From assembly GCA_003566715.1 (NCBI GenBank), contig PXCF01000003.1, positions 1 to 35,814 on the forward strand: DNA of 35,814 nt, in the 5' to 3' direction. The notes beneath the pieces are model-generated. The model worked only from the letters and a program-made list of their open reading frames with translations. It made no database searches and was not told the DNA's origin. Source of the stretch: Cryomorphaceae bacterium. Lineage in GTDB: Bacteria > Bacteroidota > Bacteroidia > Flavobacteriales > Schleiferiaceae. Shown piece after piece: positions 1 to 35,814 of this stretch. The position numbers were made by a program, and so were the translations under genes. How positions within the stretch are numbered: the stretch's first letter is position 1; each line of letters opens with the position of its first letter.

Positions 1-24
1 AGGGAGGTAATCCCCCTCTCACCG
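1..24 (+). tRNA. 3' end of an upstream tRNA-Ser copy (partial)
   Basis: The window opens inside a gene whose last bases match the 3' part of the complete tRNA-Ser(GCT) that follows. Bases 1-44 are identical to 150-193. They cover the last bases of the T-loop insertion, the 3' T-stem strand, the 3' acceptor strand, the discriminator G and 20 nt of downstream flank. The upstream copy therefore carries the same insertion at least at its 3' edge. Its anticodon is outside the window, so its identity rests on the match to the second copy. Confidence 0.65.
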
Positions 25-44
25 CAATTGAAATGTGAATACCA

Positions 45-193
45 TTAACGTGAGATGGGTGAGTGGCTTAAACCATCAGTTTGCTAAACTGCCGAACGGT
101 AACACGTACCGGGGGTTCGAACCGGAACGAAGTGGAGCTCACCGACCGTAGGGAGGTAATCCCCCTCTCACCGCAATTGAAATGTGAATACCA
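45..193 (+). repeat. 149-bp tandem duplication unit holding the tRNA-Ser gene
   Basis: The 44 bases at 1-44 recur exactly at 150-193 and the identity stops at the same point in both (ttaac follows one, cacaa the other). This fits a tandem duplication with a 149-bp period whose unit spans 45-193 and includes the whole tRNA and its 3' flank. Only the end of the first unit is in the window, so copy number is unknown. Confidence 0.65.
49..173 (+). tRNA. tRNA-Ser(GCT) with a 38-nt insertion in the T-loop
   Basis: The anticodon arm has stem CAGT/ACTG and loop TTGCTAA, giving anticodon GCT, which reads the serine codons AGC and AGU. A D-stem GGT/ACC, a long class II variable region typical of tRNA-Ser, an acceptor pairing GTGAGA (50-55) with TCTCAC (166-171), and discriminator G173 agree. 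The T-stem is GGGGG (111-115) with CCCCC (161-165). The loop between them is 45 nt (116-160) instead of 7: it starts TTCGA and ends AAT as a normal T-loop would, with about 38 extra bases in between. CCA is not encoded. Pairs 1:72 (C-C) and 27:43 (T-C) are mismatched and the variable stem is short. It could be a gene with an intervening sequence that is removed, a tolerated expansion, or a decayed copy. Confidence 0.7.
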
Positions 194-220
194 CACAAAA
201 AAATAACACCAATTGGTTTT

Positions 221-293
221 CGGGGTGTGGCGCAGTTGGTAGCGCACCTGGTTTGGGACCAGGGGGCCGCTGGTTCGAGTCCAGTCACCCCGA
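221..293 (+). tRNA. tRNA-Pro(TGG)
   Basis: This is a canonical 73-nt cloverleaf. The acceptor CGGGGTG pairs fully with CACCCCG (286-292), the anticodon stem CCTGG/CCAGG closes the loop TTTGGGA with anticodon TGG, and the T-arm is CTGG-TTCGAGT-CCAG. The discriminator is A293. CCA is not encoded. Its intact 7-nt T-loop contrasts with the tRNA-Ser just upstream. The two genes are 47 nt apart and probably co-transcribed, ending at the terminator that follows. Confidence 0.97.
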
Positions 294-301
294 CTTTAAA
301 A

Positions 302-340
302 AGGTCAAACAGCTTTACGTTGTTTGGCCTTTTTTTATTT
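302..340 (+). terminator. Rho-independent terminator of the tRNA cluster
   Basis: The stem AGGTCAAACA (302-311) pairs with TGTTTGGCCT (321-330) with one G-T wobble, and a run of T (331-336) follows. It lies directly downstream of tRNA-Pro. Confidence 0.85.
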
Positions 341-372
341 AAAAAAAAACGCCGCCCCTTTCGAGACGACGT
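341..372 (-). terminator. Rho-independent terminator of the DUF4397 gene
   Basis: Read on the minus strand, ACGTCGTC (372-365) pairs with GGCGGCGT (356-349) with two U-G wobbles, around an 8-nt loop, followed by a run of eight T (348-341). It lies 43 nt beyond the stop codon of the minus-strand gene and back to back with the tRNA terminator. Confidence 0.8.
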
Positions 373-414
373 TTTTTCAACCCTAAACTAAATCAATCTA
401 CCTTGAAAAGTGGA

Positions 415-2106
415 TTATTTTTGGATAATGAATCGGTTCGTTGAAACCTTTCCATTTTCATTTAAACGAATGAAGTAAGAGCCTGAAGGTAATTTACTTA
501 CTGGTACTTCAAGGGTACCTCCGTGGAAGGAAGGGTTATAAATATGATCAACGGTTCTTCCATTCATATCTATCAAGTCTGCGTGGACAGATGCTCCCGA
601 CTCTAATCCATTGATGAATAATATTTCACTGGTAGGGTTGGGGTAGAGAGTGATATCCGCGGACGAGCTGCTGAAGCTTTCGTTACTCAATCTGGTAATC
701 AGAGGTAATGTAATAACCGTACCATCTGCTAACGCAGCTTTTAAGAAAAACGGTGCATCCGGATTTGATGTATCATCAACAAACCCTGAAGCGAATAGCA
801 CAATGGATTGCCCTTCTAAACCGGCTGACTGAAGTGGAGCTTCAAATACAGCAACCACTGTTTGGTCGGTTAATTGAACTTCCAATTCGTAGTCGTCGGT
901 TAATAATGGCAAGTAACCGTCAAAATCACCAAACGAAATCCCTGTTACCAAACCGGTTACAGGAACCGTGCGCTCATCTACGTTTACTGTAGGCGCATCA
1001 GTGGCGCCATGGAAAACAAGAACATCTGTTTCACTTGAGTCCATTGCGGTTTCTTGAGCACCGGCATATATGTAGAGGTCTAAAGGCTCAAAAGGCGTAA
1101 TGGTGTTGTCGACCAAGCCGGCTGCAATCACAACGTAGGTTTCGTTTTCGTCGAGTGTCAAACCTGTTCTGTAAACTGAACCGGTTGTGTCGTTGGAGTT
1201 AGCAGCTGTGATACTAATCACTATGTTTTGCTCCGCTTGTACGTCTAAAAATGGGGTGGCTTCACCGTAAGCAAAATTTGGTAGAATTTTGACAGTGTCA
1301 ATCCAGATATCAACTTCATCAGCCAACGGATCAGCGCTGTTGTGAATGATTTGCACCCGCGCAAAACGCTGAGTAATTTCTGGTAATTGAACCACATCGC
1401 CGTTGGCCAAGGCTGCAAACAAGCCAAATCCGGGGCCGGGGTTTGAAGGATCGGCAAAACCACTGGCGAATACAACAATGGCGCTATCGGTGAGTCCGAG
1501 CGTATTTAATGGCGCAGAGTAGCTGCCTACCAATGAACTGTCGCTGACCAATCTTACGTCAAGCTCGTAATCCAAAGGCACGAAGTCGGCGTAATCGGGG
1601 ATGAAATCCGGGAAAGCAATGCTGGGTACTAAGTTTCCGGCTGGTACAGATGTTTCGTTGACCAACACAGCAGGTGCATCCGGTGAACCGTGCTGAATGA
1701 GTACGTCTACATCTCCACTTGAAGCGGCAACTTCACGAGCACCGGTGAAAATCTCCAATGAAAACGTTGGAAGCGTAGGGTAGGTTGTTGCATCTACCAC
1801 ACCGGAGGCGACGACAACGTAGGTTTCGTTGGCTGCAAGCGTTACATTAGTAGAAAAAACAGCATTAGCCGTATCCGTTTCACCCTTAGGTAAAATTGAA
1901 ATGACCAAAGGTACTCCGGCAGGAGCGTCAACGAATGGCGTTGCGTTTCGGAATGCCAAATCTGGAACAAACGGGGCTCCATTCACATAAACATTGACCG
2001 TGTCGGCCGCCGGGTCGGGGGAGTTGTGTATGGCTTGTAATCTGGCCGTTTGAGAAAACGCAGAAAAAGATGCCACACTCAACAGAATCAAAAGTAATTG
2101 TTTCAT
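415..2106 (-). CDS. Secreted DUF4397-type repeat protein with T9SS sorting domain
   Basis: The 563-residue protein starts with a Sec signal peptide (about residues 1-19, ending AFSQ). Two halves of about 225 residues follow (roughly 20-245 and 247-472). Each opens with a V/L-Q-x-I-HNS-x-DP-x-AD motif and has a second H-G-x-x-DAP motif about 115 residues later, so there are about four DUF4397-like beta units. The last 80 residues form a type A type-IX-secretion sorting domain (LYPNPTSE, a GG-turn strand, SGSYFIRL, terminal K). The family has no assigned biochemical function; export to the cell surface or medium is inferred from the sorting domain. The gene stands alone, with its own terminator. 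The ATG at 2106 is directly followed by the signal peptide. Confidence 0.88.
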   Translation of the reverse strand: MKQLLLILLSVASFSAFSQTARLQAIHNSPDPAADTVNVYVNGAPFVPDLAFRNATPFVDAPAGVPLVISILPKGETDTANAVFSTNVTLAANETYVVVASGVVDATTYPTLPTFSLEIFTGAREVAASSGDVDVLIQHGSPDAPAVLVNETSVPAGNLVPSIAFPDFIPDYADFVPLDYELDVRLVSDSSLVGSYSAPLNTLGLTDSAIVVFASGFADPSNPGPGFGLFAALANGDVVQLPEITQRFARVQIIHNSADPLADEVDIWIDTVKILPNFAYGEATPFLDVQAEQNIVISITAANSNDTTGSVYRTGLTLDENETYVVIAAGLVDNTITPFEPLDLYIYAGAQETAMDSSETDVLVFHGATDAPTVNVDERTVPVTGLVTGISFGDFDGYLPLLTDDYELEVQLTDQTVVAVFEAPLQSAGLEGQSIVLFASGFVDDTSNPDAPFFLKAALADGTVITLPLITRLSNESFSSSSADITLYPNPTSEILFINGLESGASVHADLIDMNGRTVDHIYNPSFHGGTLEVPVSKLPSGSYFIRLNENGKVSTNRFIIQK

Positions 2107-2428
2107 AATAGAAGTGAGATTAAATTATTAATGGCTTCATAACTGTTAATTCATTTATTTGGTTTGGTTTATTTGTAGGAATTAGTAAATTATTATGAAA
2201 TAAAAAGTCAAGCATACAATAGTGAGTATGCTTTTGTTTTTCAAAGGGATTAATCAATATTAATATATGTCAACGATGGTGCTTTTTTAGTGTTTTTTTT
2301 ACAATTATTAAGCTCCTCGTTATCTGATTAAAAACAGCCTCATGTAATATGGTTGGTCATACATTCCCTTTTGTGAAACATTCGCAATAGCATTTAATAT
2401 TATCTTTCTTTATCCTTACTTTTGCCGC
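2107..2428. other. Divergent intergenic region (322 nt) with a terminator-like hairpin
   Basis: AT-rich region between the divergent DUF4397 gene and miaE. AAGCATAC (2210-2217) and GTATGCTT (2226-2233) form a perfect 8-bp hairpin with an 8-nt loop. It is followed by a T-rich tract on the plus strand and, after three bases, by TTTTT on the minus strand. No ORF ends nearby. A miaE -10-type box sits at its right end. I see no other gene. Confidence 0.55.
2417..2424 (+). promoter_or_regulatory. Promoter -7 box of miaE (TACTTTTG)
   Basis: An exact match to the Bacteroidota -7 consensus TANNTTTG ends 4 nt before the miaE ATG. A matching upstream TTG at normal spacing is not evident. A start site 4-7 nt downstream would give an essentially leaderless mRNA. 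Confidence 0.55.
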
Positions 2429-3010
2429 ATGTTAGGATTGAAGTTACCCACAGATCCGCGCTGGGTAGACATCGCGGAAAAAAACATTGAGGAAATACTT
2501 ACCGACCACGCTTTCTGTGAGCAGAAAGCGGCTTCAACGGCGATTTCGCTGATTGTAACCTACCCCGAAAAACACGACTTGGTTCGTGAGATGTCGGCGT
2601 TGGCACGCGAGGAAATGAGTCATTTTGAAATGGTGTTTAAGAAAATTGAAGCCCGTGGGTACACTTTAGGCAGAGAGCGCAAAGACGAATACGTTAACCG
2701 CTTGCAAACTTTTTTCCCAAAAACAAAGGATCGCGAAGCGCGTTTGATTCATCGCTTGTTAATCGCGGCGTTGATAGAAGCAAGATCTTGCGAGCGTTTT
2801 AAAGTGATATCTGAGCATATCAACGACGAAGATCTGGCCGGATTTTATCGCAAATTAATGATCAGCGAAGCCAATCATTATACCATGTTTATCAAACTTG
2901 CTCGCCAATATGGCAACAGGGAAGAAGTGGACAATAAATGGCAGGCATTGCTCAATTTTGAAGCAGAAGTCATTAGTGACTTTGGTAAAAAAGAACACAT
3001 TCACGGATAA
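2429..3010 (+). CDS. miaE: tRNA-(ms2io6A)-hydroxylase MiaE
   Basis: MiaE is a non-haem diiron monooxygenase that hydroxylates the isopentenyl group of 2-methylthio-N6-isopentenyladenosine at position 37 of tRNAs reading U-starting codons. The 193-residue, all-helical protein shows the expected ferritin-like ligand pattern: E31, the EExxH motif E61-E62-x-x-H65, E117 and/or E122 in IEARSCE, and the E147-x-x-H150 pair in SEANH. Length matches the family. It is a cytosolic enzyme. It is followed after 33 nt by gcvT on the same strand, so the two may be co-transcribed, though there is no clear functional link. Confidence 0.93.
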   Translation: MLGLKLPTDPRWVDIAEKNIEEILTDHAFCEQKAASTAISLIVTYPEKHDLVREMSALAREEMSHFEMVFKKIEARGYTLGRERKDEYVNRLQTFFPKTKDREARLIHRLLIAALIEARSCERFKVISEHINDEDLAGFYRKLMISEANHYTMFIKLARQYGNREEVDNKWQALLNFEAEVISDFGKKEHIHG

Positions 3011-3043
3011 CACAACCAGCCTTTAAGGGCCAATAAGAAAACA

Positions 3044-4120
3044 ATGAAAAGAACGGTTTTAACACACATTCACGAAAACATGGGCGCCAAGATGGTGCCA
3101 TTTGCCGGTTATTTGATGCCAGTTCAGTTCTCCGGACTGGTCAACGAACACCACGCCGTAAGAGAAGCGGCCGGATTATTTGATGTGTCGCACATGGGCG
3201 AGTTTTTTGTCAAAGGCCCGGAAGCGGAGCAGTTGGTCCAGTACGTAACGTCTAATGATGTCAGCAAACTAACCATCGGCAAGATTCAATATTCTTGCTT
3301 GCCCAATGAAAATGGGGGAATTGTAGACGACTTATTGGTATACAAGCTCAATGACGATGAGTACATGTTGGTCGTTAACGCCTCCAATTTAGAAAAAGAC
3401 TTCAACTGGATAAGCAAGCACAATCGCTTTGATTGTGAATTAAAAGACCACTCCGAAAATATGTCGTTATTGGCCTTGCAGGGACCAAAAGCCAAAGAGA
3501 TATTATCGACGCTTACCAGCGCTAATTTGGATGACATAGCTTATTACAATTTCAAATTGGGTGAAGTGGCCGGTATTCAAAATGTCATTATTTCCAATAC
3601 CGGTTATACCGGTGCCGGTGGTTTTGAATTATACATAACCAATGAGAGTGCTGAGCTCCTTTGGAACGCACTCTTGCGAGCAGGGGAGGACCACGGCATA
3701 CATCCTGCCGGTTTGGGTGCCAGAGATACGCTTCGTTTGGAAAAGGCTTTTTGCTTATACGGTAACGATATTGACGATCAGACATCACCATTAGAGGCCG
3801 GTTTGGGGTGGATCACCAAACTCAATACCGAGTTTGTAGGTAAAGAAGCGATTATGGCCGTTAAAGAAGCCGGGATTCAACGCCGCTTGGTTGGTTTTGA
3901 AATGATGGATCGCGGTATTCCGCGTCACGATTACCCCATTTTGAATGCCGAGGGTGAAGAAATCGGTAAAGTGACCAGCGGTACTCAGTCGCCATCTCTC
4001 AACAAAGCCATTGGTTTGGGATATGTTAAGGTTGAATACAAAGAGCCTGATACGGAAATCTACATTCAGGTACGCAAAAAGCAACTCAAAGCTCGCGTGG
4101 TAAAAACACCGTTCCTCTAG
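3044..4120 (+). CDS. gcvT: Glycine cleavage system T protein (aminomethyltransferase)
   Basis: GcvT transfers the methylene group from the aminomethyl-lipoyl H protein to tetrahydrofolate, releasing ammonia. At 358 residues it has the normal length. The N-terminal folate-binding domain has the family signatures PFAGYLMPVQ, LFDVSHMGE and NTGYTGAGGFELY. Next comes GLGARDTLRLEKAFCLYGNDID, and the C-terminal barrel carries GKVTSGTQSPSLNKAIGLGYV. The genes for the P, H and L proteins are not in this window, which is common because the system is dispersed in many Bacteroidota. The next gene begins almost immediately downstream. Confidence 0.96.
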   Translation: MKRTVLTHIHENMGAKMVPFAGYLMPVQFSGLVNEHHAVREAAGLFDVSHMGEFFVKGPEAEQLVQYVTSNDVSKLTIGKIQYSCLPNENGGIVDDLLVYKLNDDEYMLVVNASNLEKDFNWISKHNRFDCELKDHSENMSLLALQGPKAKEILSTLTSANLDDIAYYNFKLGEVAGIQNVIISNTGYTGAGGFELYITNESAELLWNALLRAGEDHGIHPAGLGARDTLRLEKAFCLYGNDIDDQTSPLEAGLGWITKLNTEFVGKEAIMAVKEAGIQRRLVGFEMMDRGIPRHDYPILNAEGEEIGKVTSGTQSPSLNKAIGLGYVKVEYKEPDTEIYIQVRKKQLKARVVKTPFL

Positions 4121-4124
4121 TTCT

Positions 4125-4964
4125 CTGAACAAACAAGCCGTCATATTTGCCCTAGTTTCCGTTGTCGCTTTTGCGATGATGAACGTGAGCGTTAAGTTCC
4201 TGCCACACATTTCGTTTGTGGAGTTGGTATGGTTTCGCTCACTTATTTCTATGGCCATAACCATTACCTATTTGCGAAGCATTAAGGTATCTGTTTGGGG
4301 GACAGGAAACAACAAGCGACTACTTTACTTGCGTGGGATTTTTGGGGTAACGGCATTGAGCTTGTTTTTTTATACCCTCCAACGACTTCCACTGGCAACG
4401 GCCATTACTCTACAATATTTGTCGCCGATATTTACAGCGCTCTTTGCTGTTCTTTTCCTTGGTGAAAGCGTTAGGCGCATACAGTGGCTCTTTTTTGCCG
4501 TAGCATTTGCCGGAATTTTGGTGTTGCGTGGCAGTGCCGAAGGCATTACCTGGGGAATCTTCTTTGCCGGGGTTGGTTCTGCTGCCTTAGCCGGTGCGGC
4601 TTACACGGTTATCAGTAAATTGAAAAAACGCGAACACCCCGTTGTGGTGGTATTCTACTTTCCGTTGATTGCTATACCGGTTATGAGTATTTTTTTGCCG
4701 GGCGTGTGGATTACACCGCAAGGCACGGATTGGTTTTTTATTCTTTTGATGGGTGTGTCAACACAATTTGGACAAGTTTATCTCACCAAAGCTTATCAGG
4801 CAGAGGACGCAAGTAAAATTGCCATTTTCAAGTATTTGGGCGTATTGTTTGGTCTTGGCTTTGATTTGTTTTTATTTAAAATCACCCATTCTTATGGTGT
4901 ATTAATTGGAATTTCACTGGTGTTACTCGGAGTGATTTTGCAAGTTTTACAAAAGAAACGATAA
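4125..4964 (+). CDS. EamA/DMT-family membrane transporter (probable CTG start)
   Basis: A drug/metabolite-transporter-superfamily permease with about ten hydrophobic helices in two EamA repeats; the substrate cannot be told from sequence. The first ATG (4176) would cut off the start of helix 1. The reading frame is open back to a TAA at 4101-4103. A CTG at 4125 gives the N-terminus (M)NKQAVIFALVSVVAF, which completes helix 1 and yields 279 residues, close to the family's usual length. No ATG, GTG or TTG lies in frame upstream of 4176, so the CTG start is inference. With it, the gene begins 4 nt after the gcvT stop. If CTG is not used, the coding region is 4176-4964 (262 residues). Confidence 0.8.
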   Translation: MNKQAVIFALVSVVAFAMMNVSVKFLPHISFVELVWFRSLISMAITITYLRSIKVSVWGTGNNKRLLYLRGIFGVTALSLFFYTLQRLPLATAITLQYLSPIFTALFAVLFLGESVRRIQWLFFAVAFAGILVLRGSAEGITWGIFFAGVGSAALAGAAYTVISKLKKREHPVVVVFYFPLIAIPVMSIFLPGVWITPQGTDWFFILLMGVSTQFGQVYLTKAYQAEDASKIAIFKYLGVLFGLGFDLFLFKITHSYGVLIGISLVLLGVILQVLQKKR

Positions 4965-4966
4965 CA

Positions 4967-4997
4967 TTTGTGTGTAAAGGATTTTGTTGTAATTTTG
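4967..4997 (+). promoter_or_regulatory. Promoter of rplS
   Basis: TTTG (4967-4970), a 19-nt spacer and TAATTTTG (4990-4997) match the Bacteroidota -33/-7 consensus exactly. The expected start site near 5003 leaves a leader of about 78 nt before the rplS ATG. The -33 box sits at the stop of the upstream transporter gene. Confidence 0.8.
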
Positions 4998-5013
4998 CAA
5001 CCTGTTTTACAGA

Positions 5014-5056
5014 CGAATGATCAACCACTGGCAAGGGTTGTGTATGTTGACATTCG
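5014..5056 (+). promoter_or_regulatory. Structured rplS leader (candidate ribosomal-protein leader)
   Basis: Within the untranslated leader, CGAATG (5014-5019) pairs with CATTCG (5051-5056). Inside it, CAACC (5022-5026) pairs with GGTTG (5036-5040) around a 9-nt loop, leaving an asymmetric internal loop (2 nt against 10 nt). The element ends 24 nt before the rplS ATG. Ribosomal-protein genes often carry such leaders for autoregulation, but binding of L19 here is inference. Confidence 0.5.
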
Positions 5057-5080
5057 GGAATTACTTTAAATCAGCTTGTC

Positions 5081-5431
5081 ATGGACAGCATCATTTCCTA
5101 CGTACAAGATCAGTACATTGAGAAAAAAGAATTACCCGATTTTTCTTCGGGGGACACCATCACTGTTTACTACCAAATTCGCGAGGGCGAAAAGGTTCGT
5201 ACGCAGTTTTTCCGCGGCATTGTGTTGCAGCGTCGTGGTTCAGGTGCCACAGAAACCTTCACTATTCGCAAGATGAGCGGTAACGTAGGGGTAGAGCGTA
5301 TCTTCCCCATCAATTCACCGAGCATCGAGCGTATTGAAATCAACAAGCGCGGTAGTGTGCGTCGAGCGCGTATCTTCTACCAACGCGAGCGTACTGGTAA
5401 ATCTGCACGCATTCGCGAAAAACGCGGATAG
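5081..5431 (+). CDS. rplS: 50S ribosomal protein L19
   Basis: bL19 lies at the 30S-50S interface and contributes to inter-subunit bridges. The 116-residue product has the family landmarks: a short N-terminal helix, FSSGDTITVYYQIREGEK, FRGIVLQRRGSG, TFTIRKMSGNVGVERIFPINSPSIERIEI and the basic C-terminus RRARIFYQRERTGKSARI. Length is normal. It is transcribed from its own promoter with a structured leader and ends at a strong terminator, so it is a monocistronic unit rather than part of the rpsP-rimM-trmD-rplS operon seen in many other bacteria. Confidence 0.98.
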   Translation: MDSIISYVQDQYIEKKELPDFSSGDTITVYYQIREGEKVRTQFFRGIVLQRRGSGATETFTIRKMSGNVGVERIFPINSPSIERIEINKRGSVRRARIFYQRERTGKSARIREKRG

Positions 5432-5453
5432 ATTTTGTGTTGCATTATTTAAT

Positions 5454-5489
5454 AAAAGCCGGTTGAGTAAATCAATCGGCTTTTTTTTT
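5454..5489 (+). terminator. Rho-independent terminator of rplS
   Basis: A 13-bp stem, AAAAGCCGGTTGA (5454-5466) with TCAATCGGCTTTT (5472-5484), contains one G-T wobble and a 5-nt loop. The T-run continues to 5489. Confidence 0.92.
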
Positions 5490-5494
5490 GGGGG

Positions 5495-5592
5495 GTATTT
5501 AGTATTCAGTATTCAGTATTTAGTTTGGGGTATTTAGTATTCAGTATTTAGTTTGGGGTATTCAGTATTTAGTTTGGAGTATTTAGTATTCA
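5495..5592. repeat. Heptanucleotide tandem repeat array (14 units)
   Basis: Fourteen consecutive 7-bp units keep perfect register: GTATTTA or GTATTCA units interrupted at intervals by GTTTGGG (GTTTGGA in the last case). A higher-order pattern of two to four GTATTYA units plus one GTTTGGG repeats about four times. The array lies between the facing terminators of rplS and dnaK and contains no ORF. Confidence 0.9.
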
Positions 5593-5680
5593 ATTTATTG
5601 GGATTCTAACTTTTGCGTTTAACTGTATGTTATTCAGTTGTTGGCGCTCTCCGTAAAAACTATCAACTGAACACTAAACC

Positions 5681-5714
5681 AAAAAAAAAGAGCCATCATT
5701 AACGATGGCTCTTT
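5681..5714 (-). terminator. Rho-independent terminator of dnaK
   Basis: AAAGAGCCATC (5687-5697) and GATGGCTCTTT (5704-5714) form a perfect 11-bp stem with a 6-nt loop. On the minus strand it is followed by a T-run (5689-5681). Confidence 0.93.
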
Positions 5715-5735
5715 CTTATAATACCCGACAATAAT

Positions 5736-7649
5736 TTACTTCTTATCGTCGTCGTTGACTTCTTCGTATTCAACGTCGGTGACATCATCTGCACCGCTAC
5801 TGGCATCACCACCCGGTTGATCGTCGCCAGGTTGCTGACCGGCCTCTTGTTGCGCTTTGTAGAGGTCTTCGGAAGCGTTTTTCCATGCTTCGTTGACTTT
5901 CTCTGTTGCTGCATCAATGGCGGCAAGGTCTTGCTTGCTGTGTGCTTCTTTCAACTCGTTGATGGCACCTTCGACGGCTGACTTCTTATCTTCGGGAAGT
6001 TTGTCGCCAAACTCTTTCAACTGTTTTTCACTTTGGAAGATCATTCCGTCGGCAGCATTGAGCTTGTCGATGCGCTCTTTGGCTTGTTTGTCAGCGTCAG
6101 CATTGGCTTCAGCCTCTTGCTTCATCTTCTCGATTTCCTCTTTGGATAAACCAGAAGAGGCTTCGATGCGAATGCTTTGTTCTTTACCGGTGTTTTGGTC
6201 TTTTGCAGACACATTGAGAATACCGTTGGCATCGATGTCGAAGGTCACTTCAATCTTCGGCACACCGCGTGGTGCAGGTGGAATGCCGTCTAAGTGAAAA
6301 CGACCAATGGTTTTATTGTCACCGGCCATGGAGCGTTCACCTTGAAGGACGTGAATCTCTACGGATGGCTGATTGTCGGCAGCGGTAGAGAAGGTTTCAC
6401 TTTTCTTGGTTGGGATGGTTGTATTGGCTTCGATGAGCTTGGTAAATACACCGCCCATGGTTTCGATACCCAATGAAAGCGGAGTAACGTCAAGAAGCAA
6501 CACATCTTTTACATCACCAGTAAGAACGCCACCTTGGATTGAAGCACCTAGGGCAACAACTTCATCGGGGTTTACACCTTTAGAAGGGTCCTTGCCGAAA
6601 AAGCTCTTCACGGCTTCTTGAATGGCTGGGATACGGGTAGAACCACCCACGAGAATAACTTCATCGATGTCGGCTGGTTTTAATCCGGCTTTTTCCAAAG
6701 CATTCTTTGCGGGATCAATGGTGCGTTTGATAAGGCTGTCGGCCAAGCTTTCAAACTTAGAACGACTCAATGTTTTTACCAAGTGCTTAGGACCAGATGC
6801 CGTAGCTGTAACGTATGGCAAGTTGATTTCGGTACTTGAGCTTGAAGACAGTTCAATTTTTGCTTTTTCAGCGGCATCTTTCAAGCGTTGAAGGGCCATC
6901 GCGTCTTTGCGTAAATCAATGTCTTCTTCACTTTTAAATTCATCGGCCAACCAATCAATGATTACTTGGTCAAAGTCATCACCACCAAGGTGGGTATCAC
7001 CTTCGGTAGATCGTACTTCAAATACACCGTCGCCAAGTTCAAGGATGGAAACGTCGTGTGTGCCACCACCGCAGTCAAACACGGCGATTTTCATGTCTTT
7101 ACCACGCTTGTCGATCCCGTAAGCCAAAGCCGCAGCCGTTGGCTCATTGATGATACGACGAACCTTTAATCCGGCGATTTCACCGGCTTCTTTAGTCGCT
7201 TGACGCTCTGCATCGTTGAAGTATGCGGGAACTGTAATAACCGCCTCAGAAACACTCTGTCCGAGATAATCTTCCGCAGTCTTTTTCATTTTTTGCAAAA
7301 TCATCGCCGAAATTTCTTGTGGCGTATACTTGCGACCGTCAATATCAACGCGGGGGGTGTCGTTTTCTCCTTTAACCACCTTGTAAGGTACGCGTGAGAT
7401 TTCTTTTGTGCTTCCACTAAAAGAAGCCCCCATAAAGCGTTTGATGGAGAAGATGGTTTTTTCCGGGTTGGTGATGGCTTGGCGCTTAGCCGGATCACCA
7501 ATTTTGCGTTCACCTCCTTCTACAAATGCAACAATAGATGGGGTAGTGCGCTTTCCTTCACTGTTGGGAATAACCACTGGTTCGTTACCTTCCATTACGG
7601 CAACACAAGAGTTGGTTGTTCCTAAGTCAATACCAATTATTTTACTCAT
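5736..7649 (-). CDS. dnaK: Chaperone protein DnaK (Hsp70)
   Basis: This ATP-dependent chaperone works with DnaJ and GrpE on nascent and heat-damaged proteins. The 637-residue product has the full architecture. The actin-like ATPase domain (about 1-385) has [13 protein letters not shown], the phosphate-2 motif [13 protein letters not shown] and [12 protein letters not shown] hydrophobic linker [14 protein letters not shown], a beta substrate-binding domain, a helical lid and an acidic tail ([12 protein letters not shown]) follow. The Cys and His in DCGGGTHD replace the Leu and Phe of many DnaK proteins; as I recall, His here is common in flavobacterial DnaK. dnaJ and grpE are not adjacent. The gene has its own strong terminator and 132 nt of upstream spacer. 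Confidence 0.99.
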
Positions 7650-7762
7650 GATACGATTTTTTCGTTGTCAATATTTTTGTGCTTGTGATTGCTCAATAGA
7701 TATGCCATGAGATGAGCGGTGACGGAATTGCGGATTTTTGGCTGTCAGTTGGGGTTTAATAC

Positions 7763-7784
7763 TGACAAATTTGCACAAATGTCA
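7763..7784. repeat. Imperfect inverted repeat between the Na/Pi transporter gene and dnaK
   Basis: TGACA (7763-7767) and TGTCA (7780-7784) flank TTTG (7770-7773) and CAAA (7776-7779), giving a 22-bp imperfect palindrome. It overlaps the stop codon of the upstream transporter gene and lies about 115 nt before the dnaK ATG. It might be an operator or a processing or termination hairpin; neither can be told from sequence alone. Confidence 0.35.
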
Positions 7785-9491
7785 TATTTCACCAAACTCT
7801 GTAAGGGTTTGTGTCACGTTATATGCATGGTCGGCTATCCGTTCAAGTTCACTCAATAGATCCATGTAAAATAAACCGCTTTGGATGGTAAACTTCCCTT
7901 TTTCGATATTAGATAGGTAATTGTTTCGCAGATACAGGTAATGGCTATTGATGTCGTTTTCTATAGCCTTTGCAGTAGCTAGATCGTGTTTGTTGAGAAG
8001 GAAGCCTTCCTCCATTGTATCCATGGCTTTTTCAACCAAAGTCATTAAGCTCAATATATTGTTGCGTTGTTCGGGAGTGAAGTATGCCTTTTGTTCTTTG
8101 TGATTGACCAAATTGTAGGCGCTTTTTACCATTAAATCGGTTGAGCGCTCCAGGTAATTTGCCGCACCAATGAGTGCGCGAATCTCAAGACTCAGTGTGC
8201 CATCAAGCTTTTGCTCGGATACCTTCGTCAAAAACTTTAGTATACCTATTTCTGATGCGTCGCTTATTTGCTCGGCTTGCCGGACTTTTTCAAGGTGATT
8301 TTTGGATGTCGATAATTCTCCCTCCATCAACATTTTCGGCAATAGTTGAAACGTTCGTTGGTTGATTTTCACCATCTTATGCAGCTCTTTCTTAGCCCGG
8401 AGAATGGCCATTAATGGAGCTGTTACCTGAGTATTGGTGAATAGCTCACTGTCGAGATTGTCTTCACGACTAATTTGTCCGCGAAAAACCTTGGTGGAAA
8501 TGCGAACGAGAAAGGGGATGGCGAATAGGAAAATGCCAACATTTATGACGTTAAAAAGGGTGTGAAATACCGCTAACGCCATTGGGATGGCACGGGTGCT
8601 TTCGTTGGGATCTCTTCCGGAAAATAAAACCGTCAAGTCGGTTGTTAGTCGCAGCAGTACATCAAACAGCAAAATGGCCCAAATACTTCCCAGAGCATTG
8701 ATGAGGAAATGAGAAAAGGCTGCGCGCTTGGCTTGGATGTTGCCAATCAATGCAGCAATGTTTGCAGTAGCAGTTGTACCAATGTTTTCCCCTAAAACTA
8801 AGGCCATGGCAAAGGGTAAGGGAATCCAGCCCTTGGCTGTCATCACCAACGTTATGGCTACAGCAGCCGTTGAGGATTGTACAATAACCGCAACCAAGGC
8901 GCCAATTCCCATAAACATAATCAGATATAGCAGTCGGCCAAAGTATGGGGTGTTGTCGAACTCATAGGCCTGTAAGAAACGGAGCATCTCAGGGTTTGAC
9001 TGAAGATCTGGTGCATACATCTGCATGGCATTGATTCCAATAAAGAGCAAACCAATGCCAATGATGAACTCTCCACTGGAAACCACGCGCTCTTGCTTAT
9101 TGAAAAGTAAAATAACCCCTATGAACACCATTCCAAAGGAAATAGCCGTAGAGTCTATGACACCAAATTCAATTAATGTTAGTAACCATGCTGTGATGGT
9201 GGTTCCGATATTTGCGCCAAGAATGACGCCAATGGATTGAGCCAAGTTGAGAATTCCGGCATTGGCTAAGCCTACAACAATAACGGAGGTTACAGATGAA
9301 GACTGTAGTAAGAAGGTAGCAAACATCCCCGTCAATAGGCCATAGTACTTATTGGCCGTCATGGTACTTACCACTGCTTTAAATCTTGAGCCGGCAGATT
9401 TTTGTATACCATCGCTCATGACCTTCATGCCAAAGATGAAGAGTCCAACGCTTCCTAATAGTTGGATAAATTGCAGCCAAGTATAGCCCAT
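7782..9491 (-). CDS. Na/Pi cotransporter family protein with PhoU-like tail
   Basis: Members of this family (PF02690) move phosphate with sodium, or serve as phosphate-efflux or regulatory proteins in bacteria. The protein has two inverted transport repeats with the signatures QSSSVTSVIVVGLAN and QSSTAAVAITLVM, each followed by a GANIGTT or GENIGTT motif, in about eight to ten membrane helices (residues 1-330). A helical PhoU-like cytoplasmic domain fills about 350-569. The frame can be extended to a TTG at 9497, but the ATG at 9491 (MGYTWLQFIQ) gives a natural N-terminus and 569 residues. It lies upstream of dnaK on the same strand, 132 nt away, with no obvious functional link. Confidence 0.9.
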   Translation of the reverse strand: MGYTWLQFIQLLGSVGLFIFGMKVMSDGIQKSAGSRFKAVVSTMTANKYYGLLTGMFATFLLQSSSVTSVIVVGLANAGILNLAQSIGVILGANIGTTITAWLLTLIEFGVIDSTAISFGMVFIGVILLFNKQERVVSSGEFIIGIGLLFIGINAMQMYAPDLQSNPEMLRFLQAYEFDNTPYFGRLLYLIMFMGIGALVAVIVQSSTAAVAITLVMTAKGWIPLPFAMALVLGENIGTTATANIAALIGNIQAKRAAFSHFLINALGSIWAILLFDVLLRLTTDLTVLFSGRDPNESTRAIPMALAVFHTLFNVINVGIFLFAIPFLVRISTKVFRGQISREDNLDSELFTNTQVTAPLMAILRAKKELHKMVKINQRTFQLLPKMLMEGELSTSKNHLEKVRQAEQISDASEIGILKFLTKVSEQKLDGTLSLEIRALIGAANYLERSTDLMVKSAYNLVNHKEQKAYFTPEQRNNILSLMTLVEKAMDTMEEGFLLNKHDLATAKAIENDINSHYLYLRNNYLSNIEKGKFTIQSGLFYMDLLSELERIADHAYNVTQTLTEFGEI

Positions 9492-9591
9492 GAGCAAAAG
9501 ATGTATTGGCGGCGAAAATAAGAATTATCCCCTTATGAAGTGTTACGATATTGTTTTTATGTGAAGTAGCCCAAATATCCTGCTGTGGCGA

Positions 9592-11043
9592 CTATTCTTC
9601 ATTTAGATAACCCGATAAGGTATCAAAAAAGGTGATCTTCCCGTCGTAACTTTCTCGACTCAATCGATTGCGAAAACACAACGCCCAAAGTACGGTTTCC
9701 ATTAAAAAATATCGCTCGTCCTTATTGTCTGCAGTGAATAGCTTGTCTACCAACGCACCGAGAGCAGGGATGCTATCCAGAGTATCCCGGTAAATGCCAT
9801 CATCAGACGTTGAGTCGAGTTGTATTTCTCGATGACTCTCAAACCAACGAACGATTTTGTTGTAGGGGTGCGCCTCATCTGAAGATTTTATTTTGTCCAA
9901 GGCGGGGAAATCATTGGCTTCGAGTAGCGCGTGTAATGCCGAACTAACAAGGCTTTCGGCCACGTCCAGTCCGCCCATCTGCTCGCCTTCGTAAACCAAT
10001 TCCACTTTGCCAATAATGGCGGGTGTTACGGCAAGAAAGTCGACCGGTCTGAACGCGGTTGATTGGACATCGTTTAACAAACAGCGCTCTTCCGCTGCGG
10101 CGTAAAGCAATTCTCGAGCCGCAATGCCCAAACGAACAGATACACCACTTTTTTGGTCAATATAGGTGCTTTGACGAGCTTCTTCCATCAGTAAGTGTAG
10201 TGTGGTAGCAACACCTGTTGACCAGCGAGCAATCTGGGTATTTTTAACTTTGGCCTCTTGCGCATAAATAATCTCTGCAGCTTCTCTCTCCGGATAGTGG
10301 GTGAGAATTTGTGAACCAATGCGGTCTTTTAGTGGAGTGATAATACTGCCTCGTTGGGTGTAATCTTCCGGATTGGCGGTAAAAACAAAGTGGGTGTCCA
10401 AATGCATTCTCAGCTGAAACCCCCTGATTTGTATGTCGCCTTCTTGCAAAGCATTAAATAGCGCCACTTGAATCCTTGGTTGAAGGTCAGGGAGTTCGTT
10501 GATGACAAAAATACAACGATGTGCACGCGGAATCATGCCAAAATTGATGACGCGTTCATCGGAAAAATTCAGTTTTTCATTGGCCGCTTTTACAGGGTCA
10601 ATATCTCCTACCAAATCGGCAATGGTAACGTCTGGGGTGGCCAATTTTTCAAAGTAGCGTTCACTGCGATGAATCCATCGAATAGGGGTTTTGTCACCTA
10701 GTTTTTCGATGATTTCACGTCCCTCTTTGGTGATGGGATTTAGTGGGTCTTCCATGATTTCTGTTCCCTCAATGGCAGGAATATATTCGTCGAGAAAAGA
10801 AACCAATTGACGGGCCATACGGGTTTTACCTTGTCCGCGTAGTCCGAGAAAGTTGATGTTATGTCCGGCCAATATGGCGCGAATAATTTGGGGCTCAACC
10901 GAATCGCGGTAGCCATGAATCCCTTCAAATAGAGGTTCATTGGCCCTTATTTTGGCAATGATATTGTCGCGTAGTTCTTCTTTTACTGTTTTTGAGGCAT
11001 ATTCACTTTTACGCAATGCGCCCAATGTTTTATTATCTGTCAT
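9592..11043 (-). CDS. AAA+ ATPase of the ChlI/MoxR type
   Basis: A 483-residue AAA+ ATPase related to magnesium-chelatase subunit I and MoxR proteins, which typically work with VWA-domain partners to load metals or remodel proteins. The Walker A is GLRGQGKTR (about residues 67-75). The Walker B region reads FVINELPDL, with Asn where most family members have Asp before the catalytic Glu. Sensor-1 is FTANPEDYTQRGSIITPLKDRI. The C-terminal helical domain has no recognisable extra motif. The ATG at 11043 shares its A with the last base of the upstream VWA gene's TGA (TGATG), indicating translational coupling; a TTG one codon earlier also exists. The substrate is unknown. Confidence 0.85.
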   Translation of the reverse strand: MTDNKTLGALRKSEYASKTVKEELRDNIIAKIRANEPLFEGIHGYRDSVEPQIIRAILAGHNINFLGLRGQGKTRMARQLVSFLDEYIPAIEGTEIMEDPLNPITKEGREIIEKLGDKTPIRWIHRSERYFEKLATPDVTIADLVGDIDPVKAANEKLNFSDERVINFGMIPRAHRCIFVINELPDLQPRIQVALFNALQEGDIQIRGFQLRMHLDTHFVFTANPEDYTQRGSIITPLKDRIGSQILTHYPEREAAEIIYAQEAKVKNTQIARWSTGVATTLHLLMEEARQSTYIDQKSGVSVRLGIAARELLYAAAEERCLLNDVQSTAFRPVDFLAVTPAIIGKVELVYEGEQMGGLDVAESLVSSALHALLEANDFPALDKIKSSDEAHPYNKIVRWFESHREIQLDSTSDDGIYRDTLDSIPALGALVDKLFTADNKDERYFLMETVLWALCFRNRLSRESYDGKITFFDTLSGYLNEE

Positions 11044-12146
11044 CAATTTCTTCGTTTGCGATTGTTTTGGTAGTCGTGGAATACAATTTCGCCCAAGTCA
11101 TCCAATCCAGTAAACAATGCTTTACCGCCATTAACTTCCGTGAAACGATCGATAAAGGCAATAAGATAAGGGTCTTGGGCAATCATAAAGCTGGTGATGG
11201 GAATATTGTTTTTTTTACATTCCGCAGCCTTTTGCAGACATTTATTGACGATATAATCATCTAGCCCCATGCTGTTTTTATAGTAAATACCATCTGGTTC
11301 TTTGATGCATGAAGGCTTACCATCGGTAATCATCATAATTTGTTTGTTGGCGCTGCGTTTTTTTCGCAAAATATCAAGTGCCAATTCAAGTCCGGCAACG
11401 GTGTTCGTATGGTACGGACCAACATTGAGATAGGGGAGCTCTTTGAGCGGAACCGGCCAGGCGTCGTTGCCAAAAACAATAATGTCCAAACTGTCTTTGG
11501 GATACCTGGTGGTAATTAATTCGCTGAGTGCCAATGCCACTCTTTTTGCCGGCGTTATGCGGTCTTCACCGTAGAGGATCATGCTGTGACTGATGTCTAT
11601 CATCAAAACAGTGGCGACCGAGGAATGATATACCCCTTCGTAAACTTCTAAATCTTCCGGCATCAGTCCCGGGTCATTGATGCCACCGCGCACCATAGCG
11701 TTGCGCAAACTACTTGTCATGTCGATGTTCTCAACGGCGTCGCCATAACGGTAAGGTCGAGTTCCCTCGGTTTCGTCTGACTTACTGCTGCCGGCTTTAT
11801 TGAGACGATGTTGCCCCAAATGACTTTTTTTGAGCTTACCAAAAATATTCAGCATGGCCTGCTTGCGAATGATGCGTTCCGTCTTTTCCGAAATGGAGCG
11901 CTTTGGCAACCCTCCGGGCGTATTGATCTCCTCTCGCAATAAACCACGATCTTTGAGCTCCTCTACAAAATCGTCAATGGTATAGCTTTCATCCGTGATT
12001 TGGTATTGCTTATCCAATTCCTCGAGCCAATCTAATGCTTCGTCTACATCACCGGAGGTATAGAGTATGAGCTCTCGAAAAACAGAAAAGAGTTTGTCGA
12101 AATTGCTTTTGTGTGGCTCAACATATGGTATAAAGGCGTATCTCAT
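11043..12146 (-). CDS. VWA-domain protein, partner of the AAA+ ATPase
   Basis: The C-terminal half (about 175-367) is a von Willebrand A domain with an intact MIDAS: D-I-S-H-S in VLMIDISHSMIL, a Thr in PYHTNT and T-D-G in MMITDGKPS. The N-terminal half is helical (DVDEALDWLEELDKQY). AAA+/VWA pairs of this design resemble magnesium-chelatase I/D and MoxR/CoxE systems. The open frame extends to 12326 across the end of the pirin gene, but the ATG at 12146 (MRYAFIPYVEPHKSNFDKLF) fits what I recall of homologue N-termini, removes the overlap and gives 367 residues. Its stop overlaps the ATPase start by one base, so the two proteins are probably made together. Confidence 0.85.
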   Translation of the reverse strand: MRYAFIPYVEPHKSNFDKLFSVFRELILYTSGDVDEALDWLEELDKQYQITDESYTIDDFVEELKDRGLLREEINTPGGLPKRSISEKTERIIRKQAMLNIFGKLKKSHLGQHRLNKAGSSKSDETEGTRPYRYGDAVENIDMTSSLRNAMVRGGINDPGLMPEDLEVYEGVYHSSVATVLMIDISHSMILYGEDRITPAKRVALALSELITTRYPKDSLDIIVFGNDAWPVPLKELPYLNVGPYHTNTVAGLELALDILRKKRSANKQIMMITDGKPSCIKEPDGIYYKNSMGLDDYIVNKCLQKAAECKKNNIPITSFMIAQDPYLIAFIDRFTEVNGGKALFTGLDDLGEIVFHDYQNNRKRRN

Positions 12147-12204
12147 ACAGGTATAAAACACGCTTTGTTGCTGGTTGTTCTCATATAAAAGTGAAAAGTA
12201 GGCG

Positions 12205-13359
12205 CTATGCTTTTGTCTCCTCCGAGCCATCCACATATTTAGCAAAGCGTCCTTTGCTGCGGTCATGAACTTGGTCGTAGCGACTCCAAGGCCACCCTCC
12301 AAAACGACTGCGCTGGTAGTCGGCAAATGCTTGTTGGATTTCTTGACGGGAATTCATCACGAATGGTCCGTGCTGAACCACCGGCTCATTGATGGGGCGC
12401 CCTTGTAAAATGAGAACTTTCACTACGTTATCACCATTTTTAATCGACAAATCGTGAGCGGCCTCAACGTCAACTGCGTGGTAATCGGGGATGGCTTTTC
12501 CCGCAACGTCAATCCCGCTGCCTTCATAAACGTAAAGCGTACGATTGATTCCTTCACCTGCTTTGGGTAAGGTGATCTCTGCACCGGGATTGAAATGTAA
12601 GTTGTACACACCTACATGATTGTTGGGGTCATATGCCCAAGAGTCTTTAGGAGGCTTGGGGGATGATTTTCCAAAAAGAGTACCGGCTAAAACTTCAATG
12701 TAAACGTTGTTTTTATTAAAGTTTGGAATATTCTCGCTCCAAAACATTTTGTAATCGGGCTGAGCCATTTTACTTTTTCTTGGCAAATTGAGCCAAATTT
12801 GAAATAACTCCAACGGATTGTCTTTATCGGTATTAATCAAAGGAAACATTTCCGAGTGCATCAATCCCTTTCCGGCCGTCATCCATTGTAAGTCGCCATC
12901 GCCATATCTTCCGGCACCTCCGGCTGAATCGGCATGATCGACCATGCCTTTTCTCACCACGGTGAGCGTTTCAAAGCCGCGGTGCGGGTGACCGGGAAAA
13001 CCGGGAACCTTTTCTCCGTGATACATGCGCCAACCATCTTTTATGTGGAAGTCGTTGCCGATGTTTCTTCCGGACAACAACGAAGCGTCTGGGCCCATAT
13101 CTTTATTTCCCGCAGGGTATTTGTCTTCGTGATGTACGCAAAATAAAAATGGATCTTGTGTTTCCCATTGAAAGCCTAAGGCACGTACGCGTTTAATGCT
13201 ACTCATTTCTTTATTGTTAGTGATGTGGTCGTCTTTTTCATCATTTTTATTGCCAAATAGTGCCCCCAAAACGGGGGTTGCGGCTAAGGCAGTAGATCCC
13301 AGTACCAATTTACCTAGAAATGCTCTGCGATCTTGCTTTTTTGATTTATTGTCGCTCAT
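12205..13359 (-). CDS. Pirin family protein with Tat signal
   Basis: Pirins are bicupin proteins, some of which bind Fe and show quercetinase-like activity. The 384-residue product has the conserved N-terminal cupin with metal ligands in HPHRGFETLTVV and in GKGLMHSEMF, and a C-terminal cupin ending near VQHGPFVMNSRQEI. It starts with a twin-arginine motif (DRRAFLGK, about residues 11-18) and a hydrophobic segment LGSTALAATPVLGALFG. Export of the folded metalloprotein across the inner membrane is therefore likely, whereas classical pirins are cytosolic. The VWA and AAA+ genes follow on the same strand 58 nt downstream and may share its transcript. A candidate -7 box for it (13417-13424, minus strand) lies about 60 nt upstream. 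Confidence 0.9.
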   Translation of the reverse strand: MSDNKSKKQDRRAFLGKLVLGSTALAATPVLGALFGNKNDEKDDHITNNKEMSSIKRVRALGFQWETQDPFLFCVHHEDKYPAGNKDMGPDASLLSGRNIGNDFHIKDGWRMYHGEKVPGFPGHPHRGFETLTVVRKGMVDHADSAGGAGRYGDGDLQWMTAGKGLMHSEMFPLINTDKDNPLELFQIWLNLPRKSKMAQPDYKMFWSENIPNFNKNNVYIEVLAGTLFGKSSPKPPKDSWAYDPNNHVGVYNLHFNPGAEITLPKAGEGINRTLYVYEGSGIDVAGKAIPDYHAVDVEAAHDLSIKNGDNVVKVLILQGRPINEPVVQHGPFVMNSRQEIQQAFADYQRSRFGGWPWSRYDQVHDRSKGRFAKYVDGSEETKA

Positions 13360-13480
13360 AACGCAAAAATTTAACGTTAAACTTCATATTGTCGGTCAAT
13401 CGACATGGCTAAATTACAAACATAAGACCGTATTGGTGGGTGGGTTGTTTCGAAACAATGAATTTGTTAATGTATCTTTA

Positions 13481-13508
13481 GTGGAGACCGGGCATGCCTG
13501 GTCTCTAC
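13481..13508. repeat. 28-nt palindromic element
   Basis: GTGGAGACCGGGCA (13481-13494) is the reverse complement of TGCCTGGTCTCTAC (13495-13508) apart from two positions that are G-T wobbles. The whole element can fold into a 14-bp cruciform or hairpin with a GGCATGCC centre. There is no T-run, so it is not a standard terminator. Its GTAGAGAC...GTCTCTAC ends resemble dispersed palindromic repeats I recall from several bacterial phyla, including Bacteroidota. No second copy was seen in this window. Confidence 0.7.
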
Positions 13509-13620
13509 ATTTATTATTGCGTCAACAGCCATTATCTGTTATCTTTGGCCTCTATGCATATTTGTGGGTTAATATTGTGTTATTGTCCGCAAACGAAAGG
13601 ATTAAACCATTGATTAAAAT

Positions 13621-14514
13621 ATGAACATCACCAAACTGGCAGCCATCGATATTGGTTCGAATTCCATAAGATTGTTGATTTCTAACGTTATAGAGTACCA
13701 AAATGAGTCGCATATCAGAAAGAGTCAGTTGGTGAGATTACCCATTCGCTTAGGGGCTGACAGTTTTGTTGCCGGAAAAATTAGTGACCGCAACAAAGAG
13801 CGATTGATGTATGCCATGCAGTCATATTCGTTGATCATGCAGGTCAACGATGTATCTGAAATGCGTGCTTGCGCCACGAGTGCAATGCGTGATGCCGTAA
13901 ATGGTGATGAAATAAGAGCCGAAATCAAAGAAAAGACGGGGATTGAGATAGAAATCATAGATGGAGAGGAAGAAGCTCGTTTGATTCTACAGAACGATTT
14001 TCTCCGGGGCTTAATAGAAGATGCGCGAGATTTTTTATACGTCGATGTCGGAGGAGGAAGTACGGAGATAACTGTTTTTAAAAGTGGCGTAAGAGAAAAA
14101 GCGCATTCTTTTAACATAGGCACCGTACGTTTGCTCAATAATGGGGTAAACGCGGTGGCTTGGGACGAAATGAAGTCGTGGGTTTATGCAGAAAGTAAAA
14201 GTCTAACACAGCCCGTTATGGTTGGTAGCGGGGGAAATATCAATAGAACATTAAAAATGTCTGGCAAGCCATCGGGCAGTGCTTTATCGTTAGACTACTT
14301 GGAAACGCAGTACGATTTCTTACGACGGTTTACCAATGAAGAACGCATCGTTCGCTTTGATCTAAACGTGGATCGTGCTGATGTAATATTACACGCCTTG
14401 CGCATTTATATCAATAATATGCGATGGGCAGGAACAGAAAAAATATATGTCCCCAAAATTGGCTTATCAGACGGCATCGTTAGGGATTTACATCAACGTC
14501 TCAGTCAGAAGTAA
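13621..14514 (+). CDS. Ppx/GppA phosphatase family protein
   Basis: Members hydrolyse inorganic polyphosphate (exopolyphosphatase) or pppGpp; the two activities cannot be separated from sequence alone. The 297-residue protein has the acetate/sugar kinase-Hsp70-like fold motifs: DIGSNSIRLLI (residues 10-20), CATSAMRDA, the EEEARL stretch and the second phosphate loop DVGGGSTEI (about 142-150), then a VGSGGNI adenosine-type motif. It ends after the catalytic core and lacks the C-terminal HD-like domain found in long Ppx proteins, a size common in Bacteroidota. The start ATG follows a 261-nt spacer that carries the palindrome. The next gene starts 2 nt after its stop. Confidence 0.9.
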   Translation: MNITKLAAIDIGSNSIRLLISNVIEYQNESHIRKSQLVRLPIRLGADSFVAGKISDRNKERLMYAMQSYSLIMQVNDVSEMRACATSAMRDAVNGDEIRAEIKEKTGIEIEIIDGEEEARLILQNDFLRGLIEDARDFLYVDVGGGSTEITVFKSGVREKAHSFNIGTVRLLNNGVNAVAWDEMKSWVYAESKSLTQPVMVGSGGNINRTLKMSGKPSGSALSLDYLETQYDFLRRFTNEERIVRFDLNVDRADVILHALRIYINNMRWAGTEKIYVPKIGLSDGIVRDLHQRLSQK

Positions 14515-14516
14515 AC

Positions 14517-16457
14517 ATGGATTTATCAATTATTATTGTCAATTACAATGTGCGATATTTTCTCGAACAGTGTTTGCGTTCTGTTGAGGTAGCCATTAAA
14601 GATATTGATGCCGAGGTTTTTGTGGTTGACAATGCGTCTACCGATGAGAGTATGTCCATGGTTCGCAGAGAATTCCCCTGGGTAAAATGTATAGATAACT
14701 CCGACAATGTAGGGTTTTCTAAAGCCAACAATCAAGCCATTGTATTGTCTAAGGGCAAGTATGTTCTCCTGCTTAACCCTGACACACTTGTTCAAGAAGA
14801 TACCTTTGCAAAAAGCATTGCTTTTATGGACGAACATCCGGACGCCGGTGGCTTGGGGATTAGGATGATTGACGGTACGGGAAACTTTCTACCCGAGTCT
14901 AAGCGTGGATTTCCAACGCCTTGGGTGGCTTTTTGCAAAATTGTGGGATTAACGGCATTGTTTCCGGAAAGTCAGGTCTTTGCTCAGTATTATATGGGAC
15001 ACCTATCCGCGGATAAAAACCAAAAGGTTGACGTCCTGGCCGGCGCTTACATGATGATGCCGCGTAAGGTCATCGATGAAGTTGGCATGCTCGACGAAGA
15101 TTTTTTTATGTATGGCGAAGACATAGACCTGAGTTATCGGATGTTGAAAGCCGGTTATCAAAATTACTATTTGGCGGATTCTCAAATCATTCACTACAAG
15201 GGTGAAAGCACCAAGAAAGGGAGTTTGAACTACGTGTATGTGTTTTATAAAGCCATGGCCATTTTTACCCGCAAGCATTTTCGTGGTAGTGAAGCCGGTA
15301 TTTACTTGTTTTTTATTCAAATAGGCATTGCCATGCGTGCTTTTTTGGCCATGATAAATCGCGTCTTTAAGCGTTCCGGACTTTTTTTAATCGATGTCTT
15401 TGTCGCCTATGGCGCGTTGTATTACTTAAAGCTGTACTGGGAACAAAGCCATCGATTTGTAGAAGGCGGCGCATATCCCGATGTTTTTCACCAGTTGGTT
15501 TTGCCTATATACCTTGGTATTTGGTTACTATTTGTCTTTGTCCAAGGAGGGTACGATCGACCGCAAAAACGAACCACGGCATTAAAAGGAATTGCGTATG
15601 GCACCTTGTTTTTATTGGTCGTTTATGGCTTGTTGAGTGAAGAATGGCGATTTTCAAGAGCGCTCATTCTAATGGGAGCATTTACAACAGGGATCATTTT
15701 CGTCATCAACAGAATGGTCGTTGATTGGTTTGAAAAAGGAAGACTGCTCTTAAACACAGATACCAGTCGTCGATTTTTTGTGATTGGCAAAAAAGATGAA
15801 GCCGAAAGAACCAGAGATATTATTAGGGAAAGTGGCTGGGCTACGTCCTTTATTGGTTGGATCCCTGAAGGTGAAAAAAGTGATGCCGATTGGCACATCG
15901 GTGAATGGGATGATATTGAGGACTTGATCAGTGTTTACAAACCCAACGAAATAGTCTTTTGCGGTAAAGATGTATCTACCGAAACCATTATTGAGAGAAT
16001 GGCTGTTTTACTGCATCATCGGTTAGAGATAAAGATCTTACCCCCGGATGGGTGGTTTATCATAGGGAGTAACAGCATTCATCATCAAGGGGACTTATAC
16101 GCTAGAGAGATCGGCGGTTTGTTTCTTCGTCGGTTTCGCAGACAAAAGCGCTTGTTTGATATGATATCATCTTTGCTGATTTTAATTCTCCTACCACTCT
16201 CTATCATTTTAGTAAAAAACAGCACGATGGTAATAAGATCAGCGTGGAAGGTGCTTTTTGGTATTAGAACTTGGGTTGGTTTTAGACAGCCGGTCGAATC
16301 AAATTTACCTGGTATTCCGGAAGGTGTGTTTACGCCGGGGGAATCGTTAAAGCCCGATAATCGTCACAAGCTTAAAGCCTCAATCAATTTACAGTACGCG
16401 ACGCGATACAACTGGAAAAACGATGCAGAAATGCTGATGGCGGCATTTAGAAAGTAA
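14517..16457 (+). CDS. Family 2 glycosyltransferase fused to a polyprenyl-glycosylphosphotransferase-like region
   Basis: The 646-residue membrane protein combines two parts. Residues 1 to about 250 are a GT-A family 2 glycosyltransferase of the rhamnosyltransferase (WbbL-like) type: IIIVNYNVRYFLEQCL, VDNASTDES, the donor-binding NPDTL, and DEDFFMYGEDIDLSYR. About 255-400 holds several membrane helices. About 415-646 resembles the Rossmann (CoA-binding-like) domain and tail of EPS-type sugar transferases: RRFFVIGKKDE, then RRFRRQKRLFDMISSLLILILLP and GIRTWVGF. It lacks the DELPQ and GPRP catalytic motifs of that family, which are present in the enzyme at 31695-33137. It probably adds a sugar to a lipid-linked precursor; donor and acceptor are unknown. 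Confidence 0.85.
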   Translation: MDLSIIIVNYNVRYFLEQCLRSVEVAIKDIDAEVFVVDNASTDESMSMVRREFPWVKCIDNSDNVGFSKANNQAIVLSKGKYVLLLNPDTLVQEDTFAKSIAFMDEHPDAGGLGIRMIDGTGNFLPESKRGFPTPWVAFCKIVGLTALFPESQVFAQYYMGHLSADKNQKVDVLAGAYMMMPRKVIDEVGMLDEDFFMYGEDIDLSYRMLKAGYQNYYLADSQIIHYKGESTKKGSLNYVYVFYKAMAIFTRKHFRGSEAGIYLFFIQIGIAMRAFLAMINRVFKRSGLFLIDVFVAYGALYYLKLYWEQSHRFVEGGAYPDVFHQLVLPIYLGIWLLFVFVQGGYDRPQKRTTALKGIAYGTLFLLVVYGLLSEEWRFSRALILMGAFTTGIIFVINRMVVDWFEKGRLLLNTDTSRRFFVIGKKDEAERTRDIIRESGWATSFIGWIPEGEKSDADWHIGEWDDIEDLISVYKPNEIVFCGKDVSTETIIERMAVLLHHRLEIKILPPDGWFIIGSNSIHHQGDLYAREIGGLFLRRFRRQKRLFDMISSLLILILLPLSIILVKNSTMVIRSAWKVLFGIRTWVGFRQPVESNLPGIPEGVFTPGESLKPDNRHKLKASINLQYATRYNWKNDAEMLMAAFRK

Positions 16458-16495
16458 ATTTATGCTCTAAAAGGGTAAAGGCGCGACTGGTAACG

Positions 16496-16879
16496 CTAAT
16501 TGAGAAATGCTTTCGGTGTGATCGAAACTTTTGGAACACCAATACTTAGTGCGTGCTTTTTTTTGTTGACTAAAAAACTAAAGTTGTATTTAGGTTCGAT
16601 AGATGCAAAAACCGTGTGCATAGGGAGTATGCTTTCGTAATTAAAGGTTTCAAAGGGCTGGATGGTTGGAAGCGTGCCGTTAAAACCTTCACCTATAATT
16701 TCTTCGGGTAATGAATGATTAGAAAAAATCTTCCAGTGTTTGCCCATAATGGTTACGGGAAGCGTGCTGTTGTTTTTTACCACTAAATTACAGCCAAACA
16801 AATACAGTAAGCCATATTTGCCGATAAAATGTGTTTTAAACTCCACATTTATGGAGGTGGATTCGATCTTAGCAAGCAT
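16496..16879 (-). CDS. ApaG-like (DUF525) protein
   Basis: Resembles ApaG, a small fibronectin-III-like beta-sandwich protein of unclear role. The ApaG pattern is visible but diverged: FGCNLVVKNNSTLPVTIMGKHW matches the usual Y-x-I-x-I-x-N-x-S...L-x-x-R-x-W, and EEIIGEGFNGTLPTIQPFETFNYES matches the E-V-x-G-E-G-V-x-G-x-x-P-x-I-x-P-G segment. The typical phosphate-binding-type GxGxxG is reduced to GEGFNG. The frame can be read back to a TTG at 16966, but the ATG at 16879 gives 127 residues, the normal ApaG length. It lies 120 nt downstream of menC and convergent with the glycosyltransferase. Diverged enough that another beta-sandwich family is possible. Confidence 0.65.
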   Translation of the reverse strand: MLAKIESTSINVEFKTHFIGKYGLLYLFGCNLVVKNNSTLPVTIMGKHWKIFSNHSLPEEIIGEGFNGTLPTIQPFETFNYESILPMHTVFASIEPKYNFSFLVNKKKHALSIGVPKVSITPKAFLN

Positions 16880-16999
16880 AACGAATTTGAAATCAGACTG
16901 TAAACGTAAAACATTTTTTTTACATTTCCAAATATTTGAGGCTGAAATCTCGTTATAGCACTTCAATGATTTATGAAATACACGGTTTACCCTCGTCCA

Positions 17000-18025
17000 T
17001 TAAATACTACCCCATTGGTCTGTCGGACGATAATACAACTTGCCTTTTCTGATATTTAATGGGCTTTCTATGTTGTTGTTATACAGTTTGCCCGTGCCTA
17101 GACCTTGATAAATGCGCAGGGGGTAATTGCCCAACCACTGAGCGATGGCATTTAAGCCGATATTGGACTCCAATGCAGACGTTACCCACCAACCAATACC
17201 GTTTTTTTCGGCTAGTTCAATCCAGTCTTCGGCCGCACGAAATCCGCCAACCAAAGTAGGTTTAATAACGATGTAGTCGGGTAGAATATCGTTGATGAGG
17301 GCTTCTTTTTCTTCTTTGCCGTTGATGCCGATAAGGCTTTCGTCAAGCGCAATGGGGACGGGGCTTTCTGCACAAAGTTCCTTGAGCAGTTGACGGTCGT
17401 TTACGGGCTGTTCTATGGAGTGAATTTCCAGATCCGACAATTCGTCGATGACGTCAAAAATATTGCTGCGATCAAATGCGCCATTGGCGTCCAAACGAAT
17501 TTCTAAGTCCCACGGCTCGTAGGTTTCGCGAATGCGCTCTATAATAGCAATTTCTTCGCCAATATCAATGGCGCCAATTTTCATTTTTACGCACTTATAG
17601 CCTTCTTTAATTTTTTTAGCCATTTGCTTTTCCATTTCCTTGGCATCACTCATCCACACCAAACCATTGATGGGAATTCCTGCCTTTCCTTTGGAAAATG
17701 GGTTGACGAAAAGTGTGTGAGGCGTACTTCCACGCAAACTAATAAAAGCTGTCTCCAAAGCCATTCGCACGGCAGGAAAATCAGCCAAATCATCGTACAA
17801 CTTTGCGAAGCCCAGGTCGATATTGTCACACACCCACTGTAGTTTACCTTCAATCTCATCGAGATTATCACGGCTCAATCCTGCAAGTGGTGCACATTCA
17901 CCAATGCCTGTTTGTTTGCCATCTTGAAGCTGAAGATACCAGGTTTTGCGCTCAGTCATAACTCCGCGTGATGTACCGGCTTTGAAATTAAACTCGAGTA
18001 TATGTGATGAAAATGATGCGTTCAT
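17000..18025 (-). CDS. menC: o-Succinylbenzoate synthase
   Basis: MenC dehydrates SHCHC to o-succinylbenzoate in menaquinone synthesis. It belongs to the enolase superfamily, and the 341-residue protein keeps the full active site: the KxK pair K147/K149 (KMKIG), metal ligands D179 (LDANG), E205 (SIEQP) and D228 (LDES), and the second general base K255 (VIKPTLVGG). Dipeptide epimerases of the same superfamily share these residues, but the adjacent menA 19 nt upstream makes the menaquinone role the best choice. It is co-directional with rho and menA and probably translated from the same transcript. Confidence 0.93.
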   Translation of the reverse strand: MNASFSSHILEFNFKAGTSRGVMTERKTWYLQLQDGKQTGIGECAPLAGLSRDNLDEIEGKLQWVCDNIDLGFAKLYDDLADFPAVRMALETAFISLRGSTPHTLFVNPFSKGKAGIPINGLVWMSDAKEMEKQMAKKIKEGYKCVKMKIGAIDIGEEIAIIERIRETYEPWDLEIRLDANGAFDRSNIFDVIDELSDLEIHSIEQPVNDRQLLKELCAESPVPIALDESLIGINGKEEKEALINDILPDYIVIKPTLVGGFRAAEDWIELAEKNGIGWWVTSALESNIGLNAIAQWLGNYPLRIYQGLGTGKLYNNNIESPLNIRKGKLYYRPTDQWGSI

Positions 18026-18044
18026 TGTTTGCGTTAATTTGAAT

Positions 18045-18956
18045 TTACGTTCCCCAATAATGTCCTAATCCCAACAGTACAGCCAGTGCCAAAGTTGTCA
18101 ACGCCAATTCCTTTAAAAACGGATCGGCATCTTCTGGTCTATTCAATTTAGATACTTTTAGCATGTGCAGTAAAAGAGGAGGGATGGCCAATAGAAACAA
18201 GTTACGTGTAAAGCCTGAGTCACTCAACCAATTGTAAACAAATACGCAGTCGAGCGCCAGAATAATTAAGATGTAGTGATAAACTCGTGCATAGCGAAAC
18301 CCTAAGGCGTTGGCGATTGTTTTTTTACCACTGCTCAAGTCGTTTTTAATGTCACGCATGTTGTTGAGATTGAGCACAGCAGCCGATAATAAGCCAATGG
18401 CACTGCCGGCCCAAAGGACGTGGGGGTCTAACTGTCCAACAGTGACGGTATAGGAACCACCTACAGCTACCAGTCCGAAAAAGGTGAACACCATTAGCTC
18501 TCCCAATCGCAAATATCCGTAAGGCGTTTTTCCCAACGTATAAGTTAGCGCAGCAATTACGGATGCGAGGGCTAATAAACCGAGAATAAGCGGAACATTA
18601 TCTAGTAAACGAGGGTAGGTGTACACGATCAATAAAGCCGCGGACACGAAGGATAATATGGACGTGACAACCACTGCACGTTTCATTTCTGCCGCACTGA
18701 TGACGCCACTCCCTACCATTCTTGCCTCACCGGCTCTGTAGGTATCGGTGCCTTTTATTCCGTCGCCTAAATCATTGGCGAAATTGGACAATACTTGAAA
18801 AAGTGTTGCCGTTAAGATGCACAGAAAAAAAACCGTCCATGAGCCTTGGTGATTGGCTGCAGCCAGCAAACACCCTAAGATAATACCCGACCAAGCAAGC
18901 GGTAATGTGCGAAGTCTGGCAGCAGCCATCCAATGTTTCACAGCATTCTTAGCCAT
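18045..18956 (-). CDS. menA: 1,4-dihydroxy-2-naphthoate polyprenyltransferase
   Basis: MenA attaches the polyprenyl chain to 1,4-dihydroxy-2-naphthoate, making demethylmenaquinone in the inner membrane. The 303-residue UbiA-family protein has about eight or nine membrane helices and the first Asp-rich motif [11 protein letters not shown] (residues 61-71), which binds the prenyl diphosphate through Mg2+. The second polar loop is [16 protein letters not shown] (near residue 200). Length and motifs are standard. Its ATG overlaps the end of rho by 8 nt, so translation is probably coupled to rho; menC follows after 19 nt. Confidence 0.95.
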
Positions 18957-20523
18957 TCATCGAGATTAGGAATTCTTCATTGCTCTTTGTTCGAGAAATA
19001 CGGTCATGGATGAACTCCATAGCCTCAACGGTGGTCATGTCGGATAAGTGTCTACGGAGTATCCACATACGCTGCTGTACCTCTCTTGAATGTAAGAGTT
19101 CGTCGCGTCTTGTGCCGGATGCAATGAGGTCGATAGCAGGGAATAAACGCTTATTGGCAATTCTGCGGTCGAGTTGCATCTCCATGTTACCGGTTCCTTT
19201 GAATTCCTCATAGATAACTTCATCCATTTTAGAGCCTGTTTCGATGAGTGCTGTGGCAACAATGGTCAATGAACCTCCATTTTCAATGTTACGCGCTGCA
19301 CCGAAGAAACGCTTGGGTTTGTGCAAAGCATTCGCGTCTACACCACCGGATAGAACTTTGCCTGAGGCTGGACTAACCGTGTTGTAAGCTCGCGCCAATC
19401 GCGTGATTGAGTCAAGAAGAATAACGACATCGTGACCGCACTCAACCATGCGCTTGGCTTTTTCCAAAACGATGTTGGCTACTTTTACGTGTCGCTCTGC
19501 CGGTTCATCGAAGGTAGAGGCTATAACCTCTGCATTCACACTTCTCGACATATCGGTTACTTCTTCCGGACGTTCGTCTATGAGGAGTATAATAAGGTAA
19601 GCTTCCGGATGATTCGCTGCAATGGCATTGGCAACATCTTTCAGCAGGTGTGTTTTACCGGTTTTTGGTTGGGCCACTATAAGTCCACGATTTCCTTTAC
19701 CAATGGGGGAAAACAAGTCAATAATGCGCGTCGATAAAGTCGATGACTTACCGGTCAAATTAAATTTTTCCTCGGCAAAAAGAGGGGTGAGGTGTTCAAA
19801 AGCAACGCGATCGCGTACAAAATCCGGGGTGCGTCCATTGACCTGAAGAACTTTTGCCAAAGGAAAGTATTTCTCGCCTTCTTTTGGCGGACGAACCATG
19901 CCAACAACTGTATCACCTTGCTTGAGTCCATTGGATTTAATCTGTGCCTGTGACACATAAACGTCGTCGGGAGAGTTTAGGTAATTATAATCACTGCTTC
20001 GTAAAAAACCGTAACCATCTGGCATGGTTTCTAGTACGCCTTCACAGCTGATGATGCCTTCAAAATTATACTCGTCGGAACCAATGTGTTTAGGACGAGG
20101 CTTGTGTTGTTGGGGCTGACTTGGGTGTTGCTTGACTTGGGGGTCCGCATCTTTACGGATAGGCCTGGCCTCACGACGATCGGGTCTGTCTTGACGAAAA
20201 CTGCGACTTTGATGTTGCTTGCCCTGACTTTGTGTTGTTTTATCCGAAGAATTATCAACTTCAGAAGGTGCAGCTTTATCAGATGACTCCTCCGAAGGTG
20301 TATTTTCAACATGATTCATTTCTTTTTTTGGTGGACGACCTCTACGAGCACCCGGCTCTGGCTTGGGGGGGGTAGGGACGTCACTGCGCCCAGTGGCTCT
20401 TTCCAAAATGGCCTCTATCAGCGGGATCTTACGCAAGTAACGCCACTTAGGAATATCTAATTCGTTGCCAATGTCTTGAAGCTGAGAAAGTTTTAAAACT
20501 TTTAATTGATCAAATGTATACAT
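18949..20523 (-). CDS. rho: Transcription termination factor Rho with long disordered insert
   Basis: Rho is the hexameric RNA helicase that ends transcription at rut sites. Order: Rho N-terminal helix domain (1-45); a polar linker of about 100 residues rich in Gln, His, Arg, Lys, Pro and Ser (about 46-148), including [11 protein letters not shown], an AT-hook-like GRP core; the cold-shock-like RNA-binding domain ([15 protein letters not shown] onward); and the RecA-type ATPase with Walker A QPKTGKT, Walker [18 protein letters not shown]-loop [16 protein letters not shown] and R-loop [16 protein letters not shown]. At 524 residues it is about 100 longer than E. coli Rho. Insert-bearing Rho is usual in Bacteroidota, and the disordered region of Bacteroides thetaiotaomicron Rho has been reported to drive phase separation. 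Confidence 0.98.
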
Positions 20524-20759
20524 ATGATTTGTTGTGGCTAACGCCTTTTAGAAAAACAATAGGTTGAACACCTTTAATGATAATATGGAAATAAAAATCA
20601 GAAATGTCGATGAATAGAGCACCGCATTGATGATGCAATAATATAACCGAAATACAAACCCACAAAAAAGATGTGTCAATTTTCTTAAATATTGATGCAG
20701 ATTAATGTATTAACGCCATTGACAAATACAAAATAAATTTCTATATTTGTAAGAAAAAA
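20524..20759. other. Divergent rho/yraN intergenic region (236 nt)
   Basis: AT-rich spacer. The yraN promoter lies at its right end. I found no exact TANNTTTG box for rho on the minus strand and no ORF or RNA gene. A long rho leader is possible, as rho is often autoregulated by early termination, but nothing specific shows it here. Confidence 0.5.
20719..20749 (+). promoter_or_regulatory. Promoter of yraN
   Basis: TTG (20719-20721), a 20-nt spacer and TATATTTG (20742-20749) match the Bacteroidota consensus. The predicted start near 20755 leaves only a few bases before the ATG at 20760. Confidence 0.8.
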
Positions 20760-21116
20760 ATGGCAGAACACAACGAAACAGGCAAAACAGGTGAGTTATT
20801 GGCGAAATCATATTTAGAAAGTAATTCGTTTACCATACTCGAACAAAACTTCCGCTACGGCAAGGCTGAAATAGATATCATCGCCTCGGTCGGAAATTTT
20901 ATCGTAGCCATTGAAGTAAAGACAAGAAAGAGTGCCCCCCGCATTGAGTACTTTCACGCGGTGACCAAATCTAAAATGTATAGTATGGTTCGTGCTTTGG
21001 AGTTCTACATGCGAATTAAGGGAATCACTCTGGAAACCAGATTTGATTTTGTCAGAGTAGATTTAGGAGGTGATGAACCATTTATAGAGCATACGCCATC
21101 ATTTTTTGTCCCCTGA
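20760..21116 (+). CDS. yraN: UPF0102 (YraN) family nuclease-like protein
   Basis: A 118-residue protein with the restriction-endonuclease-like core of the YraN family. It has GKTGELLAKSYLE at the start, NFRYGKAEIDIIA with the catalytic-type Glu and Asp, and FIVAIEVKTRKS with the E-x-K motif. A role in DNA repair or recombination is inferred for the family but not established. It has its own promoter and stands alone on this strand. Its last 18 nt overlap the 3' end of gldC on the opposite strand. Confidence 0.92.
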   Translation: MAEHNETGKTGELLAKSYLESNSFTILEQNFRYGKAEIDIIASVGNFIVAIEVKTRKSAPRIEYFHAVTKSKMYSMVRALEFYMRIKGITLETRFDFVRVDLGGDEPFIEHTPSFFVP

Positions 21117-21458
21117 TTTTCGCACCTCTTCAATGATTTCGACATCCAAACCGAATTGGTGAGCGTATTGACGCATTTTCATGGCTGCACGTTCTTCGTT
21201 GGTGGCGCGTTCTAATGTGTCCGCCATACTGAGGATGGTTTGGTGAAAAAAGCGCTTCATGTCATCAATAGACATTTCCTTGGTCCATAAATCAAGGCGC
21301 AAGCACTCTTTTTGCTTCTCGTCCCAAACGGAAACCATAAATGCGCCAGCAGCTTCGTTTTCTATCCCTCCGTCTTTGGCCGTCCAATGTATTTTTTCGG
21401 GCACGCGGTTCACATCCAATTCGACGTTTATAGATATGTTGGATTTAATCTTACTCAT
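21099..21458 (-). CDS. gldC: Gliding motility-associated protein GldC
   Basis: The 119-residue cytosolic protein matches GldC (KSNISINVELDVNRVPEKIHWTA, a DGGIENEAAGAFMVSVWD segment, and a helical C-terminus with MRQYAHQFGLDVEIIEEV). In Flavobacterium johnsoniae gldC lies directly after gldB and its loss only weakens gliding. Here it starts 3 nt after gldB, keeping that order. The 3' end overlaps yraN tail to tail by 18 nt. Confidence 0.94.
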   Translation of the reverse strand: MSKIKSNISINVELDVNRVPEKIHWTAKDGGIENEAAGAFMVSVWDEKQKECLRLDLWTKEMSIDDMKRFFHQTILSMADTLERATNEERAAMKMRQYAHQFGLDVEIIEEVRKSGDKK

Positions 21459-21461
21459 TTT

Positions 21462-22463
21462 TCAAGGTTTATATCGTGATTGAGAAAATAGTTGTCGGTG
21501 ATCGTTCATCTGCATGAGATCAATCAATTCTTTATCCGGGTGTCTCGTCATATAAGCTGATACGATACGCCATCCTATCCAGCGTCCAATGCGACCGGGT
21601 GTTTCGTTGTCGAAAGCCATGTAGAACTTACTGAACGGTGCTTCCTCAGTAAAACGTCGTTTCAAATCGGCTCGTTGGTCAAATAAAAGGTCTTGTTCGA
21701 TCATGAAACGCCAAATCATGCGTTCATTGTCAATACAGAATGTAGCATCTTCTTTGGTATATCGCAAAACATCATATGCAGTTTTACCGGGCAACATTAA
21801 ATTGACCACATACGTCTGCTTTCCGTAATAGACCATATCATTGATGAGCGCCAAGTCGCTTGCTCGTCGATTTAACCAAGGATCAATCATTGACTTAGCT
21901 ATGTCAACCAGCATGTATTCCGCTGTATGTCTGCTGTTTAAATAATCGGCTTGCTTCGCATAGGCAGGGTGATCTTCTCCAAGGTACAAATCCAGAGCAA
22001 CAAACAGTGTGGCTATTGAATCGACATATATTACAGGAAAATCAAAGTCCAAACCGGATATATACGTATAAACGTTAAGTGTTTCCGGCGCATTGGGAAA
22101 GAGATAGCGATAATGGCGCCAAAGGTCTTTAATTTCAATCTGAAGCCGCTTGTCATCGGGGTAAATGCGTGCCGCATCCTCGGCAAGTGCGTTCATGAAC
22201 TCTAATGTACGCTGTGAACGCCAAAATCCATCGGCTTGTTGGTTGTCAAAAAACACATCAAACCCTCCCTTTTCCTTTAGCGATTGGATTTGTTGAGAAA
22301 AATTGGCGGTATCTAAAGCAAAAAATGCCAAGTCAAAGCGATGTATGTTTACATTTGCATCAATGTTTGATACATCCAACGCATCGTCGGGTGCACAACC
22401 AATAAAAGACGAGTAAATAATTATTAATGAGCAGAATGTTATAATTCTTTGCATTATTGGCAT
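21462..22463 (-). CDS. gldB: Gliding motility lipoprotein GldB
   Basis: GldB is a lipoprotein required for gliding and, in related bacteria, for stability of the type IX secretion and gliding machinery. The 333-residue product has a lipoprotein signal with lipobox SSFIGC (Cys23) and the GldB body: IHRFDLAFFALD, a YTYISGLDFDFPVIYVD segment, LFVALDLYLGEDHPAY, and a C-terminal GRWIGWRIVSAYM. Length is close to F. johnsoniae GldB. The ATG at 22463 is used; an ATG three codons later (22454) would leave a shorter but still functional signal. It heads a gldB-gldC unit with its own promoter. Confidence 0.94.
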   Translation of the reverse strand: MPIMQRIITFCSLIIIYSSFIGCAPDDALDVSNIDANVNIHRFDLAFFALDTANFSQQIQSLKEKGGFDVFFDNQQADGFWRSQRTLEFMNALAEDAARIYPDDKRLQIEIKDLWRHYRYLFPNAPETLNVYTYISGLDFDFPVIYVDSIATLFVALDLYLGEDHPAYAKQADYLNSRHTAEYMLVDIAKSMIDPWLNRRASDLALINDMVYYGKQTYVVNLMLPGKTAYDVLRYTKEDATFCIDNERMIWRFMIEQDLLFDQRADLKRRFTEEAPFSKFYMAFDNETPGRIGRWIGWRIVSAYMTRHPDKELIDLMQMNDHRQLFSQSRYKP

Positions 22464-22486
22464 TGTTCATGTTATATTGAAGACGC

Positions 22487-22520
22487 CAAAAATACAATGG
22501 CCATGATGAATGAAGAGCAA
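22487..22520 (-). promoter_or_regulatory. Promoter of gldB-gldC
   Basis: On the minus strand, TTG (22520-22518), a 23-nt spacer and TATTTTTG (22494-22487) match the consensus, with the spacer at its upper limit. The start codon follows 23 nt after the -7 box. Confidence 0.6.
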
Positions 22521-22649
22521 TGTGGATTAATAAACTTTGAACCCATTTTTAAAAATTAAAAACGAATGTAATTTTTGAAACGTCTTATAAATGTAAACCA
22601 TTTTTCACGTTGGTTAATAAAAAGGATGTTTCCATTAAAAATCAGATAT

Positions 22650-23273
22650 ATGAAAAAACTGTTTTACGTTTTTATGGTGATGATAAGCTGTCAACTGGTT
22701 GTCAATGCACAAACCAAGTATCGCATTGGTCTCCAGATTTCTCCTAACCTTTCATTGATGCCGCTGGAGGATGTAAACGCTACAACCATGTTTAATATGG
22801 GGTTTGGGTTGACATTTAACCGCTATTTCGATGAGCGTTATTCCATTCAAAGTGGGATAGATGCTTTGGCGTTGAGTTCCAGGTTAACTGCTGGAGAAGA
22901 CGAAATTGATCTTTCAGCCAGTTACATTCAAGTACCGTTTACCATAAAAATGAAAACCATCAATTTTGGTCATTGGACATTGTTTGCACGAGTAGGTGCT
23001 GCTTTGGGCGTAAAGTATATAGAAGATGTTCGCTTAAGTGATCCGTCCATTACCAAATATAGCCCCGAAGATGATTTAATGGACAGTTTCTTGTTGAGTT
23101 TCATGGGATCTGTAGGTGCAGAATATGATCTTGGCATTGAGTCCTCCTTGTTCTTCTCTCTAGACTTTAACCGTTCTTTGCTCAACCAACTGAATCCTCA
23201 ACGATTTCCAATGTTGGAAAATGTGCAGCCTCGTTTTTCTTGGATCACATTGAATATGGGGATCATTTTCTAA
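22650..23273 (+). CDS. PorT-like outer-membrane beta-barrel protein
   Basis: A 207-residue protein with a signal peptide (MKKLFYVFMVMISCQLVVNA, cleaved before QTK) and a short eight-strand-type barrel (OMP_b-brl_2, PorT-like). It shows YRIGLQISPNLSLMP, an alternating GFGLTFNRYFDERYSIQSGIDAL, a GHWTLFARVGAALGV strand and a C-terminal strand WITLNMGIIF ending in Phe. PorT is a type IX secretion component, but many small barrels share this pattern, so the exact role is open. The frame extends to a TTG at 22575, but only the ATG at 22650 places the signal peptide at the N-terminus. It is 67 nt upstream of nadE. Confidence 0.85.
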   Translation: MKKLFYVFMVMISCQLVVNAQTKYRIGLQISPNLSLMPLEDVNATTMFNMGFGLTFNRYFDERYSIQSGIDALALSSRLTAGEDEIDLSASYIQVPFTIKMKTINFGHWTLFARVGAALGVKYIEDVRLSDPSITKYSPEDDLMDSFLLSFMGSVGAEYDLGIESSLFFSLDFNRSLLNQLNPQRFPMLENVQPRFSWITLNMGIIF

Positions 23274-23340
23274 AACAAGCCCTTGCATATATTGTTAAAA
23301 AGTAATGGATTTTCACAACATTAATCTATGTGTATTTGAT

Positions 23341-24135
23341 ATGGATGAAAAAGCGGTGGTTAAGCATATTGTTGACTGGCTGAGTGATTATTTGACAAAG
23401 TCGGGTTTAGACGGATTTGTGGTAGGGGTGTCTGGTGGGGTAGATAGCGCAGTTACTTCAACTTTATGTGCGCTTACCGGAAAGCCTGTCCTTTGTTTAG
23501 ATATGCCCATTCATCAAGAAAGCAATCAATTGATGCGCTCCGCCAAGCACATGGACTGGCTCAAGCAACATTTTTCTAACGTAGAAGGAAAAAAAATTGA
23601 TTTAACGGCTGTTTACGATACATTCGCTGAAACAGTTGGCGCAGATGCCAGCAGCGAAACAACCAATTTGGCCCTTGCTAATACACGCTCACGTTTGAGA
23701 ATGACCACACTCTACCAATTTGCTGCCGAGCAAAGAAAATTAGTGGCCGGAACAGGCAATAAAGTAGAGGATTTTGGTATTGGTTTTTACACCAAGTATG
23801 GAGATGGAGGCGTAGACTTAAGTCCTATTGCGGACTTGATGAAGTCAGACGTTTATGCCTTAGCACGTTATTTGAACGTTATTGATGAAATTATTCAAGC
23901 ACCGCCAACAGATGGTCTTTGGGACGATGATCGAACAGACGAACAGCAGATTGGTGCCTCTTACGATGAAATGGAATGGGCAATGAAACAAGTGGAATCG
24001 GGTAAAAAGCCAAATGATTTTTCCGGAAAAGAAAAAAAACTTGTAGAAATATACCTGCATCACCATTTGAAAAATAAACACAAAATGATTCCCATTCCTG
24101 TTTGTTTTTTACCTAGTTTGAAAAAAAACACCTAA
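23341..24135 (+). CDS. nadE: NH3-dependent NAD synthetase
   Basis: NadE amidates nicotinate adenine dinucleotide to NAD+. The protein (264 residues from this start) has the PP-loop SGGVDSA (31-37), LANTRSRLRM, LVAGTGNKVEDFGIGFYTKYGDGGVDLSPIADLMKS and a C-terminal PPTDGLWDDDRTDEQQIGASY substrate loop. There is no glutaminase domain, so free ammonia is the nitrogen source. The frame is open to an earlier ATG at 23305, which adds 12 residues (MDFHNINLCVFD). The ATG at 23341 (MDEKAVVKHIVDWL) fits homologue N-termini better as I recall them, so it is preferred with moderate certainty. Confidence 0.94.
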   Translation: MDEKAVVKHIVDWLSDYLTKSGLDGFVVGVSGGVDSAVTSTLCALTGKPVLCLDMPIHQESNQLMRSAKHMDWLKQHFSNVEGKKIDLTAVYDTFAETVGADASSETTNLALANTRSRLRMTTLYQFAAEQRKLVAGTGNKVEDFGIGFYTKYGDGGVDLSPIADLMKSDVYALARYLNVIDEIIQAPPTDGLWDDDRTDEQQIGASYDEMEWAMKQVESGKKPNDFSGKEKKLVEIYLHHHLKNKHKMIPIPVCFLPSLKKNT

Positions 24136-24189
24136 CTATTTTGTGTTAAAATAATTTTGTGTACATTTACAACCACGATTACAAATTAA

Positions 24190-24840
24190 ATGAACATGAT
24201 AAATCTAATTATTGCTGATGACCACGTTGTCATTAGAAAAGGCTTACAACTTTATCTCAATCGAGATAAAAACCTTAAAGTTATAGGTGAAGTTTCAGAT
24301 GGTGAAGAACTTCTGGAAATGGTTAAGACCTCTGACGTTGACTTAATTTTGTTGGACATAGACATGCCAAGAATGAACGGTATGACAGCCATTCGTCACG
24401 TAAAAGAGATCAAACCGGATGTAAAAATTCTCATTTTGAGTATGCATCCCGAAGAATTGTACCTTTTGGCGGTCAAAAAACTTGGCGCAAACGGCTACAT
24501 TACCAAAGACACTGAGCCACGTATGATTCTCAAAGCCATCCGTAAAATTATGGGCGGTGGTGAGTACTTCAACCGTGAAGTGATTAAGCGAATTCGTTCG
24601 AAAAAACATCCTAAACCTCTTGTTAAGCTTTCTAAGCGTGAAAGTGAAGTGCTTAACCGATTGGCAGCTGGTCTTACGAATAAAGAAGTTTCCGAAGAAT
24701 TGGACATCTCCGACAAAACGGTTAGTACTTACAAACTCCGCCTCATGCGCAAGCTTGGAGCTAGAAGTTTGGTGGAGTTGGTAAACTTTGCGAAATCTTA
24801 TCAGACAGCATCCCCAGAAAGTACCAGATATCAAATGTAA
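24190..24840 (+). CDS. NarL/FixJ-type response regulator
   Basis: A 216-residue two-component regulator. The receiver domain (1-120) has the acidic pair D10/D11, the phospho-acceptor D56 in LILLDIDMP, S84 in LSMH and K106 in YITKD. A LuxR-type helix-turn-helix follows (about 146-205: LSKRESEVLNRLAAGLTNKEVSEEL, then ISDKTVSTYKLRLMRKL). No histidine kinase is adjacent, so the partner and target genes are unknown. A TAATTTTG box (24152-24159) lies 30 nt upstream of the ATG, although no TTG is properly spaced from it. The gene ends at a strong terminator shared with the opposing lipocalin operon. Confidence 0.94.
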   Translation: MNMINLIIADDHVVIRKGLQLYLNRDKNLKVIGEVSDGEELLEMVKTSDVDLILLDIDMPRMNGMTAIRHVKEIKPDVKILILSMHPEELYLLAVKKLGANGYITKDTEPRMILKAIRKIMGGGEYFNREVIKRIRSKKHPKPLVKLSKRESEVLNRLAAGLTNKEVSEELDISDKTVSTYKLRLMRKLGARSLVELVNFAKSYQTASPESTRYQM

Positions 24841-24858
24841 TTTGATGTACAGATATAT

Positions 24859-24887
24859 AAAAGCCCGGATATTCCGGGCTTTTTTTA
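24859..24887. terminator. Bidirectional terminator between response regulator and lipocalin genes
   Basis: AAAAGCCCGGA (24859-24869) pairs perfectly with TCCGGGCTTTT (24873-24883) around a 3-nt loop, with a T-run on the plus strand and TTTTATAT following on the minus strand. The stop codon of the minus-strand lipocalin gene lies within the element. Confidence 0.92.
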
Positions 24888-25406
24888 TTCAGCACAGTTG
24901 CTGTGGTTGACTTTTTCTAGTTTTGAAATATCGAATCCCTTAGATTTAGCTATCTCTAAAGCTTCTTCGTACAAATCATCAGGCATATCTCTAGTTCGCG
25001 ATAAAATCCACAGATAGCGTCTGCCTGGCTCACCTACAACCGCGTAACGGTAGTCCTCATCCAAGCCAATGATCCAATATTTTCCTTTGAATGGCCAAAA
25101 AAACTGCACAGCGAGTTTGGCATTGGTCACTTCATCTTTCACAAAAGCTTTACCACTAACTGATGAAATTTCACCGTCTGCGCTGTCTTTTGCACAACGG
25201 TTGTAAACCTCGACGTATTTGTCTTTTTGCGTATACGTAGCTGAGGTGCAATGACACCCTTTTTGAAAGCGTTGAGGAAAACTGGCTACGTCGTACCAAA
25301 TACCTTCGTATTTATTCAAATCAACGTACTCGACGGTCTCTAGTGGTAAATTGCTCTTACAACCCAGCAATAGCAAGGAAAGGGCAAGAAATGGAATGGT
25401 TTTCAT
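24885..25406 (-). CDS. blc: Outer-membrane lipocalin lipoprotein (Blc-like)
   Basis: Bacterial lipocalins bind hydrophobic ligands such as lysophospholipids. The 173-residue protein has a lipoprotein signal with lipobox LLGC (Cys16), the lipocalin SCR1 motif YEGIWYDVASFPQRFQKGC, a CHCTSATY strand, GKYWIIGLDEDYRYAVVGEPGRRYLWILSR (SCR2/SCR3 region) and a helical C-terminus. Length matches E. coli Blc. It is the last gene of a five-gene minus-strand run, 6 nt after the glycosyltransferase stop. Confidence 0.92.
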   Translation of the reverse strand: MKTIPFLALSLLLLGCKSNLPLETVEYVDLNKYEGIWYDVASFPQRFQKGCHCTSATYTQKDKYVEVYNRCAKDSADGEISSVSGKAFVKDEVTNAKLAVQFFWPFKGKYWIIGLDEDYRYAVVGEPGRRYLWILSRTRDMPDDLYEEALEIAKSKGFDISKLEKVNHSNCAE

Positions 25407-25412
25407 GAATAT

Positions 25413-26525
25413 CTATTTAAGTGGTTTAAGGGCCTTTTTCAAAATCAACGACTCATTCTGCCATTGTGCATCGTTCGAAGCGTTCAACAAGCCTTCTCTA
25501 AAATAGTTGCCAGAGTTGTTTTTGACAGTGGTTACGGCTTGTGCTATATGCTCAGCTTTATGGCTTACTATGACAGCGCCAATTTTGTACTTGCGAATGA
25601 TTCGGGCAACTTCAAGTACTTCAGATCCTATAACCGGTAACCCGGCATGGATATAGTCAAACAGTTTGTTTGGCAAACTAAAGCGGTAATTTGGATTAGT
25701 GGTTTTGTCCAAACTCAATCCTGCATCTGCTAATCTCGTAATGCCTAATAATTTATGATATGGTTGGGGCGTTATAAAAATGACGCGTTTTTGCAAATCT
25801 TCACTTTTTTCTACCTTTTCTCTTAGGTGTGGAATGACATCCCCGCGGCCAACAATCAAAAGAACCACGTCATCCGGTAGTAAAGCCATCGCTTCCAGCA
25901 TTTCCTCCATGCCGCGATCCACGTTGATACCACTGCCTTGATTGATAAGCACAAAAGCATTTTCGGGGATTTTCCACTCAGATCTCGTATAGGTTGGGAT
26001 GTCAATTGGTACAGGGGAGATGTTTCTTACCACGAATAAGTCCTTGTTGTAGTGCTGCTTGTACTGTTTCGCAATGGACTGGTTGACGGTGATGATGTGC
26101 TTTAGTTTGGGAAAAATGAATCGTTCAACGGTTAACCATACCTTTTGCACCAACGGACGATGAATCAGTTCAGGCGTGTAACAGTAATATTCGTGTGTAT
26201 CGTATACGATGGGAATGCGTTTGATTTTGGCAATTAAATAGTTGGGCAGCAGCGTATCAAGGTCATTGGCCACCAAGCCATCGGCTTTGCGAAACAAAAG
26301 GAAGAAGAATAATCGCAGCTGATATTCCGCATAAAACCAAACTTTTCTTCGGAAAAACAATTGCATTCTGTGGGTTGGATAAGGGCGTTCAAGTGATAAA
26401 CTTTCCTTCAACTTTCGGCCAACCAGCAAAGGCTCCATTCCCATTTCCATAAGAGCAGTGCAGGTCTTATGCACTCGTTGATCGGTGCTTAAGTCATTGG
26501 TGACGGATACAATGATTCGGGTCAT
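25413..26525 (-). CDS. Glycosyltransferase (GT4-like, GT-B fold)
   Basis: A 370-residue GT-B glycosyltransferase. The N-terminal acceptor domain has VTNDLSTDQRVHKTCTAL, ADGLVANDLDTLLPNYLIAK and YDTHEYYCYTPEL. The C-terminal donor domain has GSGINVDRGMEEMLEAM, VLLIVGRGDV and the sugar-nucleotide motif region FSLPNKLFDYIHAGLPVIGSEVLEV. No membrane helix is obvious, so a cytosolic or membrane-associated enzyme is likely. Donor and acceptor sugars are unknown. It starts 2 nt after the CoA-binding gene and 6 nt before the lipocalin gene, so it sits in the same operon, but no other polysaccharide gene is adjacent. Confidence 0.9.
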   Translation of the reverse strand: MTRIIVSVTNDLSTDQRVHKTCTALMEMGMEPLLVGRKLKESLSLERPYPTHRMQLFFRRKVWFYAEYQLRLFFFLLFRKADGLVANDLDTLLPNYLIAKIKRIPIVYDTHEYYCYTPELIHRPLVQKVWLTVERFIFPKLKHIITVNQSIAKQYKQHYNKDLFVVRNISPVPIDIPTYTRSEWKIPENAFVLINQGSGINVDRGMEEMLEAMALLPDDVVLLIVGRGDVIPHLREKVEKSEDLQKRVIFITPQPYHKLLGITRLADAGLSLDKTTNPNYRFSLPNKLFDYIHAGLPVIGSEVLEVARIIRKYKIGAVIVSHKAEHIAQAVTTVKNNSGNYFREGLLNASNDAQWQNESLILKKALKPLK

Positions 26526-26527
26526 AG

Positions 26528-26890
26528 TTAAAACTGTCCGGTAGCTAGCATTACGAGATTACAGGCTTCTTCACAATAAATACCCACTTCTTGTGCTTTT
26601 TGCTTTAATTCAGGATTGATGGTACCCGGATTAAAAATAATGCGTTTTGCACCTGACTGTAAAATATCTTCGTAATACGCCTTTTGACGCGGCGCGCCTA
26701 AATAAAGGGTAATGGTGTGGATGTTGGCGTCCTTGGGAAATGACGTCAAAATAGCGTGGCCATTGATTTCTCCACTTTTATTGCCAACCATAATGATAGG
26801 GTGATTAGCTGCCAACAGCATTTGAGCAGCCCGGTAAGAGTAGCGATTGTCGTTGGCTGAGGCGCCTAATATGAGGGTTGTTTTGCCCAT
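26528..26890 (-). CDS. CoA-binding domain protein (YccU-like)
   Basis: A 120-residue single-domain protein of the CoA_binding_2 family with a Rossmann-type fold: TTLILGASANDNRYSYRAAQMLLAANHPIIMVG, a TITLYLGAPRQKAYYEDILQSGAKRIIFNPGTINPEL segment and the C-terminal GIYCEEACNLVMLATGQF. The GASxxxxRYSY nucleotide loop is typical. The biochemical role of the stand-alone family is not established. It is tightly packed between the ABC ATPase and the glycosyltransferase. Confidence 0.9.
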   Translation of the reverse strand: MGKTTLILGASANDNRYSYRAAQMLLAANHPIIMVGNKSGEINGHAILTSFPKDANIHTITLYLGAPRQKAYYEDILQSGAKRIIFNPGTINPELKQKAQEVGIYCEEACNLVMLATGQF

Positions 26891-26902
26891 AGTGTAGTCA
26901 TT

Positions 26903-28483
26903 TTATGTGTTGACAAATACCCCTTTTTCCATTTCCAATACGCGGTGACAAAAATACCTAACCGTATCGGGATCGTGGGAGATGAAAATAAACGACATGC
27001 CCTTTTCATCGCGTATTTGTGTCAGTAAATTGAGGATTTGAGCTTGCACCGAAACGTCTAAAGCCGCAACCGATTCGTCGCAAATAAGGATTTTTGGTTC
27101 CGCAAGCAGTGCCCTGGCAATACAAATTCTCTGTCTTTGTCCGCCAGAAAAGGCGTGAGGATATCGTTTAACGGCATCAGCGCTTAGTCCCATATTCTCT
27201 AAGGTCTCAGAAATCACTCGACCTCGTTCTGCTTGGCTTTCTCGAGGAAAGAAATGGCGACGCACATCGGAAAGGGTTCTGCCAATGGTGTGACTGGGGT
27301 TAAGTGCGGCCATGGCATCTTGAAAGATCATTTGTATGCGTTCGGCTCGCCATTGCCTTGGCTGACTCGCTAAGTCAACGCGTAATCCGGATTCATCGCT
27401 GATGGTTAAGTATCCATCTTGAAGGTTTTCCAAGCCACTGATGATTCGGCTTAACGTTGATTTACCACATCCACTTTCTCCAAGAATACCGAGGGCTTCA
27501 CCGGGATAAAGATTAAAGGTAATGCCTTTTAGAACTTCTGTGTCACCGTAGGCAAACCGAAGATTATTAGCCGATAGAATGGGGGGGTGATTTTGTTTTT
27601 CCTTGGCTACCTCCAGCCATTGCTCGTTGTTGTATATGCGACGTGTTAATGATCGATTGCTTTCTATATCTTTTACCGATGGCAGAGGAATGATGCGATT
27701 CATGGGATCAGGTCGGCATGCCCACAGTGCTTTAGTGTACGAATGCTGAGGGTTTTTTAATACCTCACGGGCGGTGCCGTATTCACATAAAATACCGTTT
27801 TTTAGAACGGCTATGTGGTCGCAGCGCTTGGCCACCATTTTTAAATCGTGACTGATGAGAAGTAGAGCGGTATTATAGCGCTCACAAAGTTGTTCGATTA
27901 GATCAAGTACCACATCTCGCACACGGACATCCAAAGCCGTAGTTGGCTCATCGGCAATCAGTAACTTGGGATGATTACAGAGCGCCATGGCGATCATCAA
28001 GCGCTGCCTTTGCCCACCCGACAACTGATGAGGAAAGGCGTGTTCAATGCGTTCCGGATTGGGGAGCTCTACTTCTTTCATCCAATGAAGCACTTCCTTT
28101 TTTAACTGTGATTTACTAAGTGAACGGGTCATTTGGATGTTTTCGGCCAATTGCCAACCGCAGCTTTTAACCGGATTGAGTGCCGACATAGGCTCCTGAA
28201 ACACAAAACCCAAGGCATGTCTTCTTAGGCGTTGAATGTCGGACCTAGAAGCGTCGGGGAAGCGAATGGGTGCATCGGGTAGACGAATGGTGATATGACC
28301 GGAAGAAATCCGTAAATTTCCTGGCAACAAACCGGCAATGCCCAAGGCGCTGAGGGTTTTTCCTGAGCCTGACTCACCAACCAAGCCCAATCGCTCTCCT
28401 TCGTTTAACGTCAGGGATAATTGCTGTACAATGGTTTTTCCGTTTCCAATGTCAACTCCGTCAAATCGGAGTAATTCACTCAT
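26903..28483 (-). CDS. Double ABC-transporter ATPase (DppD-DppF / YejF-like)
   Basis: A 526-residue fusion of two ABC ATPases of the oligopeptide/nickel uptake type. First domain: Walker A GESGSGKTL (about 36-44), signature LSGGQRQRLMIAMAL, Walker B LLIADEPTTALD and the oligopeptide-type tail (YTKALWACRPDP). Second domain: Walker A GESGCGKST, signature FSGGQRQRICIARALL, Walker B ILICDESVAALD with the catalytic Glu kept. Such fusions energise peptide importers with separate permeases and a binding protein, none of which is in this window, so its partners are encoded elsewhere. The ATG overlaps the exonuclease gene end by 8 nt. Confidence 0.94.
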   Translation of the reverse strand: MSELLRFDGVDIGNGKTIVQQLSLTLNEGERLGLVGESGSGKTLSALGIAGLLPGNLRISSGHITIRLPDAPIRFPDASRSDIQRLRRHALGFVFQEPMSALNPVKSCGWQLAENIQMTRSLSKSQLKKEVLHWMKEVELPNPERIEHAFPHQLSGGQRQRLMIAMALCNHPKLLIADEPTTALDVRVRDVVLDLIEQLCERYNTALLLISHDLKMVAKRCDHIAVLKNGILCEYGTAREVLKNPQHSYTKALWACRPDPMNRIIPLPSVKDIESNRSLTRRIYNNEQWLEVAKEKQNHPPILSANNLRFAYGDTEVLKGITFNLYPGEALGILGESGCGKSTLSRIISGLENLQDGYLTISDESGLRVDLASQPRQWRAERIQMIFQDAMAALNPSHTIGRTLSDVRRHFFPRESQAERGRVISETLENMGLSADAVKRYPHAFSGGQRQRICIARALLAEPKILICDESVAALDVSVQAQILNLLTQIRDEKGMSFIFISHDPDTVRYFCHRVLEMEKGVFVNT

Positions 28484-29201
28484 GTCGGCTGATGTTTTCG
28501 TCTTTAATTTCGTCTTCGAGTCCCATCATCCTCAGGAATACCCGCGCGGTTGTTACAACGTCCTTTTCGCAGTACGTGACAATTCTCGGTAAATCATTGT
28601 TGTTCCAGTATACACCAGCCACTTCGCTGCCGTCGATGTCGTCTTTCGGTGTCGGGATCTCAAATAAAGCGGCCAATAAACGCAAGGACGTGTAGTTTTT
28701 ATAGTCACCAAACTTCCACAAATCCAAGGTGTCAAGGTGTAAAATCTCCCAAGGCTTTTTCCCTTGAATCTGTAAAATAGGAGGGATGGGCACCTTGTTA
28801 ATCAGCATTCGGCGACAGATATACGGAAAGTCAAATTCTTTGCCATTGTGGCCGCATAAACGCTTGTATTGACTACTGAAATGGGTGGTCAACATATGTG
28901 AAAAATCGCGTAGCAACTTGCTTTCATCATCATCGGCAAACGATCTAACTCTAAAGTGCCATTCGCCATCTGCACGATGCATTATACCAACAGAAATACA
29001 AACAATTTTCCCATATTCGGCAAAGATACCGGCGCGTTGAAACCAAGCGTCTGCTGCTGTTTCATCTTCTGCTCGGGTGCGTTCAGACTTCTTGTCCCAA
29101 AGCCATTGCATCTCTTCGGTTAAGTCGTTGTATTCTTTTATGCAGGGCACCGTTTCAATATCGAGAAACAATATGTCTTGTAAGTTGATGTCATTCAGCA
29201 T
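28476..29201 (-). CDS. DNA-polymerase-B-like 3'-5' exonuclease domain protein
   Basis: A 241-residue stand-alone DnaQ-like (DEDD) exonuclease of the predicted 3'-5' exonuclease PolB-related family (PF10108). Motif ExoI is FLDIETVP (D14/E16), ExoII lies in LCGHNGKEFDFPYICRR (N and D), and ExoIII is NDLPRIVTYCEKDVVTTARVF (the Y-x-x-x-D variant). There is no polymerase domain. A role in DNA repair or RNA processing is inferred for the family but not shown. It heads the five-gene operon and overlaps the ABC gene by 8 nt. Confidence 0.9.
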   Translation of the reverse strand: MLNDINLQDILFLDIETVPCIKEYNDLTEEMQWLWDKKSERTRAEDETAADAWFQRAGIFAEYGKIVCISVGIMHRADGEWHFRVRSFADDDESKLLRDFSHMLTTHFSSQYKRLCGHNGKEFDFPYICRRMLINKVPIPPILQIQGKKPWEILHLDTLDLWKFGDYKNYTSLRLLAALFEIPTPKDDIDGSEVAGVYWNNNDLPRIVTYCEKDVVTTARVFLRMMGLEDEIKDENISRHE

Positions 29202-29218
29202 AGCAATTATTTTAAAAG

Positions 29219-29226
29219 CAAATGTA
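29219..29226 (-). promoter_or_regulatory. Promoter -7 box of the exonuclease-ABC-lipocalin operon
   Basis: On the minus strand TACATTTG (29226-29219) matches TANNTTTG exactly, 17 nt before the ATG at 29201. No clear TTG occurs at standard spacing. Confidence 0.5.
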
Positions 29227-29273
29227 CAGTTTTTTTCTTGTACTCGGCCTTAAATAGAACTTTGGTTTTGGCC

Positions 29274-29303
29274 TTGTTTTAATGCCGTTTGTGATTATTT
29301 TTG
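29274..29303 (+). promoter_or_regulatory. Promoter of the TonB-dependent receptor gene
   Basis: TTG (29274-29276), a 19-nt spacer and TATTTTTG (29296-29303) match the consensus. The box includes the TTG at 29301, so that codon would lie upstream of the transcript and cannot be the start; the GTG at 29328 is favoured. Confidence 0.75.
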
Positions 29304-29327
29304 CAACTCAATTGCAATACAGAGCGC

Positions 29328-31694
29328 GTGAGGTTTAAATGGCTGGTATTCTTATTTTTGACGGTCACTGTTGCCCTGGGACAAACCCGAGATCGCTTCC
29401 GTTTGTACGGAACGGTTACTTATGACGACGTTCCCGTTTATGGGGCTAAGGTCTATTTGCATGAACTTCAGCGTGAAGTGCGTACAGACATTAATGGGTT
29501 TTACAACTTTCACAATGTAAAGCCGGGTGCTTATCACATCCACGTTATCAAACCTAGTTATATCACCAGGCGAATGGATGTTCGCGTAATTGATAACGAC
29601 GAGCATGTAGACGTTATATTGGAACGTTCTTCTCTACGTATGCAAGAAGTTCTGGTGGAAACCAATCCCTTTCGTTCGGGCTCGGTAGAGCAGTCGCAAA
29701 CGGTAGTGGTTGTAGACCGCGAAAATTTGGAGCGGAACAGCAGCGAAACCTTTGTCAACGCACTTGAGCGCATACCCGGCATCAGCAGCATCAATACCGG
29801 TGTAGGGATTGCCAAGCCGGTGATTAGAGGGATGAGTTTTAACCGCATAATGGTCAATGACCGCGGCATCAAACAAGAAGGGCAGCAGTGGGGCGCTGAT
29901 CACGGTTTAGAGATTGATCCATTTGATGTAGATCGCGTTGAAATTGTCAAAGGACCAGCTTCCTTGATTTACGGTTCGGATGCCATGGGGGGCGTCATCA
30001 ATATTCAACCCGGCCCCATTCCTTCGTCGGGTGTGCACCGTGGTCACTACATTGGCGGCTATCGCAGCAACAACCATTTGCAGGCCCATAGCGCTATAGT
30101 TGAGGGCAGTGAGGGCAAGTGGTTTTATAAAGCCCGCTTCACCACACAAGATTATGGCAATTACCGCGTGCCGGCCAACGACTTTGTTTACGCCGGTTTT
30201 CGCTTGCCGATTTACAACAATATGCTTACAAACACGGCCGGTAGAGAACGACATGCATCAACGACTCTGGGCATGCGTGACACTTGGGGATTTAGTAAAA
30301 TTACGGTCAGTCGGTTCTATCAGGAAGTGGGGCTTTTTCCCGGCGCTATTGGTATTCCTACATCGTACGCTCTGCAGCACAAAGGAGAATACCGCAACAT
30401 TGATTTGCCCTACCAAGAGAATGAACACCTCAAAGTCATTTCCAATACCAATGTTCGTCTTGGAGCGCATTGGTTAGAGCTCGATATGGGTTATCAGCGC
30501 AACCATCGTATCGAGCACAGTCACCCACATGCACACGGACAAGCCCCTAGGCCGGAAGGGTTTACCGCTATGGATCTCGATTTGCATACAGTGACATCCA
30601 ATGCGCGCTTTCACCACATCATCAACGGAAAGTACAAGGCCATCTACGGGGTACAGTTACAGTATATGACCCACGATTATGAAGGATTTGAATTTTTAAT
30701 ACCTTCCTATCAATCACTCCTGGCCGGTGTGTTTTCTTTCCACGAATACCGCTGGAAAGAGAATCTAATTGTCAATGCCGGCATTCGATACGACGGCGCA
30801 CTTCACGACATAAACAGGCATCTTCAACCCGAGTTTAATCGCTTTGGAGAACCTACCGGTACCTTTGATGAACGCAATCCGTACACATACAGAACTTTTG
30901 GAAATACCAGTGGCTCATTGGGACTGTCATGGGTGGTTGACGATGTATTTAACGTAAAACTCAATCTGGGATCAAGTTATCGCATTCCTACAGCCGTAGA
31001 GCTGAGTATCAACGGTGTCCATCACGGTAACTTCAGACATGAATTGGGTAATGCCGATTTACTGGGAGAGCGTGGATATCAAGCCGACCTCAACCTCAGT
31101 TTAAAAAAGAAGCGGTTTTTTGCTTCGGTTACTCCATTTGTCAGCTTATACGACCGCTACATTTACTTAGCGCCAACCGGAACCTTCTCAACTCTACCAG
31201 GGTCGGGGACTTTATGGGAGTACCGACAAAACAATGCGTTTTTTACGGGGATAGAAAGTATGTTAAACGTAGAAGTCGTCCGTGGATTAGAAGCAGCGGT
31301 AGGGGTTGAGTACGTGTACAATCAAAATTTAGATAGTCGCCTGCCACTTCCGCTCACGCCTCCAATGTCCGTTTTGTCTTCATTGGAATATCAAAAAGAA
31401 CTGGATAAAAAGTGGATCAAAAGTTGGTACGCTTCGGTGGATGTCCGCTGGGCAGCCGATCAAAATCGAACCGACAGAAATGAGCGCGCAACAGAAGGGT
31501 ATGTGTTAGTGGGGGCCTCATTGGGCGCGGAATTTATGTTGGGCAAACAACCCATCATTTTGCGATTGAGAGGGCACAATCTAACCGATGCCTTTTACCT
31601 CAATCACCTCAGCAGATATCGATTATTGAATTTGCCGGAGCAGGGGAGAAACATCAGTGTGCAATTGAAGGTGCCGTTTGTGATTAAAAAATAA
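29328..31694 (+). CDS. TonB-dependent outer-membrane receptor with His cluster
   Basis: From the GTG at 29328 the protein has 788 residues: a signal peptide (RFKWLVFLFLTVTVALG, before QTR), a carboxypeptidase-like regulatory domain (about 20-105), the TonB plug (VETNPFRSGSVEQSQ, ERIPGISSINTG, VIRGMSFNRIMV, DRVEIVKGPASLIYGSDAMGGVINI) and a 22-strand-type barrel ending with FVIKK. An HSHPHAHG run lies near residue 395, in a likely extracellular loop. Zinc receptors such as ZnuD also have His-rich loops, so a metal or metal-complex substrate is possible but unproven. The frame is open to a TTG at 29301, but this falls inside the promoter. No SusD-like partner is adjacent. Confidence 0.92.
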   Translation: MRFKWLVFLFLTVTVALGQTRDRFRLYGTVTYDDVPVYGAKVYLHELQREVRTDINGFYNFHNVKPGAYHIHVIKPSYITRRMDVRVIDNDEHVDVILERSSLRMQEVLVETNPFRSGSVEQSQTVVVVDRENLERNSSETFVNALERIPGISSINTGVGIAKPVIRGMSFNRIMVNDRGIKQEGQQWGADHGLEIDPFDVDRVEIVKGPASLIYGSDAMGGVINIQPGPIPSSGVHRGHYIGGYRSNNHLQAHSAIVEGSEGKWFYKARFTTQDYGNYRVPANDFVYAGFRLPIYNNMLTNTAGRERHASTTLGMRDTWGFSKITVSRFYQEVGLFPGAIGIPTSYALQHKGEYRNIDLPYQENEHLKVISNTNVRLGAHWLELDMGYQRNHRIEHSHPHAHGQAPRPEGFTAMDLDLHTVTSNARFHHIINGKYKAIYGVQLQYMTHDYEGFEFLIPSYQSLLAGVFSFHEYRWKENLIVNAGIRYDGALHDINRHLQPEFNRFGEPTGTFDERNPYTYRTFGNTSGSLGLSWVVDDVFNVKLNLGSSYRIPTAVELSINGVHHGNFRHELGNADLLGERGYQADLNLSLKKKRFFASVTPFVSLYDRYIYLAPTGTFSTLPGSGTLWEYRQNNAFFTGIESMLNVEVVRGLEAAVGVEYVYNQNLDSRLPLPLTPPMSVLSSLEYQKELDKKWIKSWYASVDVRWAADQNRTDRNERATEGYVLVGASLGAEFMLGKQPIILRLRGHNLTDAFYLNHLSRYRLLNLPEQGRNISVQLKVPFVIKK

Positions 31695-33137
31695 TCATTT
31701 CCCCCGTCCTTGAAATACGATTAACACCGTATAAAATAAGATCTTCACATCATTCAAAAGATTCATATTTTCGAGGTAAATCAAATCGTATTGTAAGCGT
31801 TCAATCATTTCCTCAATGCTTTCGGCGTAACCGTATTTGACCATGCCCCAAGAAGTGATGCCAGGTTTTATGCGGTACAACTGACGATAATACGGTGCTT
31901 GTTTGATGATTTGCTCGGCGTAGAAAGCGCGTTCCGGACGAGGGCCTACCACCGACATATCCCCGATAAGTACATTCCAAAATTGTGGCAGTTCATCAAG
32001 GCGATATTTGCGCATGATTTTACCCCAGCGCGTTATACGTGGATCGTCGTCACTACTTAATTGGGGGCCGTTTTTTTCGGCATCGGCGTACATGGAACGA
32101 AACTTAAATATCTTAAAAGTATTTCCGTGCAAACCAATGCGTTCTTGTGTAAAGAAAATAGAGCCTGGAGAAGACAAACGAACCATGATGGATACAAAAA
32201 TCAATAGCGGAGAGATTAGAATCAACGCCAACAGTGAAAACGCTATATCGGCAATGCGCTTAATGATTTTTTGTCCGTAAGGCATTGGGTCGGTAGGAAT
32301 CTCCACGAGTGGTTCACTGATGGACTCCATTTTTACTTTACCGGATAAAATGTCGTAGGTATCGGGAATCAGCTTGATGTAGACGGGTAATAAGTCGAGC
32401 TGTGACAATATGGTTTGTAGCAAATGATGTTCATTGGATTCAACCGCAATGACGACTTCTTCAATCTGATATTCCTTAACAATGTCCTCCAAACTGGTGT
32501 AATTACCAAGAAAGGGCAGCTGTTTTTCAATGAGAAATTTTACGTTGTTGTGAACGGAAACAAATCCGACAAAGTAGTTCCCATTAATCCGTCTTTTGGC
32601 TTGTAGTCGCTCGTATAGTTTTACTGCATTTTGATTACTTCCAATAATAATGGAGGGAAAACCAATTTCTCTTCGTTGGATGCGGTTACTGGTTTGGGTA
32701 GAAAGTAAAAACCTAAACAATCCCGCTAAAATGAATTGAGCGCCGAAATAAATGAAGAAAATATGGTAGTACGTTTTGTAGTGGATGACATAGTCATCGA
32801 GTAGAAACGCAAAAAAAATGGCGATAGAGCCGAGTAGAGTTATGTTAAAAGTCAATATAATCTCCTTCAAGCGCGAACGACGGTAAATGTCTTTGTATAA
32901 GCCTACTAAAAGATAGAGGAACACCCACAGTAAGGGCAGTGCTACTATTGCATAAAAATATGTGCGATCAAAAGATAAAACCCTTTCAGAGGCAAAGTAG
33001 TGCGGCTCAATAAACCATTTGCGGTAAATATAAAGGGCAGTGTATGCAGCAATGGAGGCGATAACATCAGCCCCAATGTATTTGGCAACCTGTGTGTTTT
33101 CCGGTAGTTTTTGTTTACTTTTAAGATTGATGGGCAT
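31695..33137 (-). CDS. Polyprenyl glycosylphosphotransferase (EPS/O-antigen initiating sugar transferase)
   Basis: A 480-residue enzyme of the WbaP/WcaJ type that loads the first sugar phosphate onto undecaprenyl phosphate. About four or five membrane helices (residues 18-160) are followed by a Rossmann CoA-binding-like domain (SIIIGSNQNAVKLYERL, IEEVVIAVESNEH). A re-entrant helix (KRIADIAFSLLALILISPLL) leads to the catalytic domain with FFTQERIGLHG, FKIFKFRSM, KYRLDELPQFWNVLIGDMSVVGPRPER and PGITSWG. Its ATG shares one base with the upstream lipoprotein stop (TAATG). Its stop codon directly abuts the stop of the convergent receptor gene. Confidence 0.95.
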   Translation of the reverse strand: MPINLKSKQKLPENTQVAKYIGADVIASIAAYTALYIYRKWFIEPHYFASERVLSFDRTYFYAIVALPLLWVFLYLLVGLYKDIYRRSRLKEIILTFNITLLGSIAIFFAFLLDDYVIHYKTYYHIFFIYFGAQFILAGLFRFLLSTQTSNRIQRREIGFPSIIIGSNQNAVKLYERLQAKRRINGNYFVGFVSVHNNVKFLIEKQLPFLGNYTSLEDIVKEYQIEEVVIAVESNEHHLLQTILSQLDLLPVYIKLIPDTYDILSGKVKMESISEPLVEIPTDPMPYGQKIIKRIADIAFSLLALILISPLLIFVSIMVRLSSPGSIFFTQERIGLHGNTFKIFKFRSMYADAEKNGPQLSSDDDPRITRWGKIMRKYRLDELPQFWNVLIGDMSVVGPRPERAFYAEQIIKQAPYYRQLYRIKPGITSWGMVKYGYAESIEEMIERLQYDLIYLENMNLLNDVKILFYTVLIVFQGRGK

Positions 33138-34060
33138 TAGTAAACAATTTTGATGTTGTCAAAGTACATGTCAATCTCTTTCCCTTCATCTTCCGCTGTT
33201 CGAATGGCACCAATAAACACTTTATGCCATGTTGCACCAAAGGCAGCCGTTACATCATCGGTATAATAGACATATATTTTTCGCCATTCGCCATTGGTTG
33301 GGAAAGCCCTCACAATGGGTGCTTGTTCGAGTCCTCTACCAGGAATATTGCTAAACACACCAATGGTAAACATATGGTTGGTTTTATAGTGCATTTCAAG
33401 GTATATCGGGCCACTGCCTTGTGGTAAGATAAAGTTTTGTACCGATTCCATCTCAAACAAATTCTCTCCTTCTCTCATGCGAACATACCCTGAGGCATTG
33501 TTGGGTTCTCCGGGAACTTGACTATCAAAAACATCGTCGGGATGGGAGTTTCTGGTAATGCGTCTTAAAGGTGTATCGCTGAGGTTCGTATTTTGAAATC
33601 TAAGTCCCACTTGCTCAAAATCTTCAATGGGGTCAACATTTGCAAAACTAAGATAGTTAACCTTTAATATGGAGTCGTCATCTTCATTGAGATAGTAATC
33701 GCGCTTATCATTTCTAATAACGATGTCTTCTCTATGTGTTTGAAAAAATGGATACTGTATTCTCAGTGCATTGAGTCCGTTTTGGGTAACGCCCGCCACC
33801 ACGGTAAACTCTACGGGACCTTCGCGATCTACCGTAAAATTAATTTCTGCGGGCAGCTCATATGTTCCAATGGGGCGTTCGCCAATGGTTATCCAAACGG
33901 TATTGATGTTTTGTGCGGCCGTTCCTTGATCACTGAAGTCGGTTGTCATTTCAATTTTTGGTATATGCAACACATACCTTTCCGGAGCTCTTAGGTTGTC
34001 TTTATTACAACCAAAAAGCAATAGCAAAGAAAAACAGCCGATGTAACCTAAATATCTCAA
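33137..34060 (-). CDS. Uncharacterised lipoprotein (jelly-roll-like C-terminus)
   Basis: I do not recognise the family. The 307-residue protein starts at a TTG (34060), the only start that keeps a lipoprotein signal (RYLGYIGCFSLLLLFGC, Cys18). The first 150 residues are beta-rich with an acidic DDDD-type turn (YLNEDDDSILKV). The second half looks like a carbohydrate-binding-type beta sandwich (IYLEMHYKTNHMFTIGVFS, GEWRKIYVYYTDDV, WHKVFIGAI, DMYFDNIKIVY). It overlaps the Gfo/Idh gene at its start (TTGA) and the sugar transferase gene at its end (TAATG). This tight coupling suggests a shared role at the cell surface, perhaps with polysaccharide; that is inference. Confidence 0.8.
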   Translation of the reverse strand: MRYLGYIGCFSLLLLFGCNKDNLRAPERYVLHIPKIEMTTDFSDQGTAAQNINTVWITIGERPIGTYELPAEINFTVDREGPVEFTVVAGVTQNGLNALRIQYPFFQTHREDIVIRNDKRDYYLNEDDDSILKVNYLSFANVDPIEDFEQVGLRFQNTNLSDTPLRRITRNSHPDDVFDSQVPGEPNNASGYVRMREGENLFEMESVQNFILPQGSGPIYLEMHYKTNHMFTIGVFSNIPGRGLEQAPIVRAFPTNGEWRKIYVYYTDDVTAAFGATWHKVFIGAIRTAEDEGKEIDMYFDNIKIVY

Positions 34061-35040
34061 AGCAGTGAAGCGTGTTGGATTTGGGATAAAATGTCTTCCG
34101 CTACTCGAAGTGCATTACTTCCGTCTTCTAGAGTAACGACGGTAGAGGTGTTTTTATTGATGGCGTGCACCAAACTTTGTAATTCGTCTCGAATGGCATT
34201 AGATTCCGCTATGACGGGGTTTTCAAAAAAGATTCTCTTCTTTTCACCTTTTCCTGTGTCCAAAAGCAGTGCCATATCGTCCACCGGCGTGGTGTCATCT
34301 ATATGCTCGATGCGAATGATTTCGGTTTTCTTTTTAAGAAAGTCGACAGTGATGTAGGCATCTCTTTGAAAAATCCGCGTTTTACGCATGTTTTTCATGG
34401 ATATTCTACTGGCGGTCAGATTGGCCACACAGCCGTTGTCAAATTCAATTCTCGCGTTGGTAATATCGGGCGTATCGCTGATGACGGATACACCACTGGC
34501 ACTGATTTTCTTAACGGGTGACTTGACCAAATGTAAAACAATGTCAATGTCGTGAATCATTAAATCCAAAACAACCGGAACATCGGTGCCTCGAGGATTA
34601 AACTCAGCCAAGCGGTGGGTTTCAATAAAAAGCGGACTATTTATGAATGACTGCGCTTGAACGAATGCCGGATTAAAGCGTTCCACGTGACCGACATGAG
34701 CTTTTATTTTAGCTTCCTCAGCGAGCTTAATAAGCTTTCTTGCCTGTTCTGAGGTTTCGGTAATGGGTTTTTCTATGAAAACATGCTTTCCGGCACGTAT
34801 ACACTTAACGGCAACTTCGTAGTGAGAAAGGGTTGGGGTAACGATATCAACTACATCCACGTGCTTAATAAGCTCTTCCAATGACGAAAAGGCTTTAACA
34901 TCGTGGAGTTCTGAAACGGCTTTTGTGGTTGCTTGATCGGTATCAAAGATGCCTTCAAGTTTTACACCTTGCACCAATTCAATACACTTGGCGTGTATTT
35001 TTCCTAGGTGCCCGGCACCTACCAAACCTATTTTTAGCAT
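34057..35040 (-). CDS. Gfo/Idh/MocA family oxidoreductase
   Basis: A 327-residue NAD(P)-dependent dehydrogenase, typically acting on sugars or sugar nucleotides. The N-terminal Rossmann fold has GLVGAGHLGKIHAKC, DVVDIVTPTLSHYEVAVKCI and the catalytic-Lys motif HVFIEKPITETSEQA. The C-terminal alpha/beta domain has VGHVERFNPAF and DLMIHDIDIVLHLVKSPV, with the family's conserved DLMIHDID pattern. Substrate cannot be told, but the downstream sugar transferase makes a nucleotide-sugar role plausible. It heads a three-gene coupled operon with its own promoter. Confidence 0.92.
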   Translation of the reverse strand: MLKIGLVGAGHLGKIHAKCIELVQGVKLEGIFDTDQATTKAVSELHDVKAFSSLEELIKHVDVVDIVTPTLSHYEVAVKCIRAGKHVFIEKPITETSEQARKLIKLAEEAKIKAHVGHVERFNPAFVQAQSFINSPLFIETHRLAEFNPRGTDVPVVLDLMIHDIDIVLHLVKSPVKKISASGVSVISDTPDITNARIEFDNGCVANLTASRISMKNMRKTRIFQRDAYITVDFLKKKTEIIRIEHIDDTTPVDDMALLLDTGKGEKKRIFFENPVIAESNAIRDELQSLVHAINKNTSTVVTLEDGSNALRVAEDILSQIQHASLL

Positions 35041-35082
35041 TGTCTTTGAGACATTAAAACATTTACGTTAACAAATCACGTG

Positions 35083-35115
35083 CAAAAGTAGTGCTTAATA
35101 TTCGCTTAACACAAA
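35083..35115 (-). promoter_or_regulatory. Promoter of the Gfo/Idh-lipoprotein-sugar transferase operon
   Basis: On the minus strand TTTG (35115-35112), a 21-nt spacer and TACTTTTG (35090-35083) match the consensus. The start codon follows 42 nt downstream of the -7 box. Confidence 0.7.
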
Positions 35116-35183
35116 AGAGGTTTACACGGTCTAATGTTAATTTCTTGACATAAAAATTCTGACAAGAGAGGCTTTGTTTGGTC

Positions 35184-35191
35184 TATTTTTG
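35184..35191 (+). promoter_or_regulatory. Promoter -7 box of pcm (TATTTTTG)
   Basis: An exact TANNTTTG match ends 4 nt before the GTG start of pcm. The best upstream element is only CTG (35159-35161). The arrangement suggests a leaderless or nearly leaderless mRNA. Confidence 0.55.
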
Positions 35192-35195
35192 CAAA

Positions 35196-35814
35196 GTGAA
35201 CGATACAGCCAAACATAAGGGAAGACGTCTGCAATTGGTAGAATTGCTACGCACCAAAGGAATAAAGGATGAGCAGGTGCTTCGAGCCATCAGCAACATT
35301 CCTCGTCATCTTTTTCTCGACTCGTCCTTTGAAGATTTTGCTTATCAAGATACGGCGTTTCCCATTGCAGCTGATCAAACGATCAGTCAGCCTTATACCG
35401 TTGCTTTTCAAACAGAACAATTGAAAATTAAGTCGGGCGAACGCGTATTGGAAATAGGCACCGGATCCGGCTATCAGTGTGCTGTTTTGTGCGAAATGGG
35501 CGCTAAGGTATTTAGTATCGAACGCCAGCACGAACTCTTCCTTTTTGCCAAGGGCATTTTAAAAAAACTGGGGTATTCCTATACCGGAAAATTTGGCGAT
35601 GGATACCAAGGCATGCCTACGTATGCGCCCTTTGATAAAATCATTGTAACAGCCGGTGCCAAAGAAGTTCCTACAGCGCTTTTGCGTCAATTGGTGATAG
35701 GTGGGCGTATGATTATTCCGGTAGGGGTAGGCACCCAAAAAATGCTGCTTATCGATAAAAAAGGGGAGAAAGATTACACCATTAAAAAAATGGGGGATTT
35801 TAGGTTTGTGCCTA
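35196..35814 (+). CDS. pcm: Protein-L-isoaspartate O-methyltransferase (partial, cut by window end)
   Basis: PCMT repairs isoaspartyl residues by SAM-dependent methylation. Translation from the GTG at 35196 gives 206 residues up to the window end without a stop. Landmarks are RRLQLVELLRTKGIKDEQVLRAI, PRHLFLDSSFEDFAYQDTAFPIAADQTISQPYTVAFQTE (the family's substrate loop), the SAM motif VLEIGTGSGYQCAVLCEMG, then VFSIERQHELF, APFDKIIVTAGAKEVP and LVIGGRMIIPVG. Only the last few residues should be missing. No in-frame ATG is near, and a -7 box just upstream supports the GTG start. Confidence 0.93.
   Translation, partial: MNDTAKHKGRRLQLVELLRTKGIKDEQVLRAISNIPRHLFLDSSFEDFAYQDTAFPIAADQTISQPYTVAFQTEQLKIKSGERVLEIGTGSGYQCAVLCEMGAKVFSIERQHELFLFAKGILKKLGYSYTGKFGDGYQGMPTYAPFDKIIVTAGAKEVPTALLRQLVIGGRMIIPVGVGTQKMLLIDKKGEKDYTIKKMGDFRFVP

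Follow-up and report, generated by a model that had tools for sequence, protein, structure and literature searches.

A probable tRNA-Ser(GCT) hybrid carrying a dispersed hairpin repeat in its T-loop

Does a 38-nt stretch in the T-loop of a bacterial tRNA-Ser(GCT) represent an intervening sequence that is removed, an expansion that the tRNA tolerates, or the trace of a pseudogene? These three options were offered by a first-pass annotation of the DNA analyzed here (the window, 35,814 nt), which is contig C32 of a 2.46-Mb draft genome in 153 contigs (G000) from a Cryomorphaceae bacterium. Known bacterial tRNA introns are mostly group I introns located in the anticodon loop, and tRNA introns also exist in archaea.

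The interrupted copy and its intact counterpart

The first 300 bases of the window contain, in order, the tail of an element, a spacer, a tRNA-Ser-like body, a 45-nt T-loop, the T-stem and acceptor 3' strand, a second spacer and tRNA-Pro(TGG). The tRNA-Ser-like copy (about 50–173) starts with GTGAGAT at position 50, has the anticodon GCT and reads GGGGG TTCGA...AAT CCCCC across its T-arm. Its degenerate 5' part, up to the T-stem 5' strand and the TTC, occupies 50–118 of the forward strand, and the T-stem 3' strand, acceptor 3' strand, discriminator and CA follow at 161–175 on the same strand. Alignment with an intact tRNA-Ser(GCT) gene from the same genome gave a single gap of 38 nt, located in the T-loop. 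The sequence thus bears out what had been annotated, including a CTCACCG motif at 139–145.

The copy differs from the intact gene in two further respects: position 76 is T instead of G, which breaks an anticodon-stem pair, and position 95 is A instead of T, which breaks a pair of the variable arm. When we required a working tRNA-Ser(GCT) to have intact stems and a normal T-loop, the window copy failed. It scored 19.5 bits with the Rfam tRNA model (RF00005, cut-off 29), and its fold was no better than that of shuffled sequences (z -0.39). ARAGORN called only the tRNA-Pro(TGG) in the window, leaving the interrupted copy uncalled, and an Rfam cmscan of the window gave, besides that tRNA-Pro, only matches under the gathering score. 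The tRNA-Pro gene (221–294, forward strand, 68.7 bits) is intact. Further downstream, positions 415–2106 of the minus strand encode an ordinary secreted Bacteroidota protein of 563 aa, in which DUF4397 domains accompany a Por_Secre_tail sorting domain.

The intact tRNA-Ser(GCT) gene lies on contig C14 (301–214, 58 bits), in a genome whose tRNA-Ser set also includes TGA and GGA. The first-pass annotation had pointed out that the cell would have to cope with the interrupted gene if it were the sole GCT tRNA, and had named an intact gene elsewhere, combined with a silent locus, as the sign of a pseudogene; this gene removes the first concern and provides half of the sign. Since it presumably supplies the tRNA, the cell would need neither to splice nor to use the interrupted copy. 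Together with the stem-breaking substitutions and the score under the cut-off, it supports the pseudogene option.

The neighboring contig and the tandem array

Once reverse-complemented, the end of C14 reads intact tRNA-Ser, spacer, element X (described below), spacer and the 5' part of a second tRNA-Ser. This end matches window positions 3–117 at 98%, and C14 and C32 are therefore very likely neighbors in the genome. The two contigs differ at 4 of the 117 overlap positions (1, 2, 95 and 111), suggesting two or more units that differ from each other, assembly noise being the alternative. Positions 1–44 of the window (forward strand), which hold the 3' part of a preceding repeat copy, the tRNA-Ser 3' end and a spacer, recur without a single change at 150–193. 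From this perfect 44-nt direct repeat, with its 149-bp spacing, it follows that the interrupted copy belongs, as a single unit, to a tandem array that the end of the contig truncates. The array is bounded on both sides by contig ends of the draft, so its copy number and exact order are provisional.

Element X and the likely joint

Element X is a hybrid of about 84–85 nt between the 3' end of tRNA-Ser and a repeat, E, and it is located between tRNA-Ser(GCT) and tRNA-Pro(TGG). It was found in three of five congeneric genomes, namely G000, G001 and G004; in the last two the locus reads tRNA-Ser(GCT), spacer, X, spacer, tRNA-Pro(TGG). In G002 and G003, tRNA-Pro directly follows tRNA-Ser without X, i.e. 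the site at the tRNA locus is empty. In G004, X opens with GGTGAGAGGGGGATGAGAACCC, a reverse-complemented tRNA-Ser 3' end bearing a few changes. Next come GGGGTTC, a stretch of 42 nt with TAAT at its end, and CCCCCTCTCACCGC. The latter is the T-stem and acceptor strand of tRNA-Ser, and the 42-nt stretch of X is thus in a T-loop. The 3' strand at window positions 161–175 is common to the intact tRNA-Ser and X.

The window copy corresponds to the right part of X attached to the 5' part of tRNA-Ser. The longest word that this 5' part shares with X, GGGGTTCGAA, is 10 nt long and lies at the junction (112–121, forward strand), where it is the likely recombination joint. We conclude that window positions 50–173 are probably a non-functional tRNA-Ser(GCT) hybrid, one that belongs to a short tandem array flanked by the intact tRNA-Ser(GCT) and tRNA-Pro(TGG) genes.

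The hybrid could instead be an assembly artefact, in which repeats were mis-joined at a draft contig end and the true locus is tRNA-Ser, X, tRNA-Pro as in G004. This explanation fits the location of the hybrid, no more than 175 bp from the start of the contig, and the fact that the neighboring contig, too, stops inside the repeat. However, the joint comprises only 10 shared bases, and usual assembly word lengths far exceed 10 bases. Moreover, the X tail, the spacer CAATTGAAATGTGAATACCATTAACG and the tRNA-Ser 5' part are present on both contigs, as are the spacer TTAACG and the substitution T76. We therefore consider such an artefact unlikely.

Repeat E

The 38 extra nucleotides (an insert at about 119–160) belong to E, whose model positions 1–45 match window positions 116–160 (forward strand, T-loop TTC included) at 68.6 bits and an E-value of 2.8e-16 with RNA model R1; the window copy was itself among the 11 copies from which the model was built. 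The model has 6 matches in G000, 5 in G004 and 20 in G001, a single marginal one in G002 (E-value 0.054) and none in G003. Nearly all copies, in three of the five congeneric genomes, are away from tRNAs: no tRNA was found in the scanned flanks of the intergenic copies, the tRNA-Ser locus aside. The congeners with X are precisely those three with multiple copies of E, which supports the view that X is an E-derived product.

E consists of two small hairpins (NN-GNA-NN) in direct order. For the second, TCANCGACCGNAGGGAGNTAAT (139–160, forward strand), 14 matches were found among 396 genomes of the order; the two outer Ns were complementary in 14/14, with all four Watson-Crick types represented. 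On the alignment, the pairing of this hairpin held in 96.6% of cells, versus 87.9% when shuffled and at most 57% when slid. Folded alone with DNA parameters, E showed nothing beyond shuffles (z -0.23), a value that is not decisive because the energy model is not known to reward the added stability that GNA triloops and tandem G.A pairs confer.

E is multi-copy, extragenic and hairpin-forming, as REP-type elements are. A search of G000 for a Y1_Tnp/RAYT transposase (PF01797) gave no match, and mobilization of E by such a protein in that genome was rejected on this ground. No clean pair of filled and empty sites was found for dispersed E: the flanks of the copies on C121 and on G004 C28 match relatives on one side only or in another gene order.

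These results bear on whether the copy could still work as a tRNA, its short T-loop insert being either tolerated or spliced out as an intron. The T-stem and acceptor strands are indeed still complementary across the insert. Against this stand the intact gene in the same genome, the two additional stem lesions, the score under the tRNA cut-off and the occurrence of E at sites without tRNA. T-loop inserts in the tRNA-Ser(GCT) of relatives, a check proposed in the first-pass annotation, were not found either: no relative locus read holds an interrupted gene, and the congeners' genes there are uninterrupted. A working tRNA is thus extremely improbable. We also rejected assignment to a tRNA intron class, since the insert is not confined to tRNA or host genes and the functional genes of relatives are uninterrupted. 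The annotated insertion in the T-loop accordingly holds as history, the inserted letters being a dispersed repeat, and fails as an intron; a removed intervening sequence is further unsupported since the hybrid can be explained by recombination with a neighboring element shared with two congeners.

Conservation of X

X is conserved above its surroundings: the G004 and G001 elements are identical at 79 of 85 positions (93%), versus 56–60% for both spacers and 48–49% for shuffles. Four of the six differences form two compensated pairs (ACC/GGT to ATC/GAT and CC/GG to CT/AG), and X folds strongly (z -4.6 and -4.5). This conservation would be compatible with an RNA role for X, but gene conversion from the neighboring tRNA and palindrome repair could also account for it.

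Along with the covariation of the hairpin, these features are those expected if X and the array were a functional RNA, similar to rtT, released from a tRNA-Ser/X/tRNA-Pro transcript, the window copy being an extra unit. However, X is known from three genomes only, solely where E occurs, its arms could stay alike through the conversion and repair just mentioned, and among the seven loci compared with Rfam, X included, no family but tRNA reached the gathering score. We regard a functional RNA as a rather doubtful reading. A phage origin of X was sought among phage records and viral contigs, which gave no match.

Related hairpins at other tRNAs

In the order, an E-like hairpin core also directly precedes duplicated 3' ends of tRNA-Arg(TCT), tRNA-Pro(TGG) and tRNA-Met. 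The tRNA 3'-end copies found at these hairpins are exact over 13 to 25 nt (at least 35 nt between Arg units), and the duplicated blocks all start around T-loop position 58–60. In G000, a tandem array of 60-bp units lies downstream of tRNA-Arg(TCT) (C97:18927–19115 and C62:1–60; L094, L099). Every unit combines the hairpin GGATCACGACCGAAGGGAGTAATCC with the 3' end of this tRNA, AATCCTGTCGCGATCACTA, and the array reaches the end of both contigs. The tRNA-Arg(TCT) of G001 has one unit (L101). Downstream of tRNA-Pro(TGG) in a different family of the order (L073, G095, reverse strand), the hairpin GGATCACCGACCAAAGGGAGGT and the tRNA-Pro 3' end form repeated units. In G083 (L102, 1500–1540), the same hairpin core precedes TCTCGCTCTCGCT, which copies the tRNA-Met 3' end, about 150 bp past the tRNA gene. 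Tandem units holding the 3' end of the upstream tRNA were therefore found for Ser, Arg and Pro. Hairpins near tRNAs without a copied 3' end were observed in G312 and G130, and many others lie elsewhere.

The duplicated Ser, Arg, Pro and Met blocks run from the T-loop to or past the tRNA 3' end, as would attachment-site remnants of integrases that use the T-loop or 3' end of tRNAs. Yet the units measure about 60–180 bp with no genes between copies, and the same hairpin precedes each block and also occurs away from tRNAs; such remnants are a highly unlikely source. Tentatively, and with considerable doubt, a hairpin class with a conserved GA-CC-GNA-GG-GA core, in a Flavobacteriales-like order, may recurrently attach to tRNA genes (Ser, Arg, Pro and Met) at their T-loop and 3' ends, building 3'-end arrays, and may in one genus have become a conserved structured RNA, X, of the tRNA-Ser/tRNA-Pro transcript.

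Proposed origin of the hybrid

The hybrid is likely a decayed tRNA copy holding a dispersed hairpin repeat, and its sequence can be accommodated by three steps. In the first, whose product is common to three species, a duplicated 3' end of tRNA-Ser would have received E in its T-loop, possibly by way of the AAT letters common to the T-loop and the flanks of E. This would have yielded X, composed of an antisense tRNA 3' end followed by T-stem, E, T-stem' and acceptor strand. In the second, seen only in this genome, the tRNA-Ser/X segment would have undergone tandem duplication, and through recombination or deletion at GGGGTTCGAA, which both share, the 3' part of X would have become attached to a 5' part of tRNA-Ser. 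Finally, the hybrid would have decayed, acquiring the stem-breaking mutations observed at positions 76 and 95, while the intact upstream gene presumably supplies tRNA-Ser(GCT).

Comparison with known systems

The rtT repeats of E. coli tyrT (Rfam RF00391) are reportedly tandem, downstream of the tRNA gene, and each contains a tRNA 3' end. Here too, tandem repeats containing the tRNA 3' end lie 3' of a tRNA gene; they differ from rtT in unit sequence and length, and also in having, ahead of each 3' end, a hairpin repeat with further copies scattered across other sites. None of the seven loci matched RF00391 at the gathering score, and in the literature on rtT/tyrT repeats and T-loop inserts we found nothing on the present case. 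The resemblance to tRNA introns is limited to the presence of extra sequence within a tRNA gene: unlike introns, this sequence is 38–45 nt long, has no intron structure, is dispersed at non-tRNA sites and occurs beside an intact gene.

The case can thus be struck from the candidates for a new class of tRNA introns in bacteria, which shows the value of checking the neighboring contig. The main interest, a modest one, would lie in the tRNA-associated repeat rather than in the interrupted gene. The hairpin arms of this repeat covary, and in several families it is attached to 3' halves of tRNAs, four different ones in all; were such joining general, it would be a simple route to tRNA 3'-end arrays and tRNA pseudogenes.

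By description rather than by consensus sequence, E resembles the GTAG and CGTC repetitive extragenic palindromes, which are short, intergenic, hairpin-forming, dispersed and often paired (PMC3733652). It differs from them by its two small hairpins in direct order, its modest number of copies (5–20 per genome) and the absence of Y1_Tnp/RAYT from G000.

Lastly, E copies of G001 and G004 (e.g. L121, L124, L127 and L123) often sit in arrays of units of about 7 bp (AATGTAA, AATGTAG, AATTGAG). Tandem units of this length around many E copies recall the heptanucleotide direct repeats (unit TAACTGA) of some Bacteroidetes, Cyanobacteria and Beggiatoaceae (PMC4679880), but the units here are AATGTAA- or AATTGAG-like, and the window copy of E is flanked by tRNA sequence.
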